Shown here one piece after another: positions 1 to 64,000 of a stretch of 64,000 bases of DNA. The notes below the pieces were generated by a model. It saw nothing but the letters and a program-made list of their open reading frames with translations. It ran no database searches and was not told the DNA's origin. The number at the start of each line of letters is the position of its first letter. Position 1 is the stretch's first letter. This DNA comes from Cyanobium sp. FGCU52 (GTDB lineage: Bacteria; Cyanobacteriota; Cyanobacteriia; PCC-6307; Cyanobiaceae): positions 1 to 64,000 of the forward strand of contig JANWUS010000018.1 in NCBI GenBank assembly GCA_024958715.1, given 5' to 3'. The position numbers were made by a program, and so were the translations under genes.

Positions 1-432
1 TTCAGCAGGGGGGAAGTTCGCGGTGTGCCGTCCCGTCCCCTGAATGGGTACAGAAGCGGAATCACTTCTGCCATTCCTTCCGTACACATTAAGGGCTTCT
101 TTCATGATCAACAAAGCCTCATTCACGCCCAAGCCATGGCAATTACTTGGGCTAATCGACTTCAATCGACTCCACCTCACAATGAAAGGTCGATCTGATA
201 GCCGCGAGGAGCCAGCTCCAGGCTCAAGACAAATAAGAACATCAACTCCATAGGCATAAAGATGAAACTGGCCCTCAAACTCAATTCCAAAAGCCGGATT
301 CCCAACCTTGCCGCCCCAGAGATAGAAATCGCGCTCGGCATCGCGCGTCCAGTAACGGCCCGAGCCCTTTTCGAAGGGAAGCCCATAGCGGTCGATGTCC
401 TCATCGGACACGACTTCGTTGACGAAGGGCAT
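1..432 (-). CDS. Partial hypothetical protein (continues past the left window edge)
   Basis: Read by hand: 144 codons with no stop from the ATG at 432 (minus strand) to base 1: MPFVNEVVSDEDIDRYGLPFEKGSGRYWTRDAERDFYLWGGKVGNPAFGIEFEGQFHLYAYGVDVLICLEPGAG... Absent from the ORF track, apparently because it has no stop inside the window. Confidence 0.75.
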   Translation of the reverse strand, partial: MPFVNEVVSDEDIDRYGLPFEKGSGRYWTRDAERDFYLWGGKVGNPAFGIEFEGQFHLYAYGVDVLICLEPGAGSSRLSDRPFIVRWSRLKSISPSNCHGLGVNEALLIMKEALNVYGRNGRSDSASVPIQGTGRHTANFPPAE

Positions 433-648
433 GGGACTCTCCTCTTCTGCTCAGGGGCCGGACCGGACCATCGGCCGGCATGGGGGCTGAACGGGAGGGT
501 AGGGACGCTGAGGCCCGCGGCAAGGAGGACCCGCCGCACCGAAACGTGCATCGTTCATGACCATCGTGCTGAAAGGAGACAGGGGCAGATTCACGAATCC
601 ACCCGCGCTGCAGCATTCCCCGCAGCGGTCAGCGCCGCCTCGACGCCC

Positions 649-1335
649 TCACTCCCGTCGCGGGGCTCCGCGGCGGGCGGCCAGCACCTCCTGAACCCGG
701 CGCCACTCCACACCGTGGTGGGCGAGGGCCACCTGCAGGTGGAAGATCAGATCCGCCGCTTCGCCGGCGATCGCCTCGGCGTCATCGTCCTTGCAGGCCA
801 TCACGAACTCGGCGCTCTCCTCGCCGATCTTCTTGAGGATGCGGTTGTCGCCTCCCTCCAGCAGCCGGTTGGTGTAACTGCCCGGCTCCGGTCGCTCCCG
901 CCGTCCCACGATCACGCGGCTGAGTTCCGTGCAGACATCCGCCGGTGGCGGCGCGGCATCAGCCCCACCACCGCTGGGCTCGGGACCCTCGTCGTAGAAG
1001 CAGCTGCGCGCACCCGTATGGCAGGCCACATCGCCCCGCTGTTCCACCGTGAGCAGCAGGACATCGGCGTCGCAGTCGTAGCGGAATCCCCGCAGGGTCT
1101 GGATGTGACCGCTGGTGGCTCCCTTGTGCCACAGCTCGCTGCGCGAGCGACTCCAGTAGTGCACTTCCCCGGTGGCGAAGGTGCGCTCCAGCGCCTCGCG
1201 GTTCATCCACGCCACCATCAGAACGGCGCCGTCGAGCCAGTCCTGGGCCAGGGCCGGAATCAGACCCGACGCATCGAAACGCAGACCTTCCGGCACCGCG
1301 GCGGGATCGGGTCTGGCCTCCGTTGATGCGGACAC
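649..1335 (-). CDS. hisIE: Bifunctional phosphoribosyl-AMP cyclohydrolase / phosphoribosyl-ATP pyrophosphatase
   Basis: HisI motifs ([31 protein letters not shown]) plus a HisE C-terminal domain ([18 protein letters not shown]). Confidence 0.95.
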
Positions 1336-1464
1336 GGGGAGCGAGAGCGTGAGGCGGCATCCATCATCCCCGCCCGGGGTTCCCGGCCAACCCGCCGGCC
1401 CCGGAACCTACGGTGGCAGCAGATTGCGTCGGCGCTCCGGCAGCCGCCGTCGAGCTGCCCCTTC

Positions 1465-2061
1465 ATGTCCCAGTCCGCAGCCTTCACCTGCAGCAAGCAG
1501 TTCAGCGGCTACCCCTGCTGCCACCGGCAGTGGCGCCACCCGGGGCACTGCCGCTTCGTGCACGGCTACAGCCGCAGCTTCACGGTGTGGTTCGGAGCCC
1601 GCGAGCTCGATCGCCATGGCTTCGTGGTGGATTTCTCCAGCCTCCGCGACCTGGAGGCCCGGCTTGCGGCTCAGTTCGACCACACCTTCCTCGCCAACGC
1701 CGACGACCCCCTGCTCGATCGCTGGCGCGCCCTCCACGACGAGGGCGCCCTCGACCTGCGGGTGATGGACAACGTGGGCATGGAGTCCAGCGCCGCCCTG
1801 GTGTGGGAGTGGGCGAACGAACTGCTGCTGGCCCGCGACGGCGGCCGCACCTGCTGCTGGCGGGTGGAGGCGCGCGAGAACGAGAAGAACGCCGCCTGCT
1901 ACACCGCCACCCCGGAGTGGTTCCACCCCGCCGCGGTCCTCACCGGCGACGAGGAGCTCTATCCGGAAGGCCCTCTGCCGGTTCCCTCCTACACCGATCC
2001 CGCCCAGGGCTACGGGGCCGACGAGTCTCCGGACGGCTCGGGACTGTGGGAAGCCCCCTGA
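1465..2061 (+). CDS. 6-pyruvoyl-tetrahydropterin synthase / QueD-like family protein, divergent
   Basis: PTPS-like HGYSRSF, FVVDFSSL, FDHTFL and VGMESSAALVWEWA blocks; canonical zinc-ligand motifs altered. Confidence 0.75.
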   Translation: MSQSAAFTCSKQFSGYPCCHRQWRHPGHCRFVHGYSRSFTVWFGARELDRHGFVVDFSSLRDLEARLAAQFDHTFLANADDPLLDRWRALHDEGALDLRVMDNVGMESSAALVWEWANELLLARDGGRTCCWRVEARENEKNAACYTATPEWFHPAAVLTGDEELYPEGPLPVPSYTDPAQGYGADESPDGSGLWEAP

Positions 2062-2083
2062 GCGACACCCAGAGGAACAACCG

Positions 2084-3067
2084 TTGGGCCCTGCACGCCT
2101 GGCCACCATCTGGGCCCTGTTCCAGGGCCTGCTGCTGGAGGCCCTCCCCTTCCTGCTGATCGGGGTGCTGATCTCCGCCGCCGCCCGCTGGCTGGCCCCC
2201 GGCGGCCGCTGGCTGCAGCGTCTGCCGCGCCATCCCCTGCTCGGACCGCTCACCGGCGCCGCCCTGGGCTTTGCCCTGCCCGCCTGTGAATGCGGCAACG
2301 TGCCGGTGGCCCGCCAGCTGATGGTGGGCGGGGCCCCCATGGGCACGGCCCTGGGCTTCCTGTTCGCCGCCCCGGTGCTCAATCCGATCGTGCTGGCGGG
2401 CACCTGGGCCGCCTTCCCCGACCAGCCCTGGCTGCTGGTGGCCCGTCCCCTGGGGGCGGTGGCGGTGGCCGTGGGTCTGGCGCTGCTGCTGCCGCTGCTG
2501 CCGGAAGGCGAGCTGCTGCAGGCCGATCTGCTGGCCGAGCGGCGCCTCGTGCAACCCCTCAAGGAGGTGAGCCTGCTCGAACGCCGCGGCGGGCTGGTGG
2601 GTGGAGGACTGCAGGAAGCCCAGGCGCTGGCTCGCGCCGGCAGCGGGGCTTCGCCGCTTCGACCTCCCCTGGGGGAAGCCGTTCAGCATGCGGCACGGGA
2701 ATTTCTCGAGCTGGCCCTGCTGCTGGTGATGGGCTGTCTGATCGCCGCGTCGGTGCAGTCGCTGGTACCGCGCGCCTGGCTTCTGGCGGTGGGTGGGGCT
2801 CCCACCCTCTCGATCCTGGCCCTGATGCTGCTGGCGATGGTGGTGTCGGTGTGCTCCAGCGTCGACGCCTTCCTGGCCCTCGGCTTCGCCGCCCAGGTCA
2901 CCCCCGGCGCCCTGCTGGCCTTTCTGCTGCTGGGCCCGGTGATCGACCTCAAGCTCGTGGGTCTGCTGGGCCTGCTGTTCCGGCCCCGCGGCCTGATCCT
3001 CACCACCGCCGGCGCCTGCCTGTTCGTGCTGCTGATCGGCCAGTGGATCAACCTGTGGCGCCTGTGA
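2084..3067 (+). CDS. UPF0718 / COG0701-type permease
   Basis: Multi-TM protein with LPACECGNVPVARQLMVGGAPMGTALGFLFAAPVLNPI signature. Confidence 0.85.
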   Translation: MGPARLATIWALFQGLLLEALPFLLIGVLISAAARWLAPGGRWLQRLPRHPLLGPLTGAALGFALPACECGNVPVARQLMVGGAPMGTALGFLFAAPVLNPIVLAGTWAAFPDQPWLLVARPLGAVAVAVGLALLLPLLPEGELLQADLLAERRLVQPLKEVSLLERRGGLVGGGLQEAQALARAGSGASPLRPPLGEAVQHAAREFLELALLLVMGCLIAASVQSLVPRAWLLAVGGAPTLSILALMLLAMVVSVCSSVDAFLALGFAAQVTPGALLAFLLLGPVIDLKLVGLLGLLFRPRGLILTTAGACLFVLLIGQWINLWRL

Positions 3068-3783
3068 TGCCAACCGTTCCGCTGCTGAGGCGCGCCGCCA
3101 CCTGGCGCGCCGGTGCCCTGGCCCTCTGGGCCGCGGTGATGCTCCACAGCGCCTTCGACGGTCGCCTCCACCTGCTGCTGCGCGCGATGTATCACCCCCT
3201 GGTGCCGCTGACCGGGGTCCTGCTGGCGGCCCTGGCCCTGCTGCAGCTGCGCCAGGCCACCACGGCAGCCGAGCAGCGGCGGCCTGGCACCAAGCGGCAG
3301 GGCCTGGCCACGGCCGCCACCGCCCTGGTGGCCCTGCTGGTGCTGGCGATCCCTCCCGCTCCCTCGTTCGCGGATCTGGCGGGGCAGCGCCCCCCCGACG
3401 AGAGCGCCGACGACGGCCTGTCCTTCGTACTGCCCCCGCTCGAGCGCAGCCTCACCGACTGGGTGCGGCTGCTCGCCAGCCAGCCCGATCCCCACCTGTT
3501 CGCAGGCGATCCGGTGCGGATCAGCGGCTTCGTGCTCCCCGTCGAAGGGCAGTCACCCCAGATCGCCCGGCTGCGGGTGCGCTGCTGCCTGGCCGACGCC
3601 TCGCCGGTGGGCTTGCCGGTGCGCTGGCCCCGCGGCCCGGTGCCCGCCGCGGATCGCTGGCTGGCGATCGAGGGAACGATGGCGGTGGAACCCGACCCCG
3701 CTGCCAGCGGCAGGGAGCGTCTGGTGGTGGTGCCGCAGCGCATCCGCCCGATTCCCCGGCCGCGGCGGCCCCTCGAACCCTGA
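3067..3783 (+). CDS. TIGR03943 / COG3689-like putative membrane protein
   Basis: In-frame ATG at 3067 overlaps the TGA of the upstream permease; two N-terminal TM segments followed by a soluble domain; tandem partner of the permease. Confidence 0.75.
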   Translation: MPTVPLLRRAATWRAGALALWAAVMLHSAFDGRLHLLLRAMYHPLVPLTGVLLAALALLQLRQATTAAEQRRPGTKRQGLATAATALVALLVLAIPPAPSFADLAGQRPPDESADDGLSFVLPPLERSLTDWVRLLASQPDPHLFAGDPVRISGFVLPVEGQSPQIARLRVRCCLADASPVGLPVRWPRGPVPAADRWLAIEGTMAVEPDPAASGRERLVVVPQRIRPIPRPRRPLEP

Positions 3784-3797
3784 ACGGCGTCACCCCG

Positions 3798-5138
3798 ATG
3801 TCCCGTGTCCTGAGCGCCCTTGGCCTCCCCCTGCTGCTGGCCCTCGGCCAGCAGCAATGGCTGCGCTCCCGGCCGCCCCATCTCGAGAGGCTGGCGGGAG
3901 CGGTGGCCAGCGCCGGCCCCGCCAGCCTGGAGGCGCGCTTCAGCCGGCCGATGTCCGTGGCAGCGCTGGAGCAGGCCAGTCGGCTCGATCCGCCCCTGCG
4001 CCATCGCTGGCTGGGCCGCGGCGACACGGTGATGCTGGCCCTGGCGACGGGTCAGCGGGTGGAAGGTCCGCTTCACCTGCACCTGGCCGGCCGCGACCAT
4101 CGGGGACTCCCCCTCCCCTCCAGCGACTGGCGCTGGGATCCGCGCCCGCGGGTGGTGGCGGTGGTGCCCCTGCCCGGCGGCGGTGAGCAGCTGCGTCTGC
4201 AGGAGCACGACGGCCGCTGGCGGGCCCTCACACCCGCCCTCGGCCAGATCCCCCAGGTGGAGGCCCTGGGGGATGGCTCCGGCGTGGCGTTCACCAGCGT
4301 CGATGGCCAGGGCCGCCAGCAGGCCTGGCGCCTGGAGCTGCACCAGCGCAATCTGGCGCCACTCAGCTCTCCCCTGGCGCCGGTGCGGCCCGGCCGCCTG
4401 CAGCGCCTGGCCGGTGGCGCGAACGTGCTCTTCGCCCACCTCAGCGCCGACCGCCGCGGATCGCTGCTGGTGCAGAGCGGCGGCCTCACACCCGCCGACG
4501 GGAAGCTTGCGCTCTGGCCGCCGCGGGGCGGACCGGAGATCCTCACGCTCAAGGCCTCGGGCCCCGTGCGGCTGCTGCCGGAAGGCGGCGGCCTGGTGGT
4601 GCCGGAGAGCGAGGGGCTGAGCCTGCAGTCCCTGCCCCCGAGGCCGCCGCGGCGCGAGCTGCTGCCGGGCAGCCGCGATCTGGTGGGGTTCTGTCCCCGG
4701 GCCGGCCGGGCCCTGCTGGTGCGCCACTGGCCCGACTTCCGGCGCTCCCTCGAACTGGTGGAGCCGGGCCGCTCGCCGCGCCAGCTCTGGATCGGCCCCC
4801 AGGCGGTGGTGGCCGCCTCCTGCGGCGGCGGCGGCGAGCGGGTGTGGGCGCTGCTGGTGGAGGGCCTGGCCCAGCCCACCCTCACCCTGGTGGAGCTCGA
4901 TCCCCGGGGATCGCTGCGCAGGAGCCGCCGGCTGGAAGGCTGGGAACTGGAGCCCGGCGCCGGGCTGCACCATGACCCCACCGGCGACCGGCTGCTCACG
5001 GTCCTGCGGCCCCGCTCCTCCATCGGGACAGCGACCGCTCCGCCACCGCCGCAGGTGGTGCTGATCGACACCGCCGAGCTGGAGCCACGGCCGCTCGAAC
5101 GCACGGCGCGGCAGGCGGTGTGGCTGCCGCCGGGGTAG
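3798..5138 (+). CDS. Hypothetical secreted or membrane-anchored protein
   Basis: Long ORF with N-terminal hydrophobic signal, same strand and close spacing with the neighbouring metal-related genes. Confidence 0.65.
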   Translation: MSRVLSALGLPLLLALGQQQWLRSRPPHLERLAGAVASAGPASLEARFSRPMSVAALEQASRLDPPLRHRWLGRGDTVMLALATGQRVEGPLHLHLAGRDHRGLPLPSSDWRWDPRPRVVAVVPLPGGGEQLRLQEHDGRWRALTPALGQIPQVEALGDGSGVAFTSVDGQGRQQAWRLELHQRNLAPLSSPLAPVRPGRLQRLAGGANVLFAHLSADRRGSLLVQSGGLTPADGKLALWPPRGGPEILTLKASGPVRLLPEGGGLVVPESEGLSLQSLPPRPPRRELLPGSRDLVGFCPRAGRALLVRHWPDFRRSLELVEPGRSPRQLWIGPQAVVAASCGGGGERVWALLVEGLAQPTLTLVELDPRGSLRRSRRLEGWELEPGAGLHHDPTGDRLLTVLRPRSSIGTATAPPPPQVVLIDTAELEPRPLERTARQAVWLPPG

Positions 5139-5166
5139 AACGAACCGTGCGCACGCAGGCGAAGCA

Positions 5167-5568
5167 GTGGTCAGCCACCCGAACGCACGGCAGGAACTGC
5201 TGCTGGCCGAACTGCGGAGCGCGGACTGCGAACTGAGCGGGCAGGACCTGCATGCCCGCCTGCGGGGCGGGCCGGCGGCGATGGGACTGGCCACGGTGTA
5301 CCGCCATCTGCGCCAGCTGCAGCAGCGGGCCCTGGTGCGCTGCCGCCATCTGCCCAGCGGCGAGGCCCTGTTCGCCCCCACCGAGCGGGACGAACACCAT
5401 CTCACCTGCGTGGACTGCGGCCACACCATGGCCCTGCCCCATTGCCCGGTGCACGATCTGCACCTGCCGGAGCAGGACCTGAACGGCTTCCAGCCCCTCT
5501 ATCACACCCTGGAATTCTTCGGGCTGTGCGGCCGGTGCCGGAACCGCGATGGGCACGGGGAGCGGTAG
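5167..5568 (+). CDS. Fur-family transcriptional regulator, Zur-like
   Basis: GLATVYRHLRQL winged-helix motif, HHLTCVDCGH and CGRC metal-site motifs. Confidence 0.85.
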   Translation: MVSHPNARQELLLAELRSADCELSGQDLHARLRGGPAAMGLATVYRHLRQLQQRALVRCRHLPSGEALFAPTERDEHHLTCVDCGHTMALPHCPVHDLHLPEQDLNGFQPLYHTLEFFGLCGRCRNRDGHGER

Positions 5569-5654
5569 CCAATGGCACCGCCAACCGCTGCATCCCGGCA
5601 CCCTGGCCCGGAGCGGATCCCTACGGTCGCGCGATCCAGACCCTGACCCCGCCC

Positions 5655-6683
5655 ATGATCCCGCCGGCGATCCGCCGTTCCCTCCCCCTGCTGGCCCTGG
5701 CGGGCGCCCTGCTGCTGCCGGCAGGCTGCAGCGCCAACCGCAACCGCGAGATCGGCGTCTACTCCGGACGCCACTACAACACCGACAAGGAGCTCTACGC
5801 CCGCTTCACCGAGCGCACCGGCATCCGCGTCCGGCTGCTGGAGGGCAAGGACGATGCCCTGATCGAGCGGCTGCGGAGCGAAGGCAAGACCAGCCCCGCC
5901 GACGTGCTGGTGCTGGTCGATGCGGCCCGCCTCGATCGGGCCGCGGGCATGGGCCTGTTCCGTCCCACGCGCTCCGCCGAACTGGAGCGGGACGTTCCCG
6001 CCCATCTGCGCGATCCCCAGGGGCGCTGGTTCGCCCTCACCCGTCGCGTGCGGGCTGTGGTGGTGAACCCGAAGCTGGTGCCGCCCGCCTCGATCCGCAC
6101 CTATGCCGATCTCGCCGGTCCGGCCCTGAAGGGCAAGCTCTGCCTGCGCAACAGCCGCAGCGTCTACAACCAGTCCCTGGTGGCCGATCAGCTGATCCAG
6201 CGCGGCGAGGCCGCCACCCGCCAGTGGGTGGAGGGCCTGGTGGCGAACACGCGCCAGCCGTTCTTCACCTCCGACATCCCCCTGGCCCGGGCCGTGGGCG
6301 ACGGCACCTGCGGCGCGGGCCTGGTGAACACCTACTACGTGGCCCGCATGCTGGCGGGAGGAAGCGGCGCGGCCGACCAGGCGGCGGCCCGCCAGCTGAG
6401 GGTGGTGTTTCCCGAGCCCGCCCACGTGAACATCAGCGGCGCGGGGGTGACGGCCGTCTCGCGCCATCCGCAGGAGGCCGCCCAGCTGATCGCCTTCCTG
6501 GCCTCGCCGGGGGGAGGACGGGGCTACGCGGAGGCCAACAACGAATATCCGCTCAAGGGGGCCGGCGGCAATCCGATCCTGCGGGACTTCGGGCCGTTCA
6601 CCGCCGACGGCGTCTCGGCCGCCCAGATGGGCGCGGCCAACCGCCAGGCGGTGAGCCTGATGCAGGCGGCCGGCTGGAACTGA
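5655..6683 (+). CDS. futA: Iron(III) ABC transporter substrate-binding lipoprotein (FutA/IdiA-like)
   Basis: Start chosen at ATG 5655; lipobox-like LLLPAGCS; IGVYSGRHYNTDKELYARFTERTGI, SPADVLVLVDAARL, GDGTCGAGLVNTYY. Confidence 0.88.
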   Translation: MIPPAIRRSLPLLALAGALLLPAGCSANRNREIGVYSGRHYNTDKELYARFTERTGIRVRLLEGKDDALIERLRSEGKTSPADVLVLVDAARLDRAAGMGLFRPTRSAELERDVPAHLRDPQGRWFALTRRVRAVVVNPKLVPPASIRTYADLAGPALKGKLCLRNSRSVYNQSLVADQLIQRGEAATRQWVEGLVANTRQPFFTSDIPLARAVGDGTCGAGLVNTYYVARMLAGGSGAADQAAARQLRVVFPEPAHVNISGAGVTAVSRHPQEAAQLIAFLASPGGGRGYAEANNEYPLKGAGGNPILRDFGPFTADGVSAAQMGAANRQAVSLMQAAGWN

Positions 6684-6786
6684 TCGGTCCGGGCCGGGGC
6701 GGCAGGGCCCCGGTCAGAGCCGCCGGCCGCTGCCTAGGGTCGAAGCAGGCCCCGTGCCGGCCTCCTTCCCCTGCGCCTCCGCCGCG

Positions 6787-7932
6787 ATGACCACCAGCCC
6801 CGCTGTCGCCGCCCCGGTGATGGATCCGGTGCCCACCAGCCTGCCGGTGACGATCCTCACCGGCTTCCTCGGCGCCGGCAAGACCACCCTGCTCAACCAC
6901 ATCCTCAGCAACCAGGAGGGTCTGAAGACCGCGGTGCTGGTGAACGAGTTCGGTGAGATCGGCATCGACAACGAGCTCGTGGTGGCCACCGGCGAGGACA
7001 TGGTGGAACTGAGCAACGGCTGCATCTGCTGCTCGATCAACGGCGAACTGCTGGACGCCGTGTACCGCATCCTCGACCGGCCCGAGCCGGTGGACTACCT
7101 GGTGGTGGAGACCACCGGGCTGGCGGATCCGCTGCCGGTGGCGATGACCTTCCTGGGCAGCGATCTGCGCGACCTCACTCGCCTCGACTCGATCATCACC
7201 CTGGTGGATGCCGAGAACTTCGGCGAGGAGATCCTGCAGGGCGAGGTGGCCCGGGCCCAGGTGATCTACAGCGACATGCTGCTGCTGAACAAGTGCGATC
7301 TGGTGGAGGAAAGCCGCCTGGAGCAGCTGGAGCAGGAGCTGCGGCAGATCAAGCCGGAAGCCCGCATCCTGCGCTCGGTGAAGGGGGAGGTGCCCCTGCC
7401 GCTGCTGCTGAGCGTGGGGCTGTTCGAGAGCGACCGGGTGGTGGCAGCCCAGGAGTCGCCGGCGCCGGTCGCCGCCGATGGCCACGACCACAGCGCCTGC
7501 GACCACGAGCACGGGCACTGCGAACACGACCACGACCACGCACATGACCACGGGCATGGCCATGCGCACGGCCACGACCACGGCCATCACCACCACGGCC
7601 ACGATCACCACCACGACCACCTGGCGATCGAGGGCTACACCTCTCTCTCCTTCACCAGTGACGGCCCGTTCTCGCTGCGCAAGTTCCAGAACTTCCTCGA
7701 CAACCAGCTGCCGGGGAACGTGTTCCGGGCCAAGGGCATCCTCTGGTTCAACGAGAGCGAACGGCGGCACGTGTTCCACCTGGCGGGCAAGCGGTTCTCG
7801 ATCGATGACAGCGACTGGACGGGTGAGCGCAGGAACCAGCTGGTGCTGATCGGCCGCGACCTCGACCACGACAGCCTGCGCCGTCAGCTGCAGGCCTGCG
7901 TGGCCCGCGATGCCGGGAGGGGCTTCGCCTGA
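6787..7932 (+). CDS. COG0523 (CobW/YciC-type) GTPase with His-rich insert
   Basis: TGFLGAGKTTLLNH P-loop, CICCSING (CxCC) motif, NKCD, long HDH/HGH-rich stretch; start could also be 6754. Confidence 0.92.
   Translation: MTTSPAVAAPVMDPVPTSLPVTILTGFLGAGKTTLLNHILSNQEGLKTAVLVNEFGEIGIDNELVVATGEDMVELSNGCICCSINGELLDAVYRILDRPEPVDYLVVETTGLADPLPVAMTFLGSDLRDLTRLDSIITLVDAENFGEEILQGEVARAQVIYSDMLLLNKCDLVEESRLEQLEQELRQIKPEARILRSVKGEVPLPLLLSVGLFESDRVVAAQESPAPVAADGHDHSACDHEHGHCEHDHDHAHDHGHGHAHGHDHGHHHHGHDHHHDHLAIEGYTSLSFTSDGPFSLRKFQNFLDNQLPGNVFRAKGILWFNESERRHVFHLAGKRFSIDDSDWTGERRNQLVLIGRDLDHDSLRRQLQACVARDAGRGFA
7480..7622 (+). repeat. Degenerate short repeat encoding a His/Asp/Gly metal-binding stretch
   Basis: Reiterated cacgaccac / cacggccac units inside the COG0523 gene. 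Confidence 0.85.
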
Positions 7933-7992
7933 ACCACCGGCGCCCCGATCCGGTTTCATACTGAATCGGAACGACCCCCCTCCGGCGGCTGC

Positions 7993-8568
7993 ATGGCTCC
8001 CACCTCCCCACGCTCCCTCGCTCTCACCGCCGCGGCCGGCTTCGGTCTGAGCCTGCTCTCGGCCCTGCCCGCCGGCGCCCACGGGTTCTCCGGTGAAGGC
8101 CTGACCGCCGGACTCGCCCACCCGCTCACCGGACTCGACCACCTGCTGCTGCTGGTGGGCGCGGGTGGCGCCGCCGCCGCGATCGATTCGACCCTGCTGG
8201 GCTTCGCCCTTGGCGGCGCCGTTCTGGGCGCGGCCTTCGGTGCCTTCGGCGGCACCCTGCCGGCGGCGGAACTGCTGGCGGCGCTTGCCATCTCGGCCAT
8301 GGGGCTGCTGATGCTGCGCCGCGGACCTGCGGCTCAGCTGGCCCCCGCCGGCGCCCTGGTGGCCGCGGCCGTGGCCGTCCACGCCATGCTCCACGGACAG
8401 GAGGCCCCGGGCCAGGCGCTGTGGTGGCTGGGGGCCGCCCTGGGTTCGGGCGGTGTGCTTCTCGGCAGCTTCGCCCTGCTGCGCCGCCTCGGCGACGCCT
8501 GGACCGGTCGCCTGGCCCTGGCGCTCTGCCTGGCCGGGGGTGTGCTGGCCCTGATGCCCTCCGCCTGA
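7993..8568 (+). CDS. HupE/UreJ-family metal (probably Ni/Co) transporter
   Basis: Signal-like N-terminus, AHGFSGEGLTAGLAHPLTGLDHLLLLVGAG signature. Confidence 0.9.
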   Translation: MAPTSPRSLALTAAAGFGLSLLSALPAGAHGFSGEGLTAGLAHPLTGLDHLLLLVGAGGAAAAIDSTLLGFALGGAVLGAAFGAFGGTLPAAELLAALAISAMGLLMLRRGPAAQLAPAGALVAAAVAVHAMLHGQEAPGQALWWLGAALGSGGVLLGSFALLRRLGDAWTGRLALALCLAGGVLALMPSA

Positions 8569-8660
8569 GGCCTCCCTTCCCCGGGGTGAGGGGAACCGGC
8601 AGCAATGGATACGACGGATCCGCAGAACGGGGCTAGGGTGAGTCAACCCCATGCGGCCTC

Positions 8661-8798
8661 ATGACCGAGCTGTTCCTGCTGGTGGCCGTGTTCGGCCTTC
8701 TCGGTCTGGTGTTCTGGCTCAGCGTCGACTCCGACGATGACAACGGGGGTGGCGGCCTGATGCAGCCTGCCCTGGTTCCGGTGCGGGTTCGCCGCTGA
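8661..8798 (+). CDS. Small single-TM membrane protein (45 aa)
   Basis: Read by hand: MTELFLLVAVFGLLGLVFWLSVDSDDDNGGGGLMQPALVPVRVRR*; followed by a strong terminator hairpin. Confidence 0.55.
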   Translation: MTELFLLVAVFGLLGLVFWLSVDSDDDNGGGGLMQPALVPVRVRR

Positions 8799-8841
8799 GT
8801 TCCCGGTCCAACCCCTCCAATCACCTCAAATCCCCCCCCTG

Positions 8842-8880
8842 CGCCCTGATGTGACATTGCTCACATCAGGGCGCTTCTTT
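8842..8880 (+). terminator. Rho-independent terminator, 13-bp perfect stem
   Basis: CGCCCTGATGTGA-CATTGC-TCACATCAGGGCG followed by CTTCTTTT. Confidence 0.85.
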
Positions 8881-8952
8881 TGTGCCGGGCGCCGGCATCA
8901 CGGTGCCTAGGTTCGGCTTTGCCTGGAGGCGCTCCCTCCCCTGCGTTCGCCG

Positions 8953-10518
8953 ATGCTCAGCCCCGGGAGCCCGTCCCGCCGTCCCAGCCGCAGGATGCTG
9001 GCGGTGCTGGTGCTGGTGCTCTGCGCCGCAGCCCTGCTTCCCCTGCTGGGCCTGCTGCTGTTCGCCCTCGCGGGCCGGGGCGGACTGACGCCCGGCCCCG
9101 GCGGCCTCGCTCCCCTGGCCCACACCCTCCTGCTGGTGGTGGGGGTGGGGGCGGGCGGGGCGGCCCTGGGCACCGCCAACGGCTGGCTCACCGCCTGCTG
9201 CGACTTTCCCGGCCGCCGGGGCCTGCGGATCGCCCAGCTGGTGCCGCTGGCCACGCCCGCCTACCTGCTGGCCGCCACCCTGATCGATCTCGGCAGCCGG
9301 CTGCGGCTCCGCATCCATGGCGATGCCTGGGCCCTGCTGGTGCTCACCCTGGCCACCTACAGCTACGTGTTCCTGCTCGCCACCGAGAGCTTCGCCCAGG
9401 GGGGCCGCCGGCAGCTGGAGGCCTGCCGCACCCTGGGCTGCGGGCCTTGGAGCGCCTTCCGGCGGGTGGCCCTGCCCATGGCCCTGCCGGCCATCGGGGC
9501 CGGCATCGCCCTAAGCGGCATGGAGGTGGTGAACGAGCTGGGGGCGGTGGAACTGCTCGGCGTCCCCACCCTCTCCGGCGGCATCCTGCAGCGCTGGCAG
9601 AACGACGGCGATCCCCAGGGGGCGGTGGGCCTGGCCCTGCTGGCCCTGGCGATCGTGAGCCTGCTGGTGGCAGCGGAGCGAGGCCTGCGGCGCCGCAGCC
9701 GGCGCTGGAGCATGGGCGGCGCCGGAGCGGGTGAACCGCTGTGGCAGCTCCGGGGGGTCCGGGCCTGGGGGGCCCAGCTGATCACCCTGCTGCCGCCATT
9801 GCTCACCCTCGGCCTGCCCCTGCTGTGGGGGCTGCTGAGCCTGGATCAGCTGGTGGGCGAGTCCCCCCTTGAACTGGCCAGCCTCAGCCTCCGGTCGTTG
9901 GGCCTCGGCCTGCTCGCCGCCGCCCTCACCCTGGCGGCCGGTCTGCTGCTGTCGATCGCACGCCGCTGGCTGCCGTCCCGCTGGCTGGAGCGCCTCGGCT
10001 TCGTGGCCGGCATGGGCTATGCGGTGCCCGGAGCGGTGCTTGCCCTGGCCCTGCTGCTGGTGGGGGGCCCCCTGCAGCTGGCGCCGCTGTTCCTGCTGGT
10101 ATGGGGCTATACCGATCGCTTCCTCGCCGTGAGCAAGCAGGGCCTCGACGCCGCCCTGGAGAGGATTCCGCCTTCGATCGATGAAGCGGCCACCGGGCTG
10201 GGCTGCAGCTGGACCGAGGTGCTGCGGCGGGTGCACCTGCCGCTGCTGCGCGGGCCCCTGCTGGTGGGAACCCTGCTGGTGTTCGTGGATGTGGTGAAGG
10301 AGCTGCCGCTCACCTTCGCCCTGCGCCCCTTCGACTTCGACACCCTCTCGGTTCGGGTGTACCAGTACGCCAGCGACGAACGGGTGGGAGCGGCGCTGAT
10401 CCCGGCCCTGCTGATCCTGCTGCTGGGGCTGGTGGCCTCCCTGGCGCTGGTGCCCCAGCTCGAGCGCAGCGGCGCTGGCGCAGTGGGCGACTCCCCGGGA
10501 CCCGGGGGCCTGCCCTGA
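8953..10518 (+). CDS. futB: Iron(III) ABC transporter permease (FutB/FbpB-like, duplicated permease domains)
   Basis: About 520-aa protein with two BPD permease halves (EACRTLGCGPWSAFRRVALPMALPAI; DEAATGLGCSWTEVLRRVHLPLLRGPL). Confidence 0.85.
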   Translation: MLSPGSPSRRPSRRMLAVLVLVLCAAALLPLLGLLLFALAGRGGLTPGPGGLAPLAHTLLLVVGVGAGGAALGTANGWLTACCDFPGRRGLRIAQLVPLATPAYLLAATLIDLGSRLRLRIHGDAWALLVLTLATYSYVFLLATESFAQGGRRQLEACRTLGCGPWSAFRRVALPMALPAIGAGIALSGMEVVNELGAVELLGVPTLSGGILQRWQNDGDPQGAVGLALLALAIVSLLVAAERGLRRRSRRWSMGGAGAGEPLWQLRGVRAWGAQLITLLPPLLTLGLPLLWGLLSLDQLVGESPLELASLSLRSLGLGLLAAALTLAAGLLLSIARRWLPSRWLERLGFVAGMGYAVPGAVLALALLLVGGPLQLAPLFLLVWGYTDRFLAVSKQGLDAALERIPPSIDEAATGLGCSWTEVLRRVHLPLLRGPLLVGTLLVFVDVVKELPLTFALRPFDFDTLSVRVYQYASDERVGAALIPALLILLLGLVASLALVPQLERSGAGAVGDSPGPGGLP

Positions 10519-10524
10519 CGGCCG

Positions 10525-10562
10525 GCCGCTGCGGCAAGGGAGTCAGTCCTTGCCGCAGCGGC
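10525..10562. other. 15-bp perfect inverted repeat (hairpin) between convergent genes
   Basis: GCCGCTGCGGCAAGG-GAGTCAGT-CCTTGCCGCAGCGGC; loop holds the stop codon of the minus-strand small gene. Confidence 0.9.
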
Positions 10563-10695
10563 ACTTGCCGCCCTTCCAGTTGGAGCACTTCTTCTGCTTG
10601 CAGCCCTTCTTCTTGGCGGCCGCCAGCGGAGCTCGGGCGGATCCGCCGTCGCCGGGGCGGAGGGACTCGCGTTCGTTGCCGAGGGGCTGGGCCAT
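10543..10695 (-). CDS. Small Cys/Lys-rich protein (50 aa), putative metal-binding peptide
   Basis: Read by hand: MAQPLGNERESLRPGDGGSARAPLAAAKKKGCKQKKCSNWKGGKCRCGKD*; not in ORF track. Confidence 0.65.
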   Translation of the reverse strand: MAQPLGNERESLRPGDGGSARAPLAAAKKKGCKQKKCSNWKGGKCRCGKD

Positions 10696-10713
10696 GGGGC
10701 GAGGGGAGCTTGC

Positions 10714-10728
10714 TGCGAATGACTCGCA
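10714..10728. promoter_or_regulatory. Fur-like 7-1-7 palindrome
   Basis: TGCGAAT-G-ACTCGCA, arms matching 6/7, just upstream of the Cys-rich gene. Confidence 0.45.
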
Positions 10729-10751
10729 ACCTAAACAACCCGCCGCCCTCT

Positions 10752-10788
10752 TTGCAAGCGATTCTCAATAGCGAGAAATGTTGCGAGG
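10752..10788. promoter_or_regulatory. Putative Fur-family operator with shared bipartite motif
   Basis: TTGCAAGCGATTCTCAATAGCGAGAAATGTTGCGAGG; TTCTCAATAG-N7-TGTTGCGAGG recurs exactly at 14716-14742. Confidence 0.55.
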
Positions 10789-10792
10789 GCGC

Positions 10793-12925
10793 TCACTTGT
10801 AGATCACCACGTCCACGCCGGAGCTGCGGCGGCGCACCTCCACGCCGGTGTCGTGCTCGCCGCGATGCAGCTGCAGATCGATCTCCTCCTCCCCCAGGCG
10901 CAGACCGCTGATCTCCAGTCGGTCGATGCGGGCGGGCAGCACCGGGTTGCGGAACAGCACCCGCACCCGGCCGCTCTCGGGATCGCGGCCGATCCCCATC
11001 CCCGTGATCGCCTCCAGCAGGCCGAAGACCGTGCCGCTCGCCCAGGCCTGGGGGCTGCAGGCCACCGGGTAATGGGTGGGGCCTTCGTCGTCGCGGCGGG
11101 CAAAACCGCAGAACAGCTCCGGCAAGCGGTACATCGGCATCTCCTTGGCCGTGTCGAACATGCCCATCAGGATCCGCATGGCGCCGTCGGAGTGGCCGTA
11201 GCGCGCCAGGCCCAGACCGATCACGGCGTTGTCGTGCGGCCAGACGGAGCCGTTGTGGTAGCTCATCGGGTTGTAGCGGGCCTCCCGCTCATCGAGGGTG
11301 CGCACGCCCCAGCCGTTGAAGCTGGAGGGAGAGAGCAGCTGGCGCGCCACCGACGCCGCCGCCTCCGGCGGGGCGATGCCGGTCCAGAGGCAGTGGCCCG
11401 CATTCGAGCTGCGCACGGCGCAGGGCCTGCCTTCACCGTCGAGGGCGAGGGCATAGGAGCCGATGCGATCCACCCAGAAGGCCCGGTGGAAGCGATAGCG
11501 CAGGCCCTCCGCCTCCTGGCGCAGGTCCTCGGCCTGGCGGTCATGGCCGAAGCGCTCCAGGATCGCCGCCATCGCCCGCCGGGCCCCATAGGCGTAGGCC
11601 TGCACCTCGCACAGGGCGATCGAGCCCTCCGCCAGAGTTCCGTCGGCGTGGTGCACGGCGTCGTCGGAATCCTTCCAGCCCTGGTTGCGCAGTCCCCCCT
11701 GGGCGGCGCAGAGGTAACGCAGAAAGCCATCGGCACTGCGGGACTCGGCACTGCGGATCCAGGCCATGGCCGCATCGAGGGCGGGCAGCAACTCGCGCAG
11801 GAACGGCTCATCGGCGCTGCGGGCCAGGTAGTCGCCCGCCAGCATCAGGAACAGGGGCGTGGCATCCACCGAGCCGTAGTACCGGCGGAACGGCACCTCC
11901 CCCAGGGCCGCCATCTCCCCCAGCCGGGCCTCGTGCAGCACCTTGCCGGGCTCGGCATCGGAGGCGGGATCCACGTGATCCGCCTGGTGTTCCGCCAGGA
12001 AGCCCAGCACCCCCCGGGCCACCCGCGGCTCCACCAGCAGCATCTGGCGGGCGGTGATCAGGCCGTCGCGGCCGAAGGGACAGCTGAACCACGGCACGCC
12101 CGCATAGGGATAAAGGCCGTGGTCGTAGCGGGTGGAGAGCAGGTGAACGTCGGAGAACGAGCGGGCCACCCAGCTGTCGAAGGCCGGGTTATCGGTGCTG
12201 AGAGAGGCCGCCATCCGGCGCGCTTCCCGGAAGCGGCTGATCGTGGCGCCCTGGGCGGCATCGAACGCCTCCTCAGGCGTGCGGGTGAGGTCCGGCGCGG
12301 AGCTGAAATCGAGCTCCAGGCAGAGGCGGCGGGAGCAACGGGGTTCGAGGTGCAGGGTGAGGCTGAGATGGTTCTCGCCCACCTCCTCGATCGCTCCCCC
12401 GAGCCGCAGGATGGTGCGGCGGTCCTCGCCATCGAGACCCCGGTACACCCACATCAGGCCGTCGGGATCACAGCTCTGCACGCTGACGCCGCGCTCGGGC
12501 CGTCGCACGCCGCGCACCTCGAAGATGTCGCGGAAGTCGGCGTCGAAGCGCAGGGTCACCGGCATCGTGACCGGCGCCGCTTCGTAGCAGGTGAACTGAA
12601 GCTGCTGCAGGCACGACGTGGGCGTGAGCACGGTGGTGCGCTCCAGATGCACCGCTCCCGGGGGCGGCGCATCGCCACCGGCGTGGGGGGCCGGTGCGGT
12701 GCTGAGATGGCTCACGTGCAGGCCTGAATCCCCCCGTTCGGTGGCGTTCAGCACCGCCGGCGGGTTCTCCCACAGCAGCAGCTGCAGCCGGCTCACGTGG
12801 CGGGCGCCGCGGTGGAAGATGCCGGAATCCGGATGGGTCTCCGGGCGGATCTCCCCCCGCGGATCGAGCATCGCGAAGGTTTCCCCGTCCTTCAGAACGA
12901 AGGGGGGGAGCTGATCATGCGGCAT
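10793..12925 (-). CDS. Amylo-alpha-1,6-glucosidase / glycogen-debranching-type protein (N-terminal glycogen debranching domain plus (alpha/alpha)6-like domain)
   Basis: Start chosen at ATG 12925; VPWFSCPFGRDGLITARQMLLVEPRVARGVLGFLAEHQ, GSVWPHDNAVIGLGLARYG. Confidence 0.85.
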   Translation of the reverse strand: MPHDQLPPFVLKDGETFAMLDPRGEIRPETHPDSGIFHRGARHVSRLQLLLWENPPAVLNATERGDSGLHVSHLSTAPAPHAGGDAPPPGAVHLERTTVLTPTSCLQQLQFTCYEAAPVTMPVTLRFDADFRDIFEVRGVRRPERGVSVQSCDPDGLMWVYRGLDGEDRRTILRLGGAIEEVGENHLSLTLHLEPRCSRRLCLELDFSSAPDLTRTPEEAFDAAQGATISRFREARRMAASLSTDNPAFDSWVARSFSDVHLLSTRYDHGLYPYAGVPWFSCPFGRDGLITARQMLLVEPRVARGVLGFLAEHQADHVDPASDAEPGKVLHEARLGEMAALGEVPFRRYYGSVDATPLFLMLAGDYLARSADEPFLRELLPALDAAMAWIRSAESRSADGFLRYLCAAQGGLRNQGWKDSDDAVHHADGTLAEGSIALCEVQAYAYGARRAMAAILERFGHDRQAEDLRQEAEGLRYRFHRAFWVDRIGSYALALDGEGRPCAVRSSNAGHCLWTGIAPPEAAASVARQLLSPSSFNGWGVRTLDEREARYNPMSYHNGSVWPHDNAVIGLGLARYGHSDGAMRILMGMFDTAKEMPMYRLPELFCGFARRDDEGPTHYPVACSPQAWASGTVFGLLEAITGMGIGRDPESGRVRVLFRNPVLPARIDRLEISGLRLGEEEIDLQLHRGEHDTGVEVRRRSSGVDVVIYK

Positions 12926-14003
12926 GCAGCATCGGAACCACGGAACGACCGCCGGAGCGGTCGGCACCGCTGCGCCGGGCCTGGATGAGATGACGGTAGA
13001 GCTGCTCGTACTCCTCGGCCTGGCGGGCGCAGGAGAAACGGCTCTCGAAGTCGGCGCGCACGGCGGAGCGATCGAGCCGATCGATCCGCCGCACCGCCGC
13101 CACGGCCTCCTCGATCGAGCCCACCAGGGCACCGTTCACCCCTTCGCGGATCACCTCGGGGGTGGAGCCGTTGCGCCAGGCCACCACGGGGGTGGCGCAG
13201 GCGTTGGCCTCGATCATCACCAGGCCGAACGGCTCCGGCCAGTCGATCGGGAACAGCAGGGCCAGGGCGCCCCCCAGCAGCTCCTGCTTGCCCCGGTCGT
13301 CCACCTCGCCGATGAACTCCACCAGCGGGTTATCCCTCACCAGGGGTTCAATGGTCTGCTGCCAGTAGGCCTGATCGACCCGGTCGATCTTGGCGGCCAC
13401 CTTCAGGGGCAGGCCCACGGCGGTGGCGATGGCGATGGCGCGATCCAGCCGCTTCTCCGGCGACACCCGTCCCACGAAGGCGAGGTACTCCTGGGGTTCG
13501 GCGACGGCCCGGTAGAGATCGAGGGGCAGGCCGTGGTGCACGGTGCCCAGCCAGTTGGCCTCCGGCAGCGCCGCCCGCTGCGCCTCCGAGATCGACACCA
13601 GCGGCGCCTGGCGGAAATGGCCGTAGAGCCGGGCCTGATCCGGATGGTTCAGGGGGCCGTGCATGGTGTTCAGGAAGGGCACCGGCAGGCGACTGGCGGC
13701 CGGCAGGTGGAAGTGTCCGGTGTGGAAATGCAGGACGTCGAAGCGGTCCGCCTGCTCGATCACCCGATCGATCTGGATGATCTCGGGAATCGTGGGGTCA
13801 CCGCTGTGACCGCCCAGGCGCAGGGCCTCGGGCACGCAGGCGCTGAGTTCGGCGCTGGTGCGGGAGTCGCCGCTGGCGAACAGCACCACCTCGTGCCCGC
13901 GGCGGACCAGCTCTTCTGTGAGGTAGTGGACCACCCGTTCAGTACCTCCGTAACGGAGGGGAGGCACGCTTTCCCAGAGGGGGGAGATCTGAGCGATTCT
14001 CAT
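12915..14003 (-). CDS. Glycosyltransferase family 4
   Basis: MRIAQISPLWESVPPLRYGGTERVVHYLTEELVRRGHEV N-terminus; FVGRVSPEKRLDRAI; EPFGLVMIEANACATPVVA. Confidence 0.9.
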   Translation of the reverse strand: MRIAQISPLWESVPPLRYGGTERVVHYLTEELVRRGHEVVLFASGDSRTSAELSACVPEALRLGGHSGDPTIPEIIQIDRVIEQADRFDVLHFHTGHFHLPAASRLPVPFLNTMHGPLNHPDQARLYGHFRQAPLVSISEAQRAALPEANWLGTVHHGLPLDLYRAVAEPQEYLAFVGRVSPEKRLDRAIAIATAVGLPLKVAAKIDRVDQAYWQQTIEPLVRDNPLVEFIGEVDDRGKQELLGGALALLFPIDWPEPFGLVMIEANACATPVVAWRNGSTPEVIREGVNGALVGSIEEAVAAVRRIDRLDRSAVRADFESRFSCARQAEEYEQLYRHLIQARRSGADRSGGRSVVPMLHAA

Positions 14004-14235
14004 CGGTTCGTCATCACGGTGTCATCGTCACGGGGGCGTCCTCACGGGAGTGGCGGCGACCGGGGCGGGGGGCGTGAGGCGCGGCGGGCGTGAGGCGCAG
14101 GGAGTCGAGGGAAAGCCTCTGGCCCCTCGACCATTCAGGAGATTCTGCTGAGGTTCTCCAGCCGGGGGTGGGGACCGATCCCCATGAGGTCAGGGTTCAC
14201 TGACAGCAACGCGCTCTGAGGCCGCCCCGGTGTCC

Positions 14236-14703
14236 TCAGGCCTGCTCGGCCGCCGCGCAGCCGGGGCAGAGCGCCCGCACGTTGAGCACGCACTCCAGCA
14301 GCCGGAAGCCGTGCTGGCCCGCCGCCGCCTCACCGGCGGAGAGCACAGCCCCGCTCTCGAACTCCTCGGTGCGACCGCAGCGCACACACACCAGGTGGTG
14401 GTGATCGGGATGGGCGTCGCTGGCCAGTTCGAAGCGGCGGCCCCCTTCAGGCAGTTCCAGCTCCTGCAGCAGGCCCATCGAGCTGAGCAGCCGCAGGGTG
14501 CGATACACGGTGGCCAGCGACACCCGCTCACGGGAGCGCAGCAGGCGCTGGTGCACCTCCTCGGCGCTGAGATGGCTGCCCTCGCCGATGCGTTCGAACA
14601 GGGCGAGCACCCGCTGGCGCTGGGGGGTCAGGCGCTGGCCGCGGTCGTGGAGGCTGGTGCGCAGGGCGCTGGGCTGGGAGCGGGGCGTTTGCAGCGGCAC
14701 CAT
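14236..14703 (-). CDS. fur: Fur-family transcriptional regulator (Fur/PerR-like)
   Basis: Start chosen at ATG 14703; RLTPQRQRVL, SLATVYRTLRLL, HHHLVCVRCG, CPGC. Confidence 0.9.
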   Translation of the reverse strand: MVPLQTPRSQPSALRTSLHDRGQRLTPQRQRVLALFERIGEGSHLSAEEVHQRLLRSRERVSLATVYRTLRLLSSMGLLQELELPEGGRRFELASDAHPDHHHLVCVRCGRTEEFESGAVLSAGEAAAGQHGFRLLECVLNVRALCPGCAAAEQA

Positions 14704-14715
14704 GCCCTCCCGAAG

Positions 14716-14742
14716 CCTCGCAACACTAAGCCCTATTGAGAA
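14716..14742 (-). promoter_or_regulatory. Putative Fur-family operator upstream of fur
   Basis: Minus-strand TTCTCAATAG-GGCTTAG-TGTTGCGAGG, ends about 13 nt upstream of the fur ATG; identical fixed bases at 10762-10788. Confidence 0.6.
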
Positions 14743-15851
14743 CCGAAGCGGGCCTTCCCCCTGGTCAGCACCCAGGCATCCCCCTGCACCAGGGCAGCCC
14801 CCAGCAGGTCGGCCAGGGTGACCATCAGGCGGTAGCTCAGGGCCAACGCCAGCAGGGAGGCCTCCGGCAGCGTCCCCCCCAGCCGCAGCAGCAGCACCGC
14901 CTCGAACACCCCCAGCCCCCCGGGTGCTCCGGGGACCACGAGTCCGGCGGTCCAGGCCAGGGCGAAACCGGCCAGCCAGGTGGGCCAGTCGATCGCCAGC
15001 TGGAGGTCGAAGGCCCACACGCAGCAGGCGAAACCGGCGAAGCGGAGCAGCACGAAGCCCAGCTCCGCCAGCAGCGGCCACCAGGGAAAACCCGGCAGGG
15101 CCTGGGCTCCGGGCACGCCCGCCACCCGTTCGCCGGCCAGTTCGTCCACCAGCCCCAGCTCCCGTGCCTTGCGCCGCTCCTGGCGAGCCAGCAGCGGACC
15201 GAGCCAGCGGGGCTGGAGCAGCATCATCGGCAGCAGGGTCAGCACCCCCAGCCCCCCCTGCCAGCCCCCCAGGGTCACCAGGGCCAGGGCTGCCACCGCC
15301 GCCAGCAGCGGCTCCAGCAGCACCGTGAGCAGGGCCTGGGTGGTGCCGATCGGCGCCGGCAGGGGCGTCTCCTCGCCCCGCAGCGCCTGGACCCTGCCGG
15401 CCAGGTGCCAGAACCCGCCCGGCAGGAACTTGCGCAGGTTGGTGGCGATGAACAGGCTCACCGTCTCCTCCCAGCGGGGCCGCAGCCCCAGCCAGCGCAT
15501 CAGCACACCCCAGGCCGCGCCATTGACCACCAGGCTGAGCAGGCTCACGCCCACGCCCAGGGCCAGCCAGAGCCAGCCCTGCAGATCGATCCGGAACTGC
15601 AGCAGCTGGCGGCCATGCTGGAACAGGGCCGCCAGCACGAAGCCGAGGCTGGCCAGCGTGACCCAGGGGCGCAGACCGCCCGGCAACCGCAGCTGCAGCC
15701 GACGCAGTCCGGCGAGCCGGGGGGCAAGTTCCTGCCGCGCCCTGGCCATGGCACCGGGCAGCCAGACCCGGAATCCCCCGCGCAGGCGGGCGAGACGATC
15801 GGCCAGCCCGGTACGGCCCGGGACCGGGGGCCTGGATTCCGGCTCGCTCAT
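14733..15851 (-). CDS. Flippase-like (UPF0104 / lysylphosphatidylglycerol synthase TM family) membrane protein
   Basis: Multi-TM; NLRKFLPGGFWHLAGRV, VPGAPGGLGVFEAVLLLRLGG. Confidence 0.8.
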   Translation of the reverse strand: MSEPESRPPVPGRTGLADRLARLRGGFRVWLPGAMARARQELAPRLAGLRRLQLRLPGGLRPWVTLASLGFVLAALFQHGRQLLQFRIDLQGWLWLALGVGVSLLSLVVNGAAWGVLMRWLGLRPRWEETVSLFIATNLRKFLPGGFWHLAGRVQALRGEETPLPAPIGTTQALLTVLLEPLLAAVAALALVTLGGWQGGLGVLTLLPMMLLQPRWLGPLLARQERRKARELGLVDELAGERVAGVPGAQALPGFPWWPLLAELGFVLLRFAGFACCVWAFDLQLAIDWPTWLAGFALAWTAGLVVPGAPGGLGVFEAVLLLRLGGTLPEASLLALALSYRLMVTLADLLGAALVQGDAWVLTRGKARFGSQ

Positions 15852-17074
15852 GGGCTCGGCTCCCCCCGTTCCGCGTGGTTGATGGCCTGCATCACAAGGC
15901 TGCGCACCTGCTCCAGAGAGGAATCATGCCGCCGGGCCAGCGCCACCAGATCATCGTGCTCGGGTTTGGCGCGGCGACGGCCATCCGGCAGGAAGGCCCA
16001 CTTGATCCGCACCGGTCCGAGCGGGGTGTCCACGACCCCGCTCCGGCGCGGCAGGCACCAGCGGCGCTGCTCCTGCTCCCGCACCCCCAGGCTGGTGCCA
16101 TGCCGCCACCACACCCGCCGAAGGTCAGGCCCTGTGGCCGGCGGCGCCAGCACGGTGAGCAGCACCCCGGGCCGCCCCTTCTTCATCGCCACCGGCTGGC
16201 TGAACACCTCGAGGGCCCCAGCCCGGCGCAGTTCCTCGATCAGGAAGGCCAGATCCTCCGGGGTGGCGTCATCGATCTGGGCCTGCTGCTGGAGGACGGT
16301 CTCGGCCCAGGCAGCTTCGGCCTCCCCGCCCTCCGAACCGGCCAGCGGCCGGGCCAGCACCAGGCGCAGCAGGTTGGGCCGATCGAGCCGGCGGCTGCCC
16401 AGGCCCACCCCCACCCGCAGGGGAACCGCCGCCGGGGCCGGCCCGAAGCGTTGGGCCCACACCGCCGCCAGGGCAAGCCCGGTGGGGGTGGTGAGTTCAC
16501 CGGGAGGGAAGCCCTCGCTGGATCCGAGCGGCAGGCCGCGGCGGCGCGCGATCTCCAGCACCGCCGGAGCCGGCAGGGGCAACACGCCATGGGCGGTGGC
16601 CACCGTGCCGTGGCCGGCCGGGGGCACCCCCACAAGCAGATGCTCCACCCCCAGATGGGTCAACGCCGCGCAGACGCCCACGATGTCCACCAGGGCATCG
16701 ATCGCTCCCACCTCATGGAAGTGCACCTGCTCGGGGGCATGGCCGTGGACCGCCGCCTCCGCCTCCGCCAGCAGCGCGAACACCGCCAGAACCCGCTCCT
16801 GAAGCACGGGCTCCAGGACTCCGCTCGCCAGCAGCGGCCGCAGTTCTCCCCAGGGGCGGTGCCCGGGCTGCGGCTCGGTGGCCTCCACGGCCAGGTGCAG
16901 ACCGCGCAGGCCGCCGCTGCGCCGCTCCTCCAGCTGCAACCGGTAGCGCCCCTCCAGGCCCAGCCGGGCCAGGGGCCCGTGGATCACCGCCTCCGGCACG
17001 CCCAGATCGAGCAGCGCGGCCAGCAGCATGTTGCCGGCGATCCCGGTGGGGACGTCGAGCAGCGCCAGGCTCAT
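15848..17074 (-). CDS. larC: LarC-family nickel insertion protein (DUF111)
   Basis: HFHEVGAIDALVDIVG, GHGTVATAHGVLPLPAPAVLEI, ELTTPTGLAL motifs. Confidence 0.88.
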   Translation of the reverse strand: MSLALLDVPTGIAGNMLLAALLDLGVPEAVIHGPLARLGLEGRYRLQLEERRSGGLRGLHLAVEATEPQPGHRPWGELRPLLASGVLEPVLQERVLAVFALLAEAEAAVHGHAPEQVHFHEVGAIDALVDIVGVCAALTHLGVEHLLVGVPPAGHGTVATAHGVLPLPAPAVLEIARRRGLPLGSSEGFPPGELTTPTGLALAAVWAQRFGPAPAAVPLRVGVGLGSRRLDRPNLLRLVLARPLAGSEGGEAEAAWAETVLQQQAQIDDATPEDLAFLIEELRRAGALEVFSQPVAMKKGRPGVLLTVLAPPATGPDLRRVWWRHGTSLGVREQEQRRWCLPRRSGVVDTPLGPVRIKWAFLPDGRRRAKPEHDDLVALARRHDSSLEQVRSLVMQAINHAERGEPSP

Positions 17075-17742
17075 GCGGCCGGCGACACGACGGAGTCCGG
17101 GCCGGGCTCCTGGGCAGGCCTGCCCAGTCGGGGCGCAGCCCTCAGCAGGCGCTCGGCCTCGCTTTCCAGGTTGTGCCGCTGATCGCGGAGCAGCACGGTG
17201 ATCTCGCGGCGGGCCCTTCGCTGCTCGCGCTGCGCGGTCTCCACGTCGAAGCCCGAAAGGCCCCAGAGCCGGCCGAGCAGGGCCCGGTCATCGCTGCCGC
17301 CCGCGATGCTGCCGTAGATCAGTTCCTCGGCCACCATGCCGGCCTGGAGCACCCGGCTCCAGCGGCGCAGGTCTTCGGCGGCCATCTTGGCGTGCTCGGG
17401 CAGGGGGAACTCGGTGACACCGCCCGCCGCCCGCCCCGCCTGAAGGCAGGCGAGGCTGCCCACCAGCACCCGCTGCACCGGCAGGTTCTCCGCCGCCGCC
17501 ACCACGACATGGCCGGCTTCGTGGATGGCGATCCGCCGCAGCCGCCGCTCACCCCCCGGAAGGCTCTCAGCCAGCAGATGGCCGCCGCGGCCGCCGAGGC
17601 GGGCCGCATCCAGGGTGAGCAGGGCCAGCAGCAGGCCCGCCGCCAGGGCGATGGCGCCGGCCGGGAGGCCGAGCAGGGGCCCGAACACCGCCAGCAGCGT
17701 GACCGCCGCCACGAACACCCCGGCCCTCAGGGCATCGGGCAT
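17071..17742 (-). CDS. Stand-alone M41-like (FtsH-type) peptidase-domain membrane protein, no AAA domain
   Basis: IHEAGHVVVA (HEXXH) motif, GMVAEELIYG and GGSDDRALL M41-like blocks; two N-terminal TM segments; only 223 aa. Confidence 0.75.
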   Translation of the reverse strand: MPDALRAGVFVAAVTLLAVFGPLLGLPAGAIALAAGLLLALLTLDAARLGGRGGHLLAESLPGGERRLRRIAIHEAGHVVVAAAENLPVQRVLVGSLACLQAGRAAGGVTEFPLPEHAKMAAEDLRRWSRVLQAGMVAEELIYGSIAGGSDDRALLGRLWGLSGFDVETAQREQRRARREITVLLRDQRHNLESEAERLLRAAPRLGRPAQEPGPDSVVSPAA

Positions 17743-17743
17743 C

Positions 17744-18451
17744 TCAGCGCCCCGGGCGGCTCACCGCCTTGCCATGGCCCCGCGCCGGCCGCGGACGCTC
17801 CGGCCCGCCGGAGCGCTCGGAGGGCCGGTCTCCCGCAGGTCTGTCGCCGCCACCCCGGCGGCCCTTGCCGCCGCGGTTGCCGCGCTGGGCCAGGGGCCCC
17901 AGCACCTCGAACGATTCCAGCACCAGCTGCTGACCCTGGCGCCGCAGGTCGAGGGCGACGAAGTGGCGCAGATGCTCGAGGGGAATCGTGCCCTTGAGCT
18001 GGAGCTTGAAGGGCACGGGACGGGTGCCATCGGAGCGGGGCTGCTGGCGCACCTTGAGCACCAGGTCGCCGGTTTCGGGGCGGGTGAAGATCAGTTCGCC
18101 GCGCACCGAGAAGTAGTCGTCGCCCTCGGGCAGGGCATCCTCGGCGCCCTCGGGCTCGCCGGCGGAGAGGGTGCTCGGCTCCCACACGCCCACCATCTGC
18201 AGATGCAGGCGGTCCTGCTCGCGGCAGCGGGGGTACACGACCCAGAGATGGGGCTCGGACAGATCGAGATGGCGCCGCATCAGGGTGAGCAGACGGCCCA
18301 GCACCACGGCCTCGATCTCGTCGCCCTCGGCGGTGCGGATCAGGCCACGGGTGAGGGCCTCGGGCTCGGCCGGCACGTAGACGCCCCGCACGACGCCGAT
18401 GGCCCGGTACTGATTCGGTTCGGTGACCGGGGGAATGGGGTGCTGGCGCAT
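17744..18451 (-). CDS. Conserved hypothetical protein (cyanobacterial type), basic Gly/Arg-rich tail
   Basis: Start chosen at ATG 18451 (MRQHPIPPVTEPNQYRAIGVVRGVYVPAEPE...); tight coupling with the downstream ORF. Confidence 0.75.
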   Translation of the reverse strand: MRQHPIPPVTEPNQYRAIGVVRGVYVPAEPEALTRGLIRTAEGDEIEAVVLGRLLTLMRRHLDLSEPHLWVVYPRCREQDRLHLQMVGVWEPSTLSAGEPEGAEDALPEGDDYFSVRGELIFTRPETGDLVLKVRQQPRSDGTRPVPFKLQLKGTIPLEHLRHFVALDLRRQGQQLVLESFEVLGPLAQRGNRGGKGRRGGGDRPAGDRPSERSGGPERPRPARGHGKAVSRPGR

Positions 18452-18574
18452 GGGGGGGGAGAAAGTTCCCGCCGGAACCGAAGGGACCGGCCGGGCCAAT
18501 GTAACCAGCCCCGGCGGTAGCCTCCGGCGACGGCGTTGTGATCCCCACCAACCGTTCCGCCGCCCTTCCACCGG

Positions 18575-19423
18575 ATGCCGACGCCGAAGCGAAGCCTCGC
18601 GGGCCTGTGGTGGCTGCCGGCCCTGATCGTGTCCCTGGTGCTGGCCCTCGCAGGCGGCTGGTGGCTGGGGCGGCGTCAGGCCTCCGTGCCCTCGCCCACC
18701 GACCCCCGACGCAGCGAACTGACCAGGGAGGTTGATCGCCTCAGGGGCCAGCTGGCCCGCGGGGTGGCGGGGGATGCGGAGCGGCAACGGCTGCTGGAGC
18801 TGCTGGTGGGTCTGGAGCGCAAGCAGGAAGCGATCGCGCTGCTGGAGCCCATGGCCGACCGCGAACCCGATCGCTGGTCGTTGCGGCTGATGCTGGCGGA
18901 ACTGCGCCGCGATGGCGGCGATCGGCGTGGGGCGGAGCGGGAGCTGCGGCAGATCCTCCCCCGCCATCCCTTCCAGGAGGAGACGCTGCAGCTGCTCAGC
19001 CTGCTGCTGCTTGAGACCGGTCGCGGCAGCCAGGCCGAGGCGAAGGTGAAAAGCGCCTACGAGAGCGCCACCCGCCAGCAGATCCGTCCCGAAGCTCTCG
19101 GGCTGGGCTTGCTGCTGGCGGAACTGCAGCAGCGGCGCCACCAGCTTGCCGCCGCCGAGGCCACCCTCAGCCGCGTCGCCCAGCAGTTCCCGAACGACCA
19201 GCGCCCGCTGCTGGCGCTGGCGCTGCTGCGGCATGAACGCGGTGATGGCAAGGGGGCCCAGGAGGCCCTGGCTCAGGCCCGCCTGCGCAACCCGGAGCCG
19301 GACCAACGCGATCGCACCCTCGATCGGCTGGCCGCCGGCTGGGGACTGGCGCCGCTCAGGGACCCTTCACGGTCGAAGCCGGGCTCGCCGGCGCCGGCGC
19401 CGTCTGGGCCTCGAAATCCCTGA
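18575..19423 (+). CDS. TPR-like protein with N-terminal TM anchor
   Basis: TM segment then helical repeats (LLELLVGLERKQEAIALLEPMADREPD...). Confidence 0.7.
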   Translation: MPTPKRSLAGLWWLPALIVSLVLALAGGWWLGRRQASVPSPTDPRRSELTREVDRLRGQLARGVAGDAERQRLLELLVGLERKQEAIALLEPMADREPDRWSLRLMLAELRRDGGDRRGAERELRQILPRHPFQEETLQLLSLLLLETGRGSQAEAKVKSAYESATRQQIRPEALGLGLLLAELQQRRHQLAAAEATLSRVAQQFPNDQRPLLALALLRHERGDGKGAQEALAQARLRNPEPDQRDRTLDRLAAGWGLAPLRDPSRSKPGSPAPAPSGPRNP

Positions 19424-19709
19424 GGGCCTGATCCACCGCCGAGCCGGGCGGGGTGGCATCGTCCATGGCGCTGGCACGACGCAGCTTGTTCATCAGATCG
19501 ATCGGGTTGGTGGATTCGAGGATCGTTCCCCCCCGGCCGTTGGGGTTGGTGCCGCCGTCGAGCAACTGGCGCTGCTGCTGTTCCGTGCCGAGCGTCTGGC
19601 CGTAGCCGGCCTGCTGGGCACCGGCAGGGGAAGCGGCGACCGGCCCGAGGGCCAGCAGAAGCACCAGCGGGGCAGGAGCGTGAAGCAGGTGGGAGAGGTG
19701 GCGGCCCAT
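19356..19709 (-). CDS. Hypothetical secreted protein
   Basis: Start chosen at ATG 19707-19709; signal peptide MGRHLSHLLHAPAPLVLLLALGPVAASPAGA. Confidence 0.65.
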   Translation of the reverse strand: MGRHLSHLLHAPAPLVLLLALGPVAASPAGAQQAGYGQTLGTEQQQRQLLDGGTNPNGRGGTILESTNPIDLMNKLRRASAMDDATPPGSAVDQALRDFEAQTAPAPASPASTVKGP

Positions 19710-19787
19710 AGGGACTTCCGGAGCCGGCGCTACGGCCGGCGGTTCACGATGGTGGACCCAATCTAGGAGCCTCCTCCAGGACCCACG

Positions 19788-20618
19788 ATGCGAATCGCCA
19801 GCTGGAACGTGAACTCGGTGCGCACCCGCCTCGAGCAGGTGCGGCAGTGGCTGGCCGCCGAACAGCCCGAGGTGCTGTGCCTGCAGGAGACCAAGGTGGC
19901 CGACGAGCTGTTTCCCCACGACGCCTTCCGGGATCTGGGCTACAGCGCCGCGATCAGCGGTCAGAAGGCGTACAACGGCGTGGCGATCCTCAGCCGGGTT
20001 CCGGTGGAGGACGTGCAGGTGGGGTTCTCGGCCCTGCTGCCGGGCGACGCCGAAGCGATCGAACTGGAGGATCAGAAGCGGGTGATCAGCGCCCGGATCG
20101 AGGGGCTGCGGGTGCTCGACCTCTACGTGCCGAACGGCTCGTCGCTGAAGTCGGAGAAGTACGCCTACAAGCTGGCCTGGCTGGCCTGCCTGCGCCGCTA
20201 CCTGACGGCCCAGGAGCGGCAGGGGGAACCGCTGGTGATGGTGGGCGACTTCAACATCGCCCCGGAGGCCCGCGACCTCCATGATCCGGAGCGGCTCACC
20301 GGCGGGATCATGGCCAGCGACGCCGAGCGCCAGGCCCTGGCCGGGGTGCTGGGGGAGCGGCTGATCGATGCCTTCCGCCTGTTCGAGAGCGAGGCGGGCC
20401 ACTGGAGCTGGTGGGACTACCGCACCGGCGCCTGGGAGCGGGATCGGGGCTGGCGGATCGACCACGTCTATCTGGATCACGACCTGCAGGCCTGCGCCAC
20501 GGGCTGCGTGATCCACAGGGCCGTGCGGGGCAACGAGCAGCCCAGCGACCATGCGCCGGTGGTGGTGCACCTCGACTGGCCCCCTGCCGACGACGAGGAG
20601 GAAGGGGAGGAGTTCTGA
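19788..20618 (+). CDS. xthA: Exodeoxyribonuclease III
   Basis: MRIASWNVNSVRTRLEQV, CLQETKV, GDFNIAPE, RIDHVYLD, SDHAPVVV. Confidence 0.95.
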   Translation: MRIASWNVNSVRTRLEQVRQWLAAEQPEVLCLQETKVADELFPHDAFRDLGYSAAISGQKAYNGVAILSRVPVEDVQVGFSALLPGDAEAIELEDQKRVISARIEGLRVLDLYVPNGSSLKSEKYAYKLAWLACLRRYLTAQERQGEPLVMVGDFNIAPEARDLHDPERLTGGIMASDAERQALAGVLGERLIDAFRLFESEAGHWSWWDYRTGAWERDRGWRIDHVYLDHDLQACATGCVIHRAVRGNEQPSDHAPVVVHLDWPPADDEEEGEEF

Positions 20619-20652
20619 GCAGGTTGACGGGCGGCGGCAGGCGGTGAGGGAG

Positions 20653-22020
20653 TCAGCCCCCGGCCAGCATGCGGGCCAGCAGCGCCGGTTCCCTGCCCTG
20701 CAGGCCCATCAGTCCCCAGCGCACGTCCCAGGGGGCCAGCCCGTAGAGCCGCACCATCGCCGCCAGCAGCTGCCGGGGCGTGAGGGTGTTGGTGAGGAAG
20801 CCGTACCACTGCTCCGGAGGCAGGGAGAAGAAGGTGGCGAAGTGATGGCGGAGCCTGGCCTCGTCGAAGCGCATCAGCTTCTCCAGACCGAAGCGGAAGA
20901 AGGCATGGTTCCAGCGCCGCTCCGCCGGCCAGAGGCCCTGCCAGGCCGCCCGGGCCAGGGCCTCGCCGCTGAGGCCCGCCGCCAGGCCTGAGCCGACGGC
21001 GGCGGCCAGATCCGGAGCCCGCCGCAGCAGCCCTCCCACCAGGTAGCCCGAGGCCGGATGCACCATGGAGGCGGCGCCACCGAAGCCCACCACCCGCTGG
21101 CTGAGATCGGGCAGCGGCGGATTCATCGGGAACAGACAGAACTCCTCGTGCTGCACCTCCAGCACCGGCGCTCCACGGTGCGCCAGTCGGCGATGCAGTC
21201 GGTCCTTGAGCACGGGGAACGGGACGGGCGGCGCCAGGGCGAGGGAGGTTTCCTCCACGAAGAACAGGCCATCGCCGAGATCCATCGCATAGAGAAAGGT
21301 GGGAGGTTGGCTGCGGCGCTCCTCCTCCTCGAGGTGATCGGCCCGGAAGTCCATGAACACGAACTGCCCGGGCGCGATCGGCGGTGCAGCGAAGCGGCCG
21401 ACGATGCCGTAGGCCGCCTGACCGGCGATGGGGCCGTCGGCGGGGCGCCGAACGAACACCGGTTCATGGCCTGTGGCATCGATCACCAGCTTCGCCTTGA
21501 TCGCCTCGCCATCCCTGGTGGTCACGGTCGATTCCGTGGGGTTGTGACCGAGATGCGCCGCTGTTCCCCGCCGCCAGCGCAGACCCGCCGCGGTGCAGGT
21601 CTCCAGGCCATAGCGCTGCAGGGCCACCTTGTCGAACAGCCCGTAGTCGCGGCCATGGAGGGTGGGTTCGGAGCCCTGCTCACCGCCAGCGCCGAAGTAA
21701 CTCACCGTGTCGCTCCAGCGGTGGGCCAGCAGATGCGCGAGGCCCAGGGCATCCACCTCCTCCCCCCAGATGCCGTAGGTGTTGACCCAGGGCGCCTCAG
21801 GCTCGGTGGCGCTGAGCGCCTCCACCGAAACGCCCCGCCGGCCCAGTTCGGTGGCGATGGCGAGGGCGGCGGGGCCGGCTCCGATCACGAGCACGTCGGG
21901 GGTGGTCAGAGCAGGGAATGCAGGAGTCGTCCCAATCGTTCCATGCCGAGGCGGGATCCGGGGGCAGATTTCGCCGTGACCAACGTCAACCCTGCCCCTC
22001 CAGCACATGCACCAGGACAA
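20653..22020 (-). CDS. crtL: Lycopene beta cyclase (plant/cyanobacterial type)
   Basis: VLVIGAGPAALAIA Rossmann motif, NTYGIWGEEVDALG, FMDFR, FGGAASMVHPASGYLVGG. Confidence 0.92.
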   Translation of the reverse strand: MSWCMCWRGRVDVGHGEICPRIPPRHGTIGTTPAFPALTTPDVLVIGAGPAALAIATELGRRGVSVEALSATEPEAPWVNTYGIWGEEVDALGLAHLLAHRWSDTVSYFGAGGEQGSEPTLHGRDYGLFDKVALQRYGLETCTAAGLRWRRGTAAHLGHNPTESTVTTRDGEAIKAKLVIDATGHEPVFVRRPADGPIAGQAAYGIVGRFAAPPIAPGQFVFMDFRADHLEEEERRSQPPTFLYAMDLGDGLFFVEETSLALAPPVPFPVLKDRLHRRLAHRGAPVLEVQHEEFCLFPMNPPLPDLSQRVVGFGGAASMVHPASGYLVGGLLRRAPDLAAAVGSGLAAGLSGEALARAAWQGLWPAERRWNHAFFRFGLEKLMRFDEARLRHHFATFFSLPPEQWYGFLTNTLTPRQLLAAMVRLYGLAPWDVRWGLMGLQGREPALLARMLAGG

Positions 22021-22108
22021 CGCTCAGGAAGGCAGGGCTGATCAAGCGGCCGACTTCCGCTCCTTCTGCTGCCGCCTGGTCGGCTGGCGGTGGCTTGGGG
22101 GCGGACCA

Positions 22109-23350
22109 TCACAGCCGGCGAAGCAGATCGGCTTTCTTGGCCGCGAATTCCTCCTCGGTGAGGATGCCCTTGTCCCTCAGCGCACCCAGGCGGGCCAGGG
22201 CGTCGAGCACGTCGCCCTCCCCGGCGTCACGGTCGGGTTCGGCCGCCGGTGGCTCGGGCGCCGCCGCCGCGGGCCGCACCTCCGGCAGAGTGGTAAGGGC
22301 AACGCTGCCGCTGCCGGTGGTGAACCGCACCCCTTCAGCGCCGCTGTCCTGGGAGCAGCCGGAGATCTGCAGGTCGCCGGTGTCGTGCAGGCTCAGCGTT
22401 CCGTTGACCTCCACGGCCAGCCGGCGAGACGCCGGGAAGAAGGCATAGCGCAACTCGTTCTGGGCACCGGTGGAACTGGGGCTGCCCAGGTCCTTCGGCC
22501 ACCAAGGCTCCGCCGAGCCCATCGGCTGGAACGTCATCGGTGCCATCGCCCCCATTCCGCCAATCGGTGGCAGGCCGGCCATGGGTGCCATCAAACCCAG
22601 GCCTGCCCCAGGCGTCACGCCGGTGCTCACCTGCTGCTGCTGGCTGCCCCCACCGGAACTCTGGGCCTGCTGGAAGGTGCCGCTGCCGGTGCTGGCCAGA
22701 CTCGCCAGGCTCACACTCCCACCGGGAGTGCTGAACACCACGGCACCGCCGGGTCCCTGCTGCTGGGAGAGGCCGGCGATCTGATGCTCGCCGGTGTCGT
22801 ACACACTCACCCGCCCGTTCGCCTCCACGGCGAGGCGGCCGGTCGCCGGGAAGAAGGCGTAGCGCACATCGTTCTGGGCCCCCATGGCACTGGGGCTACC
22901 CAGCTCCTTCGGCCACCAGGTGTCACGCGGATCCGGCGTGAACAGGCTGCCGCCCCCGGCACCCATCGGCGGCAGGGGCGCCATCCCCCCCACCTGCATC
23001 TGCTGGCTGCCGCCACCCACCTGCATCTGCTGGCCGCCGCCGCTCTGGCTCTGGGCCTGGAAGCTGCTGGTCGGGAACAGCTCCGGCTGGCTGGCGAGCT
23101 GAGCGGCAATCGCCTGGCAGAGGCCGTCGACCCTTGCCTTGAGGGCATGGTTGAACATGTCGCCCAGCATCAGCATGCCGCCCCGCATCCACTGCCCGGA
23201 ACCGGCGAACTCCGGATGGTTGAACTGGGCCATGCCGCCCCGTCCGTGGAGCATGGCAACCATCATGTGGAATACGGCCTCCTGGCTGAAGCCGTAGCGC
23301 TGGGACAGCTCGGTGACAACCCTGAGGCCCTCGGGGGTCAGTTGTTCCAT
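22109..23350 (-). CDS. Conserved hypothetical protein with internal domain duplication and C-terminal SHOCT-like motif
   Basis: Start chosen at ATG 23350; two copies of WWPK[ED]LGSPS...GAQN[DE][VL]RYAFFPA..RLAVE.NG; C-term ALRDKGILTEEEFAAKKADLL. Confidence 0.8.
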   Translation of the reverse strand: MEQLTPEGLRVVTELSQRYGFSQEAVFHMMVAMLHGRGGMAQFNHPEFAGSGQWMRGGMLMLGDMFNHALKARVDGLCQAIAAQLASQPELFPTSSFQAQSQSGGGQQMQVGGGSQQMQVGGMAPLPPMGAGGGSLFTPDPRDTWWPKELGSPSAMGAQNDVRYAFFPATGRLAVEANGRVSVYDTGEHQIAGLSQQQGPGGAVVFSTPGGSVSLASLASTGSGTFQQAQSSGGGSQQQQVSTGVTPGAGLGLMAPMAGLPPIGGMGAMAPMTFQPMGSAEPWWPKDLGSPSSTGAQNELRYAFFPASRRLAVEVNGTLSLHDTGDLQISGCSQDSGAEGVRFTTGSGSVALTTLPEVRPAAAAPEPPAAEPDRDAGEGDVLDALARLGALRDKGILTEEEFAAKKADLLRRL

Positions 23351-23468
23351 CACTGCTGCTCGGACGTTCCTTGAACCGTACGCACAGCCCTTGCGCTTTC
23401 GCATGAGATGTGGCAAGGCGCACATCGAACGGTCCCCCCGGGCCGGGCCTGGTGGCCGGATCAGGGGC

Positions 23469-26126
23469 TCAGGGCGCAGCGCGGTCGTCGGCCGGCTCGT
23501 CCCTGGAAGCCAGCTCTTCCCCTTCGCCCAGCGCGGATTCAGCCGAGGCGGGATCAGTGATCTCCTCCCCCTCGGCGGCCGGCGGCACCAGCACCAGCTC
23601 CGCCAGGCGATCGCCGGCATCGAGACGCTGCAGGCGCACGCCGGTGGCTGCCCGCGACTGCTGGGGCACGGCATCGGCCTGCATGCGCACGATCACGCCC
23701 CGCTCGCTCACCAGCAGCAGCTCCTCCCCGGCCCCCAGCACCTTGAGGCCCACCAGCACATCGCCGTCGCGGCGGAACTTGATCGCCCGCAGGCCCATGC
23801 CGGCCCGCTTCTGCAGCCGGAACTGATCCACCGGCACCCGCTTGCCCAGGCCGCCGGCGGTGGCCACCAGCACCCAGGGCCCCTCGCTCACGGCCACCTC
23901 TTCCGCCTCGGCCTCGTCGTCGAAGGCGGCGCTGGTCGCCACGCGATCGGCGAGCTCGGCCGGAAGCACATCCATGCTCACGAGGCGATCGCCATCCCGC
24001 AGGGTCATGGCGCGCACGCCGCGGGCGGTGCGGCCAAGGGGCCGCAGTTCCTCGTCGCTGAGGCGGAAGTGGATCGTCATCCCCTTGAGCGAGCCGATCA
24101 GCACGCTGTCGCCGGGGAGCGCCAGGCGCACCCAGCGCAGGGCATCTCCCTCCTCGAGCGAGATGGCGATCAGCCCGTTGGAGCGGATGTTGGCGAAGGC
24201 CGACAGGCGGGTGCGCTTCACGTAGCCACCGCTGGTGAGCATCACCAGCACGGCGTCGTCGTCGAAGGCGCTCACCGCCAGCAGGGAGGTGAGCGCCTCC
24301 TCGCGGGGGATCGGCAGCAGCTGAACCACCGGCGTGCCCTTGGCGGTGCGGCTGCTGATCGGCACCCGGTAGGCCGGCAGCGAGTACACCACGCCGCGAT
24401 CGCTGAACAGCAGCAGGCTGTCGTGGTCGTTGCAGCTGATGAACAGCTTCACCGCCTCCTCGCCCTGGCTGCGGGTGCCGGCCTTGCCGCGGGTGCCGCG
24501 GCTGGTGGCCTCGAACTCGCTCACCGGCATGCGCTTGAGGTAGCCGTTCTCGGTGAGCAGCACCACCGAGCGCTCGTTGGCGATCAGGTCGATGTCCTCC
24601 AGGCCGCCCTCGAGATCGAGGATCTCGGTGCGACGGGGGGAGTCGTAGCGGGTGCGGATCGCCTGGAGCTCCTCGATGATCAGCCCGAACACCCTCTCCC
24701 GTCGCGCCAGGATGTCCTTGTAGTCGGTGATCTTGGCGAGCAGATCCTCGTGCTCGAGCCGGATCTTGTCGGCCTCCAGGGCCGTGAGCCGCCGCAGCTG
24801 CATCTGCAGGATGGCGTCGGCCTGAGCCTCGCTGAGGCCAAACTGCTCCATCAGCTCCTTGCGGGCGGTGGCCGTGTCGGCGGCCGCGCGGATCAGGGCG
24901 ATGATCGCGTCGAGGTTGTCGAGGGCGATCAGCAGACCGAGCAGGATGTGATCGCGCTCCTCGGCTTTGCGCAGCAGATAGCGGGTGCGCCGCTCGATGG
25001 TCTCGACCCGGAAGTCGAGGAACACCTGCAGCATGCGGCGCAGGGTGAGCAGGATCGGCTCACCACCCACCAGCGCCAGCATGTAGGCGTTGAAGTTGCT
25101 CTGCAGGGGGGTGAGCTTGAACAGGTTGTTCAGCACCACCTGCGGATAGGCGTCACGGCGCAGTTCGATCACGATGCGCATGCCGTCGCGATCGCTCTCG
25201 TCGCGGATGTCGGCGATGCCGTCGAGCTTCTTGTCGTTGACCAGCTCGGCGATCCGCTCGATCAGCGCCGCCTTGTTGGTTTGATAGGGGAGCTCGGTGA
25301 TGATCACCGCATCGCGATCGGGCCGACCCTTGGCCTCGATCGTTTCGATGTTGGCCACCCCGCGCATGGTCACCGAACCGCGGCCGGTGGTGTAGGTCTC
25401 CCGGATGCCGCGGCGCCCGAGGATCTGGCCGCCGGTGGGGAAGTCGGGCCCGGGGATGATCGCCATCAGTTCGCGATCGCTCAGCTCCGGGTTGGCGATC
25501 AGGGCCAGCAGGCCATCGATCAGCTCGGTGAGGTTGTGGGGCGGGATGTTGGTGGCCATCCCCACGGCGATGCCGGTGGAGCCGTTGAGCAGGAGCTGGG
25601 GGATGCGCGCGGGCATCACCGTGGGCTCCTGCTGGGAGCCGTCGAAGTTGTCGACGAAGTCGACCGTCTCGCTCTCGATGTCCTCGAGCAGGCTGTCGGT
25701 GGTGAGGGCCTGGAGGCGCGATTCGGTGTAGCGCATCGCGGCAGGCGGGTCGTTGTCGACCGAGCCGAAGTTGCCGTGCCCGTCGACGAGGGGCATGCGC
25801 ATGGAGAAATCCTGCGCCATGCGCACCAGGGCGTCGTACACCGCGGTGTCGCCGTGGGGGTGGTACTTACCGAGCACCTCGCCCACCACACGGGCGCACT
25901 TGCGGTAGGGCCGATCGCTGGTGAGCCCGAGTTCGTACATCGCATAGAGGATGCGACGATGCACGGGCTTGAGGCCATCGCGGGCATCGGGCAGGGCCCG
26001 GCCCACGATCACGCTCATCGCATACTCCAGATAGGAGCGCGACATCTCGTTGCGGAGGTCGGTCTGGATGATCCGTCCGTCGGAATCGCCGGGATTGGTT
26101 CCGCCGGGTCCGGTGGGATCCGCCAT
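23469..26126 (-). CDS. gyrA: DNA gyrase subunit A
   Basis: [59 protein letters not shown]; multiple C-terminal beta-pinwheel repeats. Confidence 0.96.
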
Positions 26127-26210
26127 GCATGACCGCCTGGTGCAGGCATCAGTCTACCGCCGGGTGCACCCCCGACCCGCCCGCGCCGCCAGAGGCCACC
26201 AGGAGGCGCC

Positions 26211-27377
26211 ATGAGCCCGGTTGACGACCTCGCGCCCCGGAAGGAGGCCGAACTCCAGCTGCGGCAGCACCAGGGACGCCTGCGGGTGCGCACTGCCGCC
26301 GACTTCCGCGCCCTGGCGGCCGGCGCCGGCCTGGCGGCGGCCTACGCCGACACCGACGTGGTGGTGGCCGCCTCGGCCGAGTTCACCGACCAGGCCAGCC
26401 TGCTTCTGGGCCTGGGCCCCACCGACCCGCCGATCCGCCTGCGCGATCCGGTGCTGGGGGGAGTGGCGGCGATGGCCGGTGGCGCCGGCGGCGATCTGGT
26501 GCTGCCGATCGGCGGCGGCCTGGCCGAAGGCCAGCGCCGCGGCGGCGCGCAGGTGCTCGGCGATCTGCTCCACGGCCGCCGGGTGGAGCTGGGGGGCATG
26601 GGTGAGGTGACGCCCCTGCAGCCCCGCCGCGACCTCCACACCCAGCTGGATCTCGAGCGTCTCGGCAGCGCCCGGCTGGTGCTCCATCGAGGGATCGTGG
26701 AGAACGGCGTGGTGGCGGTGAGCAGCGCCGAAGGGGTTCTGCGCAGCGCCTACGGCCCCCTGCTCGGCCCCTTCCACAACGCGCTCCACACCTGCGGCGG
26801 TGCCGACAGCATCGGCATGGCGATGCCGGCCCTGGCGCTGCTCGGCCCCGGATCCCCCGTTCTGGTGGCGGGGGCCGTGGGCTGGGTGGTGGGCGCTGGT
26901 CACGGTCACCAGCCCAGGCCGAAACGCCAGGCCAGCGGCCATGCCCGCACCCCCGGCGCGGTGGCGGCGGTGAGCGTGGAGCTGCACGGCCTGAACCCGG
27001 ACTGGATCCGGCCCTGCTTCTTCGAGGGCCACGGCAGCGCCCTGCTGGTGGCCGTCGCCGCGCCGATTCCTCTTCTGGATGGGGAGACGGCACGCCGGGC
27101 CGCCGTGCCCAACGAGGCCCTCGAGGCCCCGGTGCTCGACGTGGCCATCCCCCGCCGGATCAAGCCGAGCTTCGGCGGCGTCTCCTATGCCGAGCTGCGG
27201 GCGGGTGCGATCCGGTTGGAAGGGCGCCGCGTGGCGGCGGCGCCGGCCCACAGCCCCCGGCTGGCCGCATCGATCGCCGCCGAACTCGTGGCCCAGCTGA
27301 CGGACGGACGCTTCCCCCTCCGCCTGCCGCTTCTGCCCCTGGGGGAGCGGTCCGGTCTCGTTCCCCTGGAGGCCTGA
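26211..27377 (+). CDS. DUF39 / HcyBio-like protein (homocysteine biosynthesis family resemblance)
   Basis: TDPPIRL and GPGSPVLVAGAVGWVVGAGHGHQP...TPGAVAAVSVELHGLNPDWIRP resemble recalled DUF39 motifs. Confidence 0.6.
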   Translation: MSPVDDLAPRKEAELQLRQHQGRLRVRTAADFRALAAGAGLAAAYADTDVVVAASAEFTDQASLLLGLGPTDPPIRLRDPVLGGVAAMAGGAGGDLVLPIGGGLAEGQRRGGAQVLGDLLHGRRVELGGMGEVTPLQPRRDLHTQLDLERLGSARLVLHRGIVENGVVAVSSAEGVLRSAYGPLLGPFHNALHTCGGADSIGMAMPALALLGPGSPVLVAGAVGWVVGAGHGHQPRPKRQASGHARTPGAVAAVSVELHGLNPDWIRPCFFEGHGSALLVAVAAPIPLLDGETARRAAVPNEALEAPVLDVAIPRRIKPSFGGVSYAELRAGAIRLEGRRVAAAPAHSPRLAASIAAELVAQLTDGRFPLRLPLLPLGERSGLVPLEA

Positions 27378-27441
27378 GCGGGCCTCCAGCGGCCGGTGAG
27401 GGGAAACCGCCGTAAGCTCCCGCCATCACCACGCCAGAGGC

Positions 27442-28137
27442 ATGGCCGACGTCCCCGAGAACCCCGTCTCCCCCAACCCCCTCGAGGCCGCGGAAGCGCA
27501 GGATCCCTCCCCCGTGACACCGGCCGACGAACCCGAGGTGGCCGCCGCGGCCGTGGAACCGGCAGTCGAACCGCCGGTAGTGACGGAAACGGACGTGGAG
27601 ATGACGGAAGCCGTGGCCCCTTCGGAGGAGCCCGAGCCGGCCGCCTGGACCGCCCCCGTGGCCGAGGAGCCCACCACCACCGTGCCGGATCCCGTGGCCG
27701 CGCCCCCGGAACCGGAACCGGAACCGGCTCCCGCCGCGCCAGCCCCGGCCGCCCCCTCGATCGCCGCCACCCTGGAAGCGCCCCCCCTCTCCGCTGCAGG
27801 CGGCGGGGGCGGCGCTGAAGAGGGCGGGGAATGGGACCTGCTGATGAGCAAACTGCGCGACTTTCTCGACGGAGGCAGCCTCCAGGCCTGGTGGGAGCGG
27901 CTCGGCGGGCCGCTGCGCGGCGCCGGCCTTCTGATCGGCCTGGTGCTGGTGCTGCGCCTCTACGGCGCCCTGCTCGACACCCTCGATGACCTGCCCCTGG
28001 TGCCCCGCCTGCTGCAGCTGGCCGGACTGATCACCCTGGTGCGCTTCGCCCTCACCCGGCTGGTGCGCACCGAGGAGCGCCAGGCCGTGCTGAACGACTG
28101 GAAGGGTCGCTGGCAGCGCTTCCGGGGCTCGCCCTGA
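27442..28137 (+). CDS. CAAD-domain thylakoid-type membrane protein
   Basis: Long Pro/Glu/Ala-rich N-terminal part then amphipathic helix and two TM segments (LLIGLVLVLRLYGALLDTLDDLPLVPRLLQLAGL...). Confidence 0.75.
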   Translation: MADVPENPVSPNPLEAAEAQDPSPVTPADEPEVAAAAVEPAVEPPVVTETDVEMTEAVAPSEEPEPAAWTAPVAEEPTTTVPDPVAAPPEPEPEPAPAAPAPAAPSIAATLEAPPLSAAGGGGGAEEGGEWDLLMSKLRDFLDGGSLQAWWERLGGPLRGAGLLIGLVLVLRLYGALLDTLDDLPLVPRLLQLAGLITLVRFALTRLVRTEERQAVLNDWKGRWQRFRGSP

Positions 28138-28203
28138 CGGCAGGTCAGCAGCGGGGCGCCTGTCGGGCCGGTTGATAACTTGGCCCGATTGCGCAGCATT
28201 CCG

Positions 28204-29367
28204 GTGAACATCCAGCTCGGTCGCAACCGCGTCGTCCGCCGCGCCTACGGCATCGACGAGATCGCCCTGGTGCCCGGCGGTCGCACGGTGGACCCGGCGG
28301 TCACCGACAGCAGCTGGACCCTGGCGGGCATCACCCGGGTGATCCCGATCATCGCCAGCGCCATGGATGGTGTGGTGGATGTGGCGATGTGTGCCGAGCT
28401 CACCCGGCTGGGCGCTCTCGGAGTGCTGAACCTCGAGGGCGTGCAGTGCCGCTACGACGACCCGAACCCCGTGCTCGATCGGATCGCGGCGGTGGGCAGG
28501 GAGGAGTTCGTGCCGCTGATGCAGGAGCTCTACAGCCAGCCGGTGCGCGAAGACCTGATCCGCCGCCGCATCGCCGAGATCAAGGAGAAGGGCGGGATCG
28601 CCGCGGTGAGCGCCACCCCGGTGGCGGCCCTGCGGTTCGGGAAGGCCATCGCCGAGGCCGGCGCCGACCTGTTCTTCGTCCAGGCCACCGTGGTGAGCAC
28701 GCAGCACATCGGCCCTGAGGGGCAGGAAACGCTCGACCTCGAGGCGCTCTGCCGCGACATGGGGGTGCCCGTGGTGATCGGTAACTGCGTCACCTACGAG
28801 GTGGCCCTCCAGTTGATGCGTGCCGGCGCCGCCGGCGTGATGGTGGGCATCGGCCCGGGTGCCGCCTGCACCTCGCGGGGGGTGCTGGGCATCGGCATCC
28901 CCCAGGCCACCTCCGTGGCCGACTGCGCCGCCGCGCGCGACGACCACTTCGCCGAGACCGGCTTGTATGTGCCGATCGTGGCCGACGGCGGCATCGTCAC
29001 CGGCGGTGACATCTGCAAATGCCTGGCCTGCGGCGCCGATGCCGTGATGATCGGTTCGCCGATCGCCCGGGCCGCCGAAGCGCCCGGCCGCGGCTTCCAC
29101 TGGGGCATGGCCACCCCCAGCCCGGTGCTGCCCCGCGGCACCCGCATCAAGGTGGGCACCACCGGCAGCCTGGAGAAGATCCTGCGCGGGCCGGCCGGTC
29201 TCGACGACGGCACCCAGAACCTGCTGGGCTGCATCCGCACCTCGATGGGAACCCTCGGCGCCCGCACCCTCAAGGAGATGCAGCAGGTGGAGGTGGTGGT
29301 CGCCCCCTCGCTGCTCACCGAGGGCAAGGTGTACCAGAAGGCCCAGCAGCTGGGCATGGGCAAGTAA
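28204..29367 (+). CDS. guaB: IMP dehydrogenase/GMP reductase family protein without CBS domains (GuaB3-like)
   Basis: GTG start at 28204; NIQLGRNRVVRRAYGIDEIALVPG; IIASAMDGVVD; GIGPGAACTSRGVLGIGIPQ; about 388 aa with no CBS insert. Confidence 0.88.
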   Translation: MNIQLGRNRVVRRAYGIDEIALVPGGRTVDPAVTDSSWTLAGITRVIPIIASAMDGVVDVAMCAELTRLGALGVLNLEGVQCRYDDPNPVLDRIAAVGREEFVPLMQELYSQPVREDLIRRRIAEIKEKGGIAAVSATPVAALRFGKAIAEAGADLFFVQATVVSTQHIGPEGQETLDLEALCRDMGVPVVIGNCVTYEVALQLMRAGAAGVMVGIGPGAACTSRGVLGIGIPQATSVADCAAARDDHFAETGLYVPIVADGGIVTGGDICKCLACGADAVMIGSPIARAAEAPGRGFHWGMATPSPVLPRGTRIKVGTTGSLEKILRGPAGLDDGTQNLLGCIRTSMGTLGARTLKEMQQVEVVVAPSLLTEGKVYQKAQQLGMGK

Positions 29368-29417
29368 CCGGCAGGCCGCCCTGGGTACCGTCCCGGCACG
29401 GGGGCTAACCTCCGGAT

Positions 29418-29478
29418 GTGGGGGCTACGGCTCGCACACTCCTCACACCCACCGGCCCGGGGTTCCCGGGCCTTTCGT
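29418..29478 (+). ncRNA. yfr1: Yfr1 small regulatory RNA
   Basis: Between guaB and trxA; 5' stem-loop GTGGGGGC-TACG-GCTCGCAC, unpaired ACTCCTCACAC (29438-29448), then GGCCCGGG-GTT-CCCGGGCC-TTT terminator; -10-like TAACCT at 29406. Confidence 0.92.
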
Positions 29479-29480
29479 CT
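29454..29480 (+). terminator. Terminator hairpin of Yfr1
   Basis: GGCCCGGG-GTT-CCCGGGCC followed by TTTCGTCTT. Confidence 0.8.
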
Positions 29481-29591
29481 TCCGGTCCTCCGCGCGGCGC
29501 GCCACGCAACGGCCTGCAACGTTGAGGGCCGCCGCGGAGAGCCGAACCCCGCGCAGTTGCTAGATTCCCGGGATTCCGATCCCTGCCAAGG

Positions 29592-29915
29592 ATGTCCAGC
29601 GCCGCCGCTGTCACCGACGCCTCCTTCGAGCAAGACGTGCTCAAGAGCGATGTGCCCGTGCTGGTCGACTTCTGGGCTCCCTGGTGCGGTCCCTGCCGCA
29701 TGGTCGCTCCGATCGTCGACGAAATCGCCAAGGACTACGAAGGCAAGATCAAGGTGTTCAAGCTCAACACCGACGAGAACCCCAACGTTGCCAGTCAGTA
29801 CGGCATCCGCAGCATCCCCACCCTGATGATCTTCAAGGGTGGCCAGAAGGTTGACACCGTGGTCGGCGCCGTTCCCAAGACCACCCTCTCCGGCACCATC
29901 TCGAAATACCTCTGA
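29592..29915 (+). CDS. trxA: Thioredoxin
   Basis: [40 protein letters not shown]. Confidence 0.97.
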
Positions 29916-30043
29916 CTTCCGCGACTCCGTCCGCCGGCCTCTCAAGAACCGGCGGCAAAAGCCCCCTCGAAGCTCTGGCCGAGCAGCTGCAGGGCCATCC
30001 GCAGCGCCGCCTGATCGAGCGCGCGGTCATTTCCCTGCTGGAG

Positions 30044-30982
30044 GTGGCGCGCAACGAAAACGAGATCGACGAATGGCGGCTGATCAGTGGCTGTCTCGCC
30101 GACATCAGCGAGGCGATGGAGGTGTTCCGTCCCCGCAGAACGGCGCGCAAGATCACCGTGTTCGGTTCGGCCCGCACCCTCCAGGACGACCCCAGCTATC
30201 ACCTGGCCGAGGCCATCGCCCAGAAGGCCGTGGAGGCAGGGTTCGAGGTGATGACCGGGGCCGGCGGCGGCGTGATGGAGGGGGCCAACAGCGGGGCCGG
30301 CTGTGAGCACAGCATCGGCCTGAATGTCGACCTGCCGTTCGAGCAGCATCCCAATGCCTATGTGAGCGAGTGCGAAGGCAGGCTGCTCTACTTCCGCTAT
30401 TTCTTCACCCGCAAACTCTTCTTCCTGCGGGAGAGCGATGCCCTGGTGGTGATGCCCGGCGGCTTCGGCACCCTCGATGAGCTGTTCGAGGCGCTTACCC
30501 TGATCCAGACCGGCCGCACACCGCCGATTCCGTTGGTGCTGCTGGCACCGGAGGGCGATGACTTCTGGAAGCTGTGGCAGGGCTACGTGAGCCAGGAGCT
30601 GGCCGGCCGCGGCCTCATCTCGCCCGAGGACGTCGACCTGGTGGTGGAAGCCACCTGCGCCAGTGCGGCGGTGGAGCGCATCGCCCGCTTCTACCGCGTG
30701 TTCCACAGCGCCCTGCTGGGGGGAGAGCGGATCGAGCTGCTGCTCAACGCCCCGATCCCCCGCGAACAGCTGCCCGAACTCAACCGCACCTTCGCCGACA
30801 TGATCGAGGAAGGGGCGATCCAGGCGGGCGAGAACGTCGACGACCGTGGCATCCTGCGGCCCTGCCTGCGCTTCCGCTTCGACCGTCGGCGGGTGGGGCG
30901 GTTGTATCAGTTCATCGACCATCTCAACGGCATGGACCTCGACGACGGCGACGCGCTCCAGCACCCAGCCGAGAGGCTCTGA
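30044..30982 (+). CDS. LOG-family (TIGR00730-like) protein
   Basis: ITVFGSART; GGGVMEGAN; VVMPGGFGTLDELFEALTLIQTG. Confidence 0.85.
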   Translation: MARNENEIDEWRLISGCLADISEAMEVFRPRRTARKITVFGSARTLQDDPSYHLAEAIAQKAVEAGFEVMTGAGGGVMEGANSGAGCEHSIGLNVDLPFEQHPNAYVSECEGRLLYFRYFFTRKLFFLRESDALVVMPGGFGTLDELFEALTLIQTGRTPPIPLVLLAPEGDDFWKLWQGYVSQELAGRGLISPEDVDLVVEATCASAAVERIARFYRVFHSALLGGERIELLLNAPIPREQLPELNRTFADMIEEGAIQAGENVDDRGILRPCLRFRFDRRRVGRLYQFIDHLNGMDLDDGDALQHPAERL

Positions 30983-31611
30983 TGCACCCGCGCCGCCTCG
31001 GTCTGATCGACTACGGCATGGGCAATCTGCATTCGGTGCAGCAGGCCTTCCAGCGGCTCGGGGCCACGGTGGAAGCGGTGCACGGCCCTGAGCTGGCCAG
31101 CGATCTCGATGCCCTGGTGCTGCCCGGCGTGGGAGCCTTCGATCCGGCGATGGAGCGGCTGGCGGACGCGGGGCTGATCCCTGCGCTGAGGGCCTGGTGC
31201 GCCGACGACCGCCCGCTGCTGGGCATCTGCCTGGGGTTGCAGCTGCTGTTCGAGGCCAGCGACGAGGGCAGCCGCGAGGGCCTGGGTCTGCTGAAGGGGC
31301 GCGTGCGGGCGCTGCCGCGGCGGCCTGGCCATCCCCTGCCCCACATGGGCTGGGCCCCCCTGATCCCCGCCACCGCCAGCCCCCTGCTGCCGCCGGGAAC
31401 GCCGGAGGCCTGGGTGTACTTCGTGCATTCCTTCGCCGCCGACCCTGCCGATCCGGCCTTCACCATCGCACGGGTGGACTACGCCGGCACGCCGGTCACC
31501 GCCGCGGTGGGCCAGGGGCCGATCGCCGCCTGCCAGTTCCATCCGGAGAAGTCGGGTGCGGTGGGGGAGGCGATGCTGCGGCGCTGGCTGGGGCAGCTGC
31601 CGCCACGATGA
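30982..31611 (+). CDS. hisH: Imidazole glycerol phosphate synthase subunit HisH
   Basis: ATG at 30982; IDYGMGNLHSV, LPGVGAF, GICLGLQLLF, FVHSFAA, CQFHPEKSG. Confidence 0.95.
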   Translation: MHPRRLGLIDYGMGNLHSVQQAFQRLGATVEAVHGPELASDLDALVLPGVGAFDPAMERLADAGLIPALRAWCADDRPLLGICLGLQLLFEASDEGSREGLGLLKGRVRALPRRPGHPLPHMGWAPLIPATASPLLPPGTPEAWVYFVHSFAADPADPAFTIARVDYAGTPVTAAVGQGPIAACQFHPEKSGAVGEAMLRRWLGQLPPR

Positions 31612-32180
31612 GTCTGCGGGTGAGCGGGGGGCGGCGACTGCGCAGCCCGAAGGGGGACCTGGCCCGCCCCACCAGCTCGCGGGTGCGGCTGGCGGTGATC
31701 AACCTGCTGGGGCCCCGGCTGGCAGGGGCCCGCTGGCTGGATCTGTGCTGCGGCAGCGGCGCGATGGCCTGCGAAGCGTTGCAGCACGGCGTGGCCGAGG
31801 TGGTGGCGGTGGAGCGCGACCGCCGCATCGCCGCCGTGGCGCGGGCCAACCTAGAGGCGGTGCGGGGGGGCCGCGCCGGCGAGGGAGAAGGCGAAGGTCC
31901 CTCTGTGCGGGTGGACGTCGAGGAGGTGCTCCGCTGGCTGGGCCGCCCCTGCACCACCCCCTTCGACCTGATCTACGCCGACCCGCCCTATGCCGCGGGG
32001 CTGTACACCCCGATCGCAGCGGCGGTGCGGCGGGGAGGGTGGCTGGCCCCCGGAGGAGTCCTGGTGTGGGAATGCGCCAGCGATGCGGTGCCGGAGCTGC
32101 CGCCGGGATGGCACGGCCGCGACCAACGCCGCTACGGGGGAAGCACGGTGGTGCTGCTGGAGGCCTTGTTTAGGCAATAG
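31608..32180 (+). CDS. rsmD: 16S rRNA (guanine-N2)-methyltransferase RsmD
   Basis: ATG at 31608; GGRRLRSPKGDLARPTSSRVR, DLCCGSGAMACEAL, DLIYADPPY. Confidence 0.92.
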   Translation: MSLRVSGGRRLRSPKGDLARPTSSRVRLAVINLLGPRLAGARWLDLCCGSGAMACEALQHGVAEVVAVERDRRIAAVARANLEAVRGGRAGEGEGEGPSVRVDVEEVLRWLGRPCTTPFDLIYADPPYAAGLYTPIAAAVRRGGWLAPGGVLVWECASDAVPELPPGWHGRDQRRYGGSTVVLLEALFRQ

Positions 32181-32272
32181 AACGTTACCTTCCCAGCCCG
32201 CACTTGGCCGGGTCCGTCGACCTGTCGAGACTAGACATCGGAAAGTCGAACAGCTCTCATCAACGCTACATC

Positions 32273-32298
32273 CATCTGCAGCACATCCACTGCAGATG
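32273..32298. repeat. Perfect inverted repeat, 9-bp arms, 8-nt spacer
   Basis: CATCTGCAG-CACATCCA-CTGCAGATG in the leader of the PEP-CTERM gene. Confidence 0.85.
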
Positions 32299-32376
32299 TC
32301 GAGTCAACATGCCGACCAGCATTATTCACCACGAATTTCGATGTATCCAGGTAGGGCCCATTAAGGCACTTGAACC

Positions 32377-33099
32377 ATGCCGTCCCTCCATCCCCTCCAC
32401 TCCAGACCATCCCCTCCCAACCACTTCAGCGCGAAGCGCTTGCTGACGCGGGCCCTGATGGCAGTTGCTCTGATTGGCGGAGGATCCTCCCTACTTTCGG
32501 CAGGCAGCGCACAAGCCGTTGCTGTTTCCTGTAACACCGACTTGTCATGGGAGGTGGGAGATAAGCGAATCTCCAATATCCTGTGCAGTGATTTTGAGGC
32601 CAACCTCAGGTTCGCTCAAGGTGGCTTAACGTATGACTTTGGAGCTCTATTCGATCCACTTCCGACAGCACCTGAAGAGGGGTGGATATACTACACACTA
32701 GAAGTCATTAATCCAGACCCGCTTGTGAATTTCACAAAAGTCGAATTAGACAGCGATTGCGATGATATCAGCGGAGGCGCTTGCAATGTAGTCAAAGACA
32801 TCTTTTACACGGCACTGGACGTTTCAGACACCACAACGATCTTTGCCAATAGAAGCACAGGCGACGAGTCCCTATCATCTCCGAACGGCGAACAAGTCTT
32901 TGGATCAATCACAGGCAGAACCATCTACGTTCTCGATTCCTGGGCCCCAGCTGCTCCGGCTGCACTTTCTGGGATTGAAAATGTTTACACCCAAACCTCC
33001 GAAGTCCCCGGCCCCCTGCCCGTCCTCGGAGCCGGCATGGCCTTCGGCTTCAGCCGCAAGCTGCGCCGTCGCATTCAGGGTCAGCGCGTCACAGCCTGA
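32377..33099 (+). CDS. Secreted protein with cyanobacterial PEP-CTERM-type sorting tail
   Basis: Signal peptide (..AVALIGGGSSLLSAGSAQA); C-terminal EVPGPLPVLGAGMAFGFSRKLRRRIQGQRVTA. Confidence 0.85.
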   Translation: MPSLHPLHSRPSPPNHFSAKRLLTRALMAVALIGGGSSLLSAGSAQAVAVSCNTDLSWEVGDKRISNILCSDFEANLRFAQGGLTYDFGALFDPLPTAPEEGWIYYTLEVINPDPLVNFTKVELDSDCDDISGGACNVVKDIFYTALDVSDTTTIFANRSTGDESLSSPNGEQVFGSITGRTIYVLDSWAPAAPAALSGIENVYTQTSEVPGPLPVLGAGMAFGFSRKLRRRIQGQRVTA

Positions 33100-33123
33100 C
33101 GATCGCTGCTGAGAACCCGATCG

Positions 33124-33152
33124 GGCCCCGCCTTCCGGTAGGGCCTTTTTTC
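33124..33152 (+). terminator. Rho-independent terminator
   Basis: GGCCC...GGGCC followed by a T run. Confidence 0.6.
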
Positions 33153-33202
33153 TGTCGTCCCACCGGCATTCCCTCTCCCAGCTTTCTCCTCGCGGATCCG
33201 CC

Positions 33203-34081
33203 ATGACTGTCTCCCCAAGGCATTTCGATCAACGCTCAGAGACATCCCGACAGATCGCCTCCCAGTTCGGGCTTCTGGCCATCTGCCTGCTGATGCTTTA
33301 CGCGCTGGTGGTGCTGGCCGCCATCCTGCCGTTGCGGCTGCTGGATCCCGGTTGGCAGCTGAGGTTCACGCAGGCGCTGATCAACAACGGCTTCCTTGCC
33401 CTCCTCGGTCTGGCGCTGGTCCATCTGGCCGCCTATCTCGCCCCCTCCAATCCGGATCTGATCCGCCGCCGCAACGGCTTTGCCACCCTGGCTCTGGTGC
33501 CGGTGCTGGGCTTTCTGCTGCTGATCCCCCTGCAGGGCTATGCGGTGTGGCGCGGCATCAGCAACGCCAACAGCAGACAGAGCAGCCAGCTCCGCGAGGT
33601 GACAGGCAGGATCGCGGCCGTGCGGGAGGCAGTCAACAGATCCTCCAGCACCAACGACCTGCAACAGCGTCTGCGGAATCTGAGAGTGACACCCCTGGGT
33701 TCCGCAGAACTGGCCCAGCCCCTGCATGTGCTGCGCAAGACCATGTTGGAGACACTGGAACGAACGGAGATCCGCGCCGCAGACCAACTCAAGGGACTTC
33801 CAGCCTGGGGCCTGTGGCAGATCATCCAGGGGAGCATCCGTGCCGCCCTGTCGGCGGTTGTGCTGGCCGTCGGCTTCGCGGCGTTCTCCAGAAGCCGGGG
33901 GTCGATGACCCTGCTTCACAGCTGGCAGGCCTGGTTCCAACGGGGCAGGGGACACTCCCGAAGAGGCTGGCTGGGTCTTCCGAGCAGACCCAGCCGCAGC
34001 AAGACGCCTGCGTTCCTGAAAAACCTCACGTTCAGACAGGCCAGGACCGCAGTGTCGTCGCCGTCCAGAAGGGAAAGCTGA
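33203..34081 (+). CDS. HpsJ-like membrane protein (cyanoexosortase-associated type)
   Basis: Four-TM layout; LRLLDPGWQLRFTQALINNGFLALLGLALVHLAAYLAP; central heptad/polar region; C-term TM. Confidence 0.65.
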   Translation: MTVSPRHFDQRSETSRQIASQFGLLAICLLMLYALVVLAAILPLRLLDPGWQLRFTQALINNGFLALLGLALVHLAAYLAPSNPDLIRRRNGFATLALVPVLGFLLLIPLQGYAVWRGISNANSRQSSQLREVTGRIAAVREAVNRSSSTNDLQQRLRNLRVTPLGSAELAQPLHVLRKTMLETLERTEIRAADQLKGLPAWGLWQIIQGSIRAALSAVVLAVGFAAFSRSRGSMTLLHSWQAWFQRGRGHSRRGWLGLPSRPSRSKTPAFLKNLTFRQARTAVSSPSRRES

Positions 34082-34127
34082 GGTTCAGAATCCGAGGGCT
34101 GGCCTCTCCGGAGCAGGCGAGAGGCGC

Positions 34128-34241
34128 TCAGCCGCCGAGGGCGCTGCCGCGGTTGTACTGGTTCCAGGCGGCCACGAACAGGCCCACCAGCGTCACGGGG
34201 ATCAGACCGAGCACGATGCCGCAGAGCAGGGGTTCGATCAT
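34128..34241 (-). CDS. petG: Cytochrome b6f complex subunit PetG
   Basis: 37-aa [37 protein letters not shown]; hidden inside a longer ORF of the track. Confidence 0.95.
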
Positions 34242-34253
34242 GGAGGGGCCTGG

Positions 34254-34733
34254 GTGTTCGTTGCACAATTCTTCCATGAGCGGTGCCGCCCCGGTGACCC
34301 TCCGTCCCAGACCGTGACAGGAACGCCCCCCACCCCCGACCTGAGCCCCGATGTGGCCGCCCTCCCCTCCCAGGCGGCCGGGAGGGGAGGTGCCTTCGCG
34401 GCCCTGCTGCTGGTGGTGCTGGCGGCCTCGCTGCTGATGGGGGCGGTGCTGGGGCTGCCCTCCCTGCGCAGCGATCCCTACACCCGCACCACTCTGGCCC
34501 TGAGCGGATCGGTGGAGAACGGCGGGCGGCTGTTCCGGCTCAACTGCGCCGGCTGCCACGGCCTGGCGGCCCAGGGCCTGGTGGGGCCTAACCTGCACGG
34601 CGTCGACCGGCGCAAGAATGACCGCCAGCTGATCCAGCAGGTGGTGAGCGGCCGCACGCCACCGATGCCCCGCTTCCAGCCCGAGCCCCAGGCGATGGCC
34701 GATCTGCTGGCGTTCCTGCACAGCCTTCCCTGA
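34254..34733 (+). CDS. Membrane-anchored c-type cytochrome (CytM-like)
   Basis: TM anchor then CAGCHG haem-binding motif, PPMPRF; start uncertain. Confidence 0.8.
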
Positions 34734-34755
34734 ACCGCCGCGGCAGGATCGGGCC

Positions 34756-35535
34756 ATGACCCTCCATCTGGTGCTGGTGGAGCCGGCCGGCCCCCTCAAC
34801 GTGGGCAGCGTTGCCCGCCTGTGCGCGAACTACGGGCTGGCGGACCTGCGGCTGGTGGCCCCCCGCTGCGATCCCCTCGGCGAGGAGGCCCGGCGGATGG
34901 CGGTGCACGGCCTGCACGTGCTGGAAGCCGCCCGCACCTACCCCACCCTGGCGGCGGCCCTGGCCGACTGCCGGCGGGTGGTGGCCACCAGTGGCCGGGG
35001 CGAGGGGGAACCGCTGCCCCTCGATCCCCCGGACCGAGCCCTGGAGTGGCTGGGGGCCGGACCGGCGAATGAGGCGTCGGCGCTGGTGTTCGGGCGGGAG
35101 GACCGGGGCCTGGGCAACGACGAACTGCGCCAGGCGGGACGGCTGCTCCACATCCCGACCGGCACCGGCTACGGCTCCCTCAACCTCTCCCACGCCGTGG
35201 CGGTGGTGCTGCACGAATGGCAGAGGCTGCGGCAGGGGAGCATCGGGGCCGCCACCGGAGCCCGGCCACCGGAACCGGCCCCCAGGGCGGCGCTGGAAGC
35301 GACCCTGACGGATGCGGAGGCTCTGCTGCTGGAGGTGGGCTTCCTCCATCCCCACACCGCCCGGGCCCGGATGGCGAAGCTGCGCACGCTGCTGCAGCGG
35401 GCCCAGCCCGGCAGCAACGAGGTGGCCCTGCTGCGGGGGATGGTGGCCCAGTTGCGCTGGGCCAGCCGCCGCAGCCTGCCCATTGACGCCACCACTAGCG
35501 TCGGGACCTTCCCACCGCCCCTTCCTCCACCGTGA
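34756..35535 (+). CDS. SpoU/TrmJ-family RNA 2'-O-methyltransferase
   Basis: [63 protein letters not shown]. Confidence 0.88.
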
Positions 35536-36656
35536 ACAGCGGCCGATCACCCCGCACGCGCAGCAGCAACCCCGTGGTACGCCCGCTGCTGCTGGTGCTG
35601 CGCCTGGCCGTGATGGGCGCCGGGCTCGGGGTTCTGGTGGGCACCGGCCTGAAGCTGCTGGCGCCGCGTCTGGCCCAGGGGGCGGTGGGCAAGCCCCAGG
35701 TGGATGCCGCCCCCCGCATCGCCGCCGGCGGCGGCATGGCCCTGGGCCGCTTCGATCCCCGCCGCGAACTCACCGAGCTCAGCCGCCAGTGGACCCAGCT
35801 GGCGGCGGCCCAGAAGGGGCTCACCGCCACCGGCTTCCTGCTGGTGCTCGATGACGGCCGCTACGCCCAGATGGCGGCCGACAAGCCGATGCCCGCCGCC
35901 AGTTCGATCAAGACACCGATCCTGCTGGCGGGGCTCGAGGAGCTCGACCGCGGCAGGCTGCGCTGGAACGAACCCCTGCCGCTCACGAAGGAGGTGCAGG
36001 GCGGCGGCGCCGGCTGGATGGGCAACAAGCCCCTCGGCACCCGCTTCCCCTTCTTCGAGGCCGCCACCGAGATGATCCGGGTGAGCGACAACAGCGCCAC
36101 CAACCTGCTGATCAAACGGCTCGGCGGCCGTCAGGCCCTCAACGCCCGCTTCCAGTCCCTGGGTCTGCCAGCCACGGTGATCAACAACTGGCTGCCTGAT
36201 CTGAACGGCACCAACACCACCAGCGCCCGCGATCTGGCCAAGTCGATCGCGATGGTGGACACCGGCGAGAAACTCAGCCCCCGGGCCCGGGATCTGTTCC
36301 GCGAGATCATGGGCACCTCCGGCACCAACACCCTGATCCCGGCGGGCCTGCTCAAGGGCCTGGGCAAGGAGTCGTCCGATCCCGACGGGGAGCTGCTGCC
36401 CTACGGCGTCACGGCCTACAACAAAACGGGCGACATCGGCATCGCCTACTCCGATGCAGCCCTGATCCAGCTCCCCAGCGGCCAGCGGGCGGTGGCGGCC
36501 TTCATGGTGAAAGGTCCGTTCAACGACCCCCGCTCGGGCGAGCTGATCCGCTCCCTGGCGGCCACGGTGTCCCGCTCGCTGGTGGGCAAGGGCGCCGTGT
36601 CGAGCGCCGACCTTCCCAATCAGGGGGAGCCCCCCGCCCGACGGCCCCAGCCATGA
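35532..36656 (+). CDS. Class A beta-lactamase-like serine hydrolase
   Basis: ASSIKTPILLAGLEEL (SxxK), SDNSATN (SDN), NKTGDIG (KTG). Confidence 0.88.
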   Translation: MNSGRSPRTRSSNPVVRPLLLVLRLAVMGAGLGVLVGTGLKLLAPRLAQGAVGKPQVDAAPRIAAGGGMALGRFDPRRELTELSRQWTQLAAAQKGLTATGFLLVLDDGRYAQMAADKPMPAASSIKTPILLAGLEELDRGRLRWNEPLPLTKEVQGGGAGWMGNKPLGTRFPFFEAATEMIRVSDNSATNLLIKRLGGRQALNARFQSLGLPATVINNWLPDLNGTNTTSARDLAKSIAMVDTGEKLSPRARDLFREIMGTSGTNTLIPAGLLKGLGKESSDPDGELLPYGVTAYNKTGDIGIAYSDAALIQLPSGQRAVAAFMVKGPFNDPRSGELIRSLAATVSRSLVGKGAVSSADLPNQGEPPARRPQP

Positions 36657-38095
36657 GAACGATCGCTGCGCTGCTCCTTGCCCTGCCGCTCGCCGTTCCG
36701 TCGGCGGTGGCCCTCGCCAATGGCGCTCCGCCATCGGCTCCGGCTCCGACCTCCGTGCTGAGGCCCCGCACCGTCGCCCCGCTGCCGGGGGGGCTGGATG
36801 AGGTGCCGATGGTCAACGACAACAATCCGGAGCTGATCCGCTCCCCCGGGATCCTGCTCTCCACCTTCGCCGGCAGCGGACAGGGCGATGCCGCTGCCCA
36901 CCTCGACCATCCCCTGAACGGGCGCTTCGACCTGTTCAGCCACCACGTCTACGCCGGCCGCCCGGAAACGCTCGACTCCACGATGTGGCTGGCGCTGGTG
37001 GGGCGGCCCCGGGGCGATCGGCCGGTGCGGCTCCAGCTGCTGGCCGGATCGACGGCCCTCTCCCAGTCCCCCGACGGCCGCGAACCGGCCGCGCCTTTCC
37101 TGCCCCTGCCCACCCTGATGCCCCAGGGAGCGAGCACCACCCCCGCCTGGTCGGGCCCGGGCAGCCGGGTGGCCACCGAACTGCTGCAGCGCCAGCGGGG
37201 CGCAGGGATGCCGTCGGGTTGGACCCTGGAGCCTGGCCGCACCACCACCCTGCTGGAACTGCCCCTGCCGGTTCGCGGCCTCGATCCCCTGCTCAACGGC
37301 CGCAACCTCCAGCTCCAGCTGCAGAGCGACGGCCCCCTCGACCTCGCCCTGCTGGCGGCCCCGGCCGATGGCGACCGCCCGCCGGCGCCGGCGGTCTGGC
37401 GCCAGCTGCTCAAGGGCGGCCTGAGCCCGAAGGAGCATGCCCCCACCCCGAAGGGAGCCCCCGGCGGCATGGTGTACTCCCGCGTCAGCGCCGTGCAGAC
37501 GGGCAGCAGCTGGAGGGGCCGGCTGGCGGCGCCGGGCAGCAGCGAGCTGCCGGTGAGCCGGGCGCCGATCTCCTGGCCGATCGCCTCGCTGGAGCGGGGC
37601 AGCCTGGGCACGGGCCAGGTCCAGACCGCCCCGCTGACGGCCTTCTACCCCGGCACCGCCTGGGCGGCCCACGGCAACTACGGCGTCACCTACGACCTGC
37701 TCCTGCCGCTGGTGAACGACACCGGCCGGCCGGCGGCCCTGGCGCTCGCCTTTGAATCGCCCCTCAAGCACGACCGGCCGCTGGGGGGCCTGCGCTTCGC
37801 CGTGGCCCCCAGCCGCGCCGTAACCTTCCGGGGCACGGTGGAGGTGAGCGGCCTCGACGGCCCCCAGGGCCGCCCCCTCGGCAGGCAGGCGTTCCATCTG
37901 GTGCTGCGGGCCGGGGAAGAGGGACCGCCGCTGGGCCAGGTGCGCCTGGCCCCCGGGGAACGGCGCTCCCTGCGGGTGCGCCTGATCTACCCCGCCGATG
38001 CCACACCGCCCCAGGTGCTGTCGCTGCTGCCGCTGGCCCCGGCGGCCGGCGGGGCTGTGAAACAATCCGGGGCACCGCCGTCCGCCGCCCCGTGA
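36653..38095 (+). CDS. DUF3370-family secreted protein
   Basis: Signal peptide; PLPGGLDEVPMVNDNNPELIRSPGILLSTFAGSGQ; HGNYGVTYDLLLPLVND. Confidence 0.75.
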   Translation: MRTIAALLLALPLAVPSAVALANGAPPSAPAPTSVLRPRTVAPLPGGLDEVPMVNDNNPELIRSPGILLSTFAGSGQGDAAAHLDHPLNGRFDLFSHHVYAGRPETLDSTMWLALVGRPRGDRPVRLQLLAGSTALSQSPDGREPAAPFLPLPTLMPQGASTTPAWSGPGSRVATELLQRQRGAGMPSGWTLEPGRTTTLLELPLPVRGLDPLLNGRNLQLQLQSDGPLDLALLAAPADGDRPPAPAVWRQLLKGGLSPKEHAPTPKGAPGGMVYSRVSAVQTGSSWRGRLAAPGSSELPVSRAPISWPIASLERGSLGTGQVQTAPLTAFYPGTAWAAHGNYGVTYDLLLPLVNDTGRPAALALAFESPLKHDRPLGGLRFAVAPSRAVTFRGTVEVSGLDGPQGRPLGRQAFHLVLRAGEEGPPLGQVRLAPGERRSLRVRLIYPADATPPQVLSLLPLAPAAGGAVKQSGAPPSAAP

Positions 38096-39180
38096 GCCAG
38101 ACCAGGAAGCGCAGGGTCTTCCCCTTCACCGCGATCGTGGGTCAGGAGGAGATGAAGCTGGCCCTGCTGCTCAACGTGATCGACCCGCGCATCGGCGGCG
38201 TGATGATCATGGGCGACCGGGGCACGGGCAAGAGCACCACGATCCGTGCCCTGGCGGATCTGCTGCCGGCGATCGACGTGGTGGCCGGCGACCTCTACAA
38301 CAGCTCGCCGAACGATCCGGATCTGCAGAGCGCCGAGGTGCGCCAGCGGCTCGAGCATGGTGAGCAGGTGCCGGTGGAGCAGCGCCAGGTGCCGATGGTG
38401 GATCTGCCCCTGGGCGCCACCGAAGACCGCCTCTGCGGCACGATCGACATCGAGAAGGCCCTCAGCGAGGGCGTGCGGGCGTTCGAGCCGGGCCTGCTGG
38501 CCAAGGCCAACCGCGGCCTGCTCTACGTGGATGAGGTGAACCTGCTCGACGACCACCTGGTGGACGTGCTGCTGGATTCGGCGGCGTCGGGCTGGAACAC
38601 GGTGGAGCGCGAGGGCGTGAGCGTGCGCCACCCGGCCCGATTCGTGCTGATCGGTTCCGGCAACCCGGAGGAGGGCGAACTGCGGCCCCAGCTGCTGGAT
38701 CGCTTCGGCATGAGCGTGGAGGTGCGCACCGTGCGCGATCCGGAACTGCGGGTGCAGGTGGTGGACCAGCGCACCACCTTCGACAATGACCCCGACGGCT
38801 TCAACGACGCCGTGCAGTCGCACCAGGACGCGCTGCAGGCGCGGGTGGTGGAGGCCCAGCAGCGGCTGCCGCACGTGAGCATCGACGACGACCTGCGCAT
38901 CCGCATCTCGGCGGTGTGCGGCGAACTGGATGTGGACGGCCTGCGGGGCGACATCGTGACCAACCGGGCCGCCCGTGCCCTGGCCGCCTTCGAGGGCCGC
39001 ACCGAGGTGGGCGACGACGACGTGGCCCGGGTGGTGGCCTGCTGCCTGCGCCACCGCCTGCGCAAGGACCCGCTCGAGCAGATCGACTCCGGCGATCGGG
39101 TGGTGAAGGTGTTCTGCAAGGTGTTCGAGCGCCCCGAACCCAGCGACCGCAGCGCCTTCCAGCTGGCCCTGGCGGGCTGA
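38092..39180 (+). CDS. chlI: Magnesium chelatase ATPase subunit I
   Basis: [66 protein letters not shown]. Confidence 0.97.
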
Positions 39181-39184
39181 GCCC

Positions 39185-39652
39185 TTGCGCATCCTCGGCA
39201 TCGATCCCGGTCTGGCCCGCGTGGGCTACGGCGTGATCGAGGTGGCGGCCGGCGGGCAGCAGCGGCTGCTCGACTGCGGCATGATCCGCACCGATCCCGG
39301 CCGCAGCGACGGCGAGCGGATGGTGGAGATCGCCGCCGATCTGCGCCAGCTGATCCGCCGCTGGCGGCCCGATCTGGCGGCGGTGGAGAAGTTCTTCTTC
39401 TACCGCTCCAGCACCACGATCTCGGTGGTGCAGGCCCGCGGCGTGCTGGTGATGACCCTGGCGCGCTTCGCGATCCCGGTGGTGGAGTTTCCGCCGATGC
39501 AGATCAAGCTGGTGCTGGCCGGCCATGGGCACGCCGAGAAGGGCGAGGTGCTGGCCGCCGTGATGCGGGAGCTGGCGCTGGAGTCGCCCCCCCGGCCCGA
39601 TGACGCCGCCGATGCGCTGGCGGTGGCCCTGACGGCCTGGTTCCAGCGATGA
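39185..39652 (+). CDS. ruvC: Holliday junction resolvase RuvC
   Basis: [42 protein letters not shown]. Confidence 0.95.
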
Positions 39653-40269
39653 GCGACCCAGCCGCCAAGGCGGCCCTGCGGCGCCACTTCCGGAGGCTGC
39701 GCCGGGACAGCCTGCCTGCTGCGCTGACGGCGCTGCAGGCGGCCGCCTGCCGGGAGCTGCCGGCCCTGGTGCCCCCCGGGCGGCGGCTGGGTCTGTACTG
39801 GCCGGTGGGCAGCGAACCCGACCTGCGCCCGCTGGCGGCCCTGCTGCCCGATCGGCTGGCGCTGCCGGCGATCCGGCCCTGGAGCGGCGGCCCCGCCGCC
39901 GGCGTGAACGGGGAGCAGCGGCTGGTGTACCTGCCCTGGAGCCCGGGCCAGGCGCTGGCGAGCGACGGCTGCGGCATCCCGGCTCCGCTGGAGGGAGCTC
40001 CTCTGGAGCCGGGGGAGCTGGGGCTGCTGCTGGTGCCGGCCCTGGCGATGGATGGCGCCGGCCTGCGGCTGGGCTCCGGGGGCGGCTGGTACGACCGCCT
40101 GCGGGGCGATGCGGCCTGGGGAGCCGTGCCGGCCCTGGCGGTGCTGCCGGCGGCCTGCGTGACCGCCACCCTGCCCCGGGATGGGTGGGATGTGCCCTTC
40201 GATGGCTGGCTCGACGAGGTCGGCCTGCACCGCCTGGCCCGGGAGGGAGGGAACGTTGCAAGCTCCTAA
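39649..40269 (+). CDS. 5-formyltetrahydrofolate cyclo-ligase
   Basis: [26 protein letters not shown] signature. Confidence 0.88.
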
Positions 40270-40275
40270 GTCAGG

Positions 40276-40590
40276 GTGCCCACGCACGCACAGGCGAAGG
40301 AGGTTTGCGAAGATCACGGCAGCGATGCCGCCCCCTTGGACCTGACGCCCCTGGATCGCACCACCCGTCAGCTGGCGGCGACCGACACCTCCCAGGGCGT
40401 ACGCCCCCGCTCCCTGTCCGCGGCTGCGCTGGCGGCCTCGGCCAGCGGTCCCACCGCTGCGGAGCGGATCCTGGCCGCCGAGATGGCGGGCCGGGCCGAA
40501 GGCAGCGATGCCCTCTCGATGATGGTGGGCTCGATCGCCCGGATGGTGCAGGCGGGCAAGACGCGCGACAGTCGGTGGAAAGCTTCCTGA
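40276..40590 (+). CDS. Small hypothetical protein
   Basis: ORF in the gap between 5-FCL and the next gene; no recognised motif; start doubtful. Confidence 0.35.
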   Translation: MPTHAQAKEVCEDHGSDAAPLDLTPLDRTTRQLAATDTSQGVRPRSLSAAALAASASGPTAAERILAAEMAGRAEGSDALSMMVGSIARMVQAGKTRDSRWKAS

Positions 40591-40606
40591 TCACGCCTCA
40601 ACTCCG

Positions 40607-41107
40607 ATGACGTTCCGCTCTCTCCCCTGGCTGCTGGCCGGCGGCGTGCTGCTGATGGCCGGCGGCGGCGCCCATGCCCACGGCATCGAGTCGAGCCTTG
40701 AGCGCCTGGGCCCCCTCACCAACGAGAAAGCCTTCGAGCGACCCCGCAATTCCGGTACTTCCCTGCAGCTGGAAAGCCGGTTCTCCTCCGGTGTGCCCGC
40801 CATCGACGCCGCGGTGCGCCTCGTTCCCCCCGCTGGCGGCACCCCGATCGAGCTGGGCCGCACCGACGCCGAAGGCCGGCTCACCTTCGCCCTGCCCCGG
40901 GGCGCCCGGCCCGACTGGGAGGTGCAGGTGGATGCCGGGCCCGGCCACCGCGATTACCTGGAACTGCCCACCGCCCCCGGAGCCAGCCATGCCCGCAGGA
41001 GCAATGGCGTTCAGCTGCCACGGCTCGCTGCCCTGGAACCGGGCGTGATTGCCCTCGGCCTGCTGAGTGTCCTCGGCGCCCTGCCGCTGCTGCGCCGGCG
41101 CCGCTGA
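40607..41107 (+). CDS. Hypothetical secreted protein with C-terminal TM
   Basis: Signal peptide ending AHAHG; C-term TM plus RRRR. Confidence 0.65.
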   Translation: MTFRSLPWLLAGGVLLMAGGGAHAHGIESSLERLGPLTNEKAFERPRNSGTSLQLESRFSSGVPAIDAAVRLVPPAGGTPIELGRTDAEGRLTFALPRGARPDWEVQVDAGPGHRDYLELPTAPGASHARRSNGVQLPRLAALEPGVIALGLLSVLGALPLLRRRR

Positions 41108-41110
41108 CCG

Positions 41111-41554
41111 ATGGGCACCGGCAGTCCCGCCCTGGATCGGATCGTGGAGAGGCTCGGCAGCACCGCCGACCCCAAGCGCCGCTACGAGTACGTGCTGTGG
41201 CTGGCCAAGAAGCTGCCGCCGCTGCCGGAGGACTACCGCCAGGACGTGTTCAAGGTGCGGGGCTGCGTGTCGCAGGTGTATGTGGTGGGGCAGCTGCAGG
41301 AGGGCCGCCTCCACTGGCAGGGCGATTCGGATGCGGCGATCACCAAGGGCCTGCTGGCGCTGCTGATCGAGGGGCTTGAAGGCCTCACCCCCGCCCAGGT
41401 GGAAGCCCTCGATCCCGCCTTCCTGGCCGACACCGGCCTGCAGGCGAGCCTGACGCCCTCGCGCGCGAACGGCTTTCTGAACATCTTCCGCATGATGCAG
41501 GCCCAGGCCCGCTCCCTCGGGGCTACGGAGCCCGGGACGCCGGCGGATTTCTAG
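41111..41554 (+). CDS. sufE: SufE-family cysteine desulfuration protein
   Basis: RYEYVLWLAKKLPPLPEDYR; VRGCVSQVYV; SRANGFLNIFRMMQ. Confidence 0.93.
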   Translation: MGTGSPALDRIVERLGSTADPKRRYEYVLWLAKKLPPLPEDYRQDVFKVRGCVSQVYVVGQLQEGRLHWQGDSDAAITKGLLALLIEGLEGLTPAQVEALDPAFLADTGLQASLTPSRANGFLNIFRMMQAQARSLGATEPGTPADF

Positions 41555-41581
41555 GATCTGAGGTTTGCGGGACTGCGGCCC

Positions 41582-42889
41582 ATGACGATCGGCGTCGGCT
41601 TGCTCGGACTGGGCACGGTGGGGGCCGGCGTCGCCGCGATCCTGACCAGCCCGGAGGGGCGCCACCCCCTGGTGGGAGCTCTGAAGCTGAAGAAGGTGGC
41701 GGTGCGGGATCCCGGCCGGGCCCGGCCGGTGAGCCTGCCCGCCGATGTGGTCACCACCGATCCGGAAGCGGTGGTGGACGATCCGGCGGTGGAGATCGTG
41801 GTGGAGGTGATGGGCGGCCTGGAGCCGGCCCGCAGCCTGATCCTGCGGGCGATCGCCGCCGGCAAGCCGGTGGTGACCGCCAACAAGGCCGTGATCGCCC
41901 GCCACGGCGAGGAGATCGCCGCCGCCGCCGCCGAGCGCGGCGTGTACGTGCTGATTGAAGCGGCCGTGGGCGGCGGCATCCCGATCATCGAGCCGCTGAA
42001 GCAGTCGCTCGGCGGCAACCGCATCCAGCGGGTGAGCGGCATCATCAACGGCACCACCAACTACATCCTCAGCCGCATGGCCGATGAGGGTGCGGCCTAT
42101 GAAGCCGTGCTGGCCGACGCCCAGCGGCTGGGTTACGCGGAGGCCGATCCCGCCGCCGATGTGGAGGGCCACGACGCGGCGGACAAGATCGCGATCCTGG
42201 CGGGCCTGGCCTACGGCGGGCCAGTGCCCCGCGCGTCCATCCCTACGGAGGGCATCGACCGGCTGGAGGCCCGCGATGTGGCCTATGCCGCCCAGCTGGG
42301 GTTCGTGGTGAAGCTGCTGGCGGTGGCCCAGCGCATCGGCGATCCCGATGTCGCCGGGGTGCAGTCGCTTGATGTGCGCGTGCATCCCACCCTGCTGCCC
42401 GTGGATCACCCCCTGGCCGGAGTGAACGGGGTGAACAACGCGATCCTGGTGGAAGGCGATCCGGTGGGTCGGGTGATGTTCTACGGGCCCGGGGCCGGGG
42501 CGGGGCCGACGGCCTCGGCGGTGGTGGCCGACATCCTCAACATCGCCGGCATCCGCCAGGTGGGGGGCCCGCAGGCCGGGCTCGATCCGCTGCTGGCCGC
42601 CAGCAGCTGGCGGCGCTGCGCGCTGGCGGAAGGCGCCCTCACCAGCCATCGCAACTATGTGCGTTTCCGCACCCACGACCAGCCCGGCGTGATCGGCCAG
42701 ATCGGCACCGCCTTCGGCAACGCCGGCGTGTCGATCCAGTCGATCGTGCAGCTCGAGAGCGACGGCGGTGCCGCCGAGATCGTGGTGATCACCCACGAGG
42801 TGCAGGAGGCCCGTTTCCGCGAGGCCCTGGCGGCGATCGAGGCCCATCCGGAAGTGCTCACGGTGGCGGCCTGCCTGCGCACGCTGTAA
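41582..42889 (+). CDS. hom: Homoserine dehydrogenase
   Basis: GVGLLGLGTVGAGVAAIL; GIINGTTNYILSRM; C-terminal ACT-like domain. Confidence 0.95.
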   Translation: MTIGVGLLGLGTVGAGVAAILTSPEGRHPLVGALKLKKVAVRDPGRARPVSLPADVVTTDPEAVVDDPAVEIVVEVMGGLEPARSLILRAIAAGKPVVTANKAVIARHGEEIAAAAAERGVYVLIEAAVGGGIPIIEPLKQSLGGNRIQRVSGIINGTTNYILSRMADEGAAYEAVLADAQRLGYAEADPAADVEGHDAADKIAILAGLAYGGPVPRASIPTEGIDRLEARDVAYAAQLGFVVKLLAVAQRIGDPDVAGVQSLDVRVHPTLLPVDHPLAGVNGVNNAILVEGDPVGRVMFYGPGAGAGPTASAVVADILNIAGIRQVGGPQAGLDPLLAASSWRRCALAEGALTSHRNYVRFRTHDQPGVIGQIGTAFGNAGVSIQSIVQLESDGGAAEIVVITHEVQEARFREALAAIEAHPEVLTVAACLRTL

Positions 42890-42901
42890 CCGGAGGCCAT
42901 G

Positions 42902-42929
42902 AAAAAGCCCCTGCCCGGCGGGCAGGGGC
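42902..42929 (-). terminator. Rho-independent terminator for the minus-strand PEP-CTERM gene
   Basis: GCCCCTGCC-CGCCG-GGCAGGGGC followed by TTTTT on the minus strand. Confidence 0.85.
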
Positions 42930-42967
42930 CTGGCAAGTTGCCGTGAAGCACGCCACTGATCCCGCTC

Positions 42968-43747
42968 TCAGGCCAGTCGAGAGCCCTTGATGCGGCTGCG
43001 CAGCCGACGGCTGAAGCCGAAGGCGGTACCGGCACCAAGAAGGGGGAGGGGGCCGGGAACTTCCTCCGGCGGACCTGCCACCAGCACCTGGGTATAGGTG
43101 TTCTTGAAGCTATCGATGGTGGACAAATCGCCAACGAACCATTTGTCCGTCACGTAGATGCTGGTGAGCTGCTCCAGCCCTGCGGACTCCTGGGGGTCGA
43201 GTCGGTCGGACACCAGGGAAACAAAGGGAGTGATATCAGATCGATCGCGCCGAACCTGCTTGGTGACCGACGACTTGAGGTCCGCGCTGTTCGACTGATT
43301 GATGTCACTGTCCAACTGCACCGTATCGAGGGCATATCTTGGGTCGGTCACCTCAAGCAAGTAGCTGAAGCCAATGGAAGAGGAAGTCAGTCGTGAGGGG
43401 GAGAAATTGAAGTCGAGGCTGAAGAAGTCATTCTCGAAACCGGAGGGCGGAAATGCATTCCATTCAATCTCAAGAGTACCCCTACCGTCATCACCCAACT
43501 TAAGCTGGGAAGGATCACCGATGGTGATTTTCTTATCCTGACACTGGAAGGTGTCACCCTCGACCAGCTTTGAGAAAAGGATTGAGAAGGGATTGAGGGA
43601 TGGGGGCGTGCCACTGCCACAAGCGTTGTAGGCGGAAGGAGTGGCAGCCTGAGCGGAACCGGAGAAAAGCACGGAGCCCGGCACACCAAACAGGCTGATT
43701 CCCAGCAACAACTTTGGCAGGAATCCGGCATGCGGAAGCACTTTCAT
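42968..43747 (-). CDS. Secreted protein with cyanobacterial PEP-CTERM-type sorting tail
   Basis: Start chosen at ATG 43747 (SD-like aaagagg upstream); signal peptide; C-terminal EEVPGPLPLLGAGTAFGFSRRLRSRIKGSRLA. Confidence 0.85.
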   Translation of the reverse strand: MKVLPHAGFLPKLLLGISLFGVPGSVLFSGSAQAATPSAYNACGSGTPPSLNPFSILFSKLVEGDTFQCQDKKITIGDPSQLKLGDDGRGTLEIEWNAFPPSGFENDFFSLDFNFSPSRLTSSSIGFSYLLEVTDPRYALDTVQLDSDINQSNSADLKSSVTKQVRRDRSDITPFVSLVSDRLDPQESAGLEQLTSIYVTDKWFVGDLSTIDSFKNTYTQVLVAGPPEEVPGPLPLLGAGTAFGFSRRLRSRIKGSRLA

Positions 43748-44173
43748 GGATGCCTCTTTCTTCAATATTTCAGCAGCAGTCTAATCAGCCAAGAGCCAAG
43801 GATAAGAGAATAAGTGCATCATCCATTGGGCAGCAACGATGCAGATCCGTAGCAAAGGCATCAACAGCGACAGATTCAGCCCGCCACCGGTTGATTCCAC
43901 GGACAATCCCCACTGGACCAGCGACAGACCAGAAGCACAAAACACGGAACATCTGCACATTCATTCTTCCTTGCTCATCAGGGTTGAAAGCCTGTGATTC
44001 AGAGCTCTGTGCTCCTCCCGCTCCTCGCTGCTCGACCGCGCATGCGTAGGGATCCCCTGACAACGCCGGGATCGGTCGCCGGTTCGGTAGCGGCCGGTAC
44101 GCCGCCCCGCGATCCGGTAGAAATGATGAAGAAGAACGCGTTTCCCAGGGCTCCCTCCGGGGGGCCGCACCCC

Positions 44174-44434
44174 ATGACCCTCCATCAAGGCGACTGCATC
44201 CGCCTCCCCGCCGTCGAGCCCAGCCTGGCGCTGCCCCTCGACCCGGCGGTCGAGGCCTCCGGCGACCAGCTCTATCAGGTGGTGAGCGTCGACGCTCCAG
44301 GTGATCGCTGCTGGCTCCGCCGCTGGCCCCTGGCCCGCCATGGCTCGCCGGTGTTCGAGCTCTCGCTGCTCCAGCTCCAGGGCCGCCAGCCCCACCGTCA
44401 GCCGCACCGCGCCCCTGTCCACGGCCGTTCCTGA
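44174..44434 (+). CDS. Small hypothetical protein (86 aa)
   Basis: MTLHQGDCIRLPAVEPSLALPLDPAVEASGDQLYQVVSVDAPGDRCWLRRWP...; soluble, plausible start. Confidence 0.5.
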   Translation: MTLHQGDCIRLPAVEPSLALPLDPAVEASGDQLYQVVSVDAPGDRCWLRRWPLARHGSPVFELSLLQLQGRQPHRQPHRAPVHGRS

Positions 44435-44529
44435 ACCGGCCCCCCGGCCCTGGAACTCAGCGGCCCCGCGTCTTGAATGGCGCGATCCGAAGCACTGGCT
44501 TGGCCGCACCCGCAGGTCCCGACACCGGA

Positions 44530-46110
44530 ATGCCATCGGCCCGCCAGGCCTGCCGGCTGCTGGCCCTGGCCCTGCTGGTGGCCGCCCTCACCGCCTGCCA
44601 GCCCCAGCGGCCCGCCGGCAGCGTGATCGTGGCCACCAAGAACCGCATCGACTCCCTCGATCCCGCCAAGGCCTCGCGGGTGGGGGTGATGCAGGTGCTC
44701 AGCGCGCTGGGCGATCCCCTCTATGCCATCGCCGCCGACGGGCGCATCGAACCCCGCCTGGCGACGGCCCTGCCGCGCCTCAGCGCCGACGGCCTGCGCG
44801 CCCGCATCCCCCTGCGACGGGGCGTCGTCTTCCACGACGGCACCCCCTTCGATGCCGCCGCGATGGTCTTCTCGCTGGAGCGGTTCCGGAAGATCGGCAC
44901 CCTCGGCTACCAGCTCAGCGACCGGGTGGCTGCCGTGCGGGCCACCGGCTCCCATGAGATCGAGCTGGAACTGAAGCAGCCCTTCAGCCCCCTGCCCCGG
45001 CTGCTGAGCGCCATCTTCCTCACGCCGGTGTCGCCCACCGCCTACCGGGCCCACCGCGACGCCCCCCTGGCCAGCCGCTTCGTGGGCACCGGGCCCTACC
45101 GGCTGGCCTCCTGGAGCCCCCAGCAGCAGCGGCTGGTGCCCTGGGAGCGCTACTGGGGCCGGCGGCCCGCCAACGGCGGCCTCGCCCTGGTCACCCTGGG
45201 CAACTCCACCGCCCTCTACGGCGCCCTGCGCAGCGGCGAGGTCGACGTGCTGCTCAACAGCGGCCTGGAGATCGACCACCAGCAGGCCCTGCACCGGGAG
45301 GCGGCCGCCGGCCGGCTGCGCGAAACGGTGGGGCCGGCGATGGAGATCGGCCTCCTCTCCCTGCTCACCGACCAGCCGCCCCTGGCCGATCCGGTGGTGC
45401 GCGAAGCGATCGCCCACAGCCTCGACCGCAGCCTGCTCAGCCGGCGCGTGAGCCTGGACATCCGCCCGCCCCTGCGCCAGCTGATCCCCCCCAGCCTGCC
45501 GGGATCCGACCCTGCGGCCTGGCCGGACTACGACCCGGCCCGCGCCCGCGGCCTGTTCCGCCAGGCGGGCTACTGCCGGGGTCGCCGCCTGGAGCTGCCG
45601 CTCACCTTCCGCTCCGACATTCCCAGCGACCGCCTGTTCGCCCTCACCTGGCAGGCTCAGCTGCGGCGCGACCTCGACGACTGCGTGGCCCTCGAGGTGA
45701 CCGGCATGGAATCCACCACCGCCTACGACCAGCTGGGCAAAGGCTCGCTGGCGCTGTTCTTCTACGACTGGATCGGCGACTACCCCGATGCCGAGAACTT
45801 CCTGGTGCCGCTCCTGGGCTGCAGCAAGGCCAGGGGCGACCGCTGCCTCGAGGGCAACAGCGCCCTGAGCGGCAGCTTCTGGACCAGCCCCGGCCTGGAG
45901 GAGGAGCTTCAGCGCAGCAGCCGGATCGACGGGCCGCAGCGGATCGGTCTGCTGCAGGCGATCCAGCGCCGCACGTCCCGCGCCAACCCCTACCTGCCGG
46001 TGTGGCTGATGGCGCCGGTGGCCTGGGCCCGGCCGGAGCTGAGCCCGCCCCGCTACGACGGATCGGGCCGTGTGCAGCTGGGTGAGCTGCGGCGGGAGGC
46101 GGGCCGATGA
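44530..46110 (+). CDS. ABC transporter substrate-binding lipoprotein, family 5 (peptide/nickel type)
   Basis: Lipobox-like ALTACQ; IDSLDPAKASRVGVMQ; HDGTPFDAAAMVFSLERF; VGTGPYRL. Confidence 0.88.
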   Translation: MPSARQACRLLALALLVAALTACQPQRPAGSVIVATKNRIDSLDPAKASRVGVMQVLSALGDPLYAIAADGRIEPRLATALPRLSADGLRARIPLRRGVVFHDGTPFDAAAMVFSLERFRKIGTLGYQLSDRVAAVRATGSHEIELELKQPFSPLPRLLSAIFLTPVSPTAYRAHRDAPLASRFVGTGPYRLASWSPQQQRLVPWERYWGRRPANGGLALVTLGNSTALYGALRSGEVDVLLNSGLEIDHQQALHREAAAGRLRETVGPAMEIGLLSLLTDQPPLADPVVREAIAHSLDRSLLSRRVSLDIRPPLRQLIPPSLPGSDPAAWPDYDPARARGLFRQAGYCRGRRLELPLTFRSDIPSDRLFALTWQAQLRRDLDDCVALEVTGMESTTAYDQLGKGSLALFFYDWIGDYPDAENFLVPLLGCSKARGDRCLEGNSALSGSFWTSPGLEEELQRSSRIDGPQRIGLLQAIQRRTSRANPYLPVWLMAPVAWARPELSPPRYDGSGRVQLGELRREAGR

Positions 46111-47126
46111 GCCGGCGCCGCGAACTGGCCCGCTACGTCGCCGCCCGGCTGGCCCTGGCGCCGGTGATGCTCTGGCTGCTGGCCAGCCTGGTGTTCCTGC
46201 TGCTGAGGGTGGCGCCGGGGGATCCGATCGATGCCCTGCTGGGACCGAAGGCCCCAGCGGCCGCCAGGGCCGCCCTGCGCCAGCAGCTTGGCCTCGACCG
46301 GCCCCTGCTGGAGCAGTACGGCCACTTCCTGGGCCAGCTGCTCCGCGGCGATCTGGGCACCTCCCAGGCGGCCCAGGAACCGGTGACCGCGATCGTGCGC
46401 GACACGCTGCCCGCCAGCCTGGAACTGGGACTGGTGGCTCTGATCCTCGCGGCGGCGGTTGGCCTGGCGGTGGGCTTCAGCGGCATCGCCCGCCCCGAGG
46501 GGAAGGTGGATCTGGCGGGCCGCCTGTTCGGCATCGGCACCTATGCCCTGCCCCCCTTCTGGGCGGCGATGGTGGTGCAGCTGGTGTTCGCCGTCTGGCT
46601 GGGCTGGCTGCCGGTGGGCGGACGGTTCCCGGCCACCCTGGTACCGCCGAGCGGCAGCGGCTTCTACCTGCTCGACAGCCTGCGGGCCGGCAACCTCCCC
46701 CAGCTGCTCGGCAGCCTGCGCCATCTGGCCCTGCCGGCCGCCACCCTGGCCGTGCTGCTCAGCGGCATCTTCACCAATGCCCTGCGGCTCAACCTGCGGC
46801 GGGCCCTCGGCTCCGACTACGTGGAGGCGGCCCGCAGCCGGGGCCTGAGCGAGCGGCGGGTGGTGCTCCATCACGCCCTGCCCAATGCCCTGCTGCCGGT
46901 GCTCACGATCACCGGCATCACCGTGGCCTCCCTGATCGGCGGCGCCCTGCTGATCGAGGTGACCTTCTCCTGGCCGGGCATCGCCGCGCGGCTGCAGGAG
47001 GCGATCGCCCAGCGCGACTACCCCCTGGTGCAGGGCATCGTGGTGGTGGTGGCGGCCCTGGTGGTGCTGGTCACCGTGGCGGTCGACCTGCTGGTGGCGC
47101 TGCTCGATCCGCGCATCCGCTTCTGA
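46107..47126 (+). CDS. ABC transporter permease, DppB/OppB type
   Basis: RVAPGDPIDALLGPKA; LGLDRPLLEQYGHFLGQLLRGDLGTS; SDYVEAARSRGLSERRVVLHHALPNALLPVLT. Confidence 0.92.
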   Translation: MSRRRELARYVAARLALAPVMLWLLASLVFLLLRVAPGDPIDALLGPKAPAAARAALRQQLGLDRPLLEQYGHFLGQLLRGDLGTSQAAQEPVTAIVRDTLPASLELGLVALILAAAVGLAVGFSGIARPEGKVDLAGRLFGIGTYALPPFWAAMVVQLVFAVWLGWLPVGGRFPATLVPPSGSGFYLLDSLRAGNLPQLLGSLRHLALPAATLAVLLSGIFTNALRLNLRRALGSDYVEAARSRGLSERRVVLHHALPNALLPVLTITGITVASLIGGALLIEVTFSWPGIAARLQEAIAQRDYPLVQGIVVVVAALVVLVTVAVDLLVALLDPRIRF

Positions 47127-47133
47127 GCGCCCG

Positions 47134-48780
47134 CTAGTCGACGCCGGCGTGGATCGCCCGCTCCCAGCGGCGGGCGGTGGAGGGGTCGAGCAGCCAGGCG
47201 CTCACGCCCTGGCGCCGCCGCACCTGCGGCGCCAGGGGTGGGGGCGTCTCCAGGCTGGCGAGGAAGTCGCCGGTGAGGGCAAGCAGCAGGCCCTGCACCA
47301 CCGCGGGATCCTCCCCCACCAGGTCGCTGCCGAGCCGGAACAGCACCTCCTCCTGCCCGGAGACCCGCACCGGCGAGAAGTGGCTGCCGCCGTCCACCAG
47401 CACCAGCCGGCTGCGGCGATGACCGGCGGGCAGGAACAGGGAAAGCTGCTCATCGATCGGCGGGGTGACCAGATCAAGGCCGCCGCCCACCAGCAGCACC
47501 GGCAGCGGCAGGGGGCGCAGGCCCTGATGGGGCCAGAGCAGGCTGCCGAAGGCGTTGTAGGCCACCACGCCCTTCAGTTCGGGGGGGCGGCGGCGGGGAG
47601 CGGGCAGGCTGCCGGCCGGCAGCTGGCACTGGAGCAGGCGCGAGGGGTTGGCGATCGGCAGGCGGCGCAGGGCCCGCTGGCAGCGGGCATCCAGGCCGGG
47701 CTCGGGCACCATCCCCGCCGCCAGCAGCGCGGTGAGGCCCCCCAGCGAGTGCCCCACCAGCACCACGCCGTCGCCTGGCACCTCCAGTCCACCGCTGCGC
47801 CGGGCTTCCAGCACCGCTTCCACGTCGTCGAGGCGGATCGCCAGGGTTTCGGCACCGGGCGGCGGACGCTGTCCCTCCAGGGCGGCCCGCACGGCCTGCG
47901 CATCGCTGCCCGGGTGCTCCATCGCCACCACCGCCCAGCCCCGGGCGGCCAGGTCGGCCGCCAGCCAGCCCAGCTGATCGGTGGTGCCGCCCAGGCCCGG
48001 CATCAGCAGCAGCCACGGACGGGACGCCGCGGGGGCGGCAGGGGAGGGCAGCCAGATCTCCAGGGGCAGGGGCTCGCGGCGATGACTCACCGTCAGGAAA
48101 CTGAGGCGTGGGGCGATGGCGATCGGCGGCGGCTTCGCCTCGTCGGCGGTGGGGGGACCGGCCACCAGCGGCCCCGGCCCCGCGGGCAGGGAGAGGGCGG
48201 CCGGCGAACCCTCCGGCAGGGAGAGGCGCCGCAGGCTGCGCAGGGCCTCCCCCTGGCGTTGCAGCTGGCCGCGCCAGCCATCCGCCAGGGACAGCAGCCC
48301 GTCGAGATCGAGCACCAGCTGGCGGGGTGGCAGCGCCCGCAGCAGTTCGATCGCCGTCACCTCCTGGCGCCGGGCCAGCAGTTCCCGCAGCGTCACGGGC
48401 AGCAGCGCCGTGGTGCTGGAGCCATCGGCGCTGGTGAGCAGTTCGCCGAGGGTGGCGAGCATCTGGCTGCCGGCCCAGCTGTCGAGCACCTGGCGGCCAA
48501 AGCTCTGGTCGCGCAGCAGCGGCGCCTTCAGCAAGGCGCGCAGGTCCTCGCGGCTGCCCGCCTCCAGCAGGCCCAGCCACACCTCCAGGTCGGCGGCGGG
48601 CTCGCGCGCGCCCCGGCTCCAGGCCTCCAGCTGGTCGAGGCGGATGGGAATCGCCAGCCCGTCGAGCCGCAGCTCCAGCAGCTCGGCGGCGCCCGCCCTG
48701 CCTCCCCAGGCCAGCGGCAGGGCCACCAGCAGACTGGCGGCCACGGAACCCAGGCGGCGAAGACGGCTTGAAACAGGCAC
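47134..48780 (-). CDS. Alpha/beta hydrolase with DUF1400-like N-terminal region
   Basis: Signal peptide; LLMPGLGGTTDQLGWLAADLAARGWAVVAMEHPGSDA; VLVGHSLGGLTALLAA. Confidence 0.82.
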   Translation of the reverse strand: MPVSSRLRRLGSVAASLLVALPLAWGGRAGAAELLELRLDGLAIPIRLDQLEAWSRGAREPAADLEVWLGLLEAGSREDLRALLKAPLLRDQSFGRQVLDSWAGSQMLATLGELLTSADGSSTTALLPVTLRELLARRQEVTAIELLRALPPRQLVLDLDGLLSLADGWRGQLQRQGEALRSLRRLSLPEGSPAALSLPAGPGPLVAGPPTADEAKPPPIAIAPRLSFLTVSHRREPLPLEIWLPSPAAPAASRPWLLLMPGLGGTTDQLGWLAADLAARGWAVVAMEHPGSDAQAVRAALEGQRPPPGAETLAIRLDDVEAVLEARRSGGLEVPGDGVVLVGHSLGGLTALLAAGMVPEPGLDARCQRALRRLPIANPSRLLQCQLPAGSLPAPRRRPPELKGVVAYNAFGSLLWPHQGLRPLPLPVLLVGGGLDLVTPPIDEQLSLFLPAGHRRSRLVLVDGGSHFSPVRVSGQEEVLFRLGSDLVGEDPAVVQGLLLALTGDFLASLETPPPLAPQVRRRQGVSAWLLDPSTARRWERAIHAGVD

Positions 48781-50087
48781 AGCGGGTGTCCAGGGCGGGG
48801 TCCTGGTTCCACCAGTTTCCCGCGCCGTTGCAGGAACTGGCAGGGGTGCGGCTGCTGGCCGCCCTGGGAGCCGGCGGCGTGATCTATCTCACGCCGATGG
48901 TGTTCCACCTGGAGGCCTTCAGCGCCCGCAGCGTCACCCAGGGGCTGGCGGCCGCGGCCGTGGCGGGCACCGCCGGCCGGCTGGTCAGCGGTCTGCTGCT
49001 GGATCGGGGGCTGGCGGTCTCGGCTCCGGTTCTGCTGGCCGTGGCGATGGGGTTCCTGGGCGATGTGGTGCTGCTCGGCGCCCAGGGCTTCGGTGGCTAC
49101 CTGATCGGCCAGGTGCTGATGGGCATCGCGGTGGGGCTCTACTGGCCGGCGATCGAGCTGGCGGTGCCCCTGGCCTGTCCGCCCCTGCCCTCCGCCCGGG
49201 CCTTCGCCCTGGTGCGCACCGCCGACGCGGCCGGCATCGCCGCCGGCGCCCTGCTCGGGGCGGCCCTGGCGGCCGCCGGCAGGCTGCGGGGGATCTACGT
49301 GGTGGACATGGGGGCCCTGACCATCCTGGCCCTGGTGCTGCTGCGGCGCCCCCTGCCCACGGCCCCGCCCCGCCGGCACAAGGTGCGGGGCGGCGGGGCG
49401 GGCTGGCTGTTGCCGCTGTTACCGGTGCTGGTGGTGACGGTGCTGGCCACCGGCATGCAGGCCCTGATGCAGAGCGCCCTGCCCCTGGATCTGGTGCGGG
49501 GCGCGCCGATGCGGCCCGCCCTGCCCGAAAGCCTCGGAGCCCTCACGATCGGGCTGCAGCTCAGCCTGCTGCTGGCGCTCCAGTGGCCGGTGGGGCAAGC
49601 CCTGGCCCGCCGGCCCGTGCGCGACGGCCTCGGCCTCGGTCTCGGCGCCTTCGCCCTCGGCAGCCTGCTGCTGGCGCTTTCCGCCCTGCTGCCCTTCGGA
49701 GCGGCCGTGATGATCGCCGCCCAGCTGCCGCTGGCCCTGGCGGAGGCCGCCTTCCTGCCCACCGCCACCGAAGCGATCGTCGAACTCACCCACCCGTCAC
49801 ACCGGGGGCTGGCGTTGGCGCTGTTCTCCCAGTGCTTCGCCCTGAGCGCCTTCGGGGCCCCCCTGCTGGCCGGCTGGCTGCTTGATCTGCAGGGCCATGC
49901 GATCGGCCTGTGGCTGGCCATGGCGGCCCTGCTGCTGCTGAGCCTGGTGCCGGTGGCACGCCTGGAGGGGCTGCAGCGCCGCAACCTGCTGGCGGTCCTC
50001 AGCGGCGAAGGAGAAGGGGGCGATCTTGAGATCCTCTACCGCCTCCCCCTCAAGAACGACACGGACGAAGCGAAACCCCGGGGTTGA
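48768..50087 (+). CDS. Major facilitator superfamily transporter
   Basis: 12-TM-like hydrophobic profile; TAGRLVSGLLLDRG; start may be GTG 48786. Confidence 0.82.
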   Translation: MKQAQRVSRAGSWFHQFPAPLQELAGVRLLAALGAGGVIYLTPMVFHLEAFSARSVTQGLAAAAVAGTAGRLVSGLLLDRGLAVSAPVLLAVAMGFLGDVVLLGAQGFGGYLIGQVLMGIAVGLYWPAIELAVPLACPPLPSARAFALVRTADAAGIAAGALLGAALAAAGRLRGIYVVDMGALTILALVLLRRPLPTAPPRRHKVRGGGAGWLLPLLPVLVVTVLATGMQALMQSALPLDLVRGAPMRPALPESLGALTIGLQLSLLLALQWPVGQALARRPVRDGLGLGLGAFALGSLLLALSALLPFGAAVMIAAQLPLALAEAAFLPTATEAIVELTHPSHRGLALALFSQCFALSAFGAPLLAGWLLDLQGHAIGLWLAMAALLLLSLVPVARLEGLQRRNLLAVLSGEGEGGDLEILYRLPLKNDTDEAKPRG

Positions 50088-50105
50088 GCGATCGGTTCCC
50101 GCCCC

Positions 50106-50318
50106 TCAGCCCGCTGCGCGCCGGGCCGGATCGAAACCCTGCCCGCCCTTGCGCACCCAGGCCTCGTGGGGCAATGGCTCGGTGCCGTACTCCCAGTCGT
50201 CGTAGTCGGGATCGTTGCGGATGCTGCGGTGGACCTCCTTCTGCACCTCGAAGTTGTGGGGCTGGGCCTGGGCACCGTCGATCGGAGCCGGAGAGGCGGC
50301 ATCGGAGGACGGGCTCAT
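50106..50318 (-). CDS. Small hypothetical protein (70 aa)
   Basis: MSPSSDAASPAPIDGAQAQPHNFEVQKEVHRSIRNDPDYDDWEYGTEPLPHEAWVRKGGQGFDPARRAAG; non-repetitive conserved-looking core. Confidence 0.55.
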   Translation of the reverse strand: MSPSSDAASPAPIDGAQAQPHNFEVQKEVHRSIRNDPDYDDWEYGTEPLPHEAWVRKGGQGFDPARRAAG

Positions 50319-50415
50319 GGCGCGGGCGGGAACGCTGGGGCCATTCTCCCCGATCGGCCGACGGGCGGCGTGCCCCGGAACGCAACGTGATGGGGCCGGC
50401 GCCACGTGTGCGCCC

Positions 50416-51300
50416 TCACGAACGGGCGAACCAGCGGGCCAGGGCCGAGACGTCCTCACCGCCGAACCCCCTCGCGATCAGGTCCTCCTCGATCGCCGCC
50501 ACCCGCTCACACACCGGCAGTTCCAGGCCCACCGACGCCGCCTCCTGGAGGGCGATGGCCAGGTCCTTGCGGTGGAGCACCAGCTGGAACCCCAGCGGAT
50601 AGGAGTCGGTGAGCATGTTGGTGGCGCGATGCTCCAGGGCCCAGGAGCCTGCCGCTCCATCCATCAGGGCCCGTCGCACCTGCTCCATCGGAAGGCCCAG
50701 CCGAAGCCCCAAGGCCATCGCCTCCGCCACGGCGGCGTAGCTGCCGGCCACCAGCACCTGGTTCAGCGCCTTCACCCGCTGGCCGGAACCCACGGGGCCG
50801 AAATGGTGGAGGGAGCGCCCCACCAACTCCAGCAGCGGCCGGGCCCGCTCAAGATCCTGCGCGCTGCCCCCCACCAGCACGGAGAGGGTGCCGGCCTCTG
50901 CCCCCTCGGTGCCGCCAGTGACCGGTGCATCGAGATAGGCCACCCCCCGCTCCGCGAGGGCTGCTGCAAGGGACTCGGCGGTGGCGGGGGCAATCGTGGA
51001 GAAGTCCACCACAAGCGAGCCGGGCGCCAGGCAGGCGATCGCCGGATCGGACGCACCTCCCTCCCCCAGCAGCACCGTGCGCACCACCTTGTCGTCGCTC
51101 AGGCAGAGGCAGAGGATCTCGGCGCCGGCCGCCACCGCAGCCGGCGTGGCAGCCCGACGGGCCCCGGCCGCTGCCACCGGCTCCTCACGGGAGCGGTTGC
51201 GGTTGTGCACGGTGAGCGGGACGCCGCCGCGCACCAGCCGCAGGGCCATCGGCGTACCGAGGGCACCGAGACCGAGGAAGGCGGTGGGGGGCAGGGCCAT
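50416..51300 (-). CDS. NAD(P)-dependent beta-hydroxyacid dehydrogenase (3-hydroxyisobutyrate dehydrogenase family)
   Basis: FLGLGALGTPMALRLV; DAPVTGGTEGAEAGTLSVLVGG; GSGQRVKALNQVLVAGSYAAVAEAMAL. Confidence 0.92.
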   Translation of the reverse strand: MALPPTAFLGLGALGTPMALRLVRGGVPLTVHNRNRSREEPVAAAGARRAATPAAVAAGAEILCLCLSDDKVVRTVLLGEGGASDPAIACLAPGSLVVDFSTIAPATAESLAAALAERGVAYLDAPVTGGTEGAEAGTLSVLVGGSAQDLERARPLLELVGRSLHHFGPVGSGQRVKALNQVLVAGSYAAVAEAMALGLRLGLPMEQVRRALMDGAAGSWALEHRATNMLTDSYPLGFQLVLHRKDLAIALQEAASVGLELPVCERVAAIEEDLIARGFGGEDVSALARWFARS

Positions 51301-51323
51301 CGGTGAGACGATTACGGGAAACC

Positions 51324-52052
51324 CTAGTGACCCATTTTCTGAGAGACGGCCTCACACGGCAGGACGTGGGCGCGGGGATCCTTGTCGTTCCAGGCCAGGT
51401 AGGCCGTGCCGGGTTCGGGGCGGCGCAGCGGCAGGGCCGGCTCAACGCTCGGGTTGGCGGGATAAGTGCGGCCGTCGAAGGGCAGCTCGGCGTAGTACCC
51501 GTGGCCGGCATCCACCCGCACGCGGGTGATCAGCTCCTTCCAGCCGTTGCGGGTCCGCTCGGTCACGATCAGCGGGTCCTTGAACAGGCTCATCTGCGTC
51601 ACCAGCTGCAGCCTGCCGGGGCTGGGTTCGCGGAAGATCAGCAGTGGGCAGCCGCCGGTGCCGCAGACCATCGGCCCCAGCACCTGCGCCACCAATTCGG
51701 GCTTGCCGTCGCCATTGAGATCCACCCGGCTCCAGGTGTAGCGATGGGCCGGCAGACGCCCGCATTCGGCCTTGATCCGATGGCGCTTCGCCATCTCCGC
51801 CTCCGCACTGCCGGGATCGGGGCCGTGGCCCTGGCCGTCGTCGATCCGCACCGGGAAGAGGGCCTGGCGCAGGGACGCCTCCAGCGCCCTGCTGGGCTTC
51901 GGCTCCGGAGGCACCGAACGCACCACCGTGGGGCTGGCGCTGGTGAGCGGCTGGGCCCAAGCCGGGAGCAGCGCCAGCGAAAGGAGGACTGCAGCCGGAA
52001 GTGGCCGTGCGATCCGCAAAGGCAAGGGGGCGCGGCGGCGAGAGCGGTCCAT
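51324..52052 (-). CDS. Hypothetical secreted protein
   Basis: Signal-like N-terminus (LPAAVLLSLALLPAWA); YTWSRVDLNGDGKPELVAQVLGPMVCGTGGCPLLIF. Confidence 0.75.
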   Translation of the reverse strand: MDRSRRRAPLPLRIARPLPAAVLLSLALLPAWAQPLTSASPTVVRSVPPEPKPSRALEASLRQALFPVRIDDGQGHGPDPGSAEAEMAKRHRIKAECGRLPAHRYTWSRVDLNGDGKPELVAQVLGPMVCGTGGCPLLIFREPSPGRLQLVTQMSLFKDPLIVTERTRNGWKELITRVRVDAGHGYYAELPFDGRTYPANPSVEPALPLRRPEPGTAYLAWNDKDPRAHVLPCEAVSQKMGH

Positions 52053-52203
52053 CCGGGTGAAGGGAAAGAGAACCTCTTCCTACCGCCTCAGCTGGGGGCC
52101 GGCGATCGACGGATCACCGAAGAGCGGTGAAGGCCTGCGACGGCTGGGCCGGGCCCACGATCGCTTCGCACCCCCTAAGAGGGCTCCTGCGGAGACATGA
52201 CGG

Positions 52204-52812
52204 TCAGCGGTTGTCCGTCTTCACGCTGAGGAACTTGCCGTTGGGGCTGAACTTGCAGTGGAACACCTGCACATCGTTGGCCGGGGTGATGTATTGCCCG
52301 AACACGCGATACCTGCCGTCCGACTCCTTGAGCGCCTTGTTGGTGGTCACACGACCAGGCTTGACATCAAAGGCCTCGGCTGCCTTGCCCTTGCAGAATC
52401 TGGGCATCTCGTTAACGGTGACCCCATCGACCTCTTGAGCAGCGGGCTCGCTCTCCCGCTTGTCTGAGGTCATGATCACTTTGTCAAACTCTCTGTGGCG
52501 ATTGAATTCGCAGTAGAAGAAGAGTGCCTTGCTGCCCTCGGCCGGTGACTGGCCGTAAACGCGGAAATTGCTCCCCTCGCGCTCCACGGGCAGGGTGCTA
52601 ATTTCGCGGGGGCTGATGCTGAATTTCGACGCCGCCTCTCCACGACAGAAGGCCGGCATGTCCGATTCCGGGATGTCGGGGCGACTCTCCTTCCCCTGGA
52701 CGGATCCTGGGGCGATGCAGATGACTCCAGCGAACAGGCAGGCAGCGGAGAGGCCAGGAAAAGAACGGGAAGCCAAGGGAATAGGCAGCATCATTGAGCA
52801 GAATGATATCAC
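52204..52812 (-). CDS. Hypothetical secreted protein with two tandem homologous domains
   Basis: Signal peptide; two [DE]MP.FC[RK]G[EK]AA..F...P......R[VY][FV]G......F.C.F blocks; start uncertain. Confidence 0.75.
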   Translation of the reverse strand: MISFCSMMLPIPLASRSFPGLSAACLFAGVICIAPGSVQGKESRPDIPESDMPAFCRGEAASKFSISPREISTLPVEREGSNFRVYGQSPAEGSKALFFYCEFNRHREFDKVIMTSDKRESEPAAQEVDGVTVNEMPRFCKGKAAEAFDVKPGRVTTNKALKESDGRYRVFGQYITPANDVQVFHCKFSPNGKFLSVKTDNR

Positions 52813-53467
52813 CGGATGAATCTAACATGAAGGCCGCATCCTTGCCCAAGTGTGTGTGCATCAGGTGATGTCCTGCTTGGCAGCAAGCACGTTGTACCTA
52901 CATAGACCTCTGCGAAGAAGCTCATCATGCAACGAAACGAAATCGATGGCCTGGATGTTCTGCGTCCAGCCCCTACCTTCCGCGAGGACAGTCTTCGCAT
53001 AGCCAGCCCTGCCGCCTGAGTGGCCATCGGGGGCAGGAGGGCGTTGAGGCTGGAGCGGTTGGCGTCGGAGGGATCGATCTGGAATCGGGCGGAGAGCAGA
53101 GCTGCGCTGCTAAGCAGAGCAAGTCCCTGCCTCTGGCGTTCAGCTGCCTGAGCCTGGCGTTCTCTTGCTTAAAATGCTCGATTTCTCTCTCGATCTGCTC
53201 GCTTTCGTTCCTGATCCTCTCGAACGGACTCGCTCCTGAGCTCGATCGTTCGCCGCTCGATCTCGCGCTCGGGTCGCCAGTTGAACATCGATAAATAAAG
53301 CCCGCAAAGGAGATAAGGATGAGACCGATGCCCTGGTGGTCACGCCCCAGAAACCGCCGCAGAGGCGGAACGGCTCCCAGGAGATCAGACGAAGGAATCG
53401 CCAAAGCCTGAAAGCCCCATCCCTGGCGAGAGGGCATGGCACGTCTGTCCTGGTCATCGAGCAGGTC

Positions 53468-53722
53468 TCAGGGCTTCGTGGGGTCTTTGAAGCGCGCGGG
53501 AACCATGCGGAACCAGGCCGGTTGCGGCTCAAATCCATACAGCGGCTGGGCCGGCGCTGCCGTGCTCGCCGCCCCCGGCAGGGCGATCATCCGGTGATCG
53601 AGGATCCGCAGTTCGGGGTCGGCACACACGAGCTGACCGCTGGCATAAGTGGGCCTGGCACAGTCCGCCGCACCCTGCTCCGGCGTCGGGGGCACGGCCG
53701 CGGCAGCGAGGCACCAGCCCAA
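53468..53722 (-). CDS. Hypothetical small Cys-containing protein, weak LprI-like motif
   Basis: ADCARPTYASGQLVCADPELRILDHRMIALPG resembles the C..A....VC.DP.L..LD motif of LprI/DUF1311; true start unclear. Confidence 0.45.
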   Translation of the reverse strand: MGWCLAAAAVPPTPEQGAADCARPTYASGQLVCADPELRILDHRMIALPGAASTAAPAQPLYGFEPQPAWFRMVPARFKDPTKP

Positions 53723-53786
53723 GAGAACCGTCGCAAGCGCGGCAGGCAGCAGCGCCTGCGGAAGTGCAGAGGAGGCCCCGATGGAC

Positions 53787-54878
53787 CTAAACGTTGAACA
53801 GGAACTCCATCACATCCCCCTCGGCCACCACGTACTCCTTGCCCTCGCTGCGCAGCCAGCCCTTGTTGCGCGCCTCGGCCAGGGAGCCGGCCTCCAGCAG
53901 CTGCTGCCAGCCGATCGTCTGCGCCCGGATGAAGCCGCGCTCGAAATCGGTGTGGATCACGCCGGCGGCCTGGGGGGCGGTCATGCCTGCGTGGATCGTC
54001 CAGGCCCGGGTCTCCTTCTCGCCGGTGGTGAAGTAGGTGCGCAGCCCGAGCAGGGCATAGGTGGCGCGGATCAGGCTCTGCAGCCCGCCCTCCTCCACGC
54101 CGAGGTCGGCCAGGAACTCGCCACGCTCGTCCTCCGGCAGCTCGATCAGCTCCGCTTCCACCTGGGCCGAGATCTTCACCGCGGCGGCTCCCTCCCTGGC
54201 CGCCAGCTCCACCACCTTGGTCACGTACTCGTTGCCGCCGGCCAGGTCGTCCTCGCTCACGTTGGTGGCGTAGATGATCGGCTTGGCGGTGAGCAGCCCC
54301 AGGGGCCTGATCATGGCCGCCTCCTCCGCTCCGAGATCCACCGAGCGGGCGGCGCCGCCCTGCTCCAGCACCGCCTGGATCCGCTCGAGCGCCGCATCCT
54401 CCAGCTGGGCCTCCTTGCTGGTGCGCACCTGCTTCTTGAGCCGCTCACGCCGCTTCTCCACCTGGGCCAGATCCGCCAGCCCCAGCTCGAGGTTGATCAC
54501 CTCGGCATCGCGCACCGGATCCACCGAGCCCGACACGTGGATCACGTCGTCGTCCTCGAAGCAGCGCACCACGTGCACGATGGCGTCGACCTCGCGGATG
54601 TTGGCCAGGAACTTGTTGCCCAGCCCCTCCCCCTGGCTGGCGCCCTTCACCAGCCCGGCGATGTCCACGAACTCCACCCGGGTGGGGATGATCTCCCTGC
54701 TGCCGCTCAGATCCGAGAGCTGCTGCAGCCGGGGGTCGGGCACGGCCACCACCCCGGTGTTGGGCTCGATCGTGCAGAAGGGGAAATTGGCGGCCTGGGC
54801 CTGGGCGTTGGCCACCAGGGCGTTGAAGAGGGTGGATTTGCCCACGTTGGGCAGACCCACGATTCCGGCTTTGAGCAT
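53787..54878 (-). CDS. ychF: Redox-regulated ATPase YchF (Obg-like GTPase)
   Basis: [70 protein letters not shown]. Confidence 0.97.
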
Positions 54879-54971
54879 CGGGGGAATCTAGGCGCCGCCC
54901 CGCCAGGGCCCGTCCTGCCGCGGGGATCCGCACCACGGCAGGAGCCGCGACCCGCAAGACTGTGATGAATC

Positions 54972-56183
54972 GTGTTCAGGCCGATGCACGCCCCCACCCC
55001 CCTGCGTCCGGCCTCCCCGCCGCCGAAGGTGGTGCCACCTCCTCCCACGCACGCGCCTACCCCACTCGTCCGCCGCCGCCGCCCCCTGCCGGGCGGCCCC
55101 CTGGGCGTGGGGCTGGCGCTGGGGCTGGCGGTCCTGGCGGGCACGGGCGTCTGGTACCAGCAGCGCCGCACCGCCCAGCGCGACGTCACCCCCTTCACGG
55201 CGGTGGCCCGCAGCGGCAGCCTGCCGGGCATCGTCACCGCCACCGGCGAACTGGATGCGGTGAAGCGGGTGAACGTGAGCCCGCGCCGCCAGGGGCTGCT
55301 CCAGAAGCTGTACGTGGATGAGGGCGACACCGTGCGCGCCGGCCAACCCCTGGCCCTGATGGACGCCGGTGATCTGATGGACCGCCAGCAGGAGCTGATG
55401 GCCAACCTGCGCTCGGCGCAGGCGGAACTGGCCCGCAGCGCCAGTGAACTGGCCCGCAACGAGCCGCTCTACCGCCAGGGCGCCATCAGCCTCGACGAAC
55501 TCAACCGCTACCGCACCGACTACCAGGTGAAGCGGATGGGGGTGGCCGCCGCCCGCCAGCGGGTGGAGCAGCGCGCGGTGGAAGGCGAGGAACTGATCGT
55601 GCGGGCCCCCTTCGACGGGGTGATCAGCCAGCGCTACGCCGATCCCGGTTCGTTCGTGACCCCCACCACCACCGCCTCGGCCACCGCCGGCGCCACCAGC
55701 TCCTCGATCGTGGAGCTGGCCCAGGGACTGGAGGTGCTGGCCAAGGTGCCCGAAAGCGATCTCGGCCGCCTGCGGGTGGGCCTGCCGGCCTCGGTGCGCT
55801 TCGACGCCTTCCCCGACCGCCGCTTCGCCGCCCGCATCCGCCAGATCGCGCCGCGGGCGGTGAAGACGAACAACGTCACCTCGTTCGAGGTGAAGCTGGC
55901 CCTGCTCGATCCCAGTCCCGATCTGCGCATCGGCATGAACGCCGACGTCGACTTCCAGACCGGTCGCCTGCAGGCCGACACCCTGGTGCCCACGGTGGCC
56001 GTGGTCACCGAGAAGGGTCGACCGGGGGTGCTGCTGGTGGGCAAGGACCGTCAGCCCACCTTCCAGCCGGTGGAACTGGGGCTGAGCAGCGGCCGCGACA
56101 CTCAGATCCTCAGTGGCGTGAAGGCCGGCACCCCGGTGTTCATCGACCTGCCGCCATGGGCGAAGAAGCGGGAGCGGAGCTGA
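54972..56183 (+). CDS. RND-type periplasmic adaptor / HlyD-family membrane fusion protein
   Basis: N-term TM; VTATGELDAVKRVNVSPRRQGLLQKLYVDEGDTVRAGQPLALMD; VRAPFDGVISQRYADPGSFV. Confidence 0.88.
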   Translation: MFRPMHAPTPLRPASPPPKVVPPPPTHAPTPLVRRRRPLPGGPLGVGLALGLAVLAGTGVWYQQRRTAQRDVTPFTAVARSGSLPGIVTATGELDAVKRVNVSPRRQGLLQKLYVDEGDTVRAGQPLALMDAGDLMDRQQELMANLRSAQAELARSASELARNEPLYRQGAISLDELNRYRTDYQVKRMGVAAARQRVEQRAVEGEELIVRAPFDGVISQRYADPGSFVTPTTTASATAGATSSSIVELAQGLEVLAKVPESDLGRLRVGLPASVRFDAFPDRRFAARIRQIAPRAVKTNNVTSFEVKLALLDPSPDLRIGMNADVDFQTGRLQADTLVPTVAVVTEKGRPGVLLVGKDRQPTFQPVELGLSSGRDTQILSGVKAGTPVFIDLPPWAKKRERS

Positions 56184-57315
56184 GGGCGCGCTCCCCCAGG
56201 AAGCGGCGGGCGGCCGCCAGGATCCGCCCACTGGCGTAGCCGTCGCCGAAGGGGTTGTGGGCGCGGGCCATGGCGTCGTAGGCGGCCGGTTTCTCCAGCA
56301 GCTCCGACGCCTCGGCCACGATCGTCTCGCTGTCGGTGCCGATCAGCCGGGCCGTGCCGGCCTCCACCGCCTCCGGCCGCTCGGTGGTGCGGCGCAGCAC
56401 CAGCACCGGCTTGCCCAGGGCCGGTGCCTCCTCCTGCAGCCCGCCGGAATCGGTGAGCAGCAGGGTGGCGCCGCGCATGGCCGCCACCAGGGCGTCGTAG
56501 TCGAGGGGCTCGGTGAGGAAGGCGCGCGGATGGTTGCCCAGCAGGGCCTGCAGCGGTTCCCGCACGGTGGGGTTGCGGTGCAGCGGCAGCAGCAGGGCCG
56601 TGTCCGGAAAGCGCTCCAGCAGCTCGAGGAAGCCGCGGCCGATGTCGTGGAGCCGCGGTCCCCAGTTCTCGCGGCGATGCACCGTGGCCAGCAGCACCCG
56701 CTGCGTCTCCCAGTTGAGGCCGGGCAATTCGAGCGGGGGAGCCGTCTCGGCCATCTGCAGCAGGGCGTCGATCACCGTGTTGCCGGTGGTGAGGATCTCG
56801 CCCACCACCCCGGAGGCGCGCAGGTTGGCCGCGGAGCGTTCGGTGGGGGCGAAGTGCAGCAGCGCCAGCTGGGAGATCAGGCGGCGGTTGGCCTCCTCCG
56901 GGAAGGGATCGAACAGGGTGTCGGTGCGCAGGCCCGCCTCCACGTGCCCCACCGGAATCTGCTCGTAGAACGCCGCCAGGGCGCTGGCGAAGGCGGTGGT
57001 GGTGTCGCCCTGCACCAGCACCAGATCGGGCGGGTGGGCGGCGAACTCCTCCCGCAGCCCCTGCAGGGCGCCGCAGGTGACGTGGGTGAGGGTCTGGTTC
57101 GGGGCCATCAGCGCCAGGTCGTGGTCGGCCGCCAGGCCGAACAGCGTCATCACCTGGGTGACCATCTCGCGGTGCTGCCCCGTGAGCACCACGCGGGTGC
57201 GCAGGTCGTCGGCCTCGCGGAAGGCCCGGATCACCGGAGCCAGCTTGATCGCCTCGGGGCGGGTGCCCAGAACGATGGTGACGAGGGCAGGCTGGGCGCC
57301 GGGAGAGTCGGACAA
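56140..57315 (-). CDS. wecB: UDP-N-acetylglucosamine 2-epimerase (non-hydrolysing)
   Basis: TIVLGTRPEAIKLAPVI; VLTGQHREMV; VQGDTTTAFASALAAFYEQIPVGHVEAGLRT; LTDSGGLQEEAPALGKPVLVLR. Confidence 0.95.
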   Translation of the reverse strand: MSDSPGAQPALVTIVLGTRPEAIKLAPVIRAFREADDLRTRVVLTGQHREMVTQVMTLFGLAADHDLALMAPNQTLTHVTCGALQGLREEFAAHPPDLVLVQGDTTTAFASALAAFYEQIPVGHVEAGLRTDTLFDPFPEEANRRLISQLALLHFAPTERSAANLRASGVVGEILTTGNTVIDALLQMAETAPPLELPGLNWETQRVLLATVHRRENWGPRLHDIGRGFLELLERFPDTALLLPLHRNPTVREPLQALLGNHPRAFLTEPLDYDALVAAMRGATLLLTDSGGLQEEAPALGKPVLVLRRTTERPEAVEAGTARLIGTDSETIVAEASELLEKPAAYDAMARAHNPFGDGYASGRILAAARRFLGERALSSAPASSPMAAGR

Positions 57316-57425
57316 GGCCGGGGGGCGGACGACTCGATCCTAGGGAGCCCGCGGCTGGGGACTGACAAGGGAGGCCGGCCACGCCAAGCTCAGGACAGAT
57401 CCCCGCAGGGCGACCCAGCCTCGCC

Positions 57426-58604
57426 ATGACCGAAGCCCCTTTCGCCACCGGCAGCATGCCGGCTCCGCCGCCGCCCCCTGGGCTTTATGTGGACCAACGG
57501 CCGGCCAGCGCCATGCCCCGGGGGGCAGGGGACCTCGGGCCGCTGCCGGCCACCCTGGAGGCGATCGTTCAGATCGCCCACACCAACAACTATTCCGACG
57601 TGCATATCGGCGTGGGCGAGGAGCCGCGCTACCGCCACCGCGGCGACATGATCCACACGGGCTGGGCGATCACCGACACCACGCTGTTCCGCGACTGGCT
57701 GCGGGAGATGCTCAGCCCCGCCCAGATCGATGCCTTCCTGCGGGACAAGGAGTTCGACGGCTCCTACGCCTTCCCCTTCGTGCGGGTGCGCATCAACCTG
57801 CTCGACACCCTGCGCGGTCCGGGCATGGTGCTGCGCCTGATTCCCCAGACCATCCCCACGATCGAAGAGCTGCATCTGCCGGAGGTGCTCAAAAGCCTGG
57901 CGGAGCGCCCCAAGGGAATGCTGCTGGTGACCGGGCCCACCGGGTCGGGCAAGAGCACCACCCTGGCCGCGATCATCGACCACATCAATCGCACGATGAA
58001 GCGCCACATCCTCACCATCGAGGATCCGATCGAATTCGTGCATCAAAGCCGCGATTCCCTGATCCGCCAGCGGGAGGTGGGCGCCCACACCAAGCTGTTC
58101 AAGGCAGCGCTGCGCGCAGCCCTGCGGGAGGATCCCGATGTGATCCTGATCGGCGAGATCCGCGACCAGGAAACGCTCGCCACCGCGATCGAGGCTTCCC
58201 AGACCGGCCACCTGGTGTTCGGCACCCTGCACACCAACTCGGCCGTGCGCACGGTGGAGCGGGTGCTCGGCATGTACCCCCCCCAGGAGCAGGAGAGCAT
58301 CCGCCGGGCCGTGTCCGAATCGCTGCTGGCGGTGATCGCCCAGGGGCTGATCAGGACCACCGACGGCAAGCGGGCGGGCTACTTCGATCTGCTGATCAAC
58401 ACCGACGCCTGCCGCGACTACATCATGCGCGGTGAACTGGATGAGATCGAGGACATCATGGGCCGCAGCGCCTTTGATGGCATGCTCACCGCCAACCAGT
58501 CGCTGGCCGACCTGGTGCAGAAAGGGCGCGTGCAGCCCGAGGACGCGATCGCCCTGAGCCTCAGGCCGGCCGAACTGTCTCAGGTGCTGCGGGGCCGCAC
58601 CTGA
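57426..58604 (+). CDS. pilT: Type IV pilus retraction ATPase PilT family
   Basis: LLVTGPTGSGKSTTLAAIIDHIN; ALREDPDVILIGEIRDQETLATAIEASQTGHLVFGTLHTNSA. Confidence 0.95.
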   Translation: MTEAPFATGSMPAPPPPPGLYVDQRPASAMPRGAGDLGPLPATLEAIVQIAHTNNYSDVHIGVGEEPRYRHRGDMIHTGWAITDTTLFRDWLREMLSPAQIDAFLRDKEFDGSYAFPFVRVRINLLDTLRGPGMVLRLIPQTIPTIEELHLPEVLKSLAERPKGMLLVTGPTGSGKSTTLAAIIDHINRTMKRHILTIEDPIEFVHQSRDSLIRQREVGAHTKLFKAALRAALREDPDVILIGEIRDQETLATAIEASQTGHLVFGTLHTNSAVRTVERVLGMYPPQEQESIRRAVSESLLAVIAQGLIRTTDGKRAGYFDLLINTDACRDYIMRGELDEIEDIMGRSAFDGMLTANQSLADLVQKGRVQPEDAIALSLRPAELSQVLRGRT

Positions 58605-58625
58605 GACAGGCTCCAGGACCTTGGC

Positions 58626-58856
58626 TCAGCCCTGGCTGCCGGCGACGATCCGAACCAGCAGCAGCACCGTGAGACCCACCGAGAGGCCGAGCATGGCCAG
58701 CCGGCCATTCCAGATCTCGGCCTGGGGAGTGAAGCCGCGGCGCCAGGCGTTCAGTTCCTGCTGGGACACCGGTTCGGGGCCGGGAGCCGGCTCACCCTGC
58801 GCCTGCAGGGAGGGATGACCGGACTCGATAGCGGAGAGGGGCTGGGCCGGGGCCAT
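58626..58856 (-). CDS. High-light-inducible protein (Hli, chlorophyll-binding-like)
   Basis: AEIWNGRLAMLGLSVGLTVLL (ExxNGRxAMLG) motif. Confidence 0.9.
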   Translation of the reverse strand: MAPAQPLSAIESGHPSLQAQGEPAPGPEPVSQQELNAWRRGFTPQAEIWNGRLAMLGLSVGLTVLLLVRIVAGSQG

Positions 58857-58892
58857 GGGCCTTGCCGATGACGATCCCTCACTTTAGGAGGA

Positions 58893-59948
58893 TTAAAAGC
58901 ACGGCTGTGTTTCGTAAAGCCTCGCCGCCTCCTCGAGCGGCAGTCGGGCCGCCACACCCAGCTCCAGGGGGCTGCGGCAGCCCTGCGCCAGCCGGGCCGC
59001 CGCAGCCACGCCGATCATCGCGGCGTTATCCGTGCAGTAGGCCAGCGGCGCCACCCGCCACTGGAGTCCCTGGGCCGCTGCCGCCTCGGCCAGCCGCTGC
59101 CGCAGGCGGCGATTGGCTGCCACACCGCCCACCAGCACCAGGGTGTCCAGCCCCTCGTCGCGGGCGCAGCGGCAGCTGCGTTCCACCAGCACATCGGCCA
59201 CCACCTGCTCGAAGCTCGCGGCCAGGTCGGCCAGGGGAAGGGGCTCGCCGCCGGCGCGCAGCTCCTCCACCCTCCGCAGCACCGCGGTCTTGAGGCCACT
59301 GAAGCTGAAGTCGTACGGCAGAAAGCCGCCCCCGGGCTTCGACACCCGTCCCTTGGGCAGGGCGAAGCGGTGGGGATCGCCGCCTTCCGCAGCCCCCTGG
59401 ATCGCCGGCCCCCCCGGATACCCCAGCCCCAGCAGGCGGGCCACCTTGTCGAAGCATTCGCCGGCGGCATCGTCGTGGCTGCAGCCGAGGCGGCGATAGA
59501 CCCCCGGCGCCTCCACCCGCACCAATTCGGTGTGGCCGCCGCTCACCAGCAGCACCAGATAGGGCCCCGGCGGCATCGCCTCACCGAGCAGCACCGAGCA
59601 GAGGTGTCCCTCCAGGTGGTGCACCCCCAGGAAGGGAAGGCCGTGCAGGCGGGCCAGGGTGCGGGCGGTGACGGAGCCGGCGAGCAGGGCGCCGACCAGC
59701 CCCGGGGCGACGGTGGCAGCGACGGCGTCGAGATCCCGGATCGCCAGGCCACTCTCAAGGCACACCCGCTCGATCAGGGGAGGCAGGGCCTCAAGGTGGC
59801 GCCGGGAGGCGATCTCAGGCACCACGCCCCCCCAGCGCGCATGCTCCTCGATCTGGGAGGCGACGGCCGAGGCGAGCACCTCCCGATCCCTCACGATCGC
59901 GGCCGCCGACTCGTCACAACTTGTTTCGAGGGCCAGAACCGTGGGCAT
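58893..59948 (-). CDS. tsaD: tRNA N6-adenosine threonylcarbamoyltransferase TsaD
   Basis: [46 protein letters not shown]. Confidence 0.97.
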
Positions 59949-60021
59949 GGGCCTGGAACGACTCCCCTACTGTCCGCGAGTGACATCCTGCCCCGCGGCA
60001 GGTCCTTCCGCGCCCCTCCTC

Positions 60022-60516
60022 ATGCGCCGATTCTTCTCCGGCCGTCTGCTGGCTGTCCTCCTCTCCGCCTTCCTGCTGATCGGCTTCGCGCCGGTGGCCA
60101 ACGCCGACATCGGCGGCCTCACCCCCTGCGGCGAGAACGCCCGCTTCCAGCAGCGGGCAGCCGCCGCCACCACCGCCCAGGCCAAGGCCCGCTTCGAGCG
60201 CTACAGCCAGGCCCTCTGCGGCGCCGACGGCCTGCCCCACCTGATCGTGGATGGCCGCTTCAGCCACGCCGGCGACTTCACCATCCCCGGCATCGCCTTC
60301 CTGTACATCGCCGGCTGCATCGGCTGGGCCGGTCGCGCCTACCTGCAGGCCGTGCGCTCCCGCAAGGACGCCACCATGCACGAGATCCAGATCGACGTGC
60401 CCCTGGCCCTCAAGAGCACCATCGCCGCCGCCACCTGGCCCCTGGCCGCCTTCGGCGAGCTGACCAGCGGCAAGCTGACCGAAGCCGACAGCAAGGTCAC
60501 CGTCTCCCCCCGCTGA
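60022..60516 (+). CDS. psaF: Photosystem I reaction centre subunit III
   Basis: Signal peptide then [62 protein letters not shown]. Confidence 0.97.
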
Positions 60517-60561
60517 TCGCCCTGCGCGTTCGCTTCCCTTCCGCTCTCCGGTACTGCCGCC

Positions 60562-60678
60562 ATGAAGAAGTTCCTCACCACCGCCCCCGTGTTCGCGGCG
60601 ATCTGGTTCACCCTCACCGCCGGGATCATGATCGAGTTCAACCGGTTCTATCCCGATCTGCTTTTCCACCCCCTCTGA
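60562..60678 (+). CDS. psaJ: Photosystem I reaction centre subunit IX
   Basis: Read by hand: [38 protein letters not shown]; not in ORF track. Confidence 0.95.
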
Positions 60679-60716
60679 ATCGGATCGGCATCGCGCCGGC
60701 CCCTCAGAACCCACCC

Positions 60717-60741
60717 AAGGCGGCCCATGGCCGCCTTTTTC
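60717..60741 (+). terminator. Rho-independent terminator of psaFJ
   Basis: AAGGCGGCC-CAT-GGCCGCCTTTTTC. Confidence 0.88.
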
Positions 60742-60769
60742 ATGGCCGGGCGGCCACAGCCCCGGGCCC

Positions 60770-61336
60770 TCAGGCCAGGCCCATCTGCCGCTCGAGTTCG
60801 CCGAGTGCCGTCTCCAGATCGCCGTTCACCACCACCGCATCGAACTCCTCGGCGGCCGCCAGCTCCACCCGGGCCCGCGCCAGCCGGCGGCTGATCGCCT
60901 CCTCGCTGTCGGTGCCGCGGCCGCGGATGCGCCGCTCCAGTTCCTCGAATCCCGGCGGGGCCAGGAACAGCTGGCGGGCCGAGGGGAAGCTGCGACGCAC
61001 CTGCCGCGCCCCCTCCAGTTCGATCTCCAGCAGCACCGGCCGGCCCTCCGCCAGATGGGCCTCCACCGGCGGCCGGGGAGTGCCGTAGAGATGGCCGGCG
61101 AACTCGGCCCACTCCAGGAATCCCCCCTCGGCCACCTGCCGCTCAAAGGCCGGCCGCTGGAGGAAGAAGTAGTGCTCCCCGTCCACCTCGCCCGCGCGCG
61201 GCTGGCGGGTGGTGGCCGACACCGACAGCCAGATCTGCGGATGCCGCTGGCGCAGCAGCGCCACCAGGGTTCCCTTGCCCACGCCGCTGGGCCCGGTGAT
61301 CACGGTGAGACGGCCCGGGGTCACGGAGGCGGTCAC
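60770..61336 (-). CDS. gmk: Guanylate kinase
   Basis: [41 protein letters not shown]. Confidence 0.96.
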
Positions 61337-61371
61337 GGGAAGGGAAGCGACTGGGCAGCAGAGTAGGGGCC

Positions 61372-63183
61372 ATGCCCGATCGCCCCGAACGAGCCCCCGC
61401 CGCCACCGGCCGGCCGCTGCCGGCGATGGACCTCACCAGCCTGCGGGCGGTGCTGGCGGAACTGCGGCCGCAGCTGGTGCCCAGCCGCTTCGAGAAGGCC
61501 CAGCAGGCCGACGGCCAGGGGATCCAGCTGGCCCTGCGCCACCTCGAGGGGGTGCAGTGGCTGGAGCTGAGCTGGCAGGCGGAGGCCCCCCGGCTGCTGG
61601 CGATCCCGCCGCCGCCCCGCCGCGGCGAGGGCAGCACCCTGGCCCAGCAGCTGCAGCACGGCCTGCGGGGCCTGGCGCTGGTGTCCCTCAGCTCGCCGAG
61701 CTGGGAGCGGGTGGTGGAGATGGGCTTCGCCCGGCGGCCGGGGGAGGAGCCCCGCCGCTGGCTGGTGGCCGAACTGATGGGGCGCCACAGCAACCTCTTC
61801 CTGCTCGACCAGGACCGCCGCGTGATCAGCCTGGCCCGCCAGGTGCGCGCCGATCAGTCGCGCCTGCGGCCGATCGCCACCGGCGACACCTACACCCCTC
61901 CGCCACCGGCCGCGGGCGAACCGCCCCGGCGCTCGGAAACCGAGTCCTCCTGGCGCCGCCGGCTGAGCCTGCTGCCCCTGCCTCTGGGGGAAGCGCTGCG
62001 GCGCACCTACCAGGGGATCGGGCCCGCCCTGGCGCGCCAGCTGGTGGAGGGCCCCGGCGCCGTGGAGGCCGGAGCCGACTCCACGGCGGCCGATCTGCTC
62101 AGGCGGCCGGTGGCCAGCCTGGAGGAGCCGCACTGGCAGCAGCTCTGGCAGCACTGGCAGGCCTGGCTCGAGGCCCTGGAGGAGCAGCGCTTCTCTCTGC
62201 GCTGGCAGGGACCCGATCGCTGGTGCTGCTGGGCCGCCGATACACCACAGGCCGATGCACCGCAAGCTGATGCACCGCCGGCGGAAGGCCCGCTGCCGAT
62301 CAACCGCAGCCTGGCGGCCTATTACGGCGCCCGCCTGGGGGAGCGCCGGCTGGAGCAGCGTCGCCAGGCCCTGGCCCAGCGTCTGGCGGCGGCCCTGGCG
62401 CGGGAGGAGCGGGACGCCTCACTGCAGCAGGAGCGGCTGGCGGCCGCCGCCGGCAGCGAGGAGCTGCAGCGCCAGGCCGATGCCCTGCTGGCCCAGGTCG
62501 CACCCGACCGGGACGCCATCACCCGGGCCCAGAAGCTCTACCAGCGGGCCCGCAAGCTGCGGCGCTCGGTGGCGGCGATCACGCCCCTGCTGGAGAACCA
62601 CCGCCAGCGGCAGGCCTGGCTGGAGGCGAGCCTGGGCTACCTGGAGGATGCGGGCAGCGAGGAGCAGCTGCTGGAGCTGGAGCAGGAGCTGGAGGAGTGG
62701 GCCGGGCGGCGCTCCCGGCGAGGACCTGCCGCCAGGGAGGGCAGGCGAAGCGGGCGGGCGACCTCCCGCGAACCCATGGCCGGGCCCCGGCCGCTGGAGC
62801 TGCGCAGCCCCGCCGGCCTGCGCCTGCAGGTGGGCCGCAACCACCGCCAGAACGAGTGGATCAGCCTCAGGCAGGCCCGCCGCGGCGATCTCTGGTTCCA
62901 TGCCCAGGAGATCCCCGGCAGCCACGTGGTGCTCAAGGCCTCGGAGGGGATGGCGGGGGAGGCCGACCTGGCGGCCGCCGCCGACCTGGCGGCCCACTTC
63001 AGCCGGGGCCGGGGCAGCGGGCGGGTGCCGGTGCTGATGGTGCCCACCGAGACGCTGCAGCGGATCCCCGGCGCCGGCCCCGGCACGGTGCGCCACCGCG
63101 GCGGCGAGATCCTCTGGGGGGAACCGGCACGGGCCCTCGCCGTGCTGGAGGCCCCTAACGTCGGCCAGGACGGACGGCCATGA
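61372..63183 (+). CDS. NFACT/RqcH-family (fibronectin-binding A-like) protein
   Basis: N-terminal [35 protein letters not shown], coiled coil, C-terminal [36 protein letters not shown]. Confidence 0.93.
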
Positions 63184-63938
63184 ACGACATCCCCTCCCAC
63201 CCCGACGACGACTTCCCGGCCGAGGTGGAGATGAGCCTGGTCGACCACCTGGAGGAGCTGCGCCGTCGCCTGCTGCGCAGCCTGCTGGCGGTGGTGGTGG
63301 CGGCGGCGGCCTGCCTCGCCCTGGTGCGGCCGCTGGTGCGCCTGCTCGAGGTGCCGGCCCAGGGCATCCGCTTCCTGCAGCTGGCGCCGGGCGAGTTCCT
63401 GTTCGTGTCGCTCAAGGTGGCCGGCTATGCGGGTCTGACCCTGGCCCTGCCCTGGATCCTGTTCGAGGTGCTGGGCTTCGTGCTCCCTGGCCTCACCCGG
63501 CGGGAACGGCGCCTGGTGGCGCCGGCGGTGGCCGGCTCCACCGTGCTGTTCGCCGCCGGCCTGGCCTTCGCCTGGTGGGCCCTGGTGCCCGCCGCCCTGC
63601 GCTTCCTGGTGAGCTATGGCGCCGATGTGGTCGAGCCGCTCTGGTCGATCGAGCGCTACCTCGATTTCGTGCTGCTGCTGATGGTCACCACCGCCCTGGC
63701 CTTCCAGCTGCCCGTGCTGCAGCTGCTGCTCGGGGCCCTGGGGCTGATCGACTCCCGCCGCATGCTGTCGGCCTGGCGCTGGGTAGTGCTCGCCAGCGCC
63801 CTGGCCGGGGCCGTGCTCACCCCCTCCACCGACCCGGTGACGATGCTGCTCCTGGGAGGTGCGATCACCGCCCTCTACCTGGTGGGGGTGGGGCTGGTGC
63901 GGCTGAGCGAGCAGGTGCGGCGGCCCCTGGAGGCCTGA
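63180..63938 (+). CDS. tatC: Sec-independent protein translocase subunit TatC
   Basis: MSLVDHLEELRRRLLRSLLAV; FLVSYGADVVEPLWSIERYLDFVLLLMVTTALAFQLPVL. Confidence 0.96.
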   Translation: MNDIPSHPDDDFPAEVEMSLVDHLEELRRRLLRSLLAVVVAAAACLALVRPLVRLLEVPAQGIRFLQLAPGEFLFVSLKVAGYAGLTLALPWILFEVLGFVLPGLTRRERRLVAPAVAGSTVLFAAGLAFAWWALVPAALRFLVSYGADVVEPLWSIERYLDFVLLLMVTTALAFQLPVLQLLLGALGLIDSRRMLSAWRWVVLASALAGAVLTPSTDPVTMLLLGGAITALYLVGVGLVRLSEQVRRPLEA

Positions 63939-64000
63939 TCAGAGCAGGAATTCGCTGGCCCTGGCGCCGGGCACGTCCAGCGGCAGGGAGAGGGCCTTGC
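63939..64000 (-). CDS. Partial C-terminus of a minus-strand gene
   Basis: Minus-strand reading ...KALSLPLDVPGARASEFLL*; stop at 63939-63941, tail-to-tail with tatC; continues past window. Confidence 0.5.
   Translation of the reverse strand, partial: KALSLPLDVPGARASEFLL

Follow-up and report, generated by a model that had tools for sequence, protein, structure and literature searches.

For the small RNA Yfr1, Voss et al. (2007) reported the gene order guaB-yfr1-trxA in picocyanobacteria (PMC2190773). Its targets in Prochlorococcus MED4, as cited in PMC6778093, are two porin mRNAs that are recognized through base pairing by the core. In Nostoc, 11 targets have been confirmed, of which 10 are repressed, and most predicted sites lie in the translation-initiation region (PMC6974561). 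A second small RNA, Yfr2, was shown to interfere with Yfr1 and its targets in MED4 (PMC6778093). Other sRNAs also carry the Yfr1 motif, including Yfr10, Syr5 and Yfr104. In Yfr10 the core is placed in a loop atop a stem and the gene shows no synteny (PMC6778093).

We compared these systems to a locus within a 64,000-nucleotide stretch of Cyanobium sp. FGCU52 DNA, here called the window, for which Yfr1 had been predicted between guaB and trxA. The features of the locus are as follows.

28180..29367, + strand: guaB3-type IMP dehydrogenase-related gene, the upstream neighbour, starting at 28180 (TTG) or later (open reading frame; TIGR01304, 501 bits, cut-off 342.1)
29406..29411, + strand: yfr1 promoter, -10 box with the letters TAACCT (conserved block; TANNNT in all copies compared)
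29418..29474, + strand: yfr1 sRNA gene (Rfam RF01116, 60.1 bits)
29418..29437, + strand: 5' stem-loop capped by C(UACG)G, mismatched as G.G at 29421/29434 (fold, position comparison)
29438..29448, + strand: ultraconserved unpaired core ACUCCUCACAC (DNA ACTCCTCACAC), the putative antisense seed (sequence, ensemble; same motif in PMC2190773)
29454..29472, + strand: Rho-independent terminator hairpin with a stem of 8 GC pairs and a TTT tail at 29473-29475 (sequence, fold, terminator scan)
29592..29915, + strand: trxA, thioredoxin, the downstream neighbour (TIGR01068, 140.6 bits, cut-off 96.8)

The predicted identity was upheld by an Rfam search, in which Yfr1 scored well above its cut-off of 38 bits (E = 2.1e-9 in the 64-kb window), matched over the full model (positions 1-59 of 59) and was the sole family found in the whole window at the curated cut-offs. 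A search of the whole genome returned this single copy (E = 2.7e-11). The letters of the stem (GTG-G-GGGC-TACG-GCTC-G-CAC), of the core and of the GC terminator hairpin with its TTT are all located where the original prediction had placed them. The start of the predicted span of 29418-29478 coincides with the first position of the model match. The match stops at 29474 rather than 29478, and the sequence by itself does not tell how far past the T tract the RNA extends.

In the minimum free energy fold the core is left unpaired between two hairpins; this structure has an energy of -30.7 kcal/mol, accounts for 88% of the ensemble and differs from shuffles with z = -2.45. The unpaired stretch between the hairpins is 16 nt in length (29438-29453), within the 16-20 nt range of Yfr1, and contains the perfect core, each base of which is at least 92% unpaired in the predicted ensemble. 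The 3' hairpin was recovered by a terminator scan for which 0.0 hits are expected in shuffled sequences. Its U tract is short relative to those of relatives (TTTCGTC versus TTTTTG), while the terminator stem is stronger. The element resembles Yfr1 in its full-length model match, its two hairpins, its exact core, its T-tailed terminator, its -10 box and its gene order, and differs from it in letters only, namely the UACG loop, the G.G at stem position 4/17 and the shorter U tract, all of which fall within the variation of the family. Yfr10 shares the same 11-nt core; however, the core here lies unpaired between two hairpins and the gene occupies the Yfr1 locus with guaB-trxA synteny, which sets it apart from Yfr10. 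The element is the already known Yfr1 at its standard locus and extends the list of Yfr1 orthologues by one.

We considered whether the element might be no separate sRNA, being instead the 3' untranslated region of guaB3 with its terminator, or the leader of trxA. Both flanking genes were identified as predicted, upstream guaB and downstream trxA being the arrangement of most Yfr1 lineages. In favour of such a reading, the element begins 50 nt past the guaB3 stop codon and has a terminator at its end. Against it stands the promoter. The -10-like TAACCT, which had been proposed to set the start near 29418, is borne out by comparison of 51 copies, a non-random set of the 30 best-scoring family members and chosen relatives of this genus: a TANNNT precedes the predicted Yfr1 start in 51/51, with a gap of 6 nt in 47. 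Within this genus the box forms a conserved block of columns in a spacer that otherwise drifts, and the whole body of yfr1 is likewise conserved. No recognizable -35 box was found upstream of yfr1. Furthermore, orthologues appear on Northern blots as discrete RNAs of 54-69 nt, and some cyanobacteria possess yfr1 without guaB beside it (PMC2190773). We regard an untranslated region or leader as very improbable, and continue with a separate yfr1 gene.

The mismatch in stem 1 invites another reading, in which the G.G is functional: the weakened stem would let GUGGGGG swap onto the core (UCCUCAC) and hide it, forming a self-inhibiting switch. The original prediction had singled out the mismatch as unusual, a description that the comparison contradicts. 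Across the same selected set of 51 copies, position 4/17 holds C.A in 25, G.G in 16, G.A in 8 (including L049, from another genus, which has a shifted register), A.A in 1 and C-G in 1, so that the pair is non-standard in 50/51. The 16 copies from this genus, with the window included, have G.G in 14 and G.A in 2. The UNCG loop on stem 1 is also common (42/51 copies), and one internal loop at stem 1 was already allowed by Voss et al. (PMC2190773). These comparisons indicate that the mismatch and the UNCG cap are ordinary features, and the mismatch appears to need no special explanation. Predicted ensembles of three relatives with G.A (L044, L047 and L050) do show a partly paired core, in keeping with a switch. 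However, the core of the present RNA is predicted to be around 95% free with a swap probability of around 8%, and marine relatives with C.A show essentially no predicted swap. Covariation evidence for the swap is absent, and some pairing between a G-rich strand and the C-rich core next to it is to be expected by coincidence. From these models, we judge the pairing of the stem 1 strand with the core to be mostly chance complementarity, and a mismatch switch to be unlikely in the extreme.

Next, we looked at the target side of Yfr1, which proved the useful part of the analysis. The motif GTGTGAGG (GTGTGAGG) followed by ATG within 2-12 nt occurs at 12 places in the genome, compared to 3 for a reversed control. 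Two of these places, G000:C1:37551-37567 and 41184-41199, open long frames that begin MKIFQHLL... and MKLFQQLL..., while the frames opened by most of the remaining matches are short or implausible. Both long frames match SLH and OprB domains, the domain layout of som porins, and in both of these som-type genes the site GTGTGAGGA lies just 5' of the ATG at Shine-Dalgarno distance. The Yfr1 core is therefore complementary to translation-initiation sites of som porins, as it is in the described Yfr1. A stricter pattern, GTGTGAGGAn(2-12)ATGAA, was found in 37/42 genomes of the genus and in 0/42 with the reversed control. Some of the 9-nt match does not count as separate support, since a Shine-Dalgarno sequence such as GAGGA is expected before a gene in any case. 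Across the genus, 28/30 of the loci that were read begin the same type of porin, with differing bases on either side of the site. Many of the site matches in other genera of the family also begin som-like genes. Because GTGTGAGGA is kept throughout the genus, and at many porins throughout the family, while its surroundings drift, porin control has the best support among conserved tasks of Yfr1 in picocyanobacteria.

The genome also encodes a single Yfr2 (RF01701, also called Cyano-1), with a score of 45.5 bits at G000:C6:122756-122827 (L055). This is a different RNA and a partner in the same circuit, which holds the complement GUGUGAGGAGU rather than the core. Near its 5' end lies GTGTGAGGAGT, the exact 11-nt complement of the Yfr1 core. 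In cofolding of Yfr1 with Yfr2, the two 11-mers pair and both Yfr1 hairpins stay intact. By analogy with MED4, Yfr2 may act as an antagonist in this genome as well. A third exact ACTCCTCACAC in the genome, on the minus strand of G000:C45:1750-1760 (L054), has no Rfam match and looks either like a chance occurrence or like part of a reading frame at its end.

The gene, its structure, the promoter box, the target sites and the Yfr2 complementarity can be read directly in the DNA, and published work on relatives suggests how they would operate. We propose that the single yfr1 gene very probably gives rise to an antisense sRNA that blocks the translation of som-type outer-membrane porins and is titrated by Yfr2. 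The gene would be transcribed from its own sigma-70-type promoter to yield a trans-acting antisense sRNA of roughly 57-60 nt, in which the two hairpins would protect the ends and keep the ACUCCUCACAC core single-stranded. In the mRNAs of som-type (SLH/OprB) porins, the core would pair with the ribosome-binding-site sequence GUGUGAGGA and thereby block translation, and the 5' end of Yfr2, through GUGUGAGGAGU, would pair with the same core and titrate Yfr1. Transcription, repression and titration are each expected from the relatives in which they have been studied, and by this analogy we hold with high confidence that Yfr1 acts here as described.

Rfam searches across the order found Yfr1 in 274/300 genomes and no match in the other 26/300. 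Some of these 26 belong to the genera g3 and g7, which have AT-rich guaB-trxA spacers without Yfr1. Low-light Prochlorococcus is known to be without Yfr1 (PMC6778093); g3 and g7 resemble it, and we infer their naming from this resemblance.

A different pattern was observed in the genus g21, a sister of the present genus, in which yfr1 is absent from the guaB-trxA spacer in 8/8 of the genomes read and the two genes are around 50 bp apart. Every g21 genome nonetheless still contains the exact 11-mer. In six of the genomes, one occurrence belongs to an Rfam-called Yfr2 as its complement to the core, and in a seventh, G253, the Yfr2 sequence type is visible, though without an Rfam call. Another occurrence, ACTCCTCACAC, sits in a nearly invariant block of around 70-75 nt that is preceded by a -10-like CATAAT box and has a terminator. 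The block includes GTGACTCGGCACTCCTCACACGAGG, and its terminator is GGGAGCTTTT.

g21 genomes without yfr1: G115, G193, G196, G197, G200, G216, G229 and G253 (loci L068-L070 and L072-L076)
g21 candidate sRNA block: L085, L089, L090, L096, L097 and L098, around 1420-1610; also L207 and L208

The block has no Rfam match. Its 25-nt centre was found in 9/398 genomes of the family at up to 3 mismatches, and all 9 are g21. With so little variation in the block, the predicted structure of the candidate gains no support from covariation. In three g21 genomes that were read, som-like genes carry GTGTGAGGTTCTC with an ATG close behind. We lean towards the view that the circuit can persist when the RNA carrying the Yfr1 core is exchanged for another: g21 has lost yfr1, retains the exact complementary motif in Yfr2 and, in several genomes, the target site at som genes, and has its own candidate sRNA with a ACUCCUCACAC core. 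This candidate is possibly a Yfr10-like substitute, which would parallel SS120, where Yfr1 is missing and the same motif occurs in Yfr10 (PMC6778093). The literature searched holds no report of a Yfr1 substitute that could be tied to g21. With yfr1 lost and an apparent substitute present, the genus is a natural experiment on which functions depend on the core as opposed to the body of Yfr1.

Several single genomes show other arrangements. In the guaB-trxA spacer of G192 (L064/L080) the core ACTCCTCACAC is kept, the stems look degenerate and there is no Rfam match; Yfr2 was likewise not found in this genome by Rfam. The spacer of G202 (L065) contains a Yfr1-like element in which the otherwise invariant core is altered to ATTCCTCACAC. 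Finally, G025, G034, G035, G075, G165 and G217 each contain two matches to the Yfr1 model.
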